Below, piece after piece: positions 1 to 64,000 of a stretch of DNA of 64,000 bases; position 1 is the stretch's first letter; every line of letters begins with the position of its first letter. Both the position numbers and the translations under genes were made by a program. A model generated the notes under the pieces. That model was given only the letters and a program-made list of their open reading frames with translations, was not told the origin of the DNA and ran no database searches. The DNA is taken from contig NZ_RBIL01000001.1 of NCBI RefSeq assembly GCF_003633755.1, positions 1,349,426 to 1,413,425 on the forward strand, read 5' to 3'. This stretch comes from Solirubrobacter pauli. Its GTDB lineage: Bacteria; Actinomycetota; Thermoleophilia; Solirubrobacterales; Solirubrobacteraceae.

Positions 1-443
1 TGCTCGTCGCCGGCCGCCAGGACGACGCGTTCGCCGACGCGCGCGGCGAACGTGATCGGGGTGTCCGGGTCGCTCGTGGCGAACTCCACGCTCGCGACCG
101 TGCGGCCGCCGAACGCCGTGGCCAGGGCGAGAACGGCGTCCGCGAGGTGCGCGATCGCTCCCAGCGGCGCTTCGATCTCGCCCGTCTGCACGTCGATGCT
201 GATCGCGGTCGGCGGCGTCGGCCGGACGTCGGGCAAAGGCCTTGCGGACGCCTCGATCACGGTGCTGCTCGACACGGCGGTCACCTCGTCGCCCTCGGTG
301 ATCTCGGCGTCGAGCCACTCGTCGACCTCGACCATCGTGGGCTCGCCACCGGGCCGGTCGAGGATGAGCACGGTGCTCTGCGCCTCGGCGGCCTGCGTGA
401 ACGCGCGTGCCGTGGCGATCGCGCTCAGGACCTCGTCGGTCAC
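1..443 (-). CDS. Hypothetical protein, C-terminus cut by window edge
   Basis: Partial gene starting with GTG at 443 and running off the left edge after about 147 codons. The start overlaps the stop of the HExxH peptidase gene upstream (GTGA), so the two are probably translationally coupled. The visible part is acidic and soluble, with no signal peptide, membrane segment or motif I recognise; it opens VTDEVLSAIATARAF. It is the third gene of an operon with a MoxR-like ATPase and a metallopeptidase, which suggests a partner of that ATPase, but I assign no function. Confidence 0.7.
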   Translation of the reverse strand, partial: MTDEVLSAIATARAFTQAAEAQSTVLILDRPGGEPTMVEVDEWLDAEITEGDEVTAVSSSTVIEASARPLPDVRPTPPTAISIDVQTGEIEAPLGAIAHLADAVLALATAFGGRTVASVEFATSDPDTPITFAARVGERVVLAAGDE

Positions 444-793
444 GCCGACGCTCCCGCCTTACGCGCCTCGATCTCGTGCGGGTTGTTCGCGTAGCCCTGC
501 GTCACGTAGCTCAGCCACATCCGCAGGCGGTGGTCCTGGTCCTGCCAGACGTGGCACAGCTCGTGCGCGATCAGGCGCGGCGAGCACTGGTCGAGCGGGC
601 GCTTGATCAGGATCAGCGGGCCCATGTTGTACCCGTGGAAGCGCCGGAACCAGGGCAGCTTGAACAGCCGCGGGGTGTGCAGGATCCGCACGCGGTCGAG
701 CCGAACCGGCTCCGGATAGAACCGCAGCGCGTCGAGCGTCGCCTTGGCCCGCTCGAGCGCCGCGCGTTCCTCCGGCGTGCGCCTGAAGCTCAC
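440..793 (-). CDS. HExxH zinc metallopeptidase-like protein
   Basis: A 117-residue soluble protein with the zinc motif HELCHVWQ at about residues 76-83, followed by NPHEIEARKAG, whose Glu could be a third ligand. The pattern (HExxHxxQ then an ExEA stretch) resembles the small peptidase domains of the DUF4157/SprT type; the exact family is uncertain. It has no signal peptide, so it should act in the cytoplasm. It starts with GTG overlapping the TGA of the ATPase gene upstream, and its own stop overlaps the next gene the same way. That tight coupling suggests one complex or pathway. Substrate unknown. Confidence 0.8.
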   Translation of the reverse strand: MSFRRTPEERAALERAKATLDALRFYPEPVRLDRVRILHTPRLFKLPWFRRFHGYNMGPLILIKRPLDQCSPRLIAHELCHVWQDQDHRLRMWLSYVTQGYANNPHEIEARKAGASA

Positions 794-3255
794 GGCTCGA
801 TCAACGGCGCGATGTACGCCGCCAGCAGCTCCTCCGCGAGCGTGTCGGGGTCGGTCGGCACCGCCGCCTGGCGCGCCGCGGCGTGCCGCGCGGCGTCGAG
901 CAGCACGCCCGCGCCGACCCGGTCGGCGTAGTGCACGAGCTTCTCGGCCGCGGCGGTCGCGGTGGCGTCATGGCCGGTGGCGTGCTTGATCGCGCCGCGC
1001 AGCTCGTCCTCCGCGGGCGCCTTGACCTCGATCACGGCGAACCGCCGCAGGATCGCCGCGCGCGGCGGCGCCTCGCCGTTCCACGTCGCGATCAGCCGCC
1101 AGTCGTCGGCGGGCGTGGCCTCGCCCGTCGCGAACGTCACGGGCACGCCCGCCAGGAACGAGCTCAGCGGCGCGTACGTGGCCTGGGGGTCCGCCTGGTC
1201 GAGCTCGTCGACGATCACCCACCGCCCCTGCGCCGCCGCCTCGGGGATCAGCTCACGCGGGTCGCCGGTGACGATCGTCGCGCCCCGGGCCTTCCCTTCC
1301 TGCGCCGCCGCCCGCGCGACCGCCATCGCGAGCGCGGTCTTCCCCGCCCCGGACACCCCGGTGAGGAGCACGTGCTTCCCGGCGCTCAGCGCGGCGGCGA
1401 CGTTCGCGTAGACACCGGGCGGCAACCGCAGCCCGGCGGCGATCGCGGCCGCGCGAATGGTCGCCGCGTCGACGAACACGTCCCGCGGCGCCGCGGGCGG
1501 CGCCGGCGTGGCGAGCGCGGGAGGCGGCGAAGACTCGACGCCCGCGGCCACGGGCGGCGGGGACGACTCGACCACCGGCTCGCTCGGCGCGGACTCGGGC
1601 GGCGACGACGACTCAGCGACCGGCGCGGGCTCCTCCGGCACGGCCACAGGCGGCGCCGACGACTCAGCGACCGGCGCGGGCTCGTCCGGCACCGCCACAG
1701 GCGGCGCCGACGACTCAACGACCGGCGCGGGCTCCTCCGGCACGGCCACAGGCGGCGCCGACGACTCAACGACCGGCGCGGGCTCCTCCGGCACGGCCAC
1801 AGGCGGCGCCGACGACTCAACGACCGGCGCGGGCTCCTCCGGCACGGCCACAGGCGGCGCCGACGACTCAACGACCGGCGCGGGCTCCTCCGGCACGGCC
1901 ACAGGCGGCGCCGACGACTCAGCGACCGGCGCGGGCTCCCCCGGCTCGACCACGGGCGGCGGCGACGACTCCTCCGGCTCGACCACAGACTCGCTCGGAG
2001 CGACCACGGGCGGCGACGACGCCTCCGGCTCGACCGCGGGCTCGCTCGGCTCGACCAGCGGCTCGGTGGCGTCCGTGGCCGGGGATGACGTGGCGCCGGT
2101 GGACGACTCGACCGGGGGCGTCCCGTTCGTGGGCGGCGCGGCCAGCGGCTCGCCCGACTCCACCGCGGGCGCGGACGAGGCCGGCGGCGCGCTCGTCGGC
2201 GGCGGCGCGGACTCCGCCGGCTCGGCCGTGGGCGGGGCCACGCTGGCCGAGGAGCTCACGCGCGGCTGGATCTGGGTGGCGCGCGCGGGCGGAGCCGAGC
2301 TCGCGAGCGGGTCGCCCGGGGTCAGGCCCGAGTGGTGGCGGCGGCCGCCCGCGAAGGGCAGGAGCGGGTCGGCGCCCGCGGGGTTCGGGTCGGCGGGGAG
2401 GTTCGGCGAGGACTTCGGCCGCGGGACGACCGGCGGACGGACGCCGTGGCTGCCTTCGACGCCGCCGGTCGCGGACGAGATGACGGTGCGGTACGGGGAG
2501 CTCTCGACATCCGGCGGCGGGGTGTGCGCCGGGGACGACTGGGGCGCGGCGGGCGCCGGCTCCGCCTGCGACGGCGGCGCGGCCGGCTTGGAGAACTCCT
2601 GCTGTGCGGCGAGGCGGACGGCTTCGGCGCCGCCCGGGTTGAGCTGGGCCGCGATGTCCCCGAGCGACATGTGGACGGGCAGCGTGAGCTCCGCGCGGAC
2701 CTGCTCGCCCGTGGGCGTGAGGCGGTGGTTGGCGTCGATCAGCTCGAGGTCGGCCAGCAGGGTCAGGTGGCGCTCGCCCTGGATCAGCAGCGTGTTCTCG
2801 TTGTCCCAGCCGGCCCGGCCGAGGTAGGCCATCGAGCGGCCGAAGTCCATCGTCGCGACGCGCGTCCCGGCGGGCACGGACGACAGCAGCGAGAGGCCGA
2901 TCGCGAGGCCGTGGAAGATCGAGTCGGTCATGTGCCGCTCGCGCAGCTGGCGGCGCAGCCACTCGGCCTGCTGGGAGGAGATGTCGTAGGGCGCGGCCGG
3001 GTCGCCGGACCGGACGTAGCGCTTGCCGATGTCGGTCAGCTCTACGACCCCGCGGTCCTCCTTGACGAGCCCCGCCAGGCGTCCGAACGAGATGAAGTGG
3101 CGCATCCGGCCGAGCGCGTTCTCGAGACCGGGCGGGAAGAGCTCGTCGAGGTTGAACTCGGTGACGAACTCGTCCGTCCGCAGCCGTCCGCGCTGCTCGA
3201 TCGCGCGCAGGAGGCCGTGGGCGTCGCCAAGACGGGTCGCGGGGATAGGGCGCAT
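790..3255 (-). CDS. MoxR/dynein-like AAA ATPase with Pro-rich repeat linker
   Basis: About 821 residues. The N-terminal 220 residues look helical, with a winged-helix-like stretch. A very long Pro/Ser/Glu/Val-rich linker follows, including six copies of a 17-residue repeat (EEPAPVVESSAPPVAVP). The C-terminal 220 residues are an AAA module with Walker A GVSGAGKT (near residue 635) and Walker B WVIVDELDQAD. The ATG at 3255 is preferred over an upstream frame extension, which is low complexity and lies in a hairpin region. MoxR-type ATPases are chaperone-like remodelers, usually paired with a partner gene; here the partners are the coupled peptidase and the cut-off downstream gene. Substrate is inferred only by context. 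Confidence 0.85.
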   Translation of the reverse strand: MRPIPATRLGDAHGLLRAIEQRGRLRTDEFVTEFNLDELFPPGLENALGRMRHFISFGRLAGLVKEDRGVVELTDIGKRYVRSGDPAAPYDISSQQAEWLRRQLRERHMTDSIFHGLAIGLSLLSSVPAGTRVATMDFGRSMAYLGRAGWDNENTLLIQGERHLTLLADLELIDANHRLTPTGEQVRAELTLPVHMSLGDIAAQLNPGGAEAVRLAAQQEFSKPAAPPSQAEPAPAAPQSSPAHTPPPDVESSPYRTVISSATGGVEGSHGVRPPVVPRPKSSPNLPADPNPAGADPLLPFAGGRRHHSGLTPGDPLASSAPPARATQIQPRVSSSASVAPPTAEPAESAPPPTSAPPASSAPAVESGEPLAAPPTNGTPPVESSTGATSSPATDATEPLVEPSEPAVEPEASSPPVVAPSESVVEPEESSPPPVVEPGEPAPVAESSAPPVAVPEEPAPVVESSAPPVAVPEEPAPVVESSAPPVAVPEEPAPVVESSAPPVAVPEEPAPVVESSAPPVAVPDEPAPVAESSAPPVAVPEEPAPVAESSSPPESAPSEPVVESSPPPVAAGVESSPPPALATPAPPAAPRDVFVDAATIRAAAIAAGLRLPPGVYANVAAALSAGKHVLLTGVSGAGKTALAMAVARAAAQEGKARGATIVTGDPRELIPEAAAQGRWVIVDELDQADPQATYAPLSSFLAGVPVTFATGEATPADDWRLIATWNGEAPPRAAILRRFAVIEVKAPAEDELRGAIKHATGHDATATAAAEKLVHYADRVGAGVLLDAARHAAARQAAVPTDPDTLAEELLAAYIAPLIEP
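1607..1943. repeat. 51-bp in-frame tandem repeat, six units
   Basis: Units begin at 1607, 1658, 1709, 1760, 1811 and 1862, with a partial copy from 1913. They are nearly identical at base level, so expansion is recent. Each encodes 17 residues of the linker of the AAA ATPase, so copy changes keep the reading frame and only alter linker length. Confidence 0.95.
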
Positions 3256-3280
3256 TCGCCAGACCCTAGCCAGGCTGGGC

Positions 3281-3307
3281 GGCGCGCGCGAGGCCTGCGC
3301 GCGCGCC
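3281..3307 (-). terminator. GC-rich hairpin after the H1-like gene
   Basis: Perfect 9-bp stem GGCGCGCGC / GCGCGCGCC (3281-3289 and 3299-3307) with a 9-nt loop, placed between the stop of the H1-like gene (3319) and the ATPase start (3255). There is no U-tract, as is common for actinobacterial terminators. It also argues against a start of the ATPase gene upstream of 3255. Confidence 0.4.
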
Positions 3308-3318
3308 TGCAAGCCCGT

Positions 3319-4179
3319 CTACGACTCGTCGGAGGCCGGCCCGGGCTTGGCCTCGGGCTTGGCGATCGCCGGTGAGGTCTGCCCCGGCGCGGCCTTCGTG
3401 ACCGGGTTCTCGACCGCGGACCGGACCGGCGCCTTCTTCGCCGCCGCCGGCTTCTTCTTGGCCGCCGCGGGCTTCTTCTTGGCCTCGAGCTCCGGCGGCA
3501 GCAGCGGCGTCGTGCCCGACGTCTTGGGCTCGGCCGACGAGCCACCCTTCGCCGTGCCGGGGTACGCCCCGGCCTTCGCGGCCGCCTTGGCCGTCGCGGG
3601 CGGAGCGGGCTTCTTCGCCGCCGGCTTCTTGCTCGGGGCGGGCTTCTTGGCCGTCGCCGGCAGCGCCGGGGACGCCGGCGCGGGCTTCTTGGCCGCCGGC
3701 TGCTTGGGCGGCTCGGGCTTGAGCGCCGCGACCTTCTTCGCCGCCGCCGGCTTCTTCGCCACCGGCTTCTTCACGACCGGCTTCGCGGCCGCGGGCTTGG
3801 TCTTCGCGCGTGGCGCCGGCTTCGTCGTGCCGGTCGGGACGGCGGCCTCGGTCGGCGTGGCCGCGGCGGCGTTCGCCGTCGCCACGGGCTCGGTGTTCGG
3901 CCCCGCCTTGGCGACGGCGCCCCGGCCCGAAGGCTTCGGCTTCGCCGCTCTGGCCTTGGGCTTGGCCTTGCGCGCGGTGGCGGACTTGGGCGCGGCGGGC
4001 GCGCCCATCTTCGGAGCACCCACCGCTTCCGGCGAAGGGGAGGCCTCCGGCTCCGCCTTCGGATCAGGCGACGGGACGGTCGTGTCCTGCTCGTCGCGCG
4101 CGAGCCGGCCGACGACCTCGGCGGCCTTGCGACCGGCCTCGGTGGCGATGTCCAGGAGCTCTTTCAGAAGCGATGGCAT
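3319..4179 (-). CDS. Histone H1-like Lys/Ala/Pro-rich protein
   Basis: About 286 residues. A short helical head (MPSLLKELLDIATEAGRK) is followed by an acidic patch, then a long tail of AKKPAAKKPAP-type repeats, strongly basic and low in complexity. Such tails resemble eukaryotic histone H1 and bacterial nucleoid proteins with H1-like C-termini, and suggest DNA or polyphosphate binding. There is no signal peptide or enzyme motif. ATG at 4179 is chosen over an in-frame ATG four codons upstream. The function is inference from composition only; similarity searches with such sequences are unreliable. Confidence 0.75.
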   Translation of the reverse strand: MPSLLKELLDIATEAGRKAAEVVGRLARDEQDTTVPSPDPKAEPEASPSPEAVGAPKMGAPAAPKSATARKAKPKARAAKPKPSGRGAVAKAGPNTEPVATANAAAATPTEAAVPTGTTKPAPRAKTKPAAAKPVVKKPVAKKPAAAKKVAALKPEPPKQPAAKKPAPASPALPATAKKPAPSKKPAAKKPAPPATAKAAAKAGAYPGTAKGGSSAEPKTSGTTPLLPPELEAKKKPAAAKKKPAAAKKAPVRSAVENPVTKAAPGQTSPAIAKPEAKPGPASDES

Positions 4180-4212
4180 ACGGGCATACATCTTGCCCGA
4201 CCCTCGCCAGAG

Positions 4213-4467
4213 CTAAGCGGCAACCGCCACGCGCACGTCGCCGCACGCCAGCGCCAACGCCTCCGCGGCGGACAGGCGCGAGACGAGCTCGCCGCTCTCG
4301 GCGGCACGCAGCTCGCCCCGCACGCGGCCGCTGACGGAGACGTCGAAGTGCAGCTCGAGCTCGTCGGCGACCAGGTCCTGCGCCCGCTCGAAGGCATCGT
4401 CCACCTCGGCCAAGACCTCTTCAGGCAGGTCGAGCAGGGGGGCGTGGGCGTGCACGAAGCGGGACAT
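4213..4467 (-). CDS. Small hypothetical protein
   Basis: 84 residues starting MSRFVHAHAPLLDLPEE. The ATG at 4467 has a GGAG seven bases upstream, which decides it over a longer frame opening at 4536 that would run through a hairpin. The sequence is acidic and looks alpha/beta: one predicted helix (PEEVLAEVDDAFERAQDL) then beta-like strands. It has no membrane segment or motif I recognise. It lies between the H1-like gene and the hydrolase on the same strand. Function unknown. Confidence 0.6.
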   Translation of the reverse strand: MSRFVHAHAPLLDLPEEVLAEVDDAFERAQDLVADELELHFDVSVSGRVRGELRAAESGELVSRLSAAEALALACGDVRVAVAA

Positions 4468-4535
4468 CAGACGGCTCCAAACGAGAACAACGGGCTTGCT
4501 CTCGGGGTAGTCGACCCTCCCCCATTCGGGTGACA

Positions 4536-4551
4536 TGGGGTGGACACCCCA
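4536..4551 (-). terminator. Tight dyad after the NlpC/P60-like gene
   Basis: Perfect inverted repeat TGGGGTG-GA-CACCCCA, 17 bases past the stop of the hydrolase gene. It could be a terminator or, with only a 2-nt loop, a protein-binding site for the small gene downstream. Confidence 0.35.
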
Positions 4552-4567
4552 GGCCGCCTAAAAGGAC

Positions 4568-5326
4568 CTAAAGACCGGCGGGGTGACGCGCGACGAAGCC
4601 GTCCGTCGAGCGCATCTCGTTGATCCAGCGCGAGCCGGTGACCCGCTGGGCGGAGGTGTCGAAACGGATGCCCGCGACCTCGAGGAAGACGTGGCCCTGG
4701 TTCGTCCAGATCGTGACCCACTTGCCCTTGCCGGGCTCGCCCCAGGACATCAGCGGCCCGCTCGCGAGCGGCCCGGACAGCAGCCCGGCGGCCGCCAGGA
4801 CGAACGAGACCGAGCCCGAGCAGTCGTAGCCCGTGTCCTGCCACTTGCCGTGCCCGCCGCCCCACTTGTACGGGGTGCGTGCGATGCCGTTGCCGGCCTC
4901 GATCATCTTCTTGACGGCCTCGGGCGCCTCGAGCGGCGGCAACGCGACGCCACCACCGATCGCGACCGCCTTGTCGACGGCGCTGCGCCCGCCACCCGCG
5001 GCCGCCGGCTTGGCGCTGCGCGCGGCCGAGGATGCCTCGATGGTGGGCTTGGCGTCGCTCGTCGTGCCGGTCAGCCCGGCGTCCGGCGCCGGCTCGGCCG
5101 TGCTCGACGGCGCTCCGGCGACCGGGGCGACCGTCTTCGCGCGGGACTCCGGCAGCGGCGGCAGCGAGACCGTCGCGGTCGGCGTCGCGACCGCGACCAT
5201 CGGGGACGTCACCGGCGCCGCCGTGCGCACTGCCGGCTCCTCCTGCCCGGCGGCGCCGAGCGCGAGGTAGCCGCCGCCGAGCGTGAACAGCCCGGCGGCC
5301 GTGGCGACGATGGCGACGCGGCGCAT
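4568..5326 (-). CDS. NlpC/P60-like secreted cell-wall hydrolase
   Basis: About 252 residues starting MRRVAIVATAAGLFTLGGG, a signal peptide or signal anchor. A Pro/Thr/Ala-rich spacer follows, then a C-terminal domain of about 130 residues. This has the cysteine motif YDCSGSVSFVL and a later GHVFLEVAG whose His would be the second catalytic residue, the NlpC/P60 arrangement. Such enzymes cut peptide stems of peptidoglycan outside the membrane. ATG 5326 is chosen because a longer frame to 5374 overlaps the hairpin that ends metB. The third catalytic residue cannot be placed with confidence. Confidence 0.85.
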   Translation of the reverse strand: MRRVAIVATAAGLFTLGGGYLALGAAGQEEPAVRTAAPVTSPMVAVATPTATVSLPPLPESRAKTVAPVAGAPSSTAEPAPDAGLTGTTSDAKPTIEASSAARSAKPAAAGGGRSAVDKAVAIGGGVALPPLEAPEAVKKMIEAGNGIARTPYKWGGGHGKWQDTGYDCSGSVSFVLAAAGLLSGPLASGPLMSWGEPGKGKWVTIWTNQGHVFLEVAGIRFDTSAQRVTGSRWINEMRSTDGFVARHPAGL

Positions 5327-5368
5327 CAGCCTAGGATGGCGCCGATCGCGTCGGGATGACGTAAGGAA

Positions 5369-5394
5369 ACCCACCGACGTTCACATCGGCGGGT
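5369..5394 (-). terminator. Hairpin terminator after metB
   Basis: On the minus-strand transcript a 9-bp stem with one G-U pair (arms 5386-5394 and 5369-5377), lying six bases past the metB stop and followed by a short pyrimidine-rich run. Confidence 0.5.
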
Positions 5395-5399
5395 CTCGA

Positions 5400-6476
5400 T
5401 CACGACTTGAGGGCCTGTTCCAGGTCGGCCACGAGGTCCTCGGCCGCCTCGACGCCGCACGAGAGGCGCACGAGGTCGGCCGGCACGGCGGCGGCCGAGC
5501 CCTCGACCGAGCCGTGCGTCATCGCCTGCGGGACCTCGATCAGCGACTCGACGCCGCCCAGCGACTCCGCCAGCGAGAACACCTTGGTGCGCGAGACCAG
5601 CGCCACCGCATCCGGGTGCCGGAACGAGACCATGCCGGAGAAGCCGGGCCAGCGGACGTCGGTCACGCCCTCGACCTCGCTCAGCCACTCGGACACGACG
5701 CGCGCGTTCTCGGTGTGCGCGGCCATCCGCAGGTGCAGCGTCCGCAGGCCGCGGTGCACGAGGAAGCAGTCGAGCGGGCCGGGCACGGCGCCGATCGAGT
5801 TCTGCACGAAGCGCACGGCCTTGTGCCGCTCCTCGTCCTTGACCACGACCGCGCCGGACACGCTGTCCGAGTGCCCGCCGAGGTACTTGGTCGCGGAGTG
5901 CACGACGGCGTCGGCGCCCAGCTCCAGCGGGCGCTGGTAGACGGGCGTCGCGAACGTGTTGTCCACGGCGACGAACGCGCCGCCGGCGCGCTCGACGATC
6001 CCCGGCACGTCGATCACCTTCAGCGTCGGGTTCGTCGGCGTCTCGACCCAGACGAGCTTCGTCTCGGGCCGGATCGACGCCGACACGAGGTCGAGGTTCG
6101 TCTGGTCGACCATCGTGTACTCGAGGCCCCAGCGCTTGAGCACCTTGTCGACGAGCCGGAACGTGCCGCCGTAGAGGTCGTCCGGGATGACGACGTGGTC
6201 GCCGGCGTCGCAGACCGCGGTGATCAGGGCGTGCTCGGCGGCCATGCCGGACGAGAAGCACGAGCCGAACCCGCCCTCGAGCTCGCCGATCGCGCGCTCG
6301 AGCGCGGCCCGCGTCGGGTTCGCCGAGCGCGAGTAGTCGAAGTCCTCGACGAAGTCGCCGACGGCCTTCTGCACGTAGGTGGAGGCCTGGTGGATCGGCG
6401 GCACGACGCCGCCGTACGTCGGCTCGGGCTCGAGGCCCGCGTGGACGGCCTTCGTGGCGAAGCGGTACTCGCTCAT
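5400..6476 (-). CDS. metB: Cystathionine gamma-synthase/lyase family PLP enzyme
   Basis: 358 residues of the Cys/Met metabolism PLP family. The PLP lysine lies in SATKYLGGHSD; the substrate and cofactor loops YSRSANPTR and SSGMAAEHAL are present. The ATG at 6476 overlaps the stop of the cystathionine beta-synthase gene (ATGA). That pairing points to reverse transsulfuration: cystathionine from CBS would be cleaved to cysteine here. Gamma-synthase and gamma-lyase cannot be told apart reliably by sequence, so substrate direction is inferred from the neighbour. Cytoplasmic. The cysteine would feed SufS, encoded elsewhere in the window. Confidence 0.92.
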   Translation of the reverse strand: MSEYRFATKAVHAGLEPEPTYGGVVPPIHQASTYVQKAVGDFVEDFDYSRSANPTRAALERAIGELEGGFGSCFSSGMAAEHALITAVCDAGDHVVIPDDLYGGTFRLVDKVLKRWGLEYTMVDQTNLDLVSASIRPETKLVWVETPTNPTLKVIDVPGIVERAGGAFVAVDNTFATPVYQRPLELGADAVVHSATKYLGGHSDSVSGAVVVKDEERHKAVRFVQNSIGAVPGPLDCFLVHRGLRTLHLRMAAHTENARVVSEWLSEVEGVTDVRWPGFSGMVSFRHPDAVALVSRTKVFSLAESLGGVESLIEVPQAMTHGSVEGSAAAVPADLVRLSCGVEAAEDLVADLEQALKS

Positions 6477-7858
6477 GCGACCAGCGACTCCAACAGGTCG
6501 GTGCGCGTGACGATGCCGACGGGACGGCCGTGCTCGGACACGATCAGCGCCTGCGTGTCGCCCGTGAGCAGCTCGACCGCCTCGCGCACCGGATCGTCGG
6601 TGGAGACGCCCGCGAACGCGTCCTCCATCACGTTCTCGATCGGCGCGGCCATCACGGCCGCGTCGTTCATGGCCGCCTTCAGCAGGCCACGCTCGCCGAC
6701 GCCGCCGACCACCGTGTACGGGTCGTCCGCGGAGACGACCGGCAGCTGCGAGACGCGGTGCTCGTGCAGCAGCGTGATCGCGTCGCGGACGGTCTGGTGC
6801 GTCTGCACGACGACGAAGGGCGGGATCTCCCCCGCGCGCGTCTTGAGCTTGAGCACGTCGCCCACGGTGCGGTCGGCACCGCGCTCGAGGAAGCCGTGCT
6901 GGGTCATCCACTCGTCGTTGAAGATCTTCGACAGGTAGCCACGACCACCGTCGGGCAGGATCACGGCGACCATCGCGTTCGGGTCCGTGATCGAGCGGGC
7001 GACCTCGAGGGCCGCGTGGGCGGCCAGGCCGCACGAGCCGCCGACGAGCAGGCCCTCGGTCTCGGCCAGGCGGCGCGTGGTCAGGAACGAGTCGCGGTCG
7101 GACACGGTGACGTAGCGGTCGACCAGCGACGGGTCGTAGGTCGACGGCCAGAAGTCCTCGCCCACGCCCTCGACGAGGTACGGGTGGACCTCCTCGTTGG
7201 AGTAGATCGAGCCGACCGGGTCAGCGCCGATGACCTCGATCTTCGGGTTCTGCTCCTTCAGGTAGCGAGCGGTGCCGGTGATCGTGCCGCCCGTGCCGAC
7301 GCCGGCCACGAAGTGCGTGATCTTCCCGCCCGACTGGCGCCACAGCTCCGGCCCGGTGCTCAGGTAGTGCGCCTCCGGGTTGGCCGGGTTGGCGTACTGG
7401 TTGGGCTGGAACGCACCCGGGATCTCCCGCGTGAGGCGCTCGGCGACCCGGTAGTAGGACTGCGGCGAGGACGGGTCGACGTCGGTCGGGCAGACCACGA
7501 CCTCGGCGCCGTACGCGCGCAGCAGGTCGATCTTCTCGCGCGACATCTTGTCGGGCATGACCGCGATCACGCGGTAGCCCTTCAGACGTGCAGCGACCGC
7601 CAGGCCGGCGCCCGTGTTGCCGGAGGTCGGCTCGATGATGGTGCCGCCGGGCCGCAGACGGCCGTCGGCCTCGGCGGCCGCGACCATCTGCATGGCTACG
7701 CGGTCCTTGATGGAGCCGCCGGGGTTGAAGTACTCGACCTTGGCCACGACCTGGGGAGCACACCCCTGCGCGAAGCGGCTCAGCCGGACGAGCGGCGTCT
7801 CGCCGACCGTCTCCAGAAGGGAGTCCTTGATCTCAGATGTCGTCGCCGTAGGCGTCAT
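6473..7858 (-). CDS. cbs: Cystathionine beta-synthase
   Basis: 461 residues. The N-terminal 320 form a fold-type II PLP domain: PLP lysine in NPGGSIKDR, the phosphate loop GTGGTITGTAR, the substrate loop EPTSGNTGAGLA and a late GGSCGLA. The last 125 residues are a pair of CBS domains (starting near VGDVLKLKTR), which in this family bind adenosyl ligands and tune activity. It condenses serine with homocysteine to cystathionine. The N-terminal heme-binding segment of animal CBS is absent, as is usual in bacteria. It is the first gene of a two-gene operon with metB. Confidence 0.93.
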   Translation of the reverse strand: MTPTATTSEIKDSLLETVGETPLVRLSRFAQGCAPQVVAKVEYFNPGGSIKDRVAMQMVAAAEADGRLRPGGTIIEPTSGNTGAGLAVAARLKGYRVIAVMPDKMSREKIDLLRAYGAEVVVCPTDVDPSSPQSYYRVAERLTREIPGAFQPNQYANPANPEAHYLSTGPELWRQSGGKITHFVAGVGTGGTITGTARYLKEQNPKIEVIGADPVGSIYSNEEVHPYLVEGVGEDFWPSTYDPSLVDRYVTVSDRDSFLTTRRLAETEGLLVGGSCGLAAHAALEVARSITDPNAMVAVILPDGGRGYLSKIFNDEWMTQHGFLERGADRTVGDVLKLKTRAGEIPPFVVVQTHQTVRDAITLLHEHRVSQLPVVSADDPYTVVGGVGERGLLKAAMNDAAVMAAPIENVMEDAFAGVSTDDPVREAVELLTGDTQALIVSEHGRPVGIVTRTDLLESLVA

Positions 7859-7866
7859 GAATTCGA

Positions 7867-8292
7867 CTATAGGCCCGGCTCGGGCTCAGCCGGGGTCGCG
7901 GGCTTGTAACCGGTCTGCCCGCCGGGCAGGTCGGTCTTCTCCAACCGGCCCTGCTCCACGAGCTTCGCGAGCGTGTTGTACGTCACGGGCCGCGCGATCT
8001 TCGCGACGTCGGCGATCTCCGACGCGCTCGCGCCGGGCCGCTCGTCGACGGCCTTCAGGATCGCCTCGCGGTTCGCGCCGCGCGGCGCACGTTTGGCCGC
8101 CGGCTTGCGCGCGGCGGGCGCCCGCTTCGCGGTGGGCCGGACGGGCGCGTCGGACGCGAACGGCGGCTGGGCGAGCGCCGTCTCGATCTGCTCGCGCTCG
8201 CGCAGCAGCGGCTCGTGCTCGGCCAGCTCGCGCTCGATGTCCTTCAACCGCTCTTCCAGGTCACGCCGCAGACCGGCGATCACGTCGCTCAC
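7867..8292 (-). CDS. Coiled-coil and winged-helix DNA-binding protein
   Basis: 141 residues. Residues 1-40 are a charged coiled coil (LRRDLEERLKDIERELAEH), 50-72 a basic Pro/Ala/Lys linker (RAPAARKPAAKRAP), and 73-130 a winged-helix domain (NREAILKAVDERPGASASEI to LEKTDLPGGQTGY). It is likely a dimeric nucleoid-associated or regulatory DNA-binding protein; the family is common in Solirubrobacterales as far as I recall. It ends eight bases before the cbs start on the same strand, so it may be co-transcribed with cbs-metB, but no functional tie is visible. Confidence 0.8.
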   Translation of the reverse strand: MSDVIAGLRRDLEERLKDIERELAEHEPLLREREQIETALAQPPFASDAPVRPTAKRAPAARKPAAKRAPRGANREAILKAVDERPGASASEIADVAKIARPVTYNTLAKLVEQGRLEKTDLPGGQTGYKPATPAEPEPGL

Positions 8293-8323
8293 AAGGCTCC
8301 TCTCGCCAAAGACGCGGGGCAGC

Positions 8324-9535
8324 CTAGCTCCCCTCGAAGCTGAACTCCTTGGTCGGCGCGGCCTTGCCGCCGCCTCCGCCGCCCGTCGAGCGCGGCGTGG
8401 AGCCGACGCTCGCGGCGCTCGCGTTCACGCCTCCGGTGCCCGTGTCCGGAGCCGGCGCCGTGGGCGCCTTCTGCTCGAACCCGAACTCGGTCGGCTTGCG
8501 CTTGCGCGTGACCGTCTTGGGCGTCGTGACCTTCACCTTGACCCGGCGTGCCTTCGGCGTCGCGGGCGGCGGCGTCGGGGTGGCGACCGCGGCGTACGTG
8601 CGCGCCGGCGGCTCGTTCTCGGGGGCGGCCGGCCGTGTGCGCTCGCGCTTGCGCTCCGGCGTCTTCGGCTCGGGCGTCGGCGTCGGCGTCGGCTCGGCCT
8701 TGTCCGCCGCCGCGAGGATCGCGGGTGCCGGCAGCGCGCCGGTGACCATGCACGCCGCTCCCGCGCCGGCACCGCTCAGGCACAGCCCGACCAACGCCGC
8801 GGCCGGCCCGAGCCGCCCGCCGCCGTTGGACGCCGCGTAGACCGTGTTGCCGACCTCGGGCCGCGCGAGCACGCGGGTGATCCACCCGAACGGCGCGAGC
8901 AGCGCGATCCGGCGCGTGCGCGAGAACCGCATCTGCCGCACGGTCGCCCGGCAGGACGCGCAGTGCCGCAGGTGCGGCCGGATCGACACCATCTGCACGC
9001 TCGTCGCCTTCCCGCGCGCGAGGGCGTCGAGCGTGTCCTGGTGCGCGGCGCACGCCGCTCCGGACTCGATCTCGCTGAATACGTTCAGGAACCGCTTGCG
9101 CCCCTCGGCGATCGACCGGTTCACCTTCGTGTACGACCAGCCGAAGCGGCGACCGATCTCGTCGTAGGAGAGCCCTTCGGCCTTGAGCAGCAGCGCCCGC
9201 GCCTCGTCGGGCTTGAGCGCCTTCAGCGCCTCCACGGACCGCCCGACGCGCTCCTCGCCCGCGACCGCGTCGGCCACTTCGCGCAGCCCGTGCGCCTCGT
9301 TCGCGTCGAAGTCGGTGTCCTGCGCGTCCACCGACGCCGCGCGCGCCTTGCGGATCGCCATCGCCTCGTGCTTGACGACGACGCGCATCCACGCGCCTTC
9401 GGTCGCCACGTCCACGGTCTCGAACCGCCGCAGGTAGATCTCCAGCGCGCGCTGGTAGGCGTCGAGCGCGTCGTCGTGGCAGAGCGAGAACTGGTTCGCG
9501 ACGCGCACGAGCGCCGGCCCGTGCCGGCCGACCAT
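8324..9535 (-). CDS. ECF-type sigma factor fused to zinc-finger and membrane tail
   Basis: About 403 residues. The N-terminus has sigma-70 region 2 (around HDDALDAYQRALEIYLRRFE) and region 4 (LSYDEIGRRFGWSYTKVNRS). Next come an HxxxCxxC-type segment (HLRHCASCRATV) like the zinc-binding anti-sigma domain, one hydrophobic helix (PAAALVGLCLSGAGAGAACM), and a Thr/Pro/Lys-rich tail of 150 residues that would lie outside. ATG 9535 is chosen because GGAGAG lies eight bases upstream; a GTG three codons earlier and one at 9595 are alternatives. A sigma factor carrying its own anti-sigma-like module and membrane anchor implies control by an envelope signal. The signal is unknown. Confidence 0.85.
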   Translation of the reverse strand: MVGRHGPALVRVANQFSLCHDDALDAYQRALEIYLRRFETVDVATEGAWMRVVVKHEAMAIRKARAASVDAQDTDFDANEAHGLREVADAVAGEERVGRSVEALKALKPDEARALLLKAEGLSYDEIGRRFGWSYTKVNRSIAEGRKRFLNVFSEIESGAACAAHQDTLDALARGKATSVQMVSIRPHLRHCASCRATVRQMRFSRTRRIALLAPFGWITRVLARPEVGNTVYAASNGGGRLGPAAALVGLCLSGAGAGAACMVTGALPAPAILAAADKAEPTPTPTPEPKTPERKRERTRPAAPENEPPARTYAAVATPTPPPATPKARRVKVKVTTPKTVTRKRKPTEFGFEQKAPTAPAPDTGTGGVNASAASVGSTPRSTGGGGGGKAAPTKEFSFEGS

Positions 9536-9709
9536 CGCTTCCACTCTCCGTGCGCGTCCTGCCGCCCCCGGCCCGCGCTCGCCCAACGCTGTCACCGTTC
9601 AGCCCATCCTGTCCGTTGCCCTCTCGTGCATTGAGGCGGATCCCGGACGGTTTCGCCCCCTCCGCCTGGTCAAGAAGCTCGCAAATAGCGGACGTTTCGT
9701 CGTGCGATC

Positions 9710-10348
9710 ATGGGGCGCATGCCACGCGATCCCGAACTGAGCGACTACCTGACGCGCTTCGCCGGCCAGGACGAGGTACTCGCCCGCGTCGAGCGCGAGA
9801 CCCGCCTGCTGCCGAACGCGGGGATGCTCTCGCGCCCCGACCAGGCCGCGCTGCTGACGATCCTGACCCGCACGCTGGACGCGAAGGTCGCGGTCGAGGT
9901 GGGCACGTTCACCGGCTACGGCGCGATCTGCATCGCGCGCGGACTCGCGGAGGGCGGGACGCTCACCTGCTTCGAGGTGAGCGAGGAGCTCGCCGCGATC
10001 GCGCAGCGCAACCTCGACGCCGCCGGGCTCACGGATCGTGTGCGCATCACGCTCGGCCCGGCGGAGGAGAACCTCGCACAGCTGCCCGACGAGCCGCACA
10101 TCGACATCGCCTACGTCGACGCCGACAAGACCGGCTACCCCGCGTACTACGACGCGCTCGTGCCGCGGATGCGACCGGGCGGGCTGCTCGTCCTGGACAA
10201 CACGCTGCTCGGCCAGCGGGTGCTGGACCCGCAGGACGAGCGGGCGCGGACGATGGCCGCGCTCAACGAGCGGGTCGCCGCCGACGAGCGCGTGGAGTCG
10301 GTGCTCCTCGGGCTCTCCGACGGCGTCACGCTCGCCCGGAAGCGTTAG
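9710..10348 (+). CDS. SAM-dependent O-methyltransferase, CCoAOMT-like
   Basis: 212 residues with the family's SAM motif VEVGTFTGYGAICIARGL, the acidic loop CFEVSEE, the metal/catechol motif YVDADKTGYPAYYD and the late strand GLLVLDNTLL. This is the full length of bacterial caffeoyl-CoA-type methyltransferases, which methylate catechol-like hydroxyls with a divalent metal. Stand-alone gene, convergent with and overlapping by 4 bases the acyl-CoA ligase gene. The natural substrate cannot be inferred from the context. An ATG three codons downstream is an equally possible start. Confidence 0.9.
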   Translation: MGRMPRDPELSDYLTRFAGQDEVLARVERETRLLPNAGMLSRPDQAALLTILTRTLDAKVAVEVGTFTGYGAICIARGLAEGGTLTCFEVSEELAAIAQRNLDAAGLTDRVRITLGPAEENLAQLPDEPHIDIAYVDADKTGYPAYYDALVPRMRPGGLLVLDNTLLGQRVLDPQDERARTMAALNERVAADERVESVLLGLSDGVTLARKR

Positions 10349-11850
10349 GCCTCGGTCTCGCTCGGTGCTTGGATCTCGCGCTTGAGGATCTTGCCCGTCG
10401 GCCCCTTGGGGAGCTCGTCCGAGAACCAGATCTGGCGCGGGTACTTGTAGGCCGCGACGCGATCCTTGACGTAGTCGCGGATGTCGTCCTCGGTCGCCGC
10501 CGCGCCGTCCTTGAGGACGACCATCGCGGCCACCTCCTCGCCGAGCGAGTCGTCGGCGACGCCGATGACCGCGACCTCGGAGACGGCCGGGTGCTCGTAG
10601 AGGACCTCCTCGATCTCGCGCGGGTAGACGTTGTACCCGCCGCGGATGATCATGTCCTTCTTGCGGTCGACGATGAAGAAGTAGCCGTCTTCGTCCTGCG
10701 TGGCCATGTCGCCGGAGTGGAACCAGCCGCCGCGCATGACCTCCTCGGTCGCGTCCTCGCGGCCCCAGTAGCCCTTCATCACGTTGTGCCCGCGGATGAC
10801 GATCTCGCCGACCTCGCCCTGCGCGACCTCGTGGTCGTCCTCGTCGACGACCTGCATCTCCACGCCCTTGATCGGCGTACCGATCGAGCCCGGCTTGCGC
10901 GGCTTGTCGGGATGGTTGAAGGAGGCGACGGGCGACGTCTCGCTCAGCCCGTAGCCCTCGAGGATGATGCAGTCGAACGTCTGCTCGAAGCGTTTCATCA
11001 CCTCGACCGGCATCGCCGAGCCGCCGCTCACGCACACGCGCAGCGACGACGTGTCGGCCTCCTCGTGGCCGGGCGCGTTGAGCATCGCGTGGTACATCGT
11101 CGGGACGCCCTCGAGCACCGTGACCTTGTCGCGGGCGATGATCTCGAGCGCCTTGACCGGCTCGAAGCGCGGGATCAGCGTCAGGCACGCGCCGTGCGCG
11201 ACCGCCGCGTTGAGCCCGCACGTCTGCCCGAATGAGTGGAACAGGGGCAGCGCGCCCAGCACCACGTCCTCCTCGGACACGTCGATCAGGGTCTTCGCGG
11301 TCACGCTGCAGTTGAGGATCAGGTTCTCGTGCGTGAGCTCGGCGCCCTTCGGCGTGCCCGTCGTGCCGCTCGTGTAGAGGATCACGGCGGTGTCCGTGCT
11401 CTCGCGCGGCTCGTCCTCCGGCGCGCGCGGCGCCTCCATCACCAGCTGCTCGAACTCGCCCGGCTTGACCGAGACCAGCTCGGCGCCGGCCTCTTGGGCA
11501 CCGGTCGACGCGGCCTCGCCGAAGTCGTGCCAGGCGAACAGCAGCTTCGCCCCGCTGTCGCGCAGGTAGAACGCCACTTCACGCCCCTTCAGGAGCACGT
11601 TCATCGGCACGACGACGCCGCCCGCGCGCAGGATCCCGTAGTAGACGACCCCGAAGTAGGGGACGTTCGGGAGCATGATCCCGACGCGGTCGCCGGGCTG
11701 CACGCCCCTCGCTTTAAGCAGACCCGCGATGCGCGTGGCACCCTCGTTGAGCACGGCGTAGTTGACGACGGTGTCATCGAGCTTGAGCGCCGCCCGTTCG
11801 GCGTGCGCGCTCGCCGTCTCGGTCAGCAGCTGGGCAAGGCTGGTCGGCAT
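10345..11850 (-). CDS. Long-chain fatty acid/carboxylate-CoA ligase
   Basis: 501 residues of the AMP-forming adenylate superfamily. The phosphate loop YTSGTTGTPKG lies at 159-169, the adenine motif is EGYGLSETSP, the hinge region includes GWFHSGDMATQDEDGYF, and the C-terminal lysine motif is GPTGKILKREI. It activates a carboxylic acid to acyl-AMP, then acyl-CoA. Length and motifs fit the FadD-like medium/long-chain group; exact chain length is not predictable. It is divergent from a LacI-type regulator, with a CG-centred dyad between them, so that regulator may control it. Confidence 0.92.
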   Translation of the reverse strand: MPTSLAQLLTETASAHAERAALKLDDTVVNYAVLNEGATRIAGLLKARGVQPGDRVGIMLPNVPYFGVVYYGILRAGGVVVPMNVLLKGREVAFYLRDSGAKLLFAWHDFGEAASTGAQEAGAELVSVKPGEFEQLVMEAPRAPEDEPRESTDTAVILYTSGTTGTPKGAELTHENLILNCSVTAKTLIDVSEEDVVLGALPLFHSFGQTCGLNAAVAHGACLTLIPRFEPVKALEIIARDKVTVLEGVPTMYHAMLNAPGHEEADTSSLRVCVSGGSAMPVEVMKRFEQTFDCIILEGYGLSETSPVASFNHPDKPRKPGSIGTPIKGVEMQVVDEDDHEVAQGEVGEIVIRGHNVMKGYWGREDATEEVMRGGWFHSGDMATQDEDGYFFIVDRKKDMIIRGGYNVYPREIEEVLYEHPAVSEVAVIGVADDSLGEEVAAMVVLKDGAAATEDDIRDYVKDRVAAYKYPRQIWFSDELPKGPTGKILKREIQAPSETEA

Positions 11851-11865
11851 GAGCCGACCCTACAA

Positions 11866-11878
11866 GGAATCGATTTCC
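11866..11878. promoter_or_regulatory. Candidate LacI-type operator
   Basis: GGAATCGATTTCC, with a perfect AATCGATT core at 11868-11875. CG-centred palindromes are typical LacI-family sites. It lies between the divergent acyl-CoA ligase (start 11850) and the LacI gene (start 11895). Confidence 0.4.
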
Positions 11879-11894
11879 CTAGGATCAGGCATTC

Positions 11895-12842
11895 GTGGGG
11901 CGACCAAACGTAACCAGCGCGGACGTCGCGGCCGCGGCGGGCGTGAGCCGCGCGACCGTCAGCTACGTGCTCAACGGCGTCGACGCGCGGGTGTCGGACG
12001 AGACGCGCCAGCGGGTCCTGGAGGCCGCCCGCACGCTGGGCTACACGCCCAACGCGATGGCCTCGGCGCTGCGCGCGGGCCGCACCTCGGTGGTCATCTT
12101 CGCGCTGCCGAACTGGCCGCTCGGCCCCGTGCTCGGCGCGTTCCTGAGCGCGTGCGTCGCCGAGCTCGACCGGCTCGGCTACACCCCGCTCGTCCACTTC
12201 ATCCACGCCTCCGGCCCGGACGGCCTGGCGAAGGCGTGCGATCGCGTACGCCCGGTCGGCCTGATCGCGCCCGCCGGTGACCTCCCGCCCGAGCGGATCG
12301 AGGCGCTGCGCGGCAACGGCACGCGCGGCTTCGTGCTGCTGAGCCGCGCGCCCGTCGCCGGCGTGCCGACGTTCATCCTCAACCAGGGCCGGATCGGCGA
12401 GGTGGCGATCGAGCACCTGGCCGAGCGCGGCCACACGCGCGTGCTCGCGCTCACGCCCCTGGACCCGCAGCTCGGGGACCTCGGCGACGTGCGCCTGGCA
12501 GGCGCGCAGACCGCGGCCGAGCGCCTCGGCGTGACGCTCACGCACGTGCCCGCCGACGAGCTGCAGCGCGGGCTGAAGAGCGAGCCGACCGGCGTCTACG
12601 CGTTCAACGACGAGCTGGCGCTCGGGGCGCGCGAGGCACTGCCGGACGGCGTCGCGCTGATCGGCTCCGACGACAGCCCGGCCGCGCGGCTCTCGCACCC
12701 GCGCCTCACAACGATCCGCTTCGGCGGCCCCGACAACCCGGGCCGGATCGCCCGTGCGTTGCACGCGCAGGTCGAAGGGGAGACGGTCGCGGAGCCCGTC
12801 ATCGAGACCGAGCCCACCGTCGTGCAGGGTGAGACCACGTGA
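11895..12842 (+). CDS. LacI-family transcriptional regulator
   Basis: 315 residues. The N-terminal helix-turn-helix reads TSADVAAAAGVSRATVSYVL and is followed by the hinge helix (NAMASALRAG) and a periplasmic-binding-like effector domain. GTG start at 11895. The effector domain is slightly short for the family (about 340 usual). The stop overlaps the next gene's GTG (GTGA), so it is co-translated with the SDR enzyme. It is likely autoregulatory through the dyad just upstream. The effector is unknown; it need not be a sugar. Confidence 0.9.
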   Translation: MGRPNVTSADVAAAAGVSRATVSYVLNGVDARVSDETRQRVLEAARTLGYTPNAMASALRAGRTSVVIFALPNWPLGPVLGAFLSACVAELDRLGYTPLVHFIHASGPDGLAKACDRVRPVGLIAPAGDLPPERIEALRGNGTRGFVLLSRAPVAGVPTFILNQGRIGEVAIEHLAERGHTRVLALTPLDPQLGDLGDVRLAGAQTAAERLGVTLTHVPADELQRGLKSEPTGVYAFNDELALGAREALPDGVALIGSDDSPAARLSHPRLTTIRFGGPDNPGRIARALHAQVEGETVAEPVIETEPTVVQGETT

Positions 12843-13600
12843 CGCTGCTCGAGCGCTTCCAGCTCGACGGCAAGGTGGCGCTGATCACCGGCGCGTCCTC
12901 CGGGCTCGGCGCCGCGTTCGCGACGGGGCTCGCGGAGGCCGGCGCGGACATCGCGATCTGCGCCCGCCGCGCCGAGAAGCTCGAGCAGACCCGGCGCGCC
13001 GTCGAGGCGCTCGGCCGCCGCTGCGTCGCGGTGACCGCCGACGTGTCCGCGCCCGAGGACTGCACGCGCGTGGTCGAGGAGACCGTGGCCGCGCTCGGCC
13101 GGGTCGACGTGCTCGTCAACAACGCGGGCGTCGGCACCGCCGTACCCGCCACGCGTGAGACGCCCGAGCAGTTCCGGCAGGTGATCGACGTCAACCTCAA
13201 CGGCTCCTACTGGATGGCGCAGGCGTGTGCGCGCGTGATGGCGCCCGGCTCGAGCATCGTCAACATCGGCTCCGTGCTCGGCTCCACCACGGCCGGGCTG
13301 CCCCAGGCCGCCTACAGCTCGAGCAAGGCCGCGATCATCGGCCTCACGCGCGATCTCGCCGTGCAGTGGACGGGCCGCAAGGGCATCCGCGTGAACGCGA
13401 TCGCCCCGGGCTTCTTCCCGAGCGAGATGACCGAGCAGTACCCGGACGGCTACCTCGAGTCCCAGCAGGCGCGGCTGCCCGCCGGTCGCCCCGGGGAGCC
13501 GGAGGAGCTGACGGCCGCGCTCGTGTTCCTCGCCAGCGACGCGTCCTCGTACGTCACCGGGATCGTCCTCCCGGTCGACGGCGGCATGCTCGCTACCTAG
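12839..13600 (+). CDS. SDR-family oxidoreductase, FabG-like
   Basis: 253 residues of the classical short-chain dehydrogenase fold. The dinucleotide motif is TGASSGLGAAFA, the NNAGVG motif follows, and the catalytic Tyr and Lys lie in YSSSKAA with Ser in NIGSVLGS. The C-terminus VLPVDGGMLAT is typical of the FabG/gluconate dehydrogenase group. It reduces a ketone or oxidises an alcohol with NAD(P)(H). It is coupled to the LacI regulator by a GTGA overlap, suggesting an inducible catabolic step. Substrate unknown. Confidence 0.92.
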   Translation: MTLLERFQLDGKVALITGASSGLGAAFATGLAEAGADIAICARRAEKLEQTRRAVEALGRRCVAVTADVSAPEDCTRVVEETVAALGRVDVLVNNAGVGTAVPATRETPEQFRQVIDVNLNGSYWMAQACARVMAPGSSIVNIGSVLGSTTAGLPQAAYSSSKAAIIGLTRDLAVQWTGRKGIRVNAIAPGFFPSEMTEQYPDGYLESQQARLPAGRPGEPEELTAALVFLASDASSYVTGIVLPVDGGMLAT

Positions 13601-13679
13601 GGCGGTCATCCCTAAGGAGGACGCGGATCCTCCCAACGGCCGAGGAAGGCGCACCGGCGCCCGATTAGGGTCGGCCGTC

Positions 13680-15890
13680 GTGCGCCTCCCCACGCTCGTC
13701 GCTCTCCTCACGCTGCTCCTCGCCGCACCCGCCGCCGCGGCGGTGACCGACCTCACGGTCGACAACACCCGGCCGTCGGCCGCGGCCGGTGCGCGGACCG
13801 TGTACCGCGTCGGCTTCACGATCACCGCCGGCCTCGGCGGCGCCGACAGCGTCCGCGTGACGCTGCCCGGCGACCTCGGCACCGATGGCTGGCAGACCGG
13901 CACGCTCCGCGACGAGACCCGCGGCGTCGACGTCGGCGGCTGCGTGCGGCCGAACGCGGTCCTGATCTCGACCTGCACGTTCTTCAGCGGGCAGTCGGCC
14001 GCGGCCGGCGCGCGCCTGACGGCCACGCTGCGTGGCCTGACGAACCCGTCCACGGTCGGCGTGCGCGGGGTCGGCGTGAGCACGACGGCCGAGCCGGTCA
14101 CGACGTCCTCGGACCCGTTCGCGATCGTCGCCGGTGGCCCGGTGTCCGAGCCGACGCTGGCGATCGGCTCCCCGTCGGCGGCGGCGGGCGCGGTGACCCG
14201 CTACGTGATCGGCTTCACGGTCACCGGTGGCCTGTCGGCCGAGGCCAACAGCCGGATCGCGGTCACGCTCCCACCGGGAACGGGCGCGGACGGCTGGCAG
14301 ACCGGGACGATCCGCGACGTCACGCGCGGGGTCGACGTCGGCTCGTGCGCCCGGCCCGCCGGCGGCGTGTCCGACTGCGGGTTCTACTCGAGCGGATACG
14401 TCGACGCCGGCGACGAGCTGCAGCTCACGCTGCGCGGGCTGACCAACGGCGACGTCGGGGCGAAGACCGTGTCCGTGTCGACCACGACCGACCTGCCCGC
14501 CGTGTCTTCCATCGCCGCGAGCGTCGTCACGGGCGGGAGCGTGTCGACGCCGACGGTGACGATCGCCGACCCGTCCCCGGCCGCGGGCGCGCTCACCCGG
14601 CACGTGATCCGGTTCAGCGTCTCCGGCACCGGCGGCCTCTCGGCCGACGCGGGCAGCCGGATCGCGGTCACCGTTCCCCCGGGCACCGGCACGAGCGGCT
14701 GGCAGGGCGGGACGATCCGCGACGTCACCCGCCGGCTCGACGTCGGCAGCTGCGCGGTGCCCGTCGACGGCGTCGCGCGGTGCGGGTTCTACTCGACCGG
14801 GTTCGTGAACCCCGGCGCCGAGCTCGAGCTGACGCTGCGCGGGCTCACGAACGGCCCCGCCGGAGCGCAAAGCGTGTCGGTCACCACCACGAGCGACCTC
14901 CCGGCCGTCGCCTCCACGCCCTTCGTCGTGCTCGGCGGGGGCGCGCTGACCGGCGTCGCGCTGCGGTTCGGCTCGCCCGCGGAGGTCGGGCTCGTCACCT
15001 CGGCCACCGGCGGGCTGTCCGCCGACGCGGGCAGCCGGATCCGGCTGACGTTCCCCGCCGGCACCGCGTTCTCCGGCACGACCAACGGCATCGTCCGCGA
15101 CCTCACGCGCGGGGTCGACGTCGGCTCGTGCGGGTCGCCGGCGGGCGTGAACGTCACCTGCGGCCTGTACTCGACCGCGTTCGTGAACCCGGGCGACGTG
15201 CTGCGGATCAGCTTCCCGGGGATCACCGCGCCGGCGCTGCTCGCGCCCATGACCGCGAGCACCACGTCCGACGTGCCGGAGGTCGCCTCGGGCGCCCCGG
15301 TCGTCGAGCCGACGCCCACCCCCACACCCACCCCGACGCCCACGCCGTCGCCGAGCCCGGAGCCGACGGCGGTCCCCACGGTGATCGCCACCCCGACGCC
15401 GACCCCCAACGCGCGCCCCGCGGAGGGCACCGTCAAGGTCAAGGTCCCCGGCTCCAGCCGCTACGTGGAACTGGACCCGGCGGCGGGCGTCCCGCTCGGG
15501 TCGACCGTGGACGCCAAGCAGGGCACGGTCGTCATCCGCGACGGCAGCGGCGGCGAGGCCGAGTTCTCCGACGGGATCTTCACGCTCAGCCGTGTCGGCC
15601 GTGTCACGGTGCTCACGCTCACCGAGCCGCTCGCACCGTGCAAGCGCGCGTCGGCGGCGAAGAAGAAGGCCAGATCGCGCAAGCTGTGGGGGAACGGCAA
15701 GGGCGCGTTCCGCACGGCCGGCAAGTACAGCGCCGCCACGGTGCGCGGCACGCGCTGGCTCGTGCAGGACTCCTGCGCCGGCACGCTGACGAAGGTCACC
15801 CAGGGCGCCGTCACGGTGCGTGACGCCGTCAAGAAGAAGACCGTCGTCGTGCGCGCCGGCAAGCGGTACCGCGCTACGCCGAAGCGCTGA
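13680..15890 (+). CDS. Secreted beta-repeat protein with FecR-like C-terminus
   Basis: 736 residues. The signal peptide is MRLPTLVALLTLLLAAPAAAA. Four diverged repeats of about 135 residues follow, each with a marker such as GWQTGTIRDVTRGVDVGSC and two cysteines likely to form a disulfide; the fourth has lost part of its first half. A Thr-Pro spacer (about residues 542-575) leads to a C-terminal domain with TVDAKQGTVVIRD and GKYSAATVRGTRWLVQD, which resembles FecR-type iron-dicitrate sensor folds. It is probably a surface or cell-wall protein. GTG start. Its stop overlaps the convergent ABC permease gene by 17 bases. No enzyme motif seen. Confidence 0.85.
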   Translation: MRLPTLVALLTLLLAAPAAAAVTDLTVDNTRPSAAAGARTVYRVGFTITAGLGGADSVRVTLPGDLGTDGWQTGTLRDETRGVDVGGCVRPNAVLISTCTFFSGQSAAAGARLTATLRGLTNPSTVGVRGVGVSTTAEPVTTSSDPFAIVAGGPVSEPTLAIGSPSAAAGAVTRYVIGFTVTGGLSAEANSRIAVTLPPGTGADGWQTGTIRDVTRGVDVGSCARPAGGVSDCGFYSSGYVDAGDELQLTLRGLTNGDVGAKTVSVSTTTDLPAVSSIAASVVTGGSVSTPTVTIADPSPAAGALTRHVIRFSVSGTGGLSADAGSRIAVTVPPGTGTSGWQGGTIRDVTRRLDVGSCAVPVDGVARCGFYSTGFVNPGAELELTLRGLTNGPAGAQSVSVTTTSDLPAVASTPFVVLGGGALTGVALRFGSPAEVGLVTSATGGLSADAGSRIRLTFPAGTAFSGTTNGIVRDLTRGVDVGSCGSPAGVNVTCGLYSTAFVNPGDVLRISFPGITAPALLAPMTASTTSDVPEVASGAPVVEPTPTPTPTPTPTPSPSPEPTAVPTVIATPTPTPNARPAEGTVKVKVPGSSRYVELDPAAGVPLGSTVDAKQGTVVIRDGSGGEAEFSDGIFTLSRVGRVTVLTLTEPLAPCKRASAAKKKARSRKLWGNGKGAFRTAGKYSAATVRGTRWLVQDSCAGTLTKVTQGAVTVRDAVKKKTVVVRAGKRYRATPKR

Positions 15891-16644
15891 GGCGGTACTT
15901 GCGCACCGCGAGCGGGGCGAACAGCGCGATCAGCACGATGCACCAGACGACGCTCAGCCACAGGCTGTTGCCCATGTCTCCGCCGAGCCACAACGCGCGC
16001 AGCGCATCGACCATCGTGGACACCGGGTTGACCTCCGCCACCTGCTGCAGCCCCGCCGGCATCGACTCGACCGGCACGAACGCGGAGCTGATGAACGTGA
16101 TCGGGAACACGAGGATGAAGCCGACGCCGTTCGCCGCTTCCGGCGAGGACACGCTCATGCCGATCACGGCGAAGATCCAGCTGAACGCGTAGCCGAACAG
16201 CAGCAGCAGTGCGATCCCTCCGAGGATCTCGGGCACGGCCGCGTCGAAGCGGAACCCGATCACGAAGCCCGTCGTCAGCAGGATCGCCACCGACAGCAGG
16301 TTCGTCGCGACGTCCGCGAGCGTGCGGCCGGCGAGCACCGAGGCGCGTGCCGTCGGCAGCGAGCGGAAGCGGTCGATCAGGCCCTTCGTCATGTCCTCGG
16401 CCAGCCCGAGCGCGGTCGTGAAGCCGCCGAACGCGATCTGCTGGACGATCATCCCCGGGATCAGGAAGTCGATGTAGTCGGAGAAGCCGGGCGTCTCGAT
16501 CGCGCCGCCGAAGACGAACGCGAACAGCAGCACGAACATGATCGGCTGCACCGTGAAGGCCAGCAGCATGTCCGGGTTGCGCGGGAGCCGGATCAGGTTG
16601 CGCTCCGCGAGCGTGAGCGTGTCGCGCGTCAGCCGCCCGCTCAT
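15874..16644 (-). CDS. ABC-2 type transporter permease, DrrB-like
   Basis: 256 residues starting MSGRLTRDTLTLAERNLIR, with six hydrophobic segments and the ABC-2 family loop GLAEDMTKGLIDRFRSLP, which contacts the ATPase. Late motif NPVSTMVDALRALWLG is typical of the daunorubicin-resistance (DrrB) group. Its ATG at 16644 overlaps the stop of the ATPase gene (ATGA). It forms the membrane half of a drug, lipid or polyketide exporter. Substrate not predictable. Probably controlled by the WYL regulator on the other side of the ATPase gene. Confidence 0.92.
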   Translation of the reverse strand: MSGRLTRDTLTLAERNLIRLPRNPDMLLAFTVQPIMFVLLFAFVFGGAIETPGFSDYIDFLIPGMIVQQIAFGGFTTALGLAEDMTKGLIDRFRSLPTARASVLAGRTLADVATNLLSVAILLTTGFVIGFRFDAAVPEILGGIALLLLFGYAFSWIFAVIGMSVSSPEAANGVGFILVFPITFISSAFVPVESMPAGLQQVAEVNPVSTMVDALRALWLGGDMGNSLWLSVVWCIVLIALFAPLAVRKYRLSASA

Positions 16645-17630
16645 GCCGTCACCAACTCGCGCTCGGCCTCGACGGTGGCTTCCTCGTCGGCGGCCGCGTG
16701 GCCGGTCAGCGTGAGGAACACGTCGTCGAGCGTCGGGCGGCGGACCGCGATGTCCTCCGCGCCCACCCCCGCCTGGCTCAGCCGCCGCGCGGCCTCCATG
16801 ATCGCGCCGGAGCGCTCCGCGACCTGCACGACGACGAGCGCGCCGTCGGTGTGCACGGGCTCGTCGCTCATGCACTCGAGCGCGCTCGTCGCCGCGAAGG
16901 CGGCCGCCTCGTGCGTGAGCGTCACCTCGACGCGCACGCCGCCGACGCGGCTCTTGAGCTCGTCCGCGGTGCCCTCGGCGATCACGTGCCCGTGGTCGAC
17001 GACCGCGATCCGGTCCGCGAGCCGGTCGGCCTCCTCGAGGTACTGGGTGGTCAGCAGCACGGTCGTGCCGTCCCCGACGAGCTCCTCGATCGCCTCCCAC
17101 AGCTCGATCCGCGACCGCGGATCCAGGCCGGTCGTCGGCTCGTCGAGGAACAGCACGGGCGGGCTCGCCACGAGCGCCGCCGCCAGGTCCAGGCGCCGCC
17201 GCATGCCGCCGGAGTAGGTCTTCGCCGGCCGCCCGCCGGCGTCGCTCAGCGAGAAGCGCTCGAGCAGCTCGACCGCCCGCCGCTTCGCCGCCGCGCGCCG
17301 GTTCCCGTACAGCCGCCCGACCATCGTCAGGTTCTCGATCCCGGTCAGGTTCTCGTCGACCGCCGCGTACTGGCCGGCGAGCCCGATCCGCGAGCGCAGC
17401 CGCGCCGCGTCCTTGACCACGTCGAGCCCGGCGACGCGCGCCTCACCGCCGTCCGGCTCGAGCAGCGTCGTGAGGACGCGGACGGAGGTGGTCTTCCCGG
17501 CGCCGTTCGGGCCGAGCACGCCCAGCACGGTGCCGGGCGCCGCCTCGAGGTCGACGCCGTCCAGGGCACGGACGTCGCCGAAGGACTTCACGAGGCCGTG
17601 CGCGCTGATCGCCAGGTCTTCGTTTCGCAT
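16641..17630 (-). CDS. ABC transporter ATP-binding protein, DrrA-like
   Basis: About 329 residues. Walker A GPNGAGKTTS, the ABC signature YSGGMRRRLDLAAAL, Walker B VLFLDEPTTGLD and the H-loop region are intact. The C-terminal 90 residues (from about GGVRVEVTLTH) form the accessory domain of DrrA-type exporters, ending RRPTLDDVFLTLTG. ATG 17630 is preferred to an in-frame start 14 codons upstream, which would run through the regulatory region. It energises the ABC-2 permease encoded just downstream. Confidence 0.93.
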   Translation of the reverse strand: MRNEDLAISAHGLVKSFGDVRALDGVDLEAAPGTVLGVLGPNGAGKTTSVRVLTTLLEPDGGEARVAGLDVVKDAARLRSRIGLAGQYAAVDENLTGIENLTMVGRLYGNRRAAAKRRAVELLERFSLSDAGGRPAKTYSGGMRRRLDLAAALVASPPVLFLDEPTTGLDPRSRIELWEAIEELVGDGTTVLLTTQYLEEADRLADRIAVVDHGHVIAEGTADELKSRVGGVRVEVTLTHEAAAFAATSALECMSDEPVHTDGALVVVQVAERSGAIMEAARRLSQAGVGAEDIAVRRPTLDDVFLTLTGHAAADEEATVEAERELVTA

Positions 17631-17700
17631 GCAGGCAGCCTCTCGACGGCTGCGGTCAGGTTCTGTCCGCAATCGGCAAGACTCGTGCTAGCCGCACCCC

Positions 17701-17723
17701 TTGCGGACACATGGTGTCCGCAA
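17701..17723. promoter_or_regulatory. Perfect 10-bp-arm operator between exporter and WYL regulator
   Basis: TTGCGGACAC, 3-nt spacer ATG, then GTGTCCGCAA: a perfect inverted repeat. A second half-site TGTCCGCAA lies at 17664-17672. Both sit in the 112-base gap between the divergent DrrA-like ATPase and the WYL-domain regulator, where an autoregulator should bind. Confidence 0.7.
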
Positions 17724-17742
17724 CCGCGGCCATCCTGTGCGC

Positions 17743-18702
17743 GTGAGCGAGACCACGTCCAGCCGGCTCCTGACGTTGCTGTCGTTGCTGCAGGGCCGTC
17801 GCGACTGGCCGGGCATGGAGCTGGCCGACCGCCTGGAGGTGTCCCCGCGCACGATCCGCCGCGACGTCGAGCGGCTCCGGACGCTCGGCTACCCCGTCGA
17901 GTCGATGACCGGCCCGGCCGGCGGCTACCAGCTCCGCGCGGGCACGGCGATGCCGCCGCTCCTGCTCGACGACGACGAGGCGATCGCGATCGCCGTGTCC
18001 CTGCGCACCGCCGCCGGCAGCTCGGTCATGGGCATCGAGGAGACCGCCGTCCGCGCGCTCGTCAAGCTCGAGCAGGTCCTCCCCACGCACCTGCGCCGGC
18101 GCGTGCAAGCGCTCCAGCGCGCGACCCAGACGCTCCAGGTCTACGCGGGCGGCCCGACCGTGGACCCGCAATGCCTGACGGCGCTCGCCGCGGCGGTCCG
18201 CGACACCGAGCGCGTGCGCTTCAGCTACACCGCGCGCGACCAGGCGCCGAGCAAGCGCGAGGCCGAACCCCACTCGCTCGTGAACGCGGGCCGCCGCTGG
18301 TACCTCGTGGCCTGGGACTGCGGGCGCTCGGACTGGCGCACGTTCCGCGTGGACCGGATCGAGAAGGTCCAGCCGATCGGCACCCGCTTCCACCCGCGCA
18401 CGCTCCCCGCCCCGGACGCGGCCAGCTACGTCCAGCAGAGCCTGCGCAACTACCCGTCGCGCTACGAGGCGCGCGTGACCGTGCACGCGTCCGCCGAGAC
18501 GCTGCAGGGCCGCCGCTGGCTCGGCGACATCACGCCGATCGACGACACCCGCTGCGAGCTCCGCACCAACGACGACCACCTCGACTGGCTCGCGATGCGG
18601 ATCGCGATGATCCCGGAGCCGTACGAGGTCCACGGGCCGCCGGAGCTGATCGAGCGGATGCGGGCGATCGCCGAGGGGATCACGCGGAGCACCGAGCGTT
18701 GA
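17743..18702 (+). CDS. HTH and WYL-domain transcriptional regulator
   Basis: About 319 residues from GTG 17743, chosen over a frame opening at 17701 because that extension would code through the perfect operator. The N-terminal winged helix-turn-helix reads LADRLEVSPRTIRRDVERL, and the WYL domain is about residues 130-210 (EPHSLVNAGRRWYLVAWD then WRTFRVDRIE). A C-terminal WCX-like region follows. WYL proteins sense ligands such as nucleotides or nucleic acid. The divergent exporter and the shared operator suggest control of drug or metabolite efflux plus autoregulation. The 3' end overlaps mcrC by 23 bases on the opposite strand. Confidence 0.92.
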   Translation: MSETTSSRLLTLLSLLQGRRDWPGMELADRLEVSPRTIRRDVERLRTLGYPVESMTGPAGGYQLRAGTAMPPLLLDDDEAIAIAVSLRTAAGSSVMGIEETAVRALVKLEQVLPTHLRRRVQALQRATQTLQVYAGGPTVDPQCLTALAAAVRDTERVRFSYTARDQAPSKREAEPHSLVNAGRRWYLVAWDCGRSDWRTFRVDRIEKVQPIGTRFHPRTLPAPDAASYVQQSLRNYPSRYEARVTVHASAETLQGRRWLGDITPIDDTRCELRTNDDHLDWLAMRIAMIPEPYEVHGPPELIERMRAIAEGITRSTER

Positions 18703-19948
18703 GCACGACCTCCCGCAGCGCGTCGACCAGCGGGCGCGCCTCGGTCTCGACCTCCTCCAGCACCTTCACCACCGGGACGCCGATCGCGGTAACGCTCGCC
18801 CGCAACGTGCGATCGCTGTGGCGGACGACGAGTGGCGTGCGCTCCAGCGCGGCACCCTCGGCGGGGTAGATGATCAGCGCGTGCGGCTGCTCCTTGGCGC
18901 CCAGCCCCATCGCGTACAGGAAGGTCTGCGCGACATCGTCGCGGCTGAGCCCTTTCGCCGAATAGCGCTTGTACTTGGCGTCGATCGGGATGGCCACCGC
19001 AGGCGCGCCGACCCGCGCGACTGCGTCCGGGATGAGCTTCAGGTAGGCGCGGCCGTCCGCGCGGCGTACGACGCTGCCCGTCTGCCTCTGGAAGTCCACG
19101 GTGCCCAGGGCCTCGCCGAGCAGCCGCTCGACGAACGTCTCGAAGACGCGGTTCATGTCGAGCAGGAACGCGAAGCTGCGCGTCGCGCCGCCCCGGTAGA
19201 GGTCGTCCAGGCCTTCGCTGCCCTCCAGCACCAGCCACGCCAGCTCGTGCGCCGCCGCGTATCGCTGGTTGAGACGGTCGTAGTGAACCTTGCGCTTCGG
19301 CAGCGCGACGGCGGACGCGTCACACACGTCCGAGAGGAGCAGCCGCAGGCGCCTGGCTCGCCGCCGCACGCCGGCGTCCCGGACCCGCTCCGCACACCGC
19401 TGCGCGGCGGCGAGGAGAAGCTGGTTGTCGAAGATGTCGGCCGACCGCTCGTCGAAGCGGCATTCCAGCCGGTCGACGCGACCGTGCTGCCGGCGTAGCT
19501 GGCGCTCGAAGAGCAGCCGTCCCCGCAGCGCCCCGAGCGTGTCCTCGCGCTCGACGTAGGCCGTGCGCACCCCCGCCCGCGTGATCCGCTCGGCGGCGCG
19601 CACCAGCAGCAGCGCCACGAGATCCAGCAGGTTCGCGCCCTCGAGCTTGAGATCGTGCTCGGCGTCGAGCGCCTTGAGGGCGTTGAGCCCGCTGGCCCAG
19701 TCGACCATCCGCACGACGCCGAGGTGCTCGCCGGCGAGCTTCGGAACGACATGCAGCCGGACGCCGCTGAGCTGGACGACGCCGACCCACGAGCGCGCGG
19801 TCACGCGCAGACCGCTGACGAGCTCATCGACGATCAGCCGCCGCGAGCTGGTCAACCGCTCGCACAGCCGGCGGTCATCATCGTCGAGCGCGACGCCGGG
19901 CAGCACACGCGTGTGCCACTCGGGGATCTCGACCGCCGCGTCGGTCAT
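18680..19948 (-). CDS. mcrC: McrC-type restriction endonuclease subunit
   Basis: 422 residues. The N-terminal half carries McrC features (VGVVQLSGVRLHVVPKL, the LKALDAEHDL region); the C-terminal half holds a PD-(D/E)xK nuclease core with PD at 307-308, DAKYK at 323-327 and a trailing QTFLYAMGL motif. In McrBC systems this subunit cuts DNA after the McrB motor translocates from a modified site. Its ATG overlaps the mcrB stop (ATGA), so the pair is co-translated. The catalytic residues look intact. Confidence 0.9.
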   Translation of the reverse strand: MTDAAVEIPEWHTRVLPGVALDDDDRRLCERLTSSRRLIVDELVSGLRVTARSWVGVVQLSGVRLHVVPKLAGEHLGVVRMVDWASGLNALKALDAEHDLKLEGANLLDLVALLLVRAAERITRAGVRTAYVEREDTLGALRGRLLFERQLRRQHGRVDRLECRFDERSADIFDNQLLLAAAQRCAERVRDAGVRRRARRLRLLLSDVCDASAVALPKRKVHYDRLNQRYAAAHELAWLVLEGSEGLDDLYRGGATRSFAFLLDMNRVFETFVERLLGEALGTVDFQRQTGSVVRRADGRAYLKLIPDAVARVGAPAVAIPIDAKYKRYSAKGLSRDDVAQTFLYAMGLGAKEQPHALIIYPAEGAALERTPLVVRHSDRTLRASVTAIGVPVVKVLEEVETEARPLVDALREVVLNARCSA

Positions 19949-22497
19949 GAGGGCTCGTCGGACTCCGCCGCGCTCGCGGAGAAGCGTCCGGCGAGCGCTT
20001 GCACGAGGGCGTCGGGGTCTTCGAGGACGTCTTCCTTGAAGCCCTGGGCGTCGACGTCCACGAGCTCGGGTCCGAGGACCTGCTGGAGCTGCCCGTATTC
20101 CTCGTAGCAGTACTCCTGCAGCAGCGGCAGGATCTCCAGGCGGAAGATCCGGGCGAAGTCGGCCGCCTCCTCCACCGGCTGGCCGCCGGGCATCAGGTAC
20201 GCATGGCCGATCTGCTTCTCGCGACCAGCGACGCGTGCCACCTCCCGGTTGAGCCCCGCGAGGAAGTCCTCGAGCTTGAGCGTGCCTACCGCCTGCTCGA
20301 GTTGGTCCGGGCGCGGCATCAGCTCGATGAACGCGAACCGCCGCCGGAGCGCGACGTCCATGAGCGTGATCGATCGATCCGCGGTGTTCATCGTTCCGAG
20401 CAGGTACACGTTCGGCGGCACCACGAAGCGCTCCTTGCTCTGCGGCAGCGTGACCTGCAGGCCGCGCTTGTCCACCTCGAGCAACGTGATCAGCTCGCCC
20501 AGGACCTTGGCGACGTTCGCGCGGTTGATCTCGTCGATGACGAGCAGGTACGGGCGTCCGGGGTCGGCCAACGCCGCGAGGCAGACGCGCTTGAAGACGC
20601 CGTCCTCCAGCTGCAGGGCGAGCTCGCCGCTCGCGTCGGGAACCGGCCGAAAGCCCTCGACGAAGTCCTCGTAGCCGTAGGACGGATGGAAGGTCGTGAA
20701 GGTCAGCTGCCCGATCTGGTCGCCCTCCTCCAGGTACTCGATCGTGGAGGCGTCGGCCTGTCCGACCAGCGTCGACAGCCGTTGGGTCTCCGCGCCCGAG
20801 AGCGCGAACAGCGTGCCCTGAAATCCGTTGAACACCGCTTCGGACCTGGTAAGGAGCTCATCGCTGACGATGTCGTCGTAGGTCGGTCCGTTCTCGATCG
20901 GGTGCAGCGGCTCGAGGTCGATCGTCGGTGCATCCTTGCCCTCCGCGACGCCGAACGCCCGGCTGACACGCGCCAGGGCGACCAGCCGCTTGGTCGGGCT
21001 CGACTCGTACCCGAAGACGAGGTCGCCGACTTGCACCTTGGGGTAGTTGCGCTTGAGTCGGCGGTAGCCGAAGTCGATCTTCCCGTCCTTGAAGAGGTCG
21101 CTCCAGCTCCACTGCTTCGGGTTGGCCACGATCAGCCACGCGGTTTCGGCCAAGCCCGAGCCTGCGAGCTGGCGCTCGGCCGCGACGAGGGCTTCGCTGT
21201 CGGCGAAGGCGGCTTCCGGCTTGGCGTGGCCCGCCCGCTCTCGCAGCCACCAGGCCGCGAAGCGGCGGGCGTGGAACGTCTTCCCCGTCCCCGGTGGGCC
21301 GTACAGCACGACCTGGCCCTTGGCCTCGAGCGCGGACGCGAGCCACGTGTACAGCGGGTCGACTTCGACGGTGGGCTTGGGCCCGACGTCCGACGCCTCG
21401 ATGAGCGCCCGTTGCGCGGCCGTCACCTTGTCGATCGTGTTCAGCCACCCGTTCTGCGGCGGGATGTCCCGCGCGTAGCCGGTGTCCCACTCGACGTGCA
21501 CGACGTGGCGGTAGAACTCCCGCTGCGGCTGGTACTCGTACAGCGGCTCGACCACGGTGCCGACGGCGAGGATCTTGGACTTGCCGCGGTTGGCGACGAT
21601 CCGGTCCCCCGCCCGCAGCTCGGTCAGGCGCCAGAGCGCGTTCGCCTTGCGCGCCCGGACGTGGGCCGGATCGGCGTACGCCTCGTCGTAGGCGGCGCGG
21701 AACTCGGCCTTGCTGCCGAAGTCCCGCAGGTCGCCGATCGCCTCCCACCCGACCGCCATGATGTTCGCCGCGAGGAACGCGTCCCAGTGCATCCCCTGGC
21801 GCCCAGGCGAGATCTTGAGCCAGGTCGGCGCGGACACGGGCGAGAAGAAGCGGTAGAGGAAGCGCTCGAACTCGTTCGTCCTGAAGGTGCTGCCGCCAGG
21901 GCTGATGCGCCGCAGCTCCTCCAGCAGCGCGAGGTTGAGCTCGATCGCGCTCAGCGACTGGTTCGAGGCCTCCTCCCGGTCCAGCAGGCCGAGGAAGTGC
22001 CGTAGGTGGGCGCTGGACGCGATCGGCAGAACACGGTCCGGGAAGTACGTGTGCAGCGTCTTGACCAGGAGCGCGGGCCCGGTGCGCAGCGCGTCGAGGT
22101 CGGCGAGACGTGGCCAGCTGTTCTCAGCGGCGCTGTCCAGCGCGCTGACGAAGTCCTGCCGTACGCGCTCCCACGCGGCGTCCACTGAGTCGAAGGCGGC
22201 TTCGTCGAAGTGCCAGCCGTCTCCAGACTTGCGCTTGTAGATCAGCAGCTTGCTGGCGTTGCCGCCCCGGATCGACCCCAGGTGCGCCGCCGCGAACTCG
22301 AGCCGGTAGCAGTACGTGCCGGTTGAGTCGTCTTGGCCGATGGCGTACTCGGCCAGCGTCATCGCCGGCCAGGCCTCGCGCGGAAACCGCGCGAGCAGAT
22401 CAGCACGCTCCTCCTCGCCCAGATCGAGATGTGCTCGATCGAGCTCCGGGTCGTAGGCGGCCAGCGCGCGTACGACCCGGTCCCGTGTCTCACTCAT
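19945..22497 (-). CDS. mcrB: McrB-type AAA motor with EVE insert and second PUA-like domain
   Basis: 850 residues. Residues 1-215 are an unassigned alpha/beta domain. Residues 225-320 look like a PUA-superfamily fold (WLKISPGRQGMHWDAFLA to DRIVANRGKSKILAVGTV). The AAA domain has Walker A YGPPGTGKT (399-407), Walker B LLVIDEINRAN (651-661) and the McrB signature GTMNTADRS (701-709). Between Walker A and Walker B, residues 452-580 form an EVE-like domain (AWLIVANPKQWSW to LVALARVSRAF). EVE/PUA folds read modified bases, so this motor may carry two readers. With McrC it should restrict modified foreign DNA. It lies just after sufD on the same strand. Confidence 0.9.
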   Translation of the reverse strand: MSETRDRVVRALAAYDPELDRAHLDLGEEERADLLARFPREAWPAMTLAEYAIGQDDSTGTYCYRLEFAAAHLGSIRGGNASKLLIYKRKSGDGWHFDEAAFDSVDAAWERVRQDFVSALDSAAENSWPRLADLDALRTGPALLVKTLHTYFPDRVLPIASSAHLRHFLGLLDREEASNQSLSAIELNLALLEELRRISPGGSTFRTNEFERFLYRFFSPVSAPTWLKISPGRQGMHWDAFLAANIMAVGWEAIGDLRDFGSKAEFRAAYDEAYADPAHVRARKANALWRLTELRAGDRIVANRGKSKILAVGTVVEPLYEYQPQREFYRHVVHVEWDTGYARDIPPQNGWLNTIDKVTAAQRALIEASDVGPKPTVEVDPLYTWLASALEAKGQVVLYGPPGTGKTFHARRFAAWWLRERAGHAKPEAAFADSEALVAAERQLAGSGLAETAWLIVANPKQWSWSDLFKDGKIDFGYRRLKRNYPKVQVGDLVFGYESSPTKRLVALARVSRAFGVAEGKDAPTIDLEPLHPIENGPTYDDIVSDELLTRSEAVFNGFQGTLFALSGAETQRLSTLVGQADASTIEYLEEGDQIGQLTFTTFHPSYGYEDFVEGFRPVPDASGELALQLEDGVFKRVCLAALADPGRPYLLVIDEINRANVAKVLGELITLLEVDKRGLQVTLPQSKERFVVPPNVYLLGTMNTADRSITLMDVALRRRFAFIELMPRPDQLEQAVGTLKLEDFLAGLNREVARVAGREKQIGHAYLMPGGQPVEEAADFARIFRLEILPLLQEYCYEEYGQLQQVLGPELVDVDAQGFKEDVLEDPDALVQALAGRFSASAAESDEPS

Positions 22498-22499
22498 GC

Positions 22500-22516
22500 C
22501 GCCACATTACGTGGCG
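22500..22516. promoter_or_regulatory. Dyad in the sufD-mcrB gap
   Basis: Perfect inverted repeat CGCCAC-ATTAC-GTGGCG, two bases upstream of the mcrB ATG and inside the 41-base gap after sufD. It could be an operator, a weak terminator, or a hairpin that masks the mcrB ribosome site. Confidence 0.4.
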
Positions 22517-22538
22517 ACGCCTGCGTACTACGCCAGTC

Positions 22539-23807
22539 TCAATCGAGCAGGACTGAGAGACGGCGCTCGAGCGCCGTCGTCATGGCGTCGCGGATCGGCC
22601 CCATCTCGAAGCGCTCGACGAGCTCGGCCATGAAGCCCTCGATCACGAGGCGCTTCGACAGGGCGTCGTCCAGGCCGCGCGAGTTCAGGTAGAAGACCTG
22701 CTCGGGATCGATCTGGGCGATCGCCGCGGCGTGCGTGCAGCGCACGTCGTTGGCGAGGATCTCCAGGCCGGGGATCGCGTCCGCGTGCGCCTTCTTGGAG
22801 AGCAGCAGGTTGCGGCACTCCTGGAACGCGTCGGTCTGCTGGGCGCCCGGGTCGACCTTGATCATGCCGCGCCAGACGGCGCTCGACCGGTCGGCGAGGA
22901 TGCCGCGGAAGGCCAGGTCGGACGTGGTGTTGGCCGCGCCGTGCTCCTGCAGCGTGTGGAAGTCCACGTGCTGGCGGGCGTGCGGGGCGTAGGCGCCGGT
23001 CACGCGGGCGTGCGAGCCCTCACCGGCGAGCAGCGTCTCGGTGAACACCTTGCCGTTGGCCGAGCCGAAGCCGGCCGTGACCCAGTCGAGGTGGCCGTCG
23101 CGGGCGACCTCGGCCCGCTGGGAGCCGAAGACCCAGGTCTTCTCGTTGAGGTCCTGCGCGCCGACGAACCGCAGGCGGGCGTTCTGGCCCACGCGCAGCT
23201 CGACGATCGACGTCAGCAGCGTCTCGTTGTCGGTCGTGCCGGAGAGGTGCTGCTCCCAGACCTCGGCCTCGGCGCCCTCCTCGACCACGATCAGCACGCG
23301 GCGGTGCAGGGCGGTCTTCTCGGCGTCGGCGATCGCGGTGAGGACGATCGGCTGCTCGACGCGCACGCCCCGCGGGACGTACACGAACGCGCCGCCGGTC
23401 CAGCCCGCGTCGTTGAGCTCGGTGAAGACGTCCTGCTGCGTGTCCACGACCTTGCCGAAGTGCTCTTCGACCAGGTCGGCGTGCGTCTCGCAGGCGAGCG
23501 TCAGCGGCAGGACGAGCAGGTCGTCCGGCGCGTCGCCGCCATCGATCACGCGGCCGTCGACCTGCCCGAGGTGATGCGCGCCCTCGGGCGCCTCGAGCAG
23601 CGTCTCGACGCGGTCCACCGCGGACGCGTCACCGACGCCCGGCTCGGCCGCGGTGAAGGACGCGAGGTCCAGCTTGGAGATGTCCGTGAACTCCCAGCCC
23701 GCCTTGCCCTTGAAGCGGGGGACGTCGAGCTGCGCGGCACGGTGCGCCGCATCGCTGCGGCGCGCCTTCAGCCACTCGGGCTCGCGGACGGTGGCCAGCT
23801 CAGCCAA
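22539..23807 (-). CDS. sufD: Fe-S cluster assembly protein SufD
   Basis: 422 residues of the SufB/SufD beta-helix family, with the core run [15 protein letters not shown], the conserved [17 protein letters not shown] and the C-terminal [20 protein letters not shown]. It partners SufB and SufC in the scaffold that builds Fe-S clusters. Its start overlaps the sufB stop by eight bases. It is the last suf gene of the first SUF operon; mcrB follows after 41 bases. Cytoplasmic. Confidence 0.95.
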
Positions 23808-25236
23808 TGGATCCCTCCATCTGGAGCTCGATGAGGCGGTTCATCTCCACCGCGTACTCCATCGGGAGCTCCTTGACGATCGGCTCGATGAAGCCGTTCA
23901 CGATCAACTTGCCCGCCTCGTCCTCGGGGATGCCGCGGGACATCAGGTAGAAGAGCTGCTCCTCGCCGATCTTCGAGACCGACGCCTCGTGCCCGACGTC
24001 CACGTCGTCCTCGCCGATGCGGATCGTGGGGTACGTGTCCGAGCGCGAGTCCTCGTCGAGCAGCAGCGCGTCGCAGACGACCTTGGACTTCGAGCCCGAG
24101 GCGCCCTTGGCGACCTCGAGCAGGCCGCGGTAGGAGCTGCGGCCGCCGTCCTTGGAAATCGACTTGGCGAAGATGTTCGACGTCGTGTTCGGCGCGGCGT
24201 GGATGATCTTCGCGCCGGCGTCCTGGTGCTGACCCTTGCCCGCGAAGGCGATCGAGAGCACCTCGCCGTGCGCGCGCTCGCCCGTCAGATAGACGGACGG
24301 GTACTTCATCGTCAGCTTGGAGCCGAGGTTGCAGTCGACCCACTCGACCGTCGCGTCGGTCTCGGCGACCGCGCGCTTGGTGACGAGGTTGTAGACGTTC
24401 TGCGACCAGTTCTGGACGGTCGTGTAGCGGATGCGCGCGCCGGGCTTGGCGATCAGCTCGACGACGGCGGAGTGCAGCGAGTCCGAGCTCCACACCGGGG
24501 CGGTGCAGCCCTCGACGTAGTGCACGTACGAGCCTTCGTCGGCGATGATCAGCGTCCGCTCGAACTGGCCCATGTTCTCGGTGTTGATCCGGAAGTAGGC
24601 CTGCAGCGGCATCTCGACGTGGACGCCCTTCGGGACGTACACGAACGACCCGCCCGACCAGACCGCGGAGTTCAGCGCCGCGAGCTTGTTGTCGTTGGCG
24701 GGGATGATCGACGCGAAGTACTCGCGGACGATGTCCTCGTGCTCACGGAGCCCCGAGTCCATGTCCATGAAGATCACGCCCTGCTTCTCGAGGTCCTCGC
24801 GCACCTGGTGGTAGACGACCTCGGACTCGTACTGGGCGCCGACGCCGGAGAGGAACTTGCGCTCGGCCTCGGGGATGCCCAGGCGGTCGAACGTGTTCTT
24901 GATGTCCTCGGGCACGTCGTCCCACGTGCGCGAGGCCTTCTCGGACGCGCGGACGAAGTAGTGGATGTCGTCGTAGTCGACCTCGGCCAGCATCGGCGAG
25001 CCCCAGGTCGGCTGCGGCCGCTCCAGGAAGTGCTCGAGCGCCTTCAGGCGGAAGTCCCGCATCCACTGCGGCTCGTTCTTGAACTCGGAGATCTGCATGA
25101 CCAGCTCCTTCGAGAGCCCCTTCGGGGCCTTGAAGGCGTAGCCGGTCTCCGGGTCGTGGAACCCGAACTTCTCCTTGTAGTCGCTGTTGATGCCGACCAG
25201 CGCCTGCTGCTCGGCGATCACCTCGGGAGTAGCCAT
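23800..25236 (-). CDS. sufB: Fe-S cluster assembly protein SufB
   Basis: 478 residues, full family length. It has characteristic stretches ([60 protein letters not shown]) and the C-terminal helix [20 protein letters not shown] shared with SufD. SufB receives sulfide from the cysteine desulfurase and, with SufC2D, assembles the nascent cluster. The Rieske-type ferredoxin gene ends four bases upstream on the same strand, and sufD overlaps downstream, so the three form one operon. Confidence 0.96.
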
Positions 25237-25240
25237 CAGG

Positions 25241-25558
25241 TCAGTCGACCTCCACTCGAATCACGCCGTCCTCGACGACCACCGGGAAGGTGTCGACGGG
25301 CACGTACGCAGGCAGGTTCATGGGCTTTCCGGTGCGCAGATCGAACTTCGATCCGTGCCGGGGGCATTCGATGCTGCAGTCCGTCTCGTCCAGCTCACCG
25401 TCCACCAGCTCGCCGTCGTCGTGCGAGCAGCGATCCTCGATGGCGAAGATCTGGCCGGCGCAGTTGACCACGCCGATCTCCAGGTCCTCGTGCTCCACGA
25501 GGCGCTTGCTCCCGGGCGGGAGCTCGGCGAGCGGGCAGATGTCGATGAGAGGGCTCAC
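25241..25558 (-). CDS. Rieske-type [2Fe-2S] ferredoxin
   Basis: 105 residues with both Rieske ligand boxes: CSH in [12 protein letters not shown] and CxxH in [10 protein letters not shown]. It resembles the soluble ferredoxin components of non-heme oxygenases that are often encoded next to sufBD in actinobacteria. GTG start at 25558. It is the first gene of the Rieske-sufB-sufD operon, so it probably supplies electrons for cluster assembly or is matured by it; that role is inferred from position. The promoter region carries a GGTAG dyad also seen near the second suf operon. Confidence 0.92.
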
Positions 25559-25578
25559 GAAAGAAAACCGATTCCGGA

Positions 25579-25593
25579 GGTAGGGATTCTACC
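25579..25593. promoter_or_regulatory. Candidate Rrf2 operator at the Rieske-sufBD promoter
   Basis: Inverted repeat GGTAG-GGATT-CTACC, overlapping a minus-strand -10-like TAGAAT (25591-25586), about 20-35 bases upstream of the Rieske start. A related arrangement is found before the Rrf2 gene at 32545-32568. Confidence 0.45.
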
Positions 25594-25621
25594 GCCCGGC
25601 CTGCGGGGTACCGTTTTGCCG

Positions 25622-26389
25622 ATGCAGAGGAGACCGCTGGTCGGGGTGACCACCTCGGAAGTGCGGCGGGCGGAACGCACGCGACCCCTGCGCGAGGGCG
25701 AGCCGCCGCAGCACGAGATGGCGTTGGGAATGCCGTACGTGCGCGCGCTCGCACGCGCGGGCGCAGTGCCCGTGGTGCTGCCGCCGCTCGGCGTGGACGC
25801 CGTACCGGAGCTGCTGCGCTGCCTGCAGGCGGTGTGCCTGAGCGGCGGCCCGGACCTCGACCCCGCCGCCTACGGCGCCAAGCCCTCGCCCGACCTGGGC
25901 CCGACGGAGCCGACGCTCGACGTGTTCGAGCTGGAGGTGGCGAGGGTGGCCGATGCGATGGGGCTACCCATCTTCGGCATCTGCCGCGGGGCGCAGGCGC
26001 TCAACGTCGCGCGGGGCGGCACGTTGCACCAGCACTTGCCGGCGGTCACCGACAACTCGATCGACCATCGCCAGACCGCGCCCGGCTGGGAGGAGACGCA
26101 CCCGGTCCACGTCGAGCCCGGCTCGAGCCTGGCCGCGATCCTCGGCACCGACGCGCCGTGGGTGAACACGTTCCACCACCAGGCGGTCGAGCGGCTCGGC
26201 CGCGGGCTGCGCGCCGTGGCCTGGGCGCCCGACGGCACGGTCGAGGGGATCGAGGACATGAGCGAGCACTTCGTGCTCGGCGTCCAGTGGCACGCGGAGA
26301 CGCTCGACCGGCCCGGCCAGCCGCACCCGCGGCTGTTCGAGGCGTTGGTCGCCGCCGCCGGCGGCGAGCAGCTGGACCTGGCCGCCTAG
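25622..26389 (+). CDS. Class I glutamine amidotransferase-like hydrolase, PuuD-type
   Basis: 255 residues from ATG 25622. The nucleophile Cys121 lies in IFGICRGAQALN and the His/Glu pair in VQWHAE (224, 226), completing the triad. The oxyanion strand CLSGGPDLDP is present. The family cleaves gamma-glutamyl bonds, for example gamma-glutamyl-GABA in putrescine breakdown. No other polyamine gene is nearby, so the substrate is open. It is divergent from the Rieske-suf operon and convergent with a DUF4190 gene, which it overlaps by four bases. Confidence 0.9.
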   Translation: MQRRPLVGVTTSEVRRAERTRPLREGEPPQHEMALGMPYVRALARAGAVPVVLPPLGVDAVPELLRCLQAVCLSGGPDLDPAAYGAKPSPDLGPTEPTLDVFELEVARVADAMGLPIFGICRGAQALNVARGGTLHQHLPAVTDNSIDHRQTAPGWEETHPVHVEPGSSLAAILGTDAPWVNTFHHQAVERLGRGLRAVAWAPDGTVEGIEDMSEHFVLGVQWHAETLDRPGQPHPRLFEALVAAAGGEQLDLAA

Positions 26390-26775
26390 GCATTTAGCGC
26401 GGCGCGGAGCATCGAGATCTGGGTGTCCAGCTCGTACTCGTAGTTCGAGCCCTCGTCGAGGGCCCAGACGCCGAAGACGACGAACGCGGCGATCACCAGC
26501 AGCCCCAGCACGCACAGGCCCACGCCGACCCAGCCGAGGATGAGGCCGGCCTTGGCCAGGTCGCGGCCGGTGACCTGACCACCCGAGCGGTCGATCTCGT
26601 TCAGGGCGATGTTGCCGCAGATGATCGCGGCGATCGAGCAGATCAGCGGGCAGACGAAGAAGCCGCAGATGCCGAGGACGAGCGCCGCCGTGGCCGTGCC
26701 GCTGCTCCGCGTGGGCGGAGGGCCGCCGTAGTAGTACGGCGGCTGCGGAGGTTGCGAGTAGTCCTGCCAGCTCAT
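26386..26775 (-). CDS. DUF4190 membrane protein (copy 1)
   Basis: 129 residues. A Pro/Tyr-rich cytoplasmic-like head (PPYYYGGPPP) is followed by two hydrophobic segments: TAALVLGICGFFVCPLICSI and VGVGLCVLGLLVIAAFVVFG. The signature between them, IALNEIDRSGGQ with LAKAGLILGW, defines DUF4190. It is one of three paralogues within 1.6 kb. Function unknown; such proteins are frequent in actinobacteria and may be envelope sensors or scaffolds. A short C-terminal tail follows the second helix. Confidence 0.85.
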   Translation of the reverse strand: MSWQDYSQPPQPPYYYGGPPPTRSSGTATAALVLGICGFFVCPLICSIAAIICGNIALNEIDRSGGQVTGRDLAKAGLILGWVGVGLCVLGLLVIAAFVVFGVWALDEGSNYEYELDTQISMLRAALNA

Positions 26776-26810
26776 GGGTGCCGGAACGGTACCGCGCGAT
26801 ACTGGGTGCC

Positions 26811-27203
26811 GTGAACCCTACGAAGCGGGAGGGATTGGTCCTGCTGGCCGCCGGTTGCCTGCCGTTCGCGGCCGGCGCCGTGATCCCGCGCGAGGGCACC
26901 GACCTCATCCCCGCTTGCCCGTTCCGGTCGTTGACCGGGCTGCCGTGCCCGCTGTGCGGCGGCACGCGCGCGTTCGCGTGGGCGGCGCGCGGGGACAGCG
27001 GCTTCCTCGACTACAACGGCTTCTGGGTGTTCTTCGCGCTCGCGTTGCTGGTCGCGGGCGTGTTCGTGCTCGTCACGCGCGTGCGGGTCCTGGACGCCCC
27101 GGTACGCACGCCGCTGCGCGCCGTGCTGTTCCTCGGCGCGCTGGGCGCCGCGGGGTGGGCGTGGGCGCTCGCCGAACGCGCGACGATCGCCCCGCCCGGG
27201 TGA
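26811..27203 (+). CDS. DUF2752 membrane protein
   Basis: About 130 residues with the DUF2752 signature CPFRSLTGLPCPLCGGTRAF, two cysteine pairs that look metal- or disulfide-related. Three hydrophobic segments are present. GTG 26811 (VNPTKREG) is preferred over a GTG at 26778, which would abut the divergent DUF4190 start; either is possible. It sits among the three DUF4190 genes, a common association. Molecular role unknown. Confidence 0.8.
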   Translation: MNPTKREGLVLLAAGCLPFAAGAVIPREGTDLIPACPFRSLTGLPCPLCGGTRAFAWAARGDSGFLDYNGFWVFFALALLVAGVFVLVTRVRVLDAPVRTPLRAVLFLGALGAAGWAWALAERATIAPPG

Positions 27204-27209
27204 GCGTGG

Positions 27210-27632
27210 CTACGAGTTGCTGATGCCGACCCCGAGCACGACGACGAAGAACAGGATGCTGATGACCGCGAACGCGACCCCGATCCAGCCCGTCACCACG
27301 CCCGCCTGAGCCATGCCGCGCCCGGTCAGGCGCCCACCGGAGTTGTCGATCTCGCGCTTGGCCTTGTTGCCGTAGACGACCGCGAGCGGGCCGCAGATCA
27401 GCGGGCAGATGACGAGCGAGCAGATGCCGAGGATCAGGGCCGCGGTCGCCGAGCCGGGCGTCTGCTGCGGCTGGTTGAAGCCCTGCTGCCACTGCGGCGT
27501 CTCCTGCTGCCCCCACTGCTGCGGCTGCTGACCCCATTGCGGCTGCTGCTCAGGCTGCTGCCATTGCGACTGCCACTGGGGCTGTTGCCACTGCGGGGGC
27601 TGCTGCTGCTCGTCGTCTCCCTGACCGCTCAT
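27210..27632 (-). CDS. DUF4190 membrane protein with Gln/Trp-rich head (copy 2)
   Basis: 140 residues. The first 60 are a repetitive Gln/Trp/Pro head (units like QWQQPQWQ), low complexity and probably disordered. Two hydrophobic helices follow, with the DUF4190 core AALILGICSLVICPLICGPL and IDNSGGRLTGRGMAQAGVV. It shares the motif Gly-Gly-Arg-x-x-Gly-Arg-Gly-Met with copy 3 downstream, so the two are recent duplicates. Function unknown. Confidence 0.85.
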   Translation of the reverse strand: MSGQGDDEQQQPPQWQQPQWQSQWQQPEQQPQWGQQPQQWGQQETPQWQQGFNQPQQTPGSATAALILGICSLVICPLICGPLAVVYGNKAKREIDNSGGRLTGRGMAQAGVVTGWIGVAFAVISILFFVVVLGVGISNS

Positions 27633-27654
27633 ATGGCGCGCACCCTAGCGGCGC

Positions 27655-27963
27655 TCAGGCCGAGATGGCTCCCGCGATGAAGAGGATCACGATCAGCACG
27701 CCCCAGGCGATGCCGATCCAGCTCAGGATCACGCCGGCCTGGGCCATGCCCCGGCCGCCGAGCCGGCCGCCGGAGGAGTCGATCTCGTTCTTGGCCTGGC
27801 CGCCGATGATCACCCCGATGATCCCGCAGATCAGCGGGCAGATGAGGATGCTCACGATGCCGAGCACGAGCGCGGCGGTCGCCTTGCCCGACGTGGATTG
27901 GGGCGCCTGACCTCCGCCACCCCATTGCGGTTGTCCCTGGGGCTGCTGCCACTGTTCGCTCAT
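27655..27963 (-). CDS. DUF4190 membrane protein (copy 3)
   Basis: 102 residues with a short Gln/Gly-rich head, then ALVLGIVSILICPLICGIIG and the closing helix GVILSWIGIAWGVLIVILFI. The DUF4190 core IDSSGGRLGGRGMAQAG is nearly the same as in copy 2, which lies 22 bases downstream on the same strand. Divergent from an SDR gene 29 bases away. Function unknown. Confidence 0.85.
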   Translation of the reverse strand: MSEQWQQPQGQPQWGGGGQAPQSTSGKATAALVLGIVSILICPLICGIIGVIIGGQAKNEIDSSGGRLGGRGMAQAGVILSWIGIAWGVLIVILFIAGAISA

Positions 27964-27992
27964 CGCGGCGGAACGTTACCGTCCCACTGATC

Positions 27993-28859
27993 ATGATGTG
28001 GAACCTCGACGGACGCGTTGCCCTGATCACCGGAGCGGGGTCGGGCATCGGCGCCGAGCTGGCGCGCCAGCTCGCCGCGCGCGGCATGCGACTCGCCCTG
28101 ATCGACGTCAACCGCGAAGCGCTCGAGCGCGTGGCGGCCGGGTTGCCCGGCGCGGAGACCGCGGTCGCCGACGTGCGCGACGCGGAGGCGCTGACCGCCG
28201 CGATCGACGACCTCGCGGCGCGCTGCGGCGGCCTGGACGTGGCGGTCGCCAACGCGGGGATCGCCACCGGCGGACCGCTGCGGCTGGTCGGGCCCGAGAC
28301 CGTCGAGGAGACGATCGACATCAACCTCCTCGGCGTCTGGCGCACCGCCCGGGCGGCGATCCCGCACGTCCTCGAGCGGCGCGGCTACCTGCTGCTCGTC
28401 GCCAGCGCCGCGGCCGTGCTGCCCGCGGCGGGCCTCGGCGCCTACAGCGTCTCCAAGGCGGGGGTCGACGCGTTGGGGCGCACGCTGCGCGTGGAGCTGC
28501 GCACCCACGACGTGGGCGTCGGCGTCGCCTACTACCTGTTCCTGAACACGCCGATGGTCGCCGCGAGCGACGACTCGCCGATCTTCGCGTCCGCCAAGCA
28601 GCGGCTGCCGAACGCGCTCGGCAAGACGTGGCCGCTGGAGCCGGCCGTCGCGCGCACCGTGCGCACGATCGAGCGCCGCTCGCGCGCGGTCAGCTACCCG
28701 CCGTTCCTGCGCGGCGCGATCGCCCTGCGCGGGCTGCTCGACAACCCGTTGACCGACCGCGCGGCGGGCGCCGGCGTGCGCGGCATGGAGAAGGCGTTCG
28801 CGGCCGAGGCCGAGCGGGTCGGCGCCGCGGCCGCGGCGCGCGCCGTGGGCGGGCGCTGA
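27993..28859 (+). CDS. SDR-family oxidoreductase
   Basis: 288 residues, classical SDR. The dinucleotide motif is TGAGSGIGAELA, then ANAGIATGG, catalytic Ser in VASAAAVLPA and YxxxK in YSVSKAG. The C-terminal 90 residues are longer than in FabG and carry helices typical of the group annotated as SDR family NAD(P)-dependent oxidoreductases of lipid or steroid type. The substrate is unknown. It is single-gene, divergent from the DUF4190 genes and convergent with a lipoprotein. Confidence 0.9.
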   Translation: MMWNLDGRVALITGAGSGIGAELARQLAARGMRLALIDVNREALERVAAGLPGAETAVADVRDAEALTAAIDDLAARCGGLDVAVANAGIATGGPLRLVGPETVEETIDINLLGVWRTARAAIPHVLERRGYLLLVASAAAVLPAAGLGAYSVSKAGVDALGRTLRVELRTHDVGVGVAYYLFLNTPMVAASDDSPIFASAKQRLPNALGKTWPLEPAVARTVRTIERRSRAVSYPPFLRGAIALRGLLDNPLTDRAAGAGVRGMEKAFAAEAERVGAAAAARAVGGR

Positions 28860-28898
28860 CCTCGGGCCGCGGATCCCGCGCTGGGCGCCACGGACCGC

Positions 28899-29423
28899 CT
28901 AGTTGACGTCGATCAGCTTCCAGTCGCCGTCGATCACGCGAGCGGACTGCGTGACCGGCGTCTTCTGCCCGTTGACGGTCGCGCTCCAGCTGATGCTCGC
29001 CGAGTCGCCGGTGATCGTCACCTTGTCGACCTTCGCCGACTTGGTGATGTCGTCGATCGTCTTCTTGGCGGTCGGGTCCTTGTCGATCGTGTCATAGAGC
29101 TGGTCCATCAGCTCGGTGCACTCGCTCGGCGGGTTCGCGACGCCGAGCTGCTTGATGTTGCTCTGGAGCTTCTCGGTCGTCTCGGGCGCGAGGTTGTCGC
29201 AGGCCTCGTCCCAGTCGCGGTCGCCGAGGGCCTTGGTGTAGTCGGCGAACATCTCGCGGACCTCCTCCTCGCCGCCCGCGTCGCCGCCGCCCGCGTCCTC
29301 TTCAGGAGCCTGCGTCGCCTCCGCCGCCGGCGTCCCCGTCGCGGCCGGCTCGGCGGGGTCGTCATCCCCTCCGCAGGCGAACAGCGTGAGCGAGAGCAGC
29401 AGGACCAGCGGCAGAAGCTTCAT
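28899..29423 (-). CDS. Lipoprotein with NTF2-like C-terminal domain
   Basis: 174 residues starting MKLLPLVLLLSLTLFACGG, with lipobox LFAC, so it should be lipid-anchored outside the membrane. An acidic Gly/Ala/Glu linker (residues 20-57) precedes a domain of about 115 residues (EVREMFADYTKALGDRDWDE to VTQSARVIDGDWKLIDVN) that resembles small NTF2/DUF4878-type folds. ATG 29423 is chosen for the signal peptide; a longer frame to 29546 lacks one. Function unknown. Confidence 0.85.
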   Translation of the reverse strand: MKLLPLVLLLSLTLFACGGDDDPAEPAATGTPAAEATQAPEEDAGGGDAGGEEEVREMFADYTKALGDRDWDEACDNLAPETTEKLQSNIKQLGVANPPSECTELMDQLYDTIDKDPTAKKTIDDITKSAKVDKVTITGDSASISWSATVNGQKTPVTQSARVIDGDWKLIDVN

Positions 29424-29557
29424 GGGAGCCACTGTACGGGTGCCCGCACCGTCGTCGCGCAACCAACCGCGTACGCTCGACGGCATGATCAATCTCTGAC
29501 GCACCTCCACCGCCTGGTAGCACCCGGTACGGAAATCTCTTTCCAAGGAGCGTCTAT

Positions 29558-29689
29558 ATGCAGCGCCAACCCGCAGCCAAGAAGCCTGCGATGAAGCGCC
29601 CTCTACTGCCGCCGAAGCGCGCCCCGCGGCCGGCCCTGAAGCCGATCGCGAGGCAGATGCCGAAGCAGCAGCACCGCGGCGGCCGCTAA
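29558..29689 (+). CDS. Small very basic peptide, 43 residues
   Basis: ATG at 29558 with AAGGAG seven bases upstream, among the clearest ribosome sites in the window. The peptide is [16 protein letters not shown] followed by [14 protein letters not shown] and a tail ending HRGGR; about a third is Lys/Arg, with no Asp or Glu. A four-codon frame (ATG ATC AAT CTC TGA, 29485-29499) precedes it. The stop overlaps the sufU stop on the other strand. Its basic, proline-rich make-up suggests RNA, ribosome or DNA binding. I know no named family for it. Confidence 0.55.
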
Positions 29690-30078
29690 GCCGCTTCGGA
29701 CTCCCACGAGGCCGCGTGCCCCAGGCCCGCGGACTTGATGACCTTCAGCGACAGCAACGCGCACTTCATGCGCGTCGCCGAGATGTCGATGCCCAGCAGG
29801 TCCAGGACGAACTCACGGTCCAACGACACCAACTGCTCGACCGGCATCCCGATCAGCTCGTCGGAGGTCATCGAGGCCGCGGCCTGGGAGATCGCGCAGC
29901 CATGGCCCGAGAAGGCCACGTCCGCGACCTTCCCGTCGGCGACGTTGATCTGCACCTTCAACTCGTCGCCGCAGAGCGGGTTCGTGTCGAAGAACTCCAT
30001 GTCCGGGTTCTCGAGCTCACCCCAGTGATGGGGCCGCTTGTAGTGCTCGAGGATCTGCTCGCGATAGAGGTCGTCCAT
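29686..30078 (-). CDS. sufU: SUF scaffold/sulfur-transfer protein SufU
   Basis: 130 residues of the NifU-like/SufU family. The three cysteines lie in [16 protein letters not shown] and RMKCALLS, with Asp in the first loop, which together bind zinc in SufU. In Gram-positive SUF systems SufU accepts sulfur from SufS and passes it to SufB. The gene starts three bases after sufS on the same strand and is the last gene of the second SUF operon. Confidence 0.95.
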
Positions 30079-30081
30079 GGT

Positions 30082-31278
30082 CTAACCAAAAATCTCCTGG
30101 ACCTTGCCGAGGGCGTCGATCAGGTGGTCGACGTCCTCGCGCGTGGCGTGGACAGCGAAGGACGCACGCGTCGAAGCCGGCACGCCCAGGCGCCGCATCA
30201 GCGGCTGCGCGCAGTGGTGGCCGGCACGCACGCACACGCCCTGGCGACCGAGGATCTCGGCCACGTCGTGGGGATGCGCGTAGTCCAGCGCGAACGAGAT
30301 CAGCGAGCCACGCCCGTCGGCGTCCGCGGGGCCGTGGATCGAGAGCCCGGGCACCTCGGCGAACCGCTCCAGCGCGTAGGCCGTGACGTCGCGCCCGTGC
30401 TCGCGCACGTTCTCCATCCCGATCGAGGCCAGCCACTCCACGGCCTCTCCGAGCCCGATCGCCTCGGCGATCGGCATCGTGCCCGCCTCGAAGCGCGTCG
30501 GCGGCTCGGCCCAGGTGGACTCGAAGTCACCGACCCGGGCGATCATGTGCCCGCCACCGAGGAACGGCGGCATCGACTCCAGGATCGAGCGCCGGCCGTG
30601 CAGCACGCCGATGCCGGTCGGCCCGTAGGCCTTGTGCCCGGTCCAGACGTAGAAGTCCGCGTCCAGCTCGGCGATGTCGACCGGCAGCGACGGCACGGCC
30701 TGCGCGCCGTCCACCAACACCACGGCGCCCGCCGCGTGCGCCCGGGCGATCATCTCCGCGACCGGGTTGATCGTCCCGACGACGTTGGAGACGTGCGCGA
30801 CCGCCACGAGCTTCGGGCCCTGGGCCAGCAGCGCGTCGTACGCGTCCAGGTCCAGCACGCCGTCGTCGCTCATGGGGATGTACGCGAGCTTGCAGCCGAG
30901 CAGTTGCCACGGGACGATGTTCGCGTGGTGCTCCATCTGCGAGAGCACCACGAGGTCGTCCGGGCCGACGTTGGCGCGGCCCCACGCGTACGCGACGAGG
31001 TTGACCGCCTCCGTCGCGTTCTTCGTGAACACGGTCTCGCCGACCGTCGAGTGCGTGAACCGCGCCACCCGCTCGCGAGCGAGCTCGTACGCGTCCGTGG
31101 CCTCCGTGGCGATCGAGTAGATGCCGCGGTGGATCGACGCGCGATAGGTCTCGTAGTAGCGGTCCATCGCCTCGATCGCCGGCCGCACGGTCTGCGAGGT
31201 GGCCGCGGTGTCGAGATACACCAGGCCCTCGCGCGCGAGGGTCGGGAACTCGGAGGACGTCGGGACCGCGAGCGACAT
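30082..31278 (-). CDS. sufS: Cysteine desulfurase SufS
   Basis: 398 residues, class V aminotransferase fold. The PLP lysine is in WTGHKAYGPTG and the active cysteine in RAGHHCAQP, the pattern of type II (SufS) desulfurases. It removes sulfur from cysteine and hands it to SufU. The start overlaps the sufC stop (TAATG), so translation is coupled. The cysteine could come from the cbs/metB pathway or sulfate assimilation encoded nearby. Confidence 0.96.
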   Translation of the reverse strand: MSLAVPTSSEFPTLAREGLVYLDTAATSQTVRPAIEAMDRYYETYRASIHRGIYSIATEATDAYELARERVARFTHSTVGETVFTKNATEAVNLVAYAWGRANVGPDDLVVLSQMEHHANIVPWQLLGCKLAYIPMSDDGVLDLDAYDALLAQGPKLVAVAHVSNVVGTINPVAEMIARAHAAGAVVLVDGAQAVPSLPVDIAELDADFYVWTGHKAYGPTGIGVLHGRRSILESMPPFLGGGHMIARVGDFESTWAEPPTRFEAGTMPIAEAIGLGEAVEWLASIGMENVREHGRDVTAYALERFAEVPGLSIHGPADADGRGSLISFALDYAHPHDVAEILGRQGVCVRAGHHCAQPLMRRLGVPASTRASFAVHATREDVDHLIDALGKVQEIFG

Positions 31279-32045
31279 TACGCGGCCGCCGCGACTTCCT
31301 CGCGGATCCAGCCGTAGCCCTTCTCCTCGAGGATCTCGACGAGCTCCGGGCCACCCTCCTTGACGATCCGCCCCTCGAACATGATGTGCACGAACTGCGG
31401 CTTCACGATGTGCAGGATGCGCTGGTAGTGGGTGATGATCAGCACGCCCATGTCCGTGCCCTCGGAGATGGTGTTCACCGCCGAGGCGACCGTGTTGAGC
31501 GCGTCGATGTCGAGGCCGGAGTCGGTCTCGTCGAGGACGGCCAGCGACGGCTTCGTGAGCGCGAGCTGGAGCATCTCCATGCGCTTCTTCTCGCCGCCGG
31601 AGAAGCCCTCGTTCAGGTACCGCGAGGAGAACTCCTTCGGGACCTTCGTGAGCTCCATCGCCGCTTCGACCGTCTTGCGGAAGTCCTTGAGCGAGATCGC
31701 CGGCTCGCCGCGACCCTCGCGGTGCGCGTTCATCACCATGCGCAGGTACTTGGCGACCGTCACGCCCGGGATGGCGACCGGGTACTGGAAGGCCATGAAC
31801 AGGCCGGCACGGGCGCGCTCGTCCGGGTCGGCCTCCGTGATGTCCTCGCCGTCGAACAGGATCTGGCCTTCGGTCACCTCGAAGTTCGGGTGACCCATGA
31901 TCACGTTCGCGAGCGTGGACTTGCCGGAGCCGTTCGGGCCCATCAGCGCGTGGAACTCACCGGGCCGGACGTGCAGGTCGACCCCCTTGAGGATCTGCTT
32001 GTCCGCAACGGTGACGTGCAGGTTCTTGATCTGGAGCTCGGCCAT
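31278..32045 (-). CDS. sufC: Fe-S assembly ATPase SufC
   Basis: 255 residues. It has Walker A GPNGSGKSTLA, the ABC signature FSGGEKKRMEMLQLAL and Walker B LAVLDETDSGLD, the last with the SufC-specific LDETDSGLD. SufC is a soluble ABC ATPase that drives the SufB-SufD complex; sufB and sufD are encoded 6 kb away in a separate operon. Preceded by the Rrf2 regulator with a ten-base gap. Confidence 0.96.
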   Translation of the reverse strand: MAELQIKNLHVTVADKQILKGVDLHVRPGEFHALMGPNGSGKSTLANVIMGHPNFEVTEGQILFDGEDITEADPDERARAGLFMAFQYPVAIPGVTVAKYLRMVMNAHREGRGEPAISLKDFRKTVEAAMELTKVPKEFSSRYLNEGFSGGEKKRMEMLQLALTKPSLAVLDETDSGLDIDALNTVASAVNTISEGTDMGVLIITHYQRILHIVKPQFVHIMFEGRIVKEGGPELVEILEEKGYGWIREEVAAAA

Positions 32046-32055
32046 CGGTTCTTTC

Positions 32056-32532
32056 TCAGAGGGTCGTGACAGGGGTGGGCAGCGCGGGCGTCGGCTTCTT
32101 CGAGTCGAACTCGATCAGCTCGGCGAGGGTGGTCCGCTGCAACGAGCGGATCACCCCCATCTGCACGCGCGTCCACAGCAGCTTGGTCGCGCACGCGCCG
32201 CCGCCGTCCTCCCCGTGGTGGGAGCACTGGACACGCCCGTTGTGGTCGTCGAGGAAGCAGTCCATCGGCGCGATCGCGCCCTCGAGCGCGAGCACCGCCT
32301 GGTCCATGGTGATCTCCTCCGCGGGCTTGGCCAGCACGTAGCCGCCGTGCGCACCGCGGGTGGACACCACGAGGCCGTGCTTCTTCAGGAGCGCCGCGAT
32401 CCGCTCGCAGTACGCCAGAGGCAGGTTCTCCGCCTCGGCGATCGCCTTCAGGGAAACCGGGTGACCCGACCCCTGAGTGCCGAGCTGGATCAGCATCCGC
32501 ACCCCGTATTCGGCCTTCGTGGTGAAGATCAT
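32056..32532 (-). CDS. Rrf2-family Fe-S-sensing regulator
   Basis: 158 residues from ATG 32532, with GAGGG nearby. The Rrf2 winged helix starts MIFTTKAEYGVRMLIQLG and includes LLKKHGLVVSTRGAHGGYVL. The cysteine region is MDCFLDDHNGRVQCSH then GACATKLLW, so three Cys and nearby His could hold a cluster as in IscR/SufR. It is first in the Rrf2-sufC-sufS-sufU operon and most likely represses it when clusters are plentiful. GGTAG/CTACC dyads in its promoter and in the sufBD promoter fit control of both operons. Confidence 0.93.
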   Translation of the reverse strand: MIFTTKAEYGVRMLIQLGTQGSGHPVSLKAIAEAENLPLAYCERIAALLKKHGLVVSTRGAHGGYVLAKPAEEITMDQAVLALEGAIAPMDCFLDDHNGRVQCSHHGEDGGGACATKLLWTRVQMGVIRSLQRTTLAELIEFDSKKPTPALPTPVTTL

Positions 32533-32544
32533 CGCCCTCAAAAG

Positions 32545-32587
32545 CCTACCAGCGCGGTAGGAGTTACCTCCGAGGCGCCCTCCTACC
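32545..32587. promoter_or_regulatory. Candidate Rrf2 operator before Rrf2-sufCSU
   Basis: CCTACC-AGCGC-GGTAGG at 32545-32561 is a perfect dyad; a third half-site TCCTACC lies at 32581-32587. A -10-like TAGGCT (32548-32543, minus strand) overlaps it. On the minus strand the run GGTAACTCCTACC resembles the GGTAGAATCCCTACC of the sufBD promoter. Confidence 0.5.
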
Positions 32588-34084
32588 CGGGATCGTGGCC
32601 GTCCGCTGGGTCGACGGGGCGTTGACCGTCCAGTCCGGATGCCCCGGCATCGGCGGCGTCTTCGTGCCGTACACCCACTCGCGCAGGAACGGCACGACGT
32701 CCGGCCGGCCACTGACCTGCGCCGCGAGCGCGATGAAGTCGTCGGTCGTCACGCTACGGTCGCGGAAGCGCTCCGGGTAGGCCCGCTCGATCCGGAGGAA
32801 GGCCGCGTTGCCGACCTTCTGGCGCAGCGCGTACAGGACCAGCGCCCCGCCGTGGTAGCGCTGGTAGGCGAACAGCTCGTCGGGCGACGACGGCGCCGCG
32901 ACCGGCCCGCTCTCCGCGCGCCACTCGTCGCCGTGCGCGTAGACGGCCTTCATCAGCTCGTCGAGGGTCGCGTAGCCCTGGTCGTCGGGGTAGCCGGTCG
33001 TGTCCTCTTCCAGGACGCCGTTCTCCTCGCCCCAGGTGAACTCGTACCAGCTCGCGTGGCCCTCGTTCAGCCACAGGTCGCTCCACGAGTACGGCGCCAC
33101 GCTGTCGCCGAACCACATGTGGCTCATCTCGTGCAGCAGCGTCGCGTCCCACGTGCCCTTGCCGTAGTCCTCGTACCAGAAGGTGTCGATCAGCTCGAGC
33201 GTCTGCGTCTCCAACGCGAAGCCGAGCCCCGCGTCGACGACGAGCGAGCCGTAGAGGTCGAACGGGTAGGCGCCGGCCCGCGCGCGCATCCAGTCGAGCT
33301 GGGAGCGCGTCGGGTCCAGCAGCGGCAGGTACTGCGCCGTCAGTGGCTTGGCGGTGACCTCACGCAGGAGGACGCCGTTGTGGAAGCCCTCGTTGGTCAC
33401 GTCGTAGTCGCCGACCGCCATCTGGATCAGCTCGGTGGCCATCGGCTGGCGCTGGACGAACACCGAGTGGGTGCGCCCGCCGCTCGTCCACTTCGCGAGC
33501 GGGACGCCGTTCGCCACGGCGGTCTGGCCGGCCGGCACGTCGAAGCGGAAGTCGAAGCTCGCCTTGTCGCGCGGATGGTCGTTGGACGGCAGGAAGTAGC
33601 GCGCGAGGTCCGGCTGCGGCGCGGTCGCGGTGCCGCTCGGGTGGACGAACAGCGCCGTGGACGTCGGATCGTCGTCGTTCGGGACGGTCGGCACCGCCAC
33701 GTACTTGCTCACCGTCACGACGAACAGCGCGCGGTCCTTGATCGCCTTGCGGGGCGTGATGATGAGCTCGCTCCCCTCGCGCCGCCACTGCGCGGGCGCG
33801 CCGTTGACGACCACGCCGCCGACGCTGCGCCCCGCGAAGTCCAGGTTGAAGCGCGAGAGCGCCTGCGTCGCGCGCGCGAGGATCGTGACCGTGCCCTCGA
33901 CCGGGTCGGTGAACGCCTTGCCGTAGCGCACGTCGACGTCGTAGTGCTGGACGTCATAGCCGCCGTTGCCGAGCGTCGGGAACAGCGGATCCCCGATCCC
34001 GGGCGCGCCCGGAGACGGGCCGGCGGCGACCGCCGGCGCCGCGAAGAGCAGGAACATGGCCGCGGACAGCAGAACGCGCTTCAT
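32564..34084 (-). CDS. Secreted M1-family (gluzincin) metallopeptidase
   Basis: 506 residues. The signal peptide is MKRVLLSAAMFLLFAAPAVAA. The zinc motif is HEMSHMWFGD and the third ligand Glu lies in WLNEGHASWYE, 18 residues on, the M1 spacing. The exopeptidase GxMEN motif is replaced by GFALETQ, so N-terminal anchoring may differ and true aminopeptidase activity is not certain. A single catalytic region without the C-terminal helical repeats of long M1 enzymes. ATG 34084 overlaps the stop of the rRNA methylase gene (ATGA). Acts outside the cell. Confidence 0.92.
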   Translation of the reverse strand: MKRVLLSAAMFLLFAAPAVAAGPSPGAPGIGDPLFPTLGNGGYDVQHYDVDVRYGKAFTDPVEGTVTILARATQALSRFNLDFAGRSVGGVVVNGAPAQWRREGSELIITPRKAIKDRALFVVTVSKYVAVPTVPNDDDPTSTALFVHPSGTATAPQPDLARYFLPSNDHPRDKASFDFRFDVPAGQTAVANGVPLAKWTSGGRTHSVFVQRQPMATELIQMAVGDYDVTNEGFHNGVLLREVTAKPLTAQYLPLLDPTRSQLDWMRARAGAYPFDLYGSLVVDAGLGFALETQTLELIDTFWYEDYGKGTWDATLLHEMSHMWFGDSVAPYSWSDLWLNEGHASWYEFTWGEENGVLEEDTTGYPDDQGYATLDELMKAVYAHGDEWRAESGPVAAPSSPDELFAYQRYHGGALVLYALRQKVGNAAFLRIERAYPERFRDRSVTTDDFIALAAQVSGRPDVVPFLREWVYGTKTPPMPGHPDWTVNAPSTQRTATIPGRRAPRR

Positions 34085-34872
34085 GGAGACCCCTTCCCCG
34101 TGCGACAGGTGCCGCCGGAAGCTACTAGGTGCGTGAACACCCGCGCGTAGCTCTCGGGGTCCACGGCGCCGGGCGTGGCGTCGCGCGGGAGGCCGAGGGC
34201 CGCCAGCTCGGCCGGCCGGACGCCGAGCCGCTGCGCGACCGTGTTCCCGCGACCGGTGAACACGGCGGTCAGGAAGCGGTCGTAGCCCGGGTACGCCGCC
34301 GGTGACAGCAACGGGATCGGCCGCGGGAGGATCGTGAGGATCGCGCTCTCCACCGACGGCACGGGGCGGAACGCACGCGCGGGTATGCGACCGCTCGCCC
34401 GCAGCTCGAACCACGGCGCCCACGACGCCGCGAAGCGCCCGCCGCCCGCGAGCCGCAGCGCGGCCTCGCGCTGGAGCACGACCACCGCGCGCGTGAGCCC
34501 GTGCGCGTCGGTCAGCAGCCGCCGCACGAGCTTGGTCCCGATCGCGTACGGCGCGTTGGAGATGACGCTGAACGGCTCAGCCGGGAACGGGACGCGGAGC
34601 GCATCGCCGGCGCGGACGTCGACGTCACCCCACGCGGGCGCGCGGGAGCGGAGGACCCGCACCCACCGCGGGTCGAGCTCGACGGCCAGCACGCGCGCGC
34701 CGCGCGCCGCGACCGCCTGGGTCAGCGCGCCGGCGCCCGCGCCGAGGTCGACGACGAGCGTGCTCGGCGGTGGGTGCAGGGTCGCGACGACGTCGGCGAC
34801 CACCTGCTGGTCATGGAGGAAGTTCTGGGAAAGGGCACGACGGCGTCCGTCGCGCGGGGTCCTGCGGGGCAT
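34081..34872 (-). CDS. Erm-like rRNA adenine N6-methyltransferase
   Basis: 263 residues of the KsgA/Erm fold. Motif X is LSQNFLHD, the SAM loop is VVDLGAGAGALTQAV, motif IV is NAPYAIGT, and the C-terminal stretch SWAPWFELRASGRIPARAFR then PVPSVESAILTI looks more like actinobacterial Erm than KsgA. Erm enzymes methylate A2058 of 23S rRNA and confer macrolide-lincosamide-streptogramin B resistance. NAPY in place of NIPF/NLPY is unusual, so specificity is open. It is coupled to the peptidase gene downstream. A strong hairpin lies in its leader. Confidence 0.85.
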   Translation of the reverse strand: MPRRTPRDGRRRALSQNFLHDQQVVADVVATLHPPPSTLVVDLGAGAGALTQAVAARGARVLAVELDPRWVRVLRSRAPAWGDVDVRAGDALRVPFPAEPFSVISNAPYAIGTKLVRRLLTDAHGLTRAVVVLQREAALRLAGGGRFAASWAPWFELRASGRIPARAFRPVPSVESAILTILPRPIPLLSPAAYPGYDRFLTAVFTGRGNTVAQRLGVRPAELAALGLPRDATPGAVDPESYARVFTHLVASGGTCRTGKGSP

Positions 34873-34891
34873 GGCGCATCCTCGAAGTCGT

Positions 34892-34915
34892 GGCCGCGCG
34901 AAGGCGGGCGCGGCC
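34892..34915 (-). promoter_or_regulatory. Leader hairpin upstream of the Erm-like gene
   Basis: Perfect 8-bp stem GGCCGCGC / GCGCGGCC with an 8-nt loop, 19-43 bases upstream of the ATG. Several erm genes are controlled by leader hairpins, so this may be an attenuator; no convincing leader peptide was found with it. Confidence 0.35.
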
Positions 34916-34960
34916 GGGTGTCAGTGGCTGACTGGCGACTTAGAGGAAGCGGTAAAGCGT

Positions 34961-34993
34961 GCCCACGGACCGGACTGTACCCGGTCCGTGGGC
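34961..34993 (-). terminator. 13-bp hairpin terminator after the phosphoesterase gene
   Basis: Perfect stem GCCCACGGACCGG / CCGGTCCGTGGGC with a 7-nt loop, ten bases past the stop at 35003. No U-tract. It separates the phosphoesterase gene from the Erm-like gene. Confidence 0.75.
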
Positions 34994-35002
34994 AGATGGG
35001 CG

Positions 35003-37288
35003 CTACGGGTTGGTCGTCGACAGCGTGAAGGTCACGGTCTTCGAGTAGGAACCGGTGCGCAGCGGCTCGTTCGCACCGATCGCCTGCTTGAACGTGACCC
35101 CGACCTCCTCGCCCGAGACGGGACCGGTCCACGCCGACTTGGCGAGCTCGATCCGCAGCGGCTGCGCGAGGCTGAAGGCGCCGTTGACGAGGCGCCCCGG
35201 CTCGCTCGTGGTGAGCGTGGCGTCGCCGGCCGTGGAGGTCACGGTCGCCTTAGTCGTGGCCGTGTACTCCTGCGCCACGCCCGGCGTGAAGGTGCCGAAC
35301 GTGCCCGGAGCGCCGAGCGTCAGCGCGAGCGTCGCCGGCACCGAGCCGCCGACCGTCGTGTCGGCGTTCACGGGCAGGTAGCGGCGCTGCGTCAGCCACT
35401 GGTCCGGCGTGGTGGCGTGGTCGACGATGCGCGTCTCGCCGACGCAGCCCAGCCAGCCGCTGCCCTTGGTGGAGCCGATGCGCCACGGCTGGTTGGCGGT
35501 GGCGAGGCCGACCGCGTCGATCGAGTTGCGCAGGACCGGCGCGCCGTCGACGTAGAGCGTCGAGGTCTTGGCGACCGGGTCGTTGACGTTGGCGATGTGG
35601 ATCCAGCGGCCGGTGAGGATCTCACCCGACCAGTTCGTGCGCTCGCGGTAGCCGTTGCCCTGGGCCGAGATGCCCAGCGCGTTCCACTGGATCTCACGCA
35701 GGTTGGAGACGCCGAGCGCGAACGTCGGCTCGTCGTAGTTGTACCCCGGGTTGAGGACGTTGGCGACGTCGCGGCGGACGCCCTCACGGCTGATCGCGCC
35801 GTTCCACTGGTTGTTCGCGGCGGTCCAGGCCTCGTCGATCTTGATGAACGTCTCGAACGTGAAGCCGTTCGGGAACGCGTTCGCGTTGACCGCGGCGCCC
35901 GTGGCCGTGTTGATGAAGGAGTTGCGGCCCGCGTTGTCGTTCTGGAAGCAGGCGGAAGCGGCGTCGGAAGACAGCGAGTGATGGTCGGTCGAGATCGTCA
36001 GGTCGTCGAGCTGCGAGGGACCGGTCAGCGCGGCGCGGCGCATGTCGGCGCCCTTGGCGATGTCCTTCGCGCCGATCTCGCCGACGGGCAGCGCGCCGGC
36101 CTTGGACGGATCGAAGCGCCAATGGGCGACGGTGCCCGCGACCTCGGGGAAGTCGGAGTCGTTGAGCGGCAACCGCGGGAGCACGGCCTGGGGCTCCTCG
36201 AAGCCCTCGAGCACCTTGGCCTTGGCGGCCACCACGAGGTCGCCGTTGGACGCCGGGGCGGGCGTGGGCGCCGCCTGGAAGCCCGCGAACCGCGTGTCCC
36301 AGTCGATCGGCAGGTTCAGGTTCTCGTTCGGGCCGGTCTTGACGGCGATGTCGTACTCGGCGACGAGCGTGCTCTTCGGCTTCAGGCGCACCCACGGGGA
36401 GACGACCGTCGTGGCCATCCGCCGGTTCGTGAAGTCGAACTCGATCAGGCCGAGGTAGCCGTTGCCGCCCTGGTAGGCCATCTGGTAGTCCCAGACGATC
36501 TGGTCGACGCTGTGGCCGAAGTCGTTGGTCTTGCGCAGGTGCGCGGAGCCGTGGCTGTGGCCGTTGATCGTCAGGAAGACCTGGTCGTGGTCCTTGATGA
36601 GGTTGTCCCACAGGCGCAGGCCGGACTCGGTCTCGAGCGGCGACACGGCGTCGCTCTTGATCGCGAGCAGGTCGTGCGTCGTGAGGATCACGGGCAGCGT
36701 CGGGTTGGCCTCGATCACGCTCTTGCCCCACGCGATCGTCGCGTTGTCGGCGGGCCAGGCCAGCGCGAGCACGAGGAACTTCCGGCCCTCGGCCGTGAAC
36801 GTGTGCCACTCGGACAGGCCGGAGGCGTCGCGACCACCGAACGTCGCCTGCGCCTGGGCGCGCGCGGTCGGGAAGTAGCGCGGGAACAGCTCCGTCGCGG
36901 GGTTCTGCGTCGCGTCGTGGTTGCCGTTGGCGATCGAGTACGGCAGCTTGGCGTCGTCGAGGACCTTCATGGCCTCGCTCGCGACGTCCCACTCCTGCGT
37001 GACCGTCGCGCGGTCGACGATGTCACCGAGGTGGGTGACGAACGGGATCTTCAGGTTGTCCTTGTTCGCCGCGAGCCATCTCGTCTGCTCGATGTACGGC
37101 TCGGTGCCGTAGCGGGCCATGAACAGGTCCCCCGCGCCCGGGGTGGCGTAGCGCGAGTAGAACTGCGTGTCGGGGAGGACGCCGAGCAGGAAGCTCGAGC
37201 GATCCTGGGCCGTCGCGGCGCTGGGGAACGCGGCGCAGGCGATCGTCGCGGCGGCCAGGGCCAGCCGCCGGGGGAGCGTCAGTCTCAT
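35003..37288 (-). CDS. Secreted metallophosphoesterase with LamG-like domain
   Basis: 761 residues. The signal peptide is MRLTLPRRLALAAATIACAA. The calcineurin-like phosphoesterase domain shows its metal motifs in order: LPDTQFYS, THLGDIVDR, NGNHDA, LTTHD and INGHSHGSAH (residues 35-280). Residues about 390-640 look like a concanavalin/LamG domain (TGPSQLDDLTISTDHHS, FTFETFIKID, TGRWIHIANVND), which may bind a polymer. A beta-rich tail follows. It likely cleaves a phosphoester outside the cell; substrate unknown. A small membrane protein gene lies just upstream. Confidence 0.9.
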   Translation of the reverse strand: MRLTLPRRLALAAATIACAAFPSAATAQDRSSFLLGVLPDTQFYSRYATPGAGDLFMARYGTEPYIEQTRWLAANKDNLKIPFVTHLGDIVDRATVTQEWDVASEAMKVLDDAKLPYSIANGNHDATQNPATELFPRYFPTARAQAQATFGGRDASGLSEWHTFTAEGRKFLVLALAWPADNATIAWGKSVIEANPTLPVILTTHDLLAIKSDAVSPLETESGLRLWDNLIKDHDQVFLTINGHSHGSAHLRKTNDFGHSVDQIVWDYQMAYQGGNGYLGLIEFDFTNRRMATTVVSPWVRLKPKSTLVAEYDIAVKTGPNENLNLPIDWDTRFAGFQAAPTPAPASNGDLVVAAKAKVLEGFEEPQAVLPRLPLNDSDFPEVAGTVAHWRFDPSKAGALPVGEIGAKDIAKGADMRRAALTGPSQLDDLTISTDHHSLSSDAASACFQNDNAGRNSFINTATGAAVNANAFPNGFTFETFIKIDEAWTAANNQWNGAISREGVRRDVANVLNPGYNYDEPTFALGVSNLREIQWNALGISAQGNGYRERTNWSGEILTGRWIHIANVNDPVAKTSTLYVDGAPVLRNSIDAVGLATANQPWRIGSTKGSGWLGCVGETRIVDHATTPDQWLTQRRYLPVNADTTVGGSVPATLALTLGAPGTFGTFTPGVAQEYTATTKATVTSTAGDATLTTSEPGRLVNGAFSLAQPLRIELAKSAWTGPVSGEEVGVTFKQAIGANEPLRTGSYSKTVTFTLSTTNP

Positions 37289-37300
37289 CGGGCGCGGACG

Positions 37301-37810
37301 CTATGCGCGCCGATGCACCGAGTTCGTGACCGCTTCGTGAAGGAAGTACCGGCGGTTGCCGGTGAGCAGCACCTGGCCCGTGCGCCGCTCGAGCCGGCCC
37401 AGGTACCAGATCCCGTACGCCACGGCCAGCGCCGCGCCGAGGCAGATCCCGTAGCCGAACGCGGCGAACACGGGGCTGGAGTCGTCGAAGCCGCTGCGCA
37501 GGAACGGCGCAAACCCACCGACGACGCCGAACGCGACGAAGGCCGCGCGCCAGCTCGCCTTGCTCGGGACGACGTGGGCCTCGTCCGGCGCAGGCCGCGC
37601 GCGCTTGAGCGTGGAGCGCGTCCGCCACACCGACCACGACGCCACGACGAGCAGCGCGGTCCCGGCGGCCAGCAGGAACACCTCGACCGCCTCGCCGAGC
37701 TGCTCGTCCACGTGCGCCCGCCAGACCATCAACGGCAGGCCGACGAGCGCCGCCGCTCCGAACATCAGCAGCGTCCAGCAACGGGATTCACGCGCCGGCA
37801 TGAGCTCCAT
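37301..37810 (-). CDS. Small membrane protein, unknown
   Basis: 169 residues with four hydrophobic segments: LLMFGAAALVGLPLMVW, VFLLAAGTALLVVASW, AAFVAFGVVGGFAPFL and VFAAFGYGICLGAALAVAYG. The loop between segments two and three is basic. It ends 12 bases before the phosphoesterase start. The first ATG (37810) follows a TATACA -10-like box by ten bases, so the transcript may be nearly leaderless; an ATG three codons later is possible. No family recognised. Confidence 0.7.
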   Translation of the reverse strand: MELMPARESRCWTLLMFGAAALVGLPLMVWRAHVDEQLGEAVEVFLLAAGTALLVVASWSVWRTRSTLKRARPAPDEAHVVPSKASWRAAFVAFGVVGGFAPFLRSGFDDSSPVFAAFGYGICLGAALAVAYGIWYLGRLERRTGQVLLTGNRRYFLHEAVTNSVHRRA

Positions 37811-37830
37811 ACCGGCGCGTTGTATACCCG

Positions 37831-40800
37831 CTAGCCGATGCCGACGTAGCGCAACGTGACCGGCGCGGCCGCCCTCCAGTCGAGGATGTCCGCCTGCGAA
37901 CCGCCAGCCGGCACGAGGATGTCGACCACGTTCGGGTCGCGCGTGTCCGTGTCCCGCGCCTCGTTCGCGTCGGTGTACTCACCTGCGCCGCCGCCGAGCC
38001 GGAAGTCGTGGATCCAGCTCATGCCGGTGCCGACGGTCGAGTCCCAGTAGGCGCGGGAGTACACGGGCCGGATGTGGCCCGTGCCCTCGCCGTCGCCGCC
38101 GTGGCTGGCCATCACCACGGCGTATCGCGCACCGGTCAACGACCCGAGGTCCGCCTTGGGCACGCTCGCCACGATCTGCCGGGTGGACGGCAGCGCGAGT
38201 AGCGTCGCCCCCGCGATCGTGGCCCCGGACGCGTCACGCACGCCGAGGTCGTTGAACCCGTCCGCGGTCAGCACCCAGTCGTACGGCGCCTCGAGGTTGG
38301 CGTTGGTGCCGGGCAGCGCCGGGGCCGCGCCGGTGCTGCTCCCCGCCTTGTAGACGTTGATCCGCTGGATGGCGATCTGGTTGCCGCCCCACGGGTTGCG
38401 CAGCTCGCCCGCGATCGTCGTGACGAAGTTGTACGAGCGGCCGTCGTCGTACACGCCGAAGCCGGTGATGTCGTACGCGCCCGGGTTGAACGCGGCGTCA
38501 GCGGGATAGACGTACTCGCCCGGCCCGTCGTCGTCGCCGGTCGGGTCGGTCGCGGTGCCCAGCGCGGTGCCGAAGTTGGTCGACGTGACGGTCCGCTGGA
38601 CGGTCGCCGTGCCGCCGTTGGCCGCCACCGCGACCACCGTGATCTGGTTGACGCCGAGCCCGAGCGGAACGGTCGTCGAGAACGTGCCGCCGGCGATCCG
38701 GGTGGTCGTGCCGCCCGCGTTGACGTACACGTCGGGCGCGTTGGTCGTGCCCGAGACCGTCGCGGTCGCGGCGCCCGTGGTCGAGCCGTCCGCCGGCGCG
38801 GTGAGGGTGAGCGCCGGCGCCGCCGGGAGCGTCCCGCGGGTGTAGCGGTCGGCCACCACCGACGGGGTCGAGACCGGCCGCCCGGCGTCGATCGAGTGCG
38901 CGAGCCGCACGTACGCGGCCATCGCCCACGCCAGCGGCGTCGCGCTGCCCGTGCCCTCGCCGAAGCGCAGGTCGTACGCCGGGATGTCCGGCTGGTCCCA
39001 GACCTGCTCGGGGATCATCCAGCCCGCGTTCGCGCTCGCCGCGATCGCCCGCAGGTAGGTCGAGGCGCCGCCTCGGCCCGCCGCCAGCTCGTACTCGCCG
39101 CGCTCGCCGCTCAGCAGCGGCCACAGTCGCCCGACGCCGGTGCCGTCGTACGGCGCGCCGTCGGCCTTCTCGCCGTAGCCGTCGTGGTTGTAGCGGTAGA
39201 AGAGGTCACCGACGCGGATGACGGCGTCGACCTCCGGCAGCGAGCCGACGACGTACGGGTCGCTGGCCCGCTTGACGCCGAGCCGCACCAGGTCGAGGAA
39301 GCCGGCGTCGACGATCAGCCGCTCGTCCCACGCGCCACCGCCGTTGTTGATGTCGAGGACGTGGCCGTCGTTCGGGTTGCCGTTGTCGTCGATGCGCTCG
39401 AAGTAGCGCCCGTCGCCGTGCGGGCCGGTCGTCGTGAACGTCCAGCCCTCGACGCGGCGCTGCCACTCGTCGGCGACGCCCTGGTAGAGCGCGGCGCCGT
39501 TGGCGTCCCCCGCGCTGCGCGCGAGCGAGGCCGCCGCCGTGAGCCCGGCGATCTCCGCCGCGATCGTGGACGGCGAGTAGCCGCTCTCCTCCTCCCAGCG
39601 CTCCTGCGGCGTCGCCGGCCCGCGGGCGACGATGAAGTCCGCCGCCGGCTTGACGTGGTCGCGGTAGGTGGCGGCGTCCTTGCGGCCCAGCTGCCACGCG
39701 AGCACGATCGGGAACGCGACCTCGTCGAGCTGCAGCGAGCCCCAGTAGGGCGTGCCGTCGAGCAGCGAGTTCTGCGGGAACGAGCCGTCCGGCTTCTGCT
39801 GGACGTCGAACAGGTAGTCCAGCGAGCGGTTCGCGGCGGCGGTGTCCCCGATCGCGATCTGCGCCGTCGACACCTGGTAGAGGTCGCGCGCCCACACCAG
39901 GTGGTAGCCGCCGACGCCCGCCTCGTCGGCGTTGATCGCCTCGCCCCAGGGCACGGTCAGCGAGGCGATGTTCGCGCCCCGGTAGGTCTTGTCCTCATGC
40001 GCTTTGAGCTCCATCGCGGCGACGCGGTACTGCTGCAGCAGGTCGCCGCGCCCGACGCTCTTCGGCGGCCGCTTCAGCGAGTCCAGGTACAGGTGCCAGC
40101 CGAGCGCGTAGCCGATCTTCGTCAGGAAGAACGGCAGCCGGAGGCTCGCCCTGGCGGTCCGCAGGGCCGCGTCGCCGCTCGGGCCGAAGCCGAGCGCCAG
40201 CGTCAGCCGCGTCGCGTGCCGGCCGTCGAGCGCGAGCCGCGCCGTCTGCACGACGTTGCCGTCGGGCGCGCTCGGATAGCGCCAGTCCAGCCTGTGGTCG
40301 GCGAGGTCCGTGTAGCCGTCGCTCGTCCCCAGATAGCCGTTGGAGACCGCGCTGAAGGGCTCGTCGGCCACCAGCGCGCTGGCGATCTCCCCTTCGCTCG
40401 CCACGAGCGCGCCGCCGGACACGCTGCCCGCGTCGTGGCGCCCGGAGTTGTCGATCGACGGGTCGTAGACCGCGTACACCGCGTACTTGCCATGGTCCAG
40501 CGACTCGAAGCGCACGTCCATCAGCACCGTCGCCCGCGACGGGTCCGTCACGTACGTCTTCGTGATCCGGTAGCGGCGCTGCTTGTCCGTGTTGACCTGC
40601 CGGTAGACCAGCGCGGTGTCCGTCACGAGCTCCACGGCGTGCGTCGTGTCGGTCGACTCCCGGTCCGTGAACGTCTTGCCGTCCGACACCACGAGCTCCA
40701 GCGCCCGCGAGTCCGCGACGTCCACGCGCGGGTAGTAGACCTCGCTCAGGACGCCGTCCGCGAGCGAGAACCACACCTTCGAGCCGGTCGTCGTCGAGGT

Positions 40801-40935
40801 GCCGACACCCTGCTTGGCGCCGGTCGTCCAGTGCGCCGTCTGACCCGGCGCCCCCGGCGCCGTCTGCGCCCACGCGGGCGCCGTCACCCCCAGGGCAAAC
40901 GCCGAAGACAGCACGGCCAGAGCACGTCCACGCAT
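37831..40935 (-). CDS. Glucodextranase-type GH15 glucoamylase
   Basis: 1034 residues from ATG 40935, which has AGGAGGAGAG just upstream and a signal peptide (LAVLSSAFALGVTAPAWA). Residues about 30-270 form the N-terminal beta domain of GH15; 280-690 the alpha-barrel with HLVWARDLYQ and the catalytic region RWEEESGYSPSTIAAEIAGL. Then a Big-like beta domain (PALTLTAPADGSTTG) and a C-terminal domain (DPTGDDDGPGEYVYPAD) found in Arthrobacter-type glucodextranases. It would release glucose from dextran or starch ends outside the cell, perhaps anchored through the C-terminus. Confidence 0.92.
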   Translation of the reverse strand: MRGRALAVLSSAFALGVTAPAWAQTAPGAPGQTAHWTTGAKQGVGTSTTTGSKVWFSLADGVLSEVYYPRVDVADSRALELVVSDGKTFTDRESTDTTHAVELVTDTALVYRQVNTDKQRRYRITKTYVTDPSRATVLMDVRFESLDHGKYAVYAVYDPSIDNSGRHDAGSVSGGALVASEGEIASALVADEPFSAVSNGYLGTSDGYTDLADHRLDWRYPSAPDGNVVQTARLALDGRHATRLTLALGFGPSGDAALRTARASLRLPFFLTKIGYALGWHLYLDSLKRPPKSVGRGDLLQQYRVAAMELKAHEDKTYRGANIASLTVPWGEAINADEAGVGGYHLVWARDLYQVSTAQIAIGDTAAANRSLDYLFDVQQKPDGSFPQNSLLDGTPYWGSLQLDEVAFPIVLAWQLGRKDAATYRDHVKPAADFIVARGPATPQERWEEESGYSPSTIAAEIAGLTAAASLARSAGDANGAALYQGVADEWQRRVEGWTFTTTGPHGDGRYFERIDDNGNPNDGHVLDINNGGGAWDERLIVDAGFLDLVRLGVKRASDPYVVGSLPEVDAVIRVGDLFYRYNHDGYGEKADGAPYDGTGVGRLWPLLSGERGEYELAAGRGGASTYLRAIAASANAGWMIPEQVWDQPDIPAYDLRFGEGTGSATPLAWAMAAYVRLAHSIDAGRPVSTPSVVADRYTRGTLPAAPALTLTAPADGSTTGAATATVSGTTNAPDVYVNAGGTTTRIAGGTFSTTVPLGLGVNQITVVAVAANGGTATVQRTVTSTNFGTALGTATDPTGDDDGPGEYVYPADAAFNPGAYDITGFGVYDDGRSYNFVTTIAGELRNPWGGNQIAIQRINVYKAGSSTGAAPALPGTNANLEAPYDWVLTADGFNDLGVRDASGATIAGATLLALPSTRQIVASVPKADLGSLTGARYAVVMASHGGDGEGTGHIRPVYSRAYWDSTVGTGMSWIHDFRLGGGAGEYTDANEARDTDTRDPNVVDILVPAGGSQADILDWRAAAPVTLRYVGIG

Positions 40936-40985
40936 GACTCTCCTCCTGACGCCCGACAAGCGGACTCTATCCTCGTTGGCCGCTC

Positions 40986-42809
40986 ATGCAGCTTCGCGAA
41001 GACCTCAGGAACGTGGCGATCATCGCGCACGTCGACCACGGGAAGACGACGCTTGTCGACGCCATGCTCTGGCAGTCCGGCGCTTTCCGAGACAACCAGG
41101 ACGTCAATGACCGCGTCATGGACTCCATGGACCTCGAGCGCGAGAAGGGCATCACCATCCTCGCGAAGAACACGGCGGTTCGCCACGGGGACGTCAAGCT
41201 CAACATCATCGACACCCCCGGCCACGCCGATTTCGGCGGTGAGGTCGAGCGCGGCCTGACGATGGTCGACGGCGTGCTCCTGCTCGTCGACTCGTCCGAG
41301 GGCCCGCTGCCGCAGACGCGCTTCGTGCTGCGCAAGGCGCTCGAGAGCAAGCTCCCGGTGATCCTCGTCATCAACAAGATCGACCGGCCGGACGCGCGTG
41401 TGGCCGAGGTCGTCGACGAGGTCTACGAGCTGTTCATCGACCTCGGCGCGTCCGAGGACCAGATCGAGTTCCCGGTCGTCTACACCAACGCCAAGGCCGG
41501 CACGGCCACGCTGGACATGGCGCAGCCGGGCGAGAGCCTCAAGCCGCTGCTGGACCTGCTGGTGGAGACGATCCCGGCGCCGAGCTACGACGAGGCCATG
41601 CCACTCCAGGCCCACGTCACGAACCTCGACGCGTCGCTGTTCGTCGGCCGCCTCGCGATCTGCCGCGTCCACAACGGCACGATCAAGAAGGGCAAGACCG
41701 TCGCCTGGTGCAAGGCCGACGGCACGATCGCCAACGCGCGCATCACCGAGCTGTACGTCACCGAGAGCCTCGAGCGCGTGTCCGCCGACGAGGCCGGCCC
41801 GGGCGAGATCATCGCCGTCGCCGGCCTGCCCGAGGTGACCATCGGCGAGACGCTCGGCGACCCCGAGGACCCGCGGCCGCTGCCGGTCATCACCGTCGAC
41901 GAGCCGTCGATCTCGGTCACCATCGGCATCAACCACTCGCCGCTGGCCGGCCAGGACGGCGACAAGCTCACCGCCCGCCAGATCAAGGACCGCCTCGAGC
42001 AGGAGCTGATCGGCAACGTGTCGATCCGCGTGCTGGACACCGAGCGGCCGGATACCTGGGAGGTCCAGGGCCGCGGCGAGCTGCAGCTCGCGATCCTCGT
42101 CGAGATCATGCGCCGCGAGGGCTACGAGATGACCGTCGGCAAGCCGCAGGTCGTCATCCGCGAGATCGACGGCACCCGCCACGAGCCGGTCGAGCGCCTG
42201 ACGATCGACGTGCCCGAGGACTACGTCGGCGTGATCACGCAGATGCTGGCCCTGCGCAAGGGCCGGATGGAGCAGATGATCAACCACGGCACGGGCTGGG
42301 TCCGGATGGACTACCTGGTCCCCGCGCGCGGCCTGATCGGCTTCCGCACCGAGTTCCTCACCGAGACGCGCGGCACCGGCCTCATGCACCACGTGTTCGA
42401 CCGCTGGGAGCCGTGGGCGGGCGACATGCGCCTGCGCCAGCAGGGCTCGCTCGTCGCCGACCGCAAGGGCAAGACCGCGTCGTTCGCGCTCTTCAACCTG
42501 CAGGAGCGCGGCACGATGTTCGTCGGCCCGGGCGAGGACGTCTACGAGGGCATGATCGTCGGCGAGAACGCGCGCCAGGAGGACCTCGACGTCAACGCCG
42601 TCAAGGAGAAGCACCTCACCAACATGCGCTCGTCGACGGGCGACGTGCTGGTGCGGCTCGTGCCCGCGCGGACGCTGTCGCTCGACCAGGCGCTGGAGTG
42701 GGTGCGCGAGGACGAATGCGTCGAAGTGACGCCCCATTCGGTGCGTCTGCGTAAGGTCGAGCTCGCGCAGGTGGACCGAGTTCGCGCTGCGCGGCGTCTC
42801 AAAGCCTGA
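40986..42809 (+). CDS. typA: Ribosome-associated GTPase TypA/BipA
   Basis: 607 residues, full length. The G motifs are [15 protein letters not shown], the [14 protein letters not shown] switch II and NKIDRPDAR. The EF-G-like C-terminal half includes the BipA-specific [16 protein letters not shown] and GMIVGENAR. TypA binds 70S ribosomes and aids assembly and stress translation. Divergent from the glucodextranase gene by 50 bases. Unrelated in function to its neighbours. Confidence 0.96.
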
Positions 42810-42837
42810 CCTTAGCCCTACACTCGCGCGGCACAGA

Positions 42838-44547
42838 ATGCCCTCTGTCCCCCCGAAGTTCGAGGAGTTGCTCGAAGCTGCACCCGACGCCATGGTGGGG
42901 ACGGATGCGGCTGGGCTCGTCGCGTTCGCGAACCGCCGCGCGTGTGACGTGCTCGGGCGCGACCCGGTCGGGGAGCCGCTGGGCGAGCTCCCGCCCGGGC
43001 TCGACGTCACGCGCACGCCGATGGGCGAGTACGAGTTGGTGGTCATCCGCGGCGCGGACCCGCGGGCGCTGCGCGCGGTGCTGGACAACACCACCGCCGC
43101 GATCTTCTTGAAGGACCCGGAGGGCCGGTACCTGCTGGTCAACCGGGCCTTCGAGCGGCTGCACGGCAAGCCGGCCGCGCAGCTGATCGGCAAGTACGAC
43201 CGGGACGTGCTGCCGGCCGAGGTCGCCGACCGGATGCGCGTCGACGACCTGCGCGTGATGTCCTCGCGTGACCCGATCGAACTCCAGGAGGAGGTCACGC
43301 ACGGGGACACGACGCGCACGTTCCTGTCGGTCAAGTTCCCGCTGATCGACGACACGTCCGGCGATCTGTACGGCGTCGGCGGCGTGGCCACGGACATCAC
43401 GCACCACGTGCGGCTGGAGGCGCGGCTACGCGAGGCGCAGCGGCTGGAGGCCGTCGGCCAGCTGGCGGGCGGTGTCGCGCACGACTTCAACAACCTGCTG
43501 GCGATCGTCGCCAACTACGCGTCCTTCGTGCGCAAGGAGCTCCCGGACGACTCGCGGACGGCCGGCGACGTCGACCAGATCATCGCCGCCTCGCGCCGCG
43601 CCTCCGAGCTCACGCGGCGGCTGCTGCTGTTCTCCCGCCGCCAGTCGGGCACGCCCGAGGTGCTGTCGGTCCGGCGCGTGATCGAGTCGCTGGAGCTGCT
43701 GCTGCGGCGCACCCTCGGCGAGGACATCGACCTCGTCGTCGACGTCGACGAGCGCCTGTGGGACGTGGAGGCCGACCGCAGCCAGCTCGAGCAGATGCTG
43801 ATGAGCCTGGCGATGAACTCGCGCGAGGCGATGCCGGACGGCGGGACGCTGCGCATCGAGGCGGTCAACACCGTCATGCGCGACCTCGACGGGCCGTCGC
43901 CGCGGGCGGTCCGGGTCACCGTGTCCGACACGGGTCGCGGCATGCCGAAGGAGGTCGCCGCGCACGCCTTCGAGCCGTTCTTCACCACCAAGGCCGTCTC
44001 CGGGCACGGCGTCGGGTTGGGCCTGGCGACCGTGTACGGGATCGTGACCAAGGCGCGCGGGCGGATCGAGCTGGACTCCACGCCGGGCGAGGGCACGACC
44101 GTCACGGTCACGCTGCCGGCGGTGCGGCGGGCGAGTGACGACGACCCGACGCCGAGCGCCCCGCGCGGGCGCGGCGAGACGGTGTTGGTCGTCGAGGACG
44201 CGGACGCGGTGCGTGCGCTGACGGGCCGGCTCCTGTACGCCGCCGGCTACCAGGTGATCTCGGTCGAGAGCGGGATCGTGGCGCTGGAGCGCCTCGACGC
44301 CGCCGACGTGCTCGTCACCGACGTCGTGATGCCCGGCATGTCGGGCGTGGAGCTGGCGGTCAAGGCGCGCGAGCAGCGCCCTGACCTGCCGGTGGTGTTC
44401 GTCAGCGGCTACACCGGGGACACGACGGTCGCCGCCGGCGACGACCCGGCCACGGCCTTCCTGGCCAAGCCGTTCGACGGCGACGACCTGCTGCGCGAGG
44501 TGCGGGCGACGCTCGACGCCGTCAAGCGCGCGCGGCGTCATTCATAG
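42838..44547 (+). CDS. Soluble PAS hybrid histidine kinase with receiver
   Basis: 569 residues and no membrane segment. Two PAS-like domains lie at 8-70 and 75-190. The HisKA phospho-acceptor His215 sits in GGVAHDFNNLLAI; the ATPase has N327 (AMNSREAMP), DTGRGM at 364-369 and GVGLGLATVYG. A linker leads to a receiver domain with Asp495 (TDVVMPGMSG) and Lys544 (LAKPFD). The HDFNN form is typical of cytoplasmic hybrid kinases. No partner response regulator is adjacent, so the output is probably the built-in receiver or a distant protein. Confidence 0.93.
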   Translation: MPSVPPKFEELLEAAPDAMVGTDAAGLVAFANRRACDVLGRDPVGEPLGELPPGLDVTRTPMGEYELVVIRGADPRALRAVLDNTTAAIFLKDPEGRYLLVNRAFERLHGKPAAQLIGKYDRDVLPAEVADRMRVDDLRVMSSRDPIELQEEVTHGDTTRTFLSVKFPLIDDTSGDLYGVGGVATDITHHVRLEARLREAQRLEAVGQLAGGVAHDFNNLLAIVANYASFVRKELPDDSRTAGDVDQIIAASRRASELTRRLLLFSRRQSGTPEVLSVRRVIESLELLLRRTLGEDIDLVVDVDERLWDVEADRSQLEQMLMSLAMNSREAMPDGGTLRIEAVNTVMRDLDGPSPRAVRVTVSDTGRGMPKEVAAHAFEPFFTTKAVSGHGVGLGLATVYGIVTKARGRIELDSTPGEGTTVTVTLPAVRRASDDDPTPSAPRGRGETVLVVEDADAVRALTGRLLYAAGYQVISVESGIVALERLDAADVLVTDVVMPGMSGVELAVKAREQRPDLPVVFVSGYTGDTTVAAGDDPATAFLAKPFDGDDLLREVRATLDAVKRARRHS

Positions 44548-46865
44548 GCGAGCGCCTTCAGCACGTCGATCTTCGAGGCGCGCCGCGCGGGCATCGTCGC
44601 GGCGAGCATGCCCGCCAGCGCGGCGATCAGGGCGACGGCGAGCAGGCTGCCCGCCGGCACCGAGAACGCGAGCCCGTACTCGCTCAGCAGCTGCACGACG
44701 ACTACGGCGAGGAGGAGGCCGACGGCGATGCCGAGCGTCGCGCCGATCAGCGCGGTGATCACGCTCTCGTGCCGGACCATCCGGCGCACCTGGCGACGGC
44801 TGAAGCCGAGCGCGCGCAGCGTGCCGAGCTCGCGCATCCGCTCGAACGTCGACAGCACGAGCGTGTTGACGATGCCGAACAGGCTGACGATCACCGCGAG
44901 CGCGAGCAGCACCCAGAGGATCGCGAGGATCATCCCGATCCACTCCGTCTGCCCGTCGATGAACGCCGCCTTGTCCTGCGCCTTGGCGTTCGGGAAGGCG
45001 GCGAGCGCCGCGGTCGCGTCGTGGTCGGCGAACGTCAGGCGGTTGCGCTCCTGCTCGAACGTGCGGTCGAAGGCGGCGTGCGGGATCGTGATCGGCCCGA
45101 GGCCGAGCACGTCGAGCACGGGTGACCGCTCGATGCCGGAGACGGTCAGCTCGAGCGTCGTGCCGCTCATCGACATGATCGAGAGCGGGCTGCCGACCTC
45201 CAGGCCGTGCTCGTCGGCGAAGCCCTCGTCGACGACCGCCCCGTCCCGCGTGAGCCCGCCGTCGGTGAAGTCGAAGCGGTAGAAGCGCCCGATCGTCGCG
45301 GGATCGACCCCGTTGACGCCTTCCTGGGCGCCGAAGACGAGCGCGCCGTCCTGGCGGATGCTGCTCGTCGCGCCGCCGATCGCGGTCTCGACCTTCGGGT
45401 CGATCGGCGACCAGCCGTCGGCGGCGGTCACGATGCTCGTGGCCTGGACGCGCCGGTCGAGCGCGCCGCGGCTCTCGTGCTCGAGACCGGTCGCGACCAC
45501 GGTGACGGCGGTGACGAGGGCCACGCCGATCGTGAGCGCGAGCGCCGTCACGGCGGTGCGGCCCGGGTTGCGCATGGCGTTGCGGCGGGCGAGCGCGCCG
45601 GCCGCGCCGCCGACCGCGGCCGACGGCCGGCCGACGAGCGAGGCGAGCGCGCGGACCCCGCGGGCGAGCGGGCCGGGCGCGGCGGTGTGCGTGCTGTCGC
45701 GCAGCGCGGCCACCGGCGCGATCCGGGTCGCCCGGCGGGCCGGGATCATCGCGGCGAGGACGGTCGCGAGCGTGCCGACCGCCAGCGAGACGACGACCGT
45801 GCGGGAAGCGACGACCATCGAGTCGGTCGGCAGCTCCGCCCCGACCGCCGTGAAGAGCGCGTTCAGCCCCTCGGCGAGGCCGACGCCCACGCCGAGCCCG
45901 ACGATCGACGCGAGCAGCCCGATCGTCAGCGCCTCGAGCAGCACCGCGCCGCGGACCTGCCGGCGCGTGGCGCCGACCATCCGCAGCAGCCCGAACTCCC
46001 TCGTGCGCTGGGCGACCGTGATGCTCAGCGAGTTGAAGATCGTGAACGAGCCGACCACCACGGCGACCGCCGCGAAGGCGAGCAGGATCGTGCGCAGGAT
46101 CGTCACGAGGGTCTCCAGCGAGCTGAAGGCGAACCGGTCATCCTCGGCGGCGGTGCGGACCTCCGTGCCCGCACCGGCGTCGACGTCACGCGTACCCGCG
46201 ACGAGGATGCGGTCGTAGCCGTCCTTGGCGAACAGCGTCCGTGCTGCGTCCAGGTCGAAGATCGCGGCGCTCGCCTTCCCGAGCGACTTCACGCCGGCGA
46301 AGTCGGCGATGCCCGTGAGCGTGAACGTCCGCGCCTCGCCGCGGGCGGCCACGCGGATCACGTCTCCGACGGCGTAGCCCTCGCCTTCGGCGGTGGCGCG
46401 GTCGATCACGACCTCGCTCGGGCCGGTCGCCCAGCGGCCGTCGTGCAGGCGGAACGGGGTGAGCCGCTCCGCGTCCGGGGTCTTGGCGTCGAACCCGACG
46501 CCGAAGTACGGCCCCGTGCCGACCGGCTTGCCGTCCTTGGCCATGATCTGCGCCGTGTCGGTGATGTCGCCGACGGCGATGGTCACGCCGGGGGTGGCGC
46601 GGACGCGGTCGAGCGTGGCGGCCGGGATCGTCGGCGCCTGCGCCCGGATGTCCGACGTCTGCGAGCCCTTGAACGCGGTCTTCGTGACCACGACGGCGTC
46701 CGTGCCGTCGTACGCGGCGTGCGTGAGCGTGTCCGCCGCGCCGGACATCGTGTCCGTGAGGGTGTACGCCGCGCAGACGAAGGCGACGCCGACCACGATG
46801 GCGAGCGTGGTCAGGGCGGTGCGGATCGGCCGCGCCGCCAGGCCCTTCCAGGTGACGCGGATCAT
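44538..46865 (-). CDS. FtsX-family ABC transporter permease (MacB-like, two modules)
   Basis: 775 residues with an N-terminal membrane anchor, two large extracellular domains and two FtsX modules (about 265-380 and 645-770), each with three or four helices. Motifs include RTREFGLLRMVGATRRQVRG and FERMRELGTLRALGFSRRQV, the coupling loops. It pairs with the ATPase gene upstream (ATGA overlap) to form a mechanotransmission-type exporter of the MacB/LolCDE kind, which moves lipoproteins, peptides or antibiotics. It overlaps the kinase gene 3' end by ten bases. Likely controlled by the divergent kinase/regulator pair. Confidence 0.94.
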   Translation of the reverse strand: MIRVTWKGLAARPIRTALTTLAIVVGVAFVCAAYTLTDTMSGAADTLTHAAYDGTDAVVVTKTAFKGSQTSDIRAQAPTIPAATLDRVRATPGVTIAVGDITDTAQIMAKDGKPVGTGPYFGVGFDAKTPDAERLTPFRLHDGRWATGPSEVVIDRATAEGEGYAVGDVIRVAARGEARTFTLTGIADFAGVKSLGKASAAIFDLDAARTLFAKDGYDRILVAGTRDVDAGAGTEVRTAAEDDRFAFSSLETLVTILRTILLAFAAVAVVVGSFTIFNSLSITVAQRTREFGLLRMVGATRRQVRGAVLLEALTIGLLASIVGLGVGVGLAEGLNALFTAVGAELPTDSMVVASRTVVVSLAVGTLATVLAAMIPARRATRIAPVAALRDSTHTAAPGPLARGVRALASLVGRPSAAVGGAAGALARRNAMRNPGRTAVTALALTIGVALVTAVTVVATGLEHESRGALDRRVQATSIVTAADGWSPIDPKVETAIGGATSSIRQDGALVFGAQEGVNGVDPATIGRFYRFDFTDGGLTRDGAVVDEGFADEHGLEVGSPLSIMSMSGTTLELTVSGIERSPVLDVLGLGPITIPHAAFDRTFEQERNRLTFADHDATAALAAFPNAKAQDKAAFIDGQTEWIGMILAILWVLLALAVIVSLFGIVNTLVLSTFERMRELGTLRALGFSRRQVRRMVRHESVITALIGATLGIAVGLLLAVVVVQLLSEYGLAFSVPAGSLLAVALIAALAGMLAATMPARRASKIDVLKALAYE

Positions 46866-47632
46866 GCCCGCGCCGCGTCGCGCATGGCGTCGAGGATCGC
46901 GTCCTCGCTCGGGCCGGCGAGGTCGGCGACGACGCGGCCGTCGGCGAGGAAGAGCACGCGGTCGGCCGACGCGGCGGCGCGCGCGTCGTGCGTGACCATC
47001 ACGGTCGTCTGGCCGTCCTCGTCGACCGCGGTGCGCAGCAGGTCGAGCACGTCGGACCCGGCGGCCGAGTCCAGGTTGCCGGTCGGCTCGTCGGCGAACA
47101 GGACGGTCGGCGAGCAGATCAGCGCGCGGGCGACCGCGACGCGCTGCTGCTGGCCGCCGGAGAGCTGCGCCGGCTTGTGGTCGCGCCGCTCGCTCAGGCC
47201 CATGCGCTCGAGCAGGCGGTCGACCGCCTCCGGCTCGGGCTTGCGGCCGGCGATCGCGAGCGGCAGCGTGATGTTCTCCTCGGCGGAGAGCGTCGGCAGC
47301 AGGTTGAACGACTGGAACACGAACCCGATGTGCTTGCGGCGCAGGCGCGTGAGGTCGCGGTCGGACATCCGCGTGATGTCCTCGCCGGCGACGTGGACGG
47401 AGCCCGCGTCGGGCGTGTCGAGGCCGGCGAGCAGGTGCATGAGCGTCGACTTGCCCGAGCCCGACGGACCCATGACGGCGGTGAACTGGCCCTTGGGCAC
47501 CTCGAGCGAGACGCCGCGGAGCGCGTGGACGGCGGAGCCGCCTTCACCGTAGGTGCGGGTGAGGGCGGTCGCGGCGACGGCGACGCGGTCGGTCTCGGGG
47601 AGGTCGAACGTGACGGAGGCGAGTGCGGTCAT
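46862..47632 (-). CDS. LolD/MacB-type ABC ATP-binding protein
   Basis: 256 residues. Walker [19 protein letters not shown], the signature LSGGQQQRVAVARAL and Walker B VLFADEPTGNLD are intact, all typical of the LolD/MacB group. It powers the FtsX-type permease encoded just downstream. Its promoter faces the fused histidine kinase across 212 bases that hold a triple GGATGAC repeat. Confidence 0.95.
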   Translation of the reverse strand: MTALASVTFDLPETDRVAVAATALTRTYGEGGSAVHALRGVSLEVPKGQFTAVMGPSGSGKSTLMHLLAGLDTPDAGSVHVAGEDITRMSDRDLTRLRRKHIGFVFQSFNLLPTLSAEENITLPLAIAGRKPEPEAVDRLLERMGLSERRDHKPAQLSGGQQQRVAVARALICSPTVLFADEPTGNLDSAAGSDVLDLLRTAVDEDGQTTVMVTHDARAAASADRVLFLADGRVVADLAGPSEDAILDAMRDAARA

Positions 47633-47754
47633 GGAGTGAGGCCTTCCTTGGCGTTAGACGGTCGCGGTGGCGGTGCGCGTCTTCATTGACCGCAACTCTT
47701 CCGGGCCGCGCGGTGCGAGTCGTCGGCCCCCATGACGATTCGGACGCGGCCAAG

Positions 47755-47784
47755 GGATGACTTGGGGTCATCCTTCCGGATGAC
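47755..47784. promoter_or_regulatory. Triple GGATGAC operator array
   Basis: GGATGAC (47755-47761), GTCATCC (47767-47773) and GGATGAC (47778-47784), spaced by 5 and 4 bases, so two overlapping perfect inverted repeats. ATGAC/GTCAT dyads are typical targets of NarL-type response regulators such as DesR. The array lies in the divergent gap between the ABC exporter and the kinase-regulator operon. The rest of 47633-47844 shows no gene. Confidence 0.55.
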
Positions 47785-47844
47785 GCCGACATCGTCCCTG
47801 GTTACGAGGACATACGGGTAACCGCACGTCACAATCCGGCGACC

Positions 47845-50229
47845 GTGCCCGATCGCCTCCGCCTTCCGCTGCTGATCGGGCTCGCCGTCGTCGTCGAGCT
47901 CCAGCTCGAGCTGGCGCTGCTGGTGTCCGGCGGCACGCCGTACCGCGCGCTCGCCTCGCTGGCCCTGCTGGCGATGGCGGTGGCGGTCGTCGCCGGGCGC
48001 TGGTTCCCGCTGACCGCGCTGCTGACCGTGTTCGCGGGCGTGGCGCTGCTGCCGATGCTGTCGCGCCACTACTACGACGAGCTGTTCCTGGCGTTCGCAT
48101 CGCCCTTCGTCGTGTCGTTCTGGCTCGGCCTGCGCGCGACGCGGTGGGAGCTCGCCGTCGGCATCCCGCTCGCCGGCGCGCTGTCGCTCGTGGCGACGAC
48201 GCCGTACGACGACGACGCGGCGCTGTCGAGCGGGGTGTTCACGGCCCTCATCTCGGTCGGCGCGCCCGTGCTCATCGGCCGGCTCCTGCGTGGCCGCGCG
48301 GCGCTCAACCGCGCGCTGCGCGAGAAGGCCGCGCAGCTCGAGCGCCAGCGCGCGGTCGCCGCGGGCCGTGCCGTCCTCGACGAGCGCGAGCGGATCGCGG
48401 GGGAGCTGCACGACGTCGTCGCGCACGCGCTCTCGGCCATGACCGTGCAGGCCACGGGCGCGCGCCGCCTCACCCTGACGCGGCCGGACCTCGCCCGTGA
48501 GGCGTTCGCGGCGATCGAGTCGACGGGCCGCGAGGCGCTGGACGAGCTGCGCCGGCTGCTCGGCGTGCTTCGCAGCGAGGACGCGGAGTCCACGCTCGCG
48601 CCGCAGCCCTCACTGCGCCACCTGCGGTCGCTGACCCGCCGCACGAGCGCCGCGGGCCTGCCGGTCGTGCTGCGCGTCGACGGCGATGCGGTCGAGCTCC
48701 CCGCGGGCCTCGACGTCACCGCGTACCGCGTCATCCAGGAGGCCCTCGCGGCCGCCCGCGAGCTCGGCGCCGCCGGCCGCGCCGACGTCCGCGTCATCTA
48801 CCGCGCCGAGACGCTCGACCTCGAGGTCCGCGACGACGGCGCCTCCGTGTCCACCCGCCCGCTGGCGGGCATCCGCGAGCGCGTCCTCCTCCACGGCGGC
48901 CGCTTCACGTCCGCGCCCCGCCGCTCCGGCGGCCACGCCGTCCGCGCGACGCTCGCCTACGACGGCCGCCCGGTGACCGCGCGCGCCAACCCCGAACTTA
49001 AACGTCCTGGACGTTTAACTTTCCCGCGCGCCCGGCGCGGGCGGCCCGCGTGGCTGCGCCGACCCGGCAACGTCGACGCGCTCGTCGCCGGGCTGTTCGC
49101 CGTGGCCGCCGTGGTGGAGGTCGTGGTGTCGCCCGACCGGGAAGGGCCGCTCGTGGCCAACGTGGCGCTGGCGCTCGGGTACGCGTCGGTGCTCGTGTGG
49201 CGGCGGCGGGCGCCGGTCGCCGCGCTCGCCGGGGCGTTGGGCGCGGCGCTGTTGATGGACTTCGCGCTGACGCCGATCCTCAACCTGTTCGTGCCGTTCG
49301 CGATCGTGCTGGCGTGCGCGTACGCGACCGGCGCGCACCGCGACGGCGCGCGGACGTACGTCGGGCTCGTGCTGGCCGTCGGCGGGCTCCTGGCCGTGCA
49401 GGCCGCGATGGGTCCGCGCGTGGGCGCCGACTACTTCTTCGCCGGGCTGATCGGTGCCGTCGCGTGGTTCGCGGGGCGCGTCGTGCGCGCCCGCACCCGG
49501 CTCACCGCCGAGCTGCACGAGGCGACCGCGCGGCTCGCCGAGACCGGCGAGGACGAGCAGCGGCAGGCCGCGGTCGACGAGCGCCGGCGGATCGCGCGCG
49601 AGATGCACGACGTGGTCGCGCACTCGATCAGCGTGATGGTCGTGCAGGCCGGCGGCGCACGCCGGATCCTCGCGCGTGACGCCGGCCGTGCCGTCGAGGC
49701 CGCCACGCGGATCGAGCGCACCGGCCGCGAGGCGCTCGGCGAGATGCGGAACCTGCTCGGCATGCTGTCCGACGGGAGCGAGCGTGCGGCGCTCGCGCCA
49801 CAGCCCAGGCTGGCGGAGATCGGCGAGCTCGTCGCCCGCGCCCGAGCGTCCGGCCTCCCGGCCGTGCTCGACGTGTGCGGCGAACGCCGCGCGCTCCCGG
49901 CGGGGTTGGACCTCACCGCGTACCGGATCGTCCAGGAAGGACTCACGAACGCCATGAAGCACGCACCCGGCGCCCCCACCACCGTCACGGTCTCGTGGGC
50001 ACCGCACGACCTCGCGCTGGAGATCCGCAACGCGGCCGGCCAGGACCCCGGCCCGCGTGGCGGGCACGGCCTGGTGGGCATGGCCGAGCGCGTGCGCATC
50101 TATGGCGGTGAGCTGCGGGCGGGCCCGGACGACGGCGGCTGGCGCGTGAGCGCGCACCTGCCGCTCACGGAGCGGGTCGCGGTCCCCGATGGCGCCGCGT
50201 CAGCGGCTGCCCGGACGGCTCGCCGATGA
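47845..50229 (+). CDS. Fused double NarL-type sensor histidine kinase
   Basis: 794 residues made of two kinases in tandem. Copy 1: membrane segments within 1-150, HisKA_3 His189 in GELHDVVAHALSAM, and a degraded ATPase. Its N-box reads IQEALAAARELG where copy 2 has VQEGLTNAMKHA, and its GxGL loop is lost. Copy 2: membrane segments about 413-548, His588 in REMHDVVAHSISVM, and an intact ATPase ending RGGHGLVGMAERVRIYGG. The junction (about residues 383-393) is encoded by a perfect palindrome. Copy 1 may act as a sensor or dimer partner. The stop overlaps the response regulator start (ATGA). Confidence 0.93.
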   Translation: MPDRLRLPLLIGLAVVVELQLELALLVSGGTPYRALASLALLAMAVAVVAGRWFPLTALLTVFAGVALLPMLSRHYYDELFLAFASPFVVSFWLGLRATRWELAVGIPLAGALSLVATTPYDDDAALSSGVFTALISVGAPVLIGRLLRGRAALNRALREKAAQLERQRAVAAGRAVLDERERIAGELHDVVAHALSAMTVQATGARRLTLTRPDLAREAFAAIESTGREALDELRRLLGVLRSEDAESTLAPQPSLRHLRSLTRRTSAAGLPVVLRVDGDAVELPAGLDVTAYRVIQEALAAARELGAAGRADVRVIYRAETLDLEVRDDGASVSTRPLAGIRERVLLHGGRFTSAPRRSGGHAVRATLAYDGRPVTARANPELKRPGRLTFPRARRGRPAWLRRPGNVDALVAGLFAVAAVVEVVVSPDREGPLVANVALALGYASVLVWRRRAPVAALAGALGAALLMDFALTPILNLFVPFAIVLACAYATGAHRDGARTYVGLVLAVGGLLAVQAAMGPRVGADYFFAGLIGAVAWFAGRVVRARTRLTAELHEATARLAETGEDEQRQAAVDERRRIAREMHDVVAHSISVMVVQAGGARRILARDAGRAVEAATRIERTGREALGEMRNLLGMLSDGSERAALAPQPRLAEIGELVARARASGLPAVLDVCGERRALPAGLDLTAYRIVQEGLTNAMKHAPGAPTTVTVSWAPHDLALEIRNAAGQDPGPRGGHGLVGMAERVRIYGGELRAGPDDGGWRVSAHLPLTERVAVPDGAASAAARTARR
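48998..49018. repeat. AT-rich palindrome at the kinase fusion junction
   Basis: TTAAACGTCC, one T, then GGACGTTTAA: a perfect 10-bp inverted repeat inside the coding frame of the fused kinase, at the exact point where the two kinase copies join. It is far more AT-rich than its surroundings. Confidence 0.85.
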
Positions 50230-50900
50230 CCTCGATCCGCCTCCTGATCGCCGACGACCAGGCGCTCGTCCGCGCCGGCTTCCGGATGATCCTCGACGCC
50301 GAGGACGACCTCGACGTGGTCGGCGAGGCCTCCGACGGGCTGGACGCGGTCGAGCAGGCCAAGCGCCTGAAGCCCGACGTCGTGCTGATGGACATCCGCA
50401 TGCCCGAGCTGGACGGCATCGAGGCGACCCGGCGCCTGCTCTCCCACGCGGGCGAGCACCCGACCCGCGTGCTCATGCTCACCACCTTCGACCTCAACGA
50501 GTACGTCTACGAGGCACTGCGGGCCGGCGCGTCCGGCTTCCTGCTCAAGGACGTCCCGCCCGAGCAGCTCGCGGCGGGCATCCGCGTCGTCGCGCAGGGC
50601 GAGGCGCTGCTGGCGCCGAGCATCACCCGCCGCCTGATCGAGGAGTTCGCGGCGGCGACGCCCGCACGCCCCACGCCCCCACCCGGCCTGGACGAGCTGA
50701 CCGCGCGCGAGCTGGAGGTCTTCCGCTGCGTCGCGCGCGGGCTCTCCAACGCCGAGATCGCCGCCGAGCTCGTCGTCTCCGAGACCACGGTCAAGACGCA
50801 CGTGGCCCGGCTGCTGATGAAGCTCGGCCTACGCGACCGCGTCCAGGCGGTCGTCCTCGCGTACGAGTCGGGCATCGCGATCCCCGGAGCGGGACGCTAG
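50226..50900 (+). CDS. NarL/LuxR-family response regulator
   Basis: 224 residues. The receiver domain has the acidic pair at 10-11, Asp56 (VLMDIRMP) and the Thr/Lys positions MLTTFD and LKDVPPE. The LuxR helix-turn-helix (LTARELEVFRCVARGLSNAE) is at the C-terminus. It pairs with the fused kinase. The last 20 codons form the left copy of a 57-bp direct repeat that bounds the island downstream; the final residues AIPGAGR differ from the AVPGQG encoded at the right copy, so the present 3' end may have come with the island. Confidence 0.95.
   Translation: MTSIRLLIADDQALVRAGFRMILDAEDDLDVVGEASDGLDAVEQAKRLKPDVVLMDIRMPELDGIEATRRLLSHAGEHPTRVLMLTTFDLNEYVYEALRAGASGFLLKDVPPEQLAAGIRVVAQGEALLAPSITRRLIEEFAAATPARPTPPPGLDELTARELEVFRCVARGLSNAEIAAELVVSETTVKTHVARLLMKLGLRDRVQAVVLAYESGIAIPGAGR
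50831..50887 (+). repeat. Left island boundary: 57-bp direct repeat
   Basis: Identical to 58066-58122 except for one base (A at 50880, G at 58115); the first 49 bases match perfectly. It is the 3' end of the response regulator gene. Similarity stops abruptly at 50830/58065. This is how attachment-site repeats of islands look. Confidence 0.9.
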
Positions 50901-53548
50901 TCGGGGAACAGGTCCGCCCGGAGGAACCCGTCGGCGATCCGGTCCAGCGGCAGCTGGCCCAGGATGCGCTCGACCTCGCGCTGGACGGTCGCCTGGCTGT
51001 CCTGCGCGGCGTGGTCGAGCCTGGGCATCGACCACGCGCCCGTCCGCCGTGCCTGGAAGGCGATCTGCCAGAGCAGGACCTGGACCAGCACCCGCTCGGT
51101 CGGGATGTCGACGGCGCTGATGATCCGCTGCGCGTCGGCGTACTCGTTACTCCTGAGGAGGACGACGGCCAGGTCGACCGCGATCGTCTGCCGCAGCTTC
51201 GGCAGGTTCGCGGCGGCCCAGCTCACGTCATCCTGCAGCACGGCGCGGGCGCCCTGGAGATCCTCGGTGCGGATGAGCAACATCAGGCGGGCGCGCATCG
51301 CCCGCTCCACCCACCGGTCGCCGAGGTGCAGCCTGGAGCGGCGGACGGCCTCCTCCAACGTGGCCGCCGCCGCGGGGATCCGCCCGAGCTCCTCCTGCTT
51401 GCCAGCGAGCAGGTCGAGCAGCTCGATCGCCGCGGTCGAACCATCGTCGGTGCGATCCACCACGGCCTGGGCGTGCGCAAGCACCAGCTCGTCCGGTGCC
51501 TCCGACCGCGCGAGGGCCGAGCTGAGCACCCCGACCCCCGTCTCGGTCCAGTGGCGCACCAGGTCCTCGCCGAGCCACATGCGCACGAACGCCGCGAGGA
51601 GCCCGTGGACCTGCAGGCCGCCTTCACGGGCCGCGACGAAGGAGAACTGCCGCAGCTTGATCACCGCCTCGTCGACGGTCGCCGGTTCCCAGAGGAACCG
51701 TGCCGCGGTGACCGGGGCTCCGCACGTGATCGCTTCGACCGGCACGCTCTCGGATCCGAGGACGGACAGCAGGCCCAGCAGATCCCGTGCCGGCGGGTCA
51801 CGCAGCACCTCGCGATACGACTCCAGCCAGAGGGCCGCCAGCGCGTGCCCGGTGCCGCGCTGCTCTCCGGCCCGTTGCAGGAACCGCGCCCCCTCGTCGG
51901 CGTACCGCTCGCGGAAGCTACCGATCGAGCGGCCCGTGGCCTCCATGTAGGCGCACGCCTCCTCGAGCGCGAGCGGGTGCTCGCCCAGCGCTCGCGCGAG
52001 GCCCTCGAGCATCGCCGGCTCCGACTCACCCGTGCGCCGCCGCACCAGGTCGACCGCGTCGTCGACGGCCAGCACAGGCACCTCGACGGCGGTGGCGATC
52101 CCCGTCCAGCGTGGGCTTCGCGACGTGATCAAGACGTGTCCGCGCCGTTCCCGCGGCATGAGCGGCTCGAGCACGTCGGGGTGCTCGGCACCGTCCAGCA
52201 CGAGCAACCAGCCCTCGTGCGCAGCGAACCACTCGCGCGCGTAGGCGATGGGATCGTGCCCTGGTATGACGCCCAGCGCCGCGGCCAGCTGGACATAGCC
52301 CTGCGCGACCCGCTCCGGCGACGACGCGTCGATCCACCACGCGACGCGGTAGTCCGCCGTGAACCGGTGCGCGAACTCGATCGCCAACGCGGTCTTGCCG
52401 GCCCCTCCGAGCCCGTACAGGACGATCGGGGTCCCCGCCGGCGCAAACCGGGAACGCAGGTCGCTCAGCAACCCCTCGCGGCCGACGAGCAGCGGCAGGC
52501 GCGCCGGCACGTTGGTCACCTGCGCCAGCGCGACCGTCGACCTCAGCTCACGCGCCCGGTCGTCGTGGAGTGTCGCCCGCACCGCGGCGCCCGCCGGCGC
52601 CAGCTCGATGAGCTGCGTGGCGAGCCTCGTGTACGCGGCGACGAGGTCCTCGTTGGCGTCGGAGGCGCCGACCGCGAGCCGCTCCGTATAGGCGTACTTG
52701 GGCACGTATGGGATCCGCAGGTCCCAGAACGTCCGCCGACCGCGCATCGGCTCGGGGAGGAGATCGCTGGTCTGGCGCTCGAACTGCCCCTTGGCGAAGT
52801 TGAGCGCATCGGTCTCGTTGTTGTCGGTCCGCGTCGGCACCACGAGTTGCATGAGCGGCCGCCCACGCGCCGCCAGCACCTCAGGGCGTGCGAACGACGC
52901 CGTCATCGCCCGCACGCCTTCGATGTTCTGGCTGTTGAGCACGCAAAGCGAGACGATCACGTCCGCGAGCTGGCGCGTCGCGACGCCGCCCATCTCCGAG
53001 AAACCGGTGCGCGCATCGATCAGCGCGACGTCGGCGAGGTCGGGCGAGACGAGCTGGCGCCGCAACCACTCGAAGAACGCGTGTCCGCGGGAGCGCGCGT
53101 AGAACCCGTTCCAGTCGAAGTCCTGGACGGCGTCCGAGTACGCGGTGAACGACTCGCCCGCGCGTCGCCCGGCCGGAAGGATCCACACGCCGCTCGTCCG
53201 GCCGTCCGGCCGCGTCACCGGTCGGCGCAGCGGGAACACGCGCGAGCGCAGAGGCGTGAGCTGCTCGCTGAGCGCCTTGACCGTCGCCTCCTGATCCGCT
53301 TCGGGCGGCAGGTCCAGGTACGGCAGGTCGGCCTTGTACTCGAGCAGGAGGTCTATCAGCCCCGGCTGCCGCGCGACGGCCGCCGGCCGCCCGTCCGACG
53401 GGAAGAACGCCTCCAGACCCGGGGCCTCGAGGTCCCAGTCGACGATCACGACGCGCAGGCCGGCGGTGAGGTACAGCCATTCCGCGACGTTGGCGAGCGC
53501 CATCGAACGCCCGACGCCCCCTTTGTAGGAGTAGAACGTGTAGATCAC
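50897..53548 (-). CDS. KGGVGR MinD-like and NB-ARC STAND ATPase with helical repeats
   Basis: 883 residues. Residues 1-320 are a ParA/MinD-type ATPase with the variant P-loop YKGGVGRS (8-15) and DWDLEAPGLE. Residues 350-530 are an NB-ARC module: YGLGGAGKT (378-386), Walker B LLVLDGAEH (448-456), ITSRS (474) and the LGEHPLALEEA motif. Residues 540-883 are helical and TPR-like, a plausible sensor. STAND proteins oligomerise on sensing a trigger and activate effectors. GTG start overlaps the stop of the TIR gene upstream, so both are co-translated. It resembles proteins of FxsT type, but no RiPP genes are present. Confidence 0.88.
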   Translation of the reverse strand: MIYTFYSYKGGVGRSMALANVAEWLYLTAGLRVVIVDWDLEAPGLEAFFPSDGRPAAVARQPGLIDLLLEYKADLPYLDLPPEADQEATVKALSEQLTPLRSRVFPLRRPVTRPDGRTSGVWILPAGRRAGESFTAYSDAVQDFDWNGFYARSRGHAFFEWLRRQLVSPDLADVALIDARTGFSEMGGVATRQLADVIVSLCVLNSQNIEGVRAMTASFARPEVLAARGRPLMQLVVPTRTDNNETDALNFAKGQFERQTSDLLPEPMRGRRTFWDLRIPYVPKYAYTERLAVGASDANEDLVAAYTRLATQLIELAPAGAAVRATLHDDRARELRSTVALAQVTNVPARLPLLVGREGLLSDLRSRFAPAGTPIVLYGLGGAGKTALAIEFAHRFTADYRVAWWIDASSPERVAQGYVQLAAALGVIPGHDPIAYAREWFAAHEGWLLVLDGAEHPDVLEPLMPRERRGHVLITSRSPRWTGIATAVEVPVLAVDDAVDLVRRRTGESEPAMLEGLARALGEHPLALEEACAYMEATGRSIGSFRERYADEGARFLQRAGEQRGTGHALAALWLESYREVLRDPPARDLLGLLSVLGSESVPVEAITCGAPVTAARFLWEPATVDEAVIKLRQFSFVAAREGGLQVHGLLAAFVRMWLGEDLVRHWTETGVGVLSSALARSEAPDELVLAHAQAVVDRTDDGSTAAIELLDLLAGKQEELGRIPAAAATLEEAVRRSRLHLGDRWVERAMRARLMLLIRTEDLQGARAVLQDDVSWAAANLPKLRQTIAVDLAVVLLRSNEYADAQRIISAVDIPTERVLVQVLLWQIAFQARRTGAWSMPRLDHAAQDSQATVQREVERILGQLPLDRIADGFLRADLFPD

Positions 53549-54699
53549 GTCCGCGTCCTCGTGAACGTCGAGCCGTCGGGCTCGCCCGGCACGAGCTCCG
53601 CGCCGATCCGGCGCAGCAGCGGCGCCCTGAGGTCCATCTCGTCGCCGACGCTGGGATGGCAGCTGGGCGTGGTGAGCACGATGGTCGGTGGGTCGTAGAC
53701 CCCCGTGAAGATCTCGCGCGCCCGGTTGCGAATCGACTCCCGCAGCATGAGCGCGTCCGCGGGGAGGCCGAACGGTGACAGGACCGTGACCACGGCCCTG
53801 CGGTTCTGCCGCACCTGCGGCATCACGTCGTTCGCCAGCTTGTACGCCAGGCCGTCCTGGTACAGCGCCAGCAGGTCGACCACGATCACGACCAGCCCGT
53901 CCACCAGATGGCCGCTGATCTGCCCCGGGTCGTCCCAGAAGGTGTCGAGTGGCTCCCAGCGGAACTGCTCGAGCCGCGACTGCTTGAGCCGACGGTTGAT
54001 GTCCTCCTTGACGCCGTCGAGGACGTCACCGATCGTCGCCTCGCCCCGAAACGGCCGCCAGTCCTCGCGCTCGCTCCCGTAGTAGGGCAGCAGGTCCTCG
54101 CGCGACTCGAGACCCAGCCTGACGGCGAGCTGGTTCAACGTCTCCCCCACCTGCGGAGGCACCTGCACGTGCGGGTCGGTGGCGGCGAGCTCGGCCCGCG
54201 TCGGGGCGATCACGAGCAGCGGGACCGGCCGTGCGGCGTCCCTGTGCCGGAGGCTGGCGACCAGCTTGTCCAGCAGCGGCCGGCGCACCTCGGGCCCGAG
54301 GGCCGACGGACCGGCGGCGTACGCCCCGGCGGCCTTGCGGACGGCATCGATCCGCTCGTACCGGCGCAACGGCTTGTAGTCGCCCTCGAGCAGGACGGGG
54401 ATCACGTGCCGCGCCACCTCCGGCGTCGAGCGCCGCTCGGCCTCGAACACCGCCTTCTCGTGCGTGACCCAGTCGGACTCCGTCTGCGACCACAGCAGGA
54501 TGATGTGCCGCGAGCGCTTGAGCTCCTCGTCGAGCTGATCCGCCCATTCCGTCCCGGCGACGAGCCGATCCGTGTCGACGAAGACCTTGAAGTCCCGCCT
54601 CGCCAGCTCCACGGCGAGGAACGTCGCCCAGGCCTCGTCCTTGCGCACGTACGAGATGAACGCGTCGTACTCGAACTCGACGGCACCCTGCACGGCCAT
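53545..54699 (-). CDS. TIR-domain protein with unassigned C-terminal domain
   Basis: 384 residues. The TIR domain is 8-135: YDAFISYVRKD, the FVDTDRLVAGTEWADQLDEE loop, and SDWVTHEKAVFEAE with the presumed catalytic Glu81. Many bacterial TIRs hydrolyse NAD+. Residues 155-384 form a second alpha/beta domain with strands VPLLVIAPT, LVVIVVDLLAL and AVVTVLSPFG that I cannot place; parts recall TIR-like FxsC proteins. It is soluble. It lies between a membrane protein gene (three-base gap) and the STAND ATPase (GTGA overlap), so it is probably the effector or adaptor of that complex. Confidence 0.88.
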   Translation of the reverse strand: MAVQGAVEFEYDAFISYVRKDEAWATFLAVELARRDFKVFVDTDRLVAGTEWADQLDEELKRSRHIILLWSQTESDWVTHEKAVFEAERRSTPEVARHVIPVLLEGDYKPLRRYERIDAVRKAAGAYAAGPSALGPEVRRPLLDKLVASLRHRDAARPVPLLVIAPTRAELAATDPHVQVPPQVGETLNQLAVRLGLESREDLLPYYGSEREDWRPFRGEATIGDVLDGVKEDINRRLKQSRLEQFRWEPLDTFWDDPGQISGHLVDGLVVIVVDLLALYQDGLAYKLANDVMPQVRQNRRAVVTVLSPFGLPADALMLRESIRNRAREIFTGVYDPPTIVLTTPSCHPSVGDEMDLRAPLLRRIGAELVPGEPDGSTFTRTRT

Positions 54700-54702
54700 C
54701 GG

Positions 54703-55755
54703 CTAGAGCGGGGCCGCGGGCGGCTGGCGAATCGTCAAGGTGACGCTGTCCGTCCCGTGCGGCCCGGTCGCGGCCACGCCGTCCGCCCGCACCGCCGTGA
54801 CCTTCACGGGTCCGGGGGTGACCTCCTGCGGGACCTTGACGGTCACGCGGTCGGTGCCGAGCACGTTGGTCGTGGACGCCACCTCCGCGGGGAATCCGCC
54901 GATGTCGACCGTCGGAGCGAGCGCCGTGCCTCCCGGAGCGACGTCCGCCGGGACGACGAGGTTGCGGCCGAGGACCTCGACCTGCGAGCTGAGGGTCGCC
55001 GTGGTGGGCCACGCCGCGGTCGGTTGCACCGCGGTGATCTGGGGGCCGGCCTGGCTGATGAGCTTCTTGGCCGAGTAGCCCGTGGCGGAGGTCAGCGCGA
55101 GGCCGGCGAGCAGCGGCGGGACGTCCGGGAACCCCTCGTCGAACGCCCGGATCAACGTGACGACGAACCAGACGAGCGCGATGAAGTTGAAGAGCACGTA
55201 CTGGAGGTCGCCGATGTCGCCCTCGCCGCGGTCGTCGGCGACCAGCTGCGAGGGCGCCGCCGTGCCGACCGGTGCGACGGTCTTGCCCGCCTCGCCTTCC
55301 GCGTCCGCGGTCGCCTTGTACTTGGCCAGCACGGCTGCGGCGTAGGGTCCGCCCAGCAGGATCAGGTACTCCTCCTGCAGCCCGCCCTGCAGTGCGGTCC
55401 ACCCGGCCGTGTCGCCGCGCCAGTAGGCGAGCATCGTCGCCACGAGGCCCCACACGATCGCGAACGTCCACGCGAACATCACCGTCTTGGAGGTGGAGAC
55501 CCGGTTGTCCTTGCCGACGATGAGAAACCGGAGCAGGGACAGCGAGCGCTTCCGGTACTCCTCGGCCAGCACGAGCGCCGTGGCGCTCTCCGGGATCAGG
55601 CTGCCCTTGGGGACGTGTTGCTCGACTCCACCGACGGGCGTGTACGTGACCGCTGCGGTCGCGACGTACACGGTCCGGCGGATCAGCGTCAGCAGCCCCC
55701 ACACCGCGAGGACGAACGCGAGCGCGACCAACATGCCAAAGGTGTCGTCCTGCAT
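54703..55755 (-). CDS. Membrane protein with TIG-like C-terminal domain
   Basis: 350 residues. ATG 55755 has AGGAGGACACGA directly upstream, a strong ribosome site. Likely membrane helices: 6-25, 92-111, 130-146, 185-204 and 212-228. The last 110 residues (from AGPQITAVQPTAAWP) look like an IPT/TIG beta sandwich, with VEVLGRNLVVPADV and VTVKVPQEVTPGPVKVTAV. No family recognised. As first gene of the membrane protein-TIR-STAND operon it may anchor the complex or form the pore. The upstream 96 bases are AT-richer than the rest and likely hold the promoter. Confidence 0.8.
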   Translation of the reverse strand: MQDDTFGMLVALAFVLAVWGLLTLIRRTVYVATAAVTYTPVGGVEQHVPKGSLIPESATALVLAEEYRKRSLSLLRFLIVGKDNRVSTSKTVMFAWTFAIVWGLVATMLAYWRGDTAGWTALQGGLQEEYLILLGGPYAAAVLAKYKATADAEGEAGKTVAPVGTAAPSQLVADDRGEGDIGDLQYVLFNFIALVWFVVTLIRAFDEGFPDVPPLLAGLALTSATGYSAKKLISQAGPQITAVQPTAAWPTTATLSSQVEVLGRNLVVPADVAPGGTALAPTVDIGGFPAEVASTTNVLGTDRVTVKVPQEVTPGPVKVTAVRADGVAATGPHGTDSVTLTIRQPPAAPL

Positions 55756-55851
55756 TCGTGTCCTCCTCGGGGTCGGACCGCAAGCATCTTCGATTCAGAC
55801 CACCAAAGGCAAGTCTCTAAAGCGCTCAACCAGTCATAAGCGAGCGCGACC

Positions 55852-57177
55852 CTACCCCCGGGGGGCGCGCAGGTGGGCCTTCCATTCGACGAGGTCGGCG
55901 TCGCTGGCGCCCAGCCGCTCATGCAGCGTGTCCAACCCGCGCTCGATCGACTCGAGGTCGCCGGGGGTCGGGCCAAGGGCGCGCACCGCGTCCAGGTGGT
56001 CGAGCGCGTCGTCCTCGCCGCGGACGATCGCCGCCGTCGCAGCGGTGGCGTTCGACCACAGGCTGTTCTCGTCGAGGTCGCGGATGATCCGCTGCGCCTG
56101 GGCGTACGTCGCCCGCGCGGGCTCGATCTCCCCCAGCCGGAGCTGGACCTGGCCGAGCAGATCCGCGAGGTAATAGGAGCTCGAGTTGTGGTCCAGGGCG
56201 GTCTGGTAGACGTCGCGTGCGGCTTCGAAGCGCTCGAGCGCAACGAGCCAGCGCCCTTTCAGCGCGGCGCACTGGACGTTGTCGGCGGCAGCGCCAGGGT
56301 CGAGCTTGTCGATGTCGGCGATGACCCGCTCCGCCTCGTCGAGCGCCTTGCAGTCCAGGAGCGCCTTGCCCAGGAAGCGCAGCGTGTAGATGTCACGGGG
56401 AGCGAGCTTGTGCGCGAGACGGTACTGCGCGGCCGCGGCCTGATGGTCGCGCGAGGCGGCGTAGAGATCGCCGAGGCGACGGTGCAGGCGCACGTCGAGC
56501 GGACGCTCGGCCTTGTCGCGCTGGCGACCGAACGCCACGGTCATCCACTGGTGCAACGTGCTGACCTCGTGCGCGCGCCCGCTGCGGGCGAGCTCGTCCA
56601 TCCGCAGCATCCACTCCTGCACGACCGGCTCCGTCGGGAGCAGTGGCGCGAGCCGCATCGCCTCACGCGTGCCGTCGATCCAGCGCGTGACCGCCGCTTC
56701 CTGCCGCGAGGCGACATCCATGATCTGATCGGCCGGGACCAGCTCGGGGACGAGCGCGCGAAGCAGCTGGCGGACGGAGTCGGGGTCGTCGCCGCGCACG
56801 TACTGCTGGCGGCTCTTCGCCAACGGGTCCGGGACGTCGGCGCTCTCGATCCCGAACAGGACCGGGCGGACGCGCTCCAGTGCGGCGTCGCCCTTCGCCG
56901 TCGCCGCGCTGAACACCGCCCCCGCTTCCCACAGGACCCACGGCTTCTGCACCGACGCGGGCGTCAGCAGGATCAGCGTCCCGTCGCCCGTCGCGACCTG
57001 CGTGTTGATCCACTTGAACCAGTCGGCGCCGGGCTTGATGGCACCTTCGCCCTGGGTGCGCGTGGAGTAGTTGACGGCGACCGACCGGTCGAACAGCAGC
57101 TCGAGCGCGGCGCTGATGGCGTGCGCGACATCCGCGTCCGTACCCGTGTGGCTGATGAAGATCCCCGCGATCAGCAG
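55852..57177 (-). CDS. TIR and TPR protein lacking a canonical start codon
   Basis: About 441 residues if read from CTG 57177. The N-terminus GIFISHTGTDADVAHAI to KPWVLWEAGAVFSA is a clear TIR domain, with the WxxxE pattern placing the presumed catalytic Glu at 84. The rest is helical with TPR units (ERPLDVRLHRRLGDLYAASR, AAAQYRLAHKLAPRDIYTLR, RARATYAQAQ-like). A TAG at 57183-57181 closes the frame upstream; between it and GTG 56952 there is no ATG, GTG or TTG, only CTG. Starting at 56952 would destroy the TIR domain. So either CTG (57177 or 57174) is used or the 5' end is lost. Confidence 0.75.
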   Translation of the reverse strand: MLIAGIFISHTGTDADVAHAISAALELLFDRSVAVNYSTRTQGEGAIKPGADWFKWINTQVATGDGTLILLTPASVQKPWVLWEAGAVFSAATAKGDAALERVRPVLFGIESADVPDPLAKSRQQYVRGDDPDSVRQLLRALVPELVPADQIMDVASRQEAAVTRWIDGTREAMRLAPLLPTEPVVQEWMLRMDELARSGRAHEVSTLHQWMTVAFGRQRDKAERPLDVRLHRRLGDLYAASRDHQAAAAQYRLAHKLAPRDIYTLRFLGKALLDCKALDEAERVIADIDKLDPGAAADNVQCAALKGRWLVALERFEAARDVYQTALDHNSSSYYLADLLGQVQLRLGEIEPARATYAQAQRIIRDLDENSLWSNATAATAAIVRGEDDALDHLDAVRALGPTPGDLESIERGLDTLHERLGASDADLVEWKAHLRAPRG

Positions 57178-57180
57178 ACC

Positions 57181-57207
57181 CTATCCGGATCGGTATAGAG
57201 TCGCCCG
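57181..57207. promoter_or_regulatory. Divergent promoter of the TIR-TPR and SLATT genes
   Basis: TATAGA (57194-57199) lies eight bases before the SLATT GTG, and its complement TATACC (57197-57192) serves the minus strand. The SLATT transcript would start at or next to its GTG, so it is probably leaderless. Confidence 0.45.
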
Positions 57208-58059
57208 GTGCTGACTTTGGACGAGGTCTTCAAGCGGCAGCGCCAGTGGTCGGAGTCGGCCGACGCGCTCAAGCGGCAGCTGCAGAAGTGGCGCAACGTC
57301 GCCCTCATCTTGACCATCGTGGGCGCCGTGCTGGCCAACGCCGGCGTGATGCTGGGCCTTGACACCACCCCCGGCAAGTGGCTCACCGGCATCAGCGGCT
57401 TCGTGGTCGCCGCGGGCACGCTCGTCCGGCCGCGCGGAAGCGCGCAGGCGGTGCTCGACTGGACCCGCAGCCGCTCGGTGTCAGAGGCGCTGAAGACCGA
57501 GATCTACCTCTACCTCAACGGACGGGGTGACTACGCGCAGGGCAACCCCAACGCGCACCTGGACACCACCGTAACGGAGCTCGAAGGGAACGCGGCCGAG
57601 CTGTCGCCGGCTGAGGATCTGCCGCTCCGCAAGCAACGCACGCTGCCGCAGGGGTCGACGCCCGAGACGTACAAGACCGAGCGGCTGGACTCGCAGATCG
57701 GCTATTACAGCCGCAACGCCACCGCGCTCGCGAGCCGGATCAAGGCGGTCAAGAACATCGAGTTCGCGCTGGGCTTGGTGGCCGCGGCGGTCGCGACCAT
57801 CGCGGGGATCAGCGAGGTCGAGGACGTCGCCATCTGGGTACCCGTCGTCAGCGCGCTGGCCGCGGCCGTGACCGCGCACGCCGCAGCGGAGCGCTACGAG
57901 TACCTGCTCGTCGAGTACCGGCGCACCGCCGGCCAGCTCAAGCACCTCAAGCGCACCGCTGCCGGCGACGCCGACTTCGTCGACCGCTGCGAGAGCGTCA
58001 TCTCGACCCAGAACCAGGGCTGGATGGCCAAGTTCGCCGAGATGGACACGGCGCCGTGA
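57208..58059 (+). CDS. SLATT/DUF4231-type membrane protein
   Basis: 283 residues with two helical hairpins in the membrane: 31-50 and 58-74, then 184-201 and 207-226, each preceded by an amphipathic, charged helix. The last part (AERYEYLLVEYRRTAGQLKH) is typical of SLATT domains, often annotated DUF4231. SLATT proteins are predicted pore formers in bacterial conflict systems, linked to nucleotide-signal or TIR-type sensors. It is divergent from the TIR-TPR gene. I infer it is a membrane effector that stays off until the TIR/STAND proteins act. Confidence 0.85.
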   Translation: MLTLDEVFKRQRQWSESADALKRQLQKWRNVALILTIVGAVLANAGVMLGLDTTPGKWLTGISGFVVAAGTLVRPRGSAQAVLDWTRSRSVSEALKTEIYLYLNGRGDYAQGNPNAHLDTTVTELEGNAAELSPAEDLPLRKQRTLPQGSTPETYKTERLDSQIGYYSRNATALASRIKAVKNIEFALGLVAAAVATIAGISEVEDVAIWVPVVSALAAAVTAHAAAERYEYLLVEYRRTAGQLKHLKRTAAGDADFVDRCESVISTQNQGWMAKFAEMDTAP

Positions 58060-58063
58060 CCTG

Positions 58064-59050
58064 TCACGCGACCGCGTCCAGGCGGTCGTCCTCGCGTACG
58101 AGTCGGGCATCGCGGTCCCCGGTCAGGGCTAGCCACACGATGTCGCCCGCGCCCAGCTCCAGCTGCGCCGCCTCGGTGCGCGTGAGCTGGGCGAAGACGG
58201 TCTGCCCGTCCCCGAGCTGGAGCTCCACGCGGACCTCGAAGCCGAGGTGGCTGACGCGGGTGACCTGCGCCTCGCGCGCGTCGCCGTCCGGCTGCGCGAG
58301 CAGCGAGATGTCGTGCGGGCGCACGAGCGTGTCGTCGACCTGCGCGACCGGGCCGAGGAACCCCATCACGAACGAGTTCGCCGGCCGGTCGTAGAGCTCG
58401 CGCGGCCCGCCGACCTGCTCGATGCGCGCGTTGTCCATGACCGCGATGTTGTCCGCGATCGACAGCGCCTCCTCCTGGTCGTGCGTGACCAGGAGGGTCG
58501 TGACGTGGACCTCCTCGTGCAGGCGGCGCAGCCACTCGCGCAGCTCGGCGCGGACCTTCGCGTCCAGCGCGCCGAACGGCTCATCGAGCAGCAGCACGCG
58601 CGGCTCGACCGCCAGCGCGCGCGCCAGCGCCATCCGCTGGCGCTGGCCGCCGGACAGCTGCGACGGGTAGCGCTTCGCGAACCCGGCGAGACCGACGATC
58701 TTCAGCAGCTCGTTGACGCGGTCGTCGATCCGCTCCTTCGGCGTCTTGCGGATCTTCAGGCCGAACCCGACGTTGTCGTGCACGGTCATGTGCTTGAACG
58801 CCGCGTAGTGCTGGAAGACGAAGCCGATCCCGCGCTTCTGGGGCACGACGCCGGTCACGTCGTCACCGTGGATGGTCACGGTCCCGGAGTCGGCGAACTC
58901 GAGCCCGCCGATGATCCGCAGCAGCGTCGACTTGCCCGAGCCCGACGGGCCGAGCAGCGCCGTCAGGGAGCCGTCCGGGACCTCGATCGAGACGTCGTCG
59001 AGGGCGGTGAAGTCGCCGAAGCGCTTGGACACGTTCGAGACGGTGATCAT
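58064..59050 (-). CDS. cysA: Sulfate/thiosulfate ABC importer ATPase CysA
   Basis: 328 residues. Walker [12 protein letters not shown], signature [15 protein letters not shown], Walker [13 protein letters not shown] and a C-terminal TOBE-like domain (from about residue 240). It drives sulfate import through CysT/CysW with the binding protein encoded upstream. Its start overlaps the cysW stop (ATGA). The last residues (about [13 protein letters not shown]) are encoded within the island repeat on the other strand, so the 3' end of cysA and the response regulator's 3' end overlap in the same 57 bp. Confidence 0.95.
58066..58122 (+). repeat. Right island boundary: 57-bp direct repeat
   Basis: Second copy of 50831-50887. 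Read on the plus strand it encodes [19 protein letters not shown], then QG and TAG at 58130-58132: a displaced 3' end of a response regulator with no 5' part next to it. On the minus strand it encodes the last residues of CysA. Confidence 0.9.
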
Positions 59051-59820
59051 GCCTCCCGCCTCCTTTCGAGCACGGTCATGAGGATGAGCGTGATGAGCGC
59101 GAGGCCCATCAGGACGGTCGCCGCCGAGTAGGCGCCGAAGGTGTTGTGGTCGTCGATGTAGCGGGCGTGGACGAGCAGCGTGAGCGTCTGGGACTCGCCC
59201 GGCACGCCGCCGGCGACGACGGTCAGCGCCCCGAACTCGCCGAGCGAGCGGGCGACGGTGAGCACGACGCCGTAGCCGACGCCGACGCGGATCGCCGGGA
59301 GCGTGATCCGCCAGAACGTCTGCCAGCGCGTGGCGCCGAGCGTCGAAGCGGCTTCCTCCTGCTCGGTGCCGATCTCCCGCAGCACCGGCTCGACCTCCCG
59401 CACCACGAACGGCAAGGTCACGAACACGGTCGCGAGCACCATGCCGGGCAGCGAGAAGATCACCGGGAACGCGCCGCCGAGCCAGCCGTCGTTGCCCCAG
59501 AACAGGATCAGGGCGACGCCGACGATCACGGGCGAGACCGCGAACGGCAGGTCCACGACCGCCTGCAGGATGCCCTTGCCGGGGAAGTTCCCGCGGGCGA
59601 GCGCCAGGGCCGTCACCAGCCCGAAGACGACGTTGAGCGGCACCACGATCGCGACGATCAGCAGCGACAACGAGATCGCCGAGATCGCCGCGGGCGTCGT
59701 CACCGACTCGAAGAACGCGGTGAAGCCGTCCTCGAACGTGCGGTAGAAGATCATCGCCAGCGGCACCAGCACCAGGACGGTGAGGTAGCCGAGCGCGGCG
59801 GTCCGGAGCGCGATCCTCAT
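59047..59820 (-). CDS. cysW: Sulfate ABC transporter permease CysW
   Basis: 257 residues, six hydrophobic helices and the EAA coupling loop [18 protein letters not shown]. It forms the channel with CysT. Coupled by ATGA overlaps to cysT upstream and cysA downstream. The length is slightly shorter than in E. coli. Tungstate/molybdate permeases share this fold, but the CysT partner and the sulfate-type binding protein make sulfate or thiosulfate the likely cargo. Confidence 0.94.
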
Positions 59821-60644
59821 CCGACGTCCTTGCGCTTCGTGAACCGGCGGATCGCGAACAGCACCACGAACGAGATCAGCAGCAGCGTCACCGACACGGC
59901 CGCGGCGCTCGCCGGCCGGTCGGTCTCGATCTGCTTGGCGATGTACTGCGACGCGACCTCGGTGTCCCGTGGGATGCCACCGCCGATCAGCACGACCGAG
60001 CCGAACTCGCCGATCGCCCGCGCGAACGCCAGGCCGGCGCCGCCGAGCAGCGCCGGGTACAGGGCGGGCAGGATGATCCGCCGGAACGTCGTCCAGCCGC
60101 TCGCGCCGAGCGAGGCCGCGGCCTGCTCGGCCTCGCGGTCGACCTCCAGCAGCACCGGCTGCACCGACCGCACGACGAACGGCAGCGTCACGAACGCCAA
60201 CGCGAGGATGACCGCGGGCTTGGTCGCGTACAGGTGGATGCCGACCGGGCTGCGCGGGCCGTACAGCGAGAGCAGCACGATCGAGGCGACGATGGTCGGC
60301 AGCGCGAACGGCAGGTCGATGACCGCGTTGACCAGCGACTTGCCGCGGAAGTCGTCACGGACGAGCACCCACGCGATCAGCGTGCCCGTGACGACGTTGA
60401 TCAGCGCCACCAGCGCGGAGATCGCGGTCGTGAGCAGCAGCGCGTAGCGCGCCGACGGCGCGCTGATCGCGTCCCAGAACGCGCCCAGGCCACCGTCGAG
60501 CGACTTGGTGAAGACCGCCGCCAGCGGCAGCAGGACGATCAGGCTCAACCACAGCGAGGCGACGCCGAGCCCGATCGGGCCGACACCGCCGCCGAGCGAG
60601 CGGCGCGTCCGCGCAGGCGGCTTGGGGACCGCGAGCGACGCCAT
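59817..60644 (-). CDS. cysT: Sulfate ABC transporter permease CysT
   Basis: 275 residues with six helices and the coupling loop [18 protein letters not shown]. The basic N-terminus and the [20 protein letters not shown] stretch are typical of CysT (CysU). It starts six bases after the binding-protein stop and overlaps cysW. Inner-membrane half of the sulfate importer. Confidence 0.94.
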
Positions 60645-60650
60645 GCGCGC

Positions 60651-61688
60651 CTAGCCCGTGGCCTCGTCGTAGATCTTGGCCACGGAGCCCTTCTCGGGGT
60701 CGAAGAGCTCGTCGTTGACCTTGCCCCAGCCGCCGAGGTCGTCAATCGTCCACAGCTTCTCGGGCGCCGGGAAGTCGGACGCGAACTGCTGCGCCACCGC
60801 CTCGTCGACCGGGCGGAAGCCGGCCTCGGCCCACTTCGTCTGGCCTTCCTTGGTGTAGAGGAAGTCGACGAAGGCCTGGGCCTGCTCCTTGTGCTTGGAG
60901 GTGTTGAGGACCGCGACCGGGTTCTCGATCTTGAACGTGACCGGCGGGTTCGTGTGCTCGACGTCCTCGCCGTTGCGCTCGGCGAACAGCGCCTCGTTCT
61001 CGTACGAGAGCAGCACGTCGCCCGTGCCCTGCAGGAAGGTCTCGGTCGCCTCACGGCCGGACTTCGGCTGCACCTTGATGTGCTCGCCGATCAGCTTCTC
61101 CAGGTACGCGAGGCCGGCCTTCGGGTCCTGCCCGCCGCGTGACTTCTCCGCGTACGGCGCGAGCAGGTTCCACTTCGCCGAGCCGCTCGAGAACGGGTTG
61201 GGCGTGACGACCTCGATGCCGGGCTCGAGCAGGTCGTCCCACGTCTTGATGCCCTTCGGGTTGCCCTTGCGCGTCACGATCGTGACCACCGAGCCGAACG
61301 GGATGCCCTTGTGCTCGCCCTGGTTCCAGGTCTCGTCGACCTGGCCGGACTTCACGAGCCGCGTGACGTCGGGCTCGACCGAGAAGTTGACGATGTCCGT
61401 CGGCAGGCCGGACTCGACCTTGCGCGACTGGTCGCCGGAGGCGCCGTAGGACTGGCTGAACGTGACGCCCTTGCCCTCGGGCGTCTCGTTGAAGGCCGGG
61501 ATGACGAGGTCGAAGCCGACCTTGGGCACCGCGTAGGCGACGAGCGACAGCTTGACGCCGCCGCCCTCGCGTGCGGCCGCCTCGTTCGAGCCGCCGCCTA
61601 CCTCATCGCTCGCGCCGCCACAGCCCGCCGCCACGGCGGCGAGCAGGGTGGCCGTCAAGGCCAGGAACTTGAGCGAGTGGGACCTCAC
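60651..61688 (-). CDS. sbp: Sulfate-binding lipoprotein
   Basis: 345 residues from GTG 61688, with AAGGAG eight bases upstream. The lipobox AVAAGCGG makes it a lipoprotein on the outer face. The fold is that of periplasmic sulfate/thiosulfate-binding proteins (VTFSQSYGASGDQSRKVESG, VVTIVTRKGNPKGIKTWDDL, VTPNPFSSGSAKWNLLAPYA). First gene of the sbp-cysT-cysW-cysA operon. Its 5' end overlaps the 3' end of the M6 protease frame by 86 bases, and a dyad lies just upstream of its ribosome site. Confidence 0.94.
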   Translation of the reverse strand: MRSHSLKFLALTATLLAAVAAGCGGASDEVGGGSNEAAAREGGGVKLSLVAYAVPKVGFDLVIPAFNETPEGKGVTFSQSYGASGDQSRKVESGLPTDIVNFSVEPDVTRLVKSGQVDETWNQGEHKGIPFGSVVTIVTRKGNPKGIKTWDDLLEPGIEVVTPNPFSSGSAKWNLLAPYAEKSRGGQDPKAGLAYLEKLIGEHIKVQPKSGREATETFLQGTGDVLLSYENEALFAERNGEDVEHTNPPVTFKIENPVAVLNTSKHKEQAQAFVDFLYTKEGQTKWAEAGFRPVDEAVAQQFASDFPAPEKLWTIDDLGGWGKVNDELFDPEKGSVAKIYDEATG

Positions 61689-63666
61689 GGAGTGCGCTCC
61701 TTCGAAATAGCTCGAAGTTGATCGGAAAACGCACAATACCGAAAGTCCATGAACCCGATGGGATTTCGTCCTTTCCCGGCGCGAGATCATCGCACGTCGC
61801 GGTCGAGACCTGCGTGTCGTCGCTCTCGGAGACGGCCGTCAACTCGACGCGACCGACGCTCGTCCCGCGCTGCAGCGCGACCGGCACGCGCACGGTCTCG
61901 CCCGGTCCGGGGGCGACGAGCACGTTGCGCACGCGGGCCGACCACCCGTCGCCCGCGGCGGACACCCACAGCCGGAACACGTCGGCCCCCTCCCCGGTGT
62001 TGGTCACGGCGAACGTGCAGGTGCGTGTCGGCGGCTCCACGCGCACGCCGCGCCGCGCCGGTCCGGCGCCCTCGAGCGAGCGGACCGCCAGCGTGTAGCG
62101 CAGGACGCCGTCGGCGTCGGTGCGCTTGCCGATGACGTAGAAGTGCAGCCGGTTGGCCGCGTCGACGTACTCGAACCGCGTGCCCGTCCCCAGGCCGGCG
62201 TCGAACGCGGCGTCGTCGAGCTGGCGCTCGTCGCCGGGACCGACCTTGATCGCCGTCCCGTCCGGGCGCACGAAGTCCACCTGGTCGAGGTCACGCGGGT
62301 TCGCGTCGACGTACCAGAGGAAGCACGTGTAGCTCCCGCACGAGGACGACCGGTCCTTGGCCTTGGCGATCAGCACGCCCTCGCCCGGCAGGAACGAGTC
62401 CGACCCGATCCGCTGGACGACCTCGAGCGTGTAGCGGTCGTAGCCGCCGCCGTCGCACAGCGGGTTGGACTCGACGTTGCACGGCGCGGACTGGTCGCCG
62501 CCGCCGCCGTCGAGCGCGACGTCGATCCCGATCCGGTCACCGTCCGGCGCCACCTCGCGCGCCTTGACCTCGACCACGACGAGCCCGGTCGCGGCCAGCT
62601 CGCTCCGGCGCAGGCGCAGCACGTCGCCGCCGGACAGGAAGCCGAGCGCGCGCTTGTTGTGCACCGCGTGCTGCGCGCCGAGCGCGCCGCCCTGCGTCGG
62701 CGGGACAAGCCAGCGCGTGTGTGGGCCGCCGGGCCCGTTGGAGGAGCCGCGGCCCATCATGTCCCAGTTGCCGCCGGCGGATCGCTGGACGGGCGTGCCG
62801 AACGGGTTGTTGTAGTTGTCGTCGAGCCCGAGGTTGTGCGAGAGCTCGTGCGCGTAGCCGCCCATCCCGGTGCTCTCGGCGGCGGTCGCGGTGTCGCCGG
62901 ACGCGGTCGGCCAGATGCTCGCCGCCGACGCCCAGGCGGTCCACGGCGTGAAGCGCGTCTGCGCCCAGTTGGCGGTCATCGAGGTGTCGTAGGCACCCGG
63001 ACCGAAGCGGGCGGGGATCGCCTCCGGGCTCGCATAGCGCATCTCGCCGAACTCGCGCCAGGTGTCGGCCTCCGAGACGCCCGCGGCGACGTAGAAGACG
63101 TTGTCGAACCCGTTCGCCACCTTCGCTCCGACGTCGGCCTCCCACGCGGCGCGCAGGTCGGCGCGGAAGCGCTCGTGGCACGGGGTGCGCGCGGGCGTCG
63201 GGCACGAGTCGGCGAGCCGGGTGTGCTGGCGCAGGAAGTACTGGTACGCGCGGTGGGGCAGCCGATAGGGGCCGAACGGGACGAGCTCGACGCCGTACCG
63301 CCCGTAGGAGTTCTCCATCCAGTAGCGGTTGATCGTCTGGTACCGGTTCAAAGGCTGCGGCCGGTTGAGGAAGTCGGCGTAGAACCGCGGCACCTCGGCG
63401 CGCGGGATGCCGTGCGCCTCGACCGTCGGCGTGCCCCAGATCGTCGAGCTCTCCGACTGCGAGACGATGAACTCGCGGTCCGGGAAGTCGGCCAGCACGA
63501 TCGCCACCTTCCACTGCTTGACGGACGGCCGGACGCTCGGGTCCGCGTAGTTCGGGCCCGGGATCGGGGTATAGCCATCCCAGCCGCCCGCGGAGGCACC
63601 CGGCGTGGCCACGAGCATCAAGAGGACCACCGCCGCCAGCACCATCCGCATACCACGACGGAGCAT
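61603..63666 (-). CDS. Secreted M6-family metalloprotease
   Basis: About 687 residues from ATG 63666. The signal peptide is MVLAAVVLLMLVATPGASA-like; the zinc motif HELSHNLGLDDNY is the M6 (immune inhibitor A) type, with WDMMGRG as the Met-turn. C-terminal beta domains follow. The last 40 residues or so run through an AT-richer, promoter-like stretch and into the sbp coding region in another frame, so the natural stop may have been lost by a frameshift, or the tail is simply non-conserved. Secreted degrader of proteins. Confidence 0.9.
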   Translation of the reverse strand: MLRRGMRMVLAAVVLLMLVATPGASAGGWDGYTPIPGPNYADPSVRPSVKQWKVAIVLADFPDREFIVSQSESSTIWGTPTVEAHGIPRAEVPRFYADFLNRPQPLNRYQTINRYWMENSYGRYGVELVPFGPYRLPHRAYQYFLRQHTRLADSCPTPARTPCHERFRADLRAAWEADVGAKVANGFDNVFYVAAGVSEADTWREFGEMRYASPEAIPARFGPGAYDTSMTANWAQTRFTPWTAWASAASIWPTASGDTATAAESTGMGGYAHELSHNLGLDDNYNNPFGTPVQRSAGGNWDMMGRGSSNGPGGPHTRWLVPPTQGGALGAQHAVHNKRALGFLSGGDVLRLRRSELAATGLVVVEVKAREVAPDGDRIGIDVALDGGGGDQSAPCNVESNPLCDGGGYDRYTLEVVQRIGSDSFLPGEGVLIAKAKDRSSSCGSYTCFLWYVDANPRDLDQVDFVRPDGTAIKVGPGDERQLDDAAFDAGLGTGTRFEYVDAANRLHFYVIGKRTDADGVLRYTLAVRSLEGAGPARRGVRVEPPTRTCTFAVTNTGEGADVFRLWVSAAGDGWSARVRNVLVAPGPGETVRVPVALQRGTSVGRVELTAVSESDDTQVSTATCDDLAPGKDEIPSGSWTFGIVRFPINFELFRRSALREVPLAQVPGLDGHPARRRGGGLWRRER
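61700..61717. promoter_or_regulatory. Dyad overlapping the sbp ribosome site
   Basis: Perfect inverted repeat CTTCGA-AATAGC-TCGAAG, twelve bases upstream of the sbp GTG, overlapping its AAGGAG. It may bind a regulator of sulfate uptake or fold to mask the ribosome site. Confidence 0.4.
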
Positions 63667-63720
63667 ATGACCGACGCGCAAAAACCTGCAATTCCGACCT
63701 GCATTAGTACTCTCGGCCGG

Positions 63721-64000
63721 ATGCGAAAGCTCGTGCTTGCGGCGTTCGCCCTGCTGATCGTCGGTTGTGGAGGCTCGGAGTCCGGCTCCGAGACGACCAC
63801 CGGCGGCGGGGCCAAGAAGACCGCCATCTACGTGTCGACGAACCCGCTCGGCACGAACCAGTTCCTCAACCTGATCGCCGACGGCGCGAAGGCCGGCGGC
63901 GCCGAGTGCGGCGTCGACGTGAAGGTCGTGCAGTCCAACGACCCGAACCAGCTCGCCGCCAACCTGCGCGCGGCCGCCCAGGCGAAGCCGGACCTGATCA
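63721..64000 (+). CDS. BMP-family substrate-binding lipoprotein, partial
   Basis: Starts ATG 63721; runs off the right edge after 93 codons. Signal and lipobox: MRKLVLAAFALLIVGCGG. The visible part (KKTAIYVSTNPLGTNQFLNL, then VKVVQSNDPNQLAANLRAAA) fits the basic membrane protein (PnrA/Med) group of nucleoside or sugar-binding lipoproteins. The transporter genes should lie to the right of the window. Partial, so the assignment is tentative. Confidence 0.75.
   Translation, partial: MRKLVLAAFALLIVGCGGSESGSETTTGGGAKKTAIYVSTNPLGTNQFLNLIADGAKAGGAECGVDVKVVQSNDPNQLAANLRAAAQAKPDLI

What the first reader, a model, noticed from the sequence alone, without database searches (positions are those of the whole stretch)
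19945..22497. McrB motor with an EVE domain inserted in its AAA core and a second PUA-like reader
Walker A lies at 399-407, Walker B at 651; between them residues 452-580 form an EVE-like domain, and 225-320 looks like another PUA-superfamily fold. EVE-McrB fusions are known, but two readers, one inside the motor, could give dual recognition of modified bases or couple reading directly to ATP hydrolysis.
Basis: partly seen in the sequence, partly recalled or inferred. Interest (0 to 1): 0.6.

Follow-up and report, generated by a model that had tools for sequence, protein, structure and literature searches.

The report
Restriction motor with a built-in DNA reader
This bacterial two-gene defence cassette codes for a DNA-cutting machine whose motor carries one likely modified-base reader in front of it and a second one spliced into its core, a rare form of a known system in which readers seem to be swapped in and out of fixed slots.

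Summary
Window 19945-22497, MINUS strand, codes an 850-residue McrB that overlaps mcrC (18680-19948) by 4 bp. Between Walker A (400-407) and Walker B (651-659) lies a real EVE domain (Pfam E 2e-9; fold Z 16.5 to a solved EVE protein). The motor still superposes on Thermococcus McrB (287 residues, 2.1 A) with it looped out. Missed: residues 1-220 are a third module shared with defence protein PD-T4-1; the nucleotide is probably GTP.

It is rare but not unique. Five distinct McrBs found here carry EVE in this slot. Four tested motors do not form one clade (AU p 1e-13), yet four of five EVE inserts group together, weakly. Other McrBs fill the slot with an unnamed domain or nothing. Relatives of the second reader sit in a second slot in three other McrBs. 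Readers thus look like exchangeable modules.

Insertions, likely of specificity domains, in McrB GTPases are in print in general terms (eLife 2024). Verdict: new variant of type IV McrBC; base specificity and coupling untested.

The parts
19945..22497 (-). mcrB-like gene, 850 aa (P0001)
   Evidence: solved Thermococcus McrB matched at E 1e-52
21838..22497 (-). N-terminal module, residues 1-220, mostly helical; shared with PADLOC PD-T4-1 profile
   Evidence: PADLOC PDLC04021 E 1.2e-16, residues 7-219 to profile 9-215/383; modelled with ten-residue blocks of pLDDT 72-98; fold not identified
   Evidence: fold Z 10.3 to 1wmm, 10.2 to VcaM4I; PADLOC PDC-S02 E 2.3e-15, residues 226-345
21277..21300 (-). 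Walker A GPPGTGKT, residues 400-407
20725..21156 (-). second reader: EVE domain inserted between helix 1 and strand 2 of the AAA+ core, residues 448-591
   Evidence: Pfam EVE E 2.2e-9; fold Z 16.5 to 1zce; EVE at the same point in L054, L055, L139, L148
19978..20712 (-). rest of the McrB AAA+ core, residues 596-840 (FHPSYGYEDF 603-612, DEINR 655-659, NTAD 704-707, RRRF 718-721)
20521..20547 (-). Walker B, residues 651-659
18680..19948 (-). mcrC, 422 aa; PF10117; PD...DAK nuclease motif at residues 307-325; overlaps mcrB by 4 bp
   Evidence: (E 1.8e-46)
18682..22530 (.). span absent from two congeneric genomes, where the flanks are 5 bases apart (empty site)
   Evidence: L290 and L291 align to window 22531 on one side and 18681 on the other

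Best explanation
[quoted passage not shown] Six McrB subunits would form a GTP-driven ring that recruits and is stimulated by the McrC nuclease. Target choice is made by modules hung on the ring: a helical N-terminal module (1-220), a PUA-like reader in front of the motor (222-372), and an EVE reader spliced into the motor between helix 1 and strand 2 (448-591). The most likely working is that the two PUA-superfamily domains each flip or grip a modified base in phage DNA, so that stable loading needs two contacts (avidity or two marks); GTP-driven McrB then activates McrC, which cuts. Shown here: gene pair, motor motifs, folds of both readers (predicted models), insertion point, conservation of the insert, presence/absence of the cassette among congeners. 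Inferred from families: hexamer, GTP, McrC activation. Inferred only: base binding by either reader, which base, and joint action.
For: McrB/McrC pair with intact Walker A, Walker B, NxxD and PD-DxK motifs. AAA+ core Z 28.6 to TgMcrB. EVE fold Z 13-16.5 to EVE proteins, including the THYN1-DNA and VcaM4I entries. PUA-like fold of 222-372. The insert is about as conserved as the modules in front of the motor, between the window and L054 (EVE 43%, PUA 42%, N-terminal module 35%) and L055 (41%, 36%, 40%). McrC-like gene downstream (blastp E<=1e-3) in 75 of 75 relatives that had downstream sequence, of 76 parsed loci. The cassette is absent, with flanks nearly adjoining, in two of six congeneric genomes. 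VcaM4I's EVE flips 5mC/5hmC (PMC7897488, abstract and passages) and TgMcrB's YTH domain targets 6mA (PMC7680126, passages).
Against: No binding or cleavage data. The base pocket was not mapped residue by residue on VcaM4I. The PUA-like domain has no Pfam match, weak Foldseek scores and middling Z (about 10), so its ligand class is open. The inserted EVE is modelled with lower confidence (ten-residue blocks 59-90, residues 517-519 under 50), and domain orientation is uncertain (pTM 0.54). 72 of 76 parsed relatives have neither EVE nor another domain of that size in the slot, so it is not needed for the core function. L148's inserted EVE is only 21% identical.
Confidence: 0.62

Rival explanations
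1. Allosteric gate: the inserted EVE is chiefly a switch. Binding a base pulls on helix 1/strand 2, whose far end carries the FHxSYxYE segment and helix-2 hairpin that contacts the McrC finger, so that base reading directly licenses GTP hydrolysis or McrC activation.
For: Insertion lies directly between the Walker A helix and strand 2; in TgMcrB aromatic residues of the helix-2 inserts surround the McrC finger tip (PMC7680126, passages).
Against: The core superposes on TgMcrB with the insert looped out (2.1 A); close relatives presumably work with no insert; [quoted passage not shown] coli McrBC in vitro.
Confidence: 0.2
2. The insert or the second domain is a protein-contact or structural module and does not read bases, as proposed for an EVE domain of PcdA, which serves in FtsZ-linked cell division.
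For: In PcdA a surface of EVE-1 is predicted, and tested by mutation, to contact FtsZ (PMC10602043, passages); the 222-372 domain has no Pfam EVE or YTH match.
Against: Genes sit with an McrC whose nuclease motif is intact; motor motifs intact, unlike PcdA; ANPKQWSW, GDL and QGT are kept in all three aligned inserts (window, L054, L055) and partly shared with 2gbs.
Confidence: 0.12
3. The system reads sequence or structure rather than modified bases (like LlaJI with a B3 domain), or targets RNA.
For: Other McrB relatives have such specificities (PMC7680126 and PMC11090510, passages); function of the N-terminal module is unknown.
Against: NxxD motif, not the NxD of the branch that holds CoCoNuTs; no methyltransferase among the nine neighbouring proteins scanned.
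Confidence: 0.1

Closest known systems
EVE-McrB fusions (Bell et al. 2020, PMC7641849)
   Same: EVE domain incorporated into an McrB motor protein
   Different: the section read speaks of fusions with additional domains often present; here EVE is inside the AAA+ core and a second PUA-like domain stands in front
McrB GTPases with insertions (Bell et al. 2024, PMC11090510, section 6)
   Same: insertions, likely specificity domains, in McrB GTPase domains
   Different: the passages and section I saw name neither the site nor the inserted reader families; supplements not readable here
Thermococcus gammatolerans McrBC
   Same: AAA+ core (Z 28.6) and a PUA-superfamily (YTH) reader in front of it (PMC7680126, passages)
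   Different: one reader; no slot-1 insert (six chain residues between the two aligned blocks, against 177 in the window protein)
VcaM4I (EVE-HNH) and THYN1 EVE domains
   Same: fold of the insert (Z 13-14)
   Different: standalone or nuclease-fused, not in a motor; base specificity of the window's EVE unknown
PD-T4-1 (PADLOC)
   Same: profile positions 9-215 match residues 7-219
   Different: the rest of the 383-position profile is not matched; PD-T4-1 is listed with a PD(D/E)XK nuclease domain (PMC10952713, table 1 passage)
PcdA of Staphylococcus aureus
   Same: McrB-family AAA+ with two EVE domains
   Different: both EVE domains N-terminal, degenerate motor, no McrC (PMC10602043, passages)

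Membership tests
McrB (GTPase subunit of McrBC) | AAA+ core with Walker A, Walker B and NxxD signature | tested here: met
   GPPGTGKT 400-407, DEINR 655-659, NTAD 704-707; Z 28.6 to 6ut5
McrB (GTPase subunit of McrBC) | operon partner mcrC with PF10117 and PD-(D/E)xK motif | tested here: met
   E 1.8e-46; PD-DAK at 307-325
McrB (GTPase subunit of McrBC) | GTP rather than ATP use; hexamer; modification-dependent cleavage | not testable with these tools
   needs biochemistry
EVE (PF01878), residues 448-591 | Pfam score above gathering cut-off | tested here: met
   37.9 bits against 23
EVE (PF01878), residues 448-591 | EVE fold | tested here: met
   predicted model, Z 16.5 to 1zce, 134 residues, 2.7 A; Z 14.7 to 2eve
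EVE (PF01878), residues 448-591 | base-flipping pocket binding 5mC/5hmC | not testable with these tools
   pocket residues not mapped; binding not measured
EVE or YTH family, residues 222-372 | Pfam match above cut-off | tested here: not met
   no EVE or YTH match at E<=1 in this stretch of P0001 nor in the 37 members of A4, which are P0001's own stretch and 36 relatives (chance-level hits only, best E 0.002, each in one member); so it is called PUA-like only
PUA superfamily fold, residues 222-372 | structural match to PUA-superfamily domains over most of the domain | tested here: met
   Z 10.3 (1wmm, 111 residues, 2.5 A); the rows listed are EVE-type (PH1033, MJECL36, VcaM4I) or YTH domains; Foldseek alone weak, best E 0.039
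NxD branch of McrB (holds the CoCoNuTs) | NxD signature motif | tested here: not met
   motif is NTAD = NxxD
PD-T4-1 | match over the whole profile | tested here: not met
   match covers profile 9-215 of 383 only

The most novel reading that the evidence does not exclude
The McrB motor is a chassis with three interchangeable docking points for base readers: in front of strand 1, slot 1 between helix 1 and strand 2, and slot 2 between helix 2 and the Walker B strand. Readers of one family move between them. EVE is found in front or in slot 1, the second PUA-like family in front or in slot 2 (L204 has the same N-terminal module with the PUA-like reader moved into slot 2), and an unnamed third domain fills slot 1 elsewhere. 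By general AAA+ topology (recalled) all three points open on the same edge of the sheet, away from the nucleotide. The window protein loads two of them, so one subunit would read twice and a hexamer up to twelve times.
Probability: 0.45. Interest if true: 0.6.

Novelty: new variant of a known kind. Interest (0 to 1): 0.42.

Why it matters
McrBC is a common phage-defence system, yet how base recognition is passed to the motor is open. Natural proteins that differ by the presence or absence of a reader inside the motor (window and L054 with, L056 without, the other modules alike) are ready-made pairs for testing whether reading and hydrolysis are coupled. If readers plug into fixed slots, the target range of McrBC systems could be predicted from slot content.

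Tried and rejected
Considered and rejected: assembly or frame artefact (open 850-aa frame, co-linear 44%-identical relative L054). Pfam artefact for EVE (fold and conservation agree). EVE insert as a trait of one motor clade: window, L054, L055, L148 held together are rejected (AU p 1.3e-13), and window, L054, L148 only marginally (p 0.044); the groups were named with the trees in view, L139 was not in that test, L148 has a long branch, and on the trees the insert label is not significantly clustered or scattered (61 and 82 of 500 shuffles as low). One gain with repeated loss is not excluded.

I first took the non-EVE slot-1 domain (L128, L130, L035, L037) for a winged helix by eye. Pfam gives only one chance-level hit (E 0.11, L035) and none for the other three, and a profile search of solved structures gives nothing below E 0.17, so it is left unnamed.

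A profile of residues 1-378 found no solved relative (best E 0.37). Viral contigs and phage records gave only relatives of the motor half (query residues from 548 on; 3 loci, 22 records). In plasmids 297 records matched and none covered 80% of the protein; with the insert plus motor as query 2 of 124 records covered 80%, but Butyrivibrio (L034) has its EVE in front of the motor, and the Acinetobacter protein (L036) showed no such insert when read. Coordinates of the models were not available, so distances between readers and pore were not measured.

Prior print of an EVE inside the McrB core was looked for by searches and by finds in PMC7641849, PMC11090510, PMC10602043, PMC7680126; only the general statement of PMC11090510 was seen. 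Supplementary files could not be read, so prior description there, or outside the held library, is not excluded.

Survey limits: one search parsed 76 of 80 loci (L060, L131, L132, L133 gave no motif pair). One search kept 80 of 126 relatives. In one search only the best 30 of 64 places, and 30 of 42 places, became loci. One search parsed 37 of 76 loci (31 without all three motifs, 8 duplicates dropped); eight of the 37 are re-finds of proteins already seen (L198, L224, L242, L243, L250, L252, L255, L263), and the centre genomes were chosen because they carry McrB, so proportions are not frequencies.
Full report
WHAT IS THERE. The finding lies on the minus strand: window 19945-22497 codes an 850-residue protein, P0001. 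Its end overlaps by four bases the start of a 422-residue mcrC (18680-19948), which matches Pfam McrBC PF10117 at E 1.8e-46 and has a PD...DAK nuclease motif. P0001 matches solved McrB proteins of Thermococcus (E 1e-52) and E. coli (E 6e-42). It has Walker A at 400-407, DEINR at 655-659 and the McrB signature NTAD (NxxD) at 704-707.

THE INSERT. Pfam places an EVE domain between the Walker motifs (PF01878, E 2.2e-9, above its cut-off). AlphaFold2 with a 40-row alignment gave a model with mean pLDDT 86.2 and pTM 0.54. VIA-align 2 matches residues 450-591 to solved EVE domains (1zce Z 16.5, 2eve 14.7, THYN1 with DNA 14.2, VcaM4I 13.2), while the motor matches Thermococcus McrB at Z 28.6 over 287 residues and 2.1 A, skipping the insert. 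By the order of elements in the model (helix 406-421, two short helices, EVE, strand 598-602) the EVE sits between helix 1 and strand 2. Confidence inside the insert is lower (ten-residue blocks 59-90; 517-519 under 50), as only three rows of the alignment carry it.

THE SECOND READER. A model of residues 1-378 (pLDDT 90.8, pTM 0.83) was compared with solved structures. Residues 221-377 match PH1033 (Z 10.3), the EVE-HNH enzyme VcaM4I (10.2), MJECL36 (10.1) and many YTH domains (8.4-9.3). Foldseek alone is weak (best E 0.039, YTHDF2). No Pfam EVE or YTH match is found in this stretch of P0001 at E<=1 or in the 37 members of alignment A4, so it is PUA-like but not shown to be a member of EVE or YTH. 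PADLOC finds the same stretch at the front of PDC-S02 profiles (E 2.3e-15, profile 5-127 of 334).

A THIRD MODULE. Residues 7-219 match the first half of the PADLOC PD-T4-1 profile (9-215 of 383, E 1.2e-16). A profile of this module matched 74 times among 130 McrB relatives gathered here, 73 times in front of the motor (the 74th, L037, could not be placed by the motif parser). Its fold was not identified.

RELATIVES. A scan of genome contigs found 126 relatives, of which 80 were kept. Two are co-linear over almost the whole length with an EVE insert: L054 (Candidatus Fischerbacteria, 44%) and L055 (Virgisporangium ochraceum, 38%). L056 (Acidobacteria) has the same two front modules and no insert. 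Of 76 loci parsed, the Walker A to FHxSY distance is 187-205 in L055 and L054, 154-155 in L128 and L130, and 27-73 in the other 72. All 75 loci with downstream sequence have an McrC-like gene there (L110 ends too soon). Searches with a profile of the insert (A3) gave: 3 of 396 genomes of the window's phylum (the window; L137 with the EVE in front of the motor; L138, a short frame); 27 of 299 genomes of the phylum of L108's genome (two inserts, L139 and L148; seven EVE-in-front loci; L147, with EVE in a frame that holds no motor; 17 short frames); 63 of 299 genomes of the phylum of L128's genome, with no insert among the 30 loci read. All five inserts pass the Pfam EVE cut-off. Window, L054, L055 and L148 share all three accessory modules; L139 has the insert but neither front module.

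HOW IT EVOLVED. On a tree of the proteins without the insert columns, window, L054, L055 and L148 are rejected as one clade (AU p 1.3e-13; window, L054, L148 alone p 0.044; groups named with the tree in view). On a tree of EVE domains, four of five inserts group together (SH-aLRT 85) beside the EVEs that stand in front of other McrBs (87), apart from 44 of 46 EVEs in short frames; L148's insert falls elsewhere, beside a short frame. Support is modest and several branches are long. Either the insert is old and often lost, or an EVE lineage has been moved between motors; L148 suggests a separate insertion at the same point. Between window and L054 the EVE is 43% identical, against 42% for the PUA-like domain and 35% for the N-terminal module, so it appears to be kept as a working domain.

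SLOTS. The same point carries a different, unnamed domain of about 140 residues in L128, L130, L035 and L037 (no confident Pfam or PDB match). In a further survey 37 McrBs were parsed: slot 1 exceeded 90 residues in 5 of 37, slot 2 (FHxSY to Walker B) exceeded 100 in 11 of 37, and no protein had both. A profile of the window's second reader matched 81 times among the 130 proteins: 78 in front of the motor and three inside slot 2 (L230 E 2.6e-11, L228 5.9e-10, L204 7.0e-9). L204 also has the N-terminal module in front (E 5.9e-13), so there the PUA-like reader has, in effect, moved from the front into the motor. L262's slot-2 insert looks similar by eye but does not reach significance (E 0.1). 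So relatives of both readers occur both in front of and inside McrB motors. General AAA+ topology (recalled, strand order 5-1-4-3-2) puts slot 1, slot 2 and the N-terminal entry on the same edge of the sheet; this was not measured on the model.

THE CASSETTE. In two of six congeneric genomes (G001, G006) the suf and WYL-regulator genes adjoin. Their DNA aligns to window 22531 on one side and 18681 on the other, with five bases between. In three others the gap holds 0.5-2 kb of other DNA; in G002 the best matches of the two genes lie on different contigs. Five of these six have no match to P0001 at E<=0.001; G002 has two weak motor matches. So mcrBC is present in one of seven genomes of the genus searched, at a variable site, most simply a recent gain. 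The neighbours scanned (suf, Rieske, ABC transporter, WYL regulator and others, nine proteins) gave no nuclease or methyltransferase by Pfam.

MECHANISM. Best supported: a type IV McrBC in which GTP-driven McrB activates McrC when its readers hold modified DNA, with two PUA-superfamily readers per subunit. Base binding is inferred from VcaM4I (EVE flips 5mC/5hmC; PMC7897488, abstract and passages) and TgMcrB (YTH domain, 6mA; PMC7680126, passages). Whether the internal EVE gates hydrolysis or only adds grip is open; [quoted passage not shown] coli McrBC in vitro, which speaks for grip.

KNOWN AND NEW. [quoted passage not shown] that clause also covers McrC insertions, likely coiled coils). In the searches listed under Tried and rejected I saw no main text naming an EVE in this slot, or the exchange of reader families between front and slots; supplements were not readable. 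I therefore file it as a new variant of a known kind.

Noticed in passing
window 18682-22530; L290, L291, L292, L293, L294: The stretch between sufD and the WYL regulator is a variable site: empty in two congeneric genomes, 0.5-2 kb of unrelated DNA in three (an ORF that looks like an alpha/beta hydrolase, by eye, in L294).
   Followed up: partly
L110:4975-5250: A Planctomycetota McrB relative starts with a DpnI_C winged-helix domain (Pfam E 1.1e-15), a domain type known as a 6mA reader in DpnI.
   Followed up: partly
L205, L207, L208, L229, L233, L262, L265, L266 (slot 2): FHxSY-to-Walker B distances of 146-217 (42-64 where the slot is empty) whose inserts do not match the PUA-like profile at E<=0.01; possibly further reader families.
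   Followed up: no
   Followed up: no
window 13680-15890 (+): 736-residue ORF with repeated stretches and a TPTPTP-rich linker, no Pfam match at E<=0.001.
   Followed up: no
L139 (G845): McrB with the EVE insert but with neither front module of the window protein: the internal EVE can do without them.
   Followed up: partly
L204 (G1284): McrB with the window's N-terminal module in front and a relative of its PUA-like reader inside slot 2: a natural rearrangement of the same parts.
   Followed up: partly
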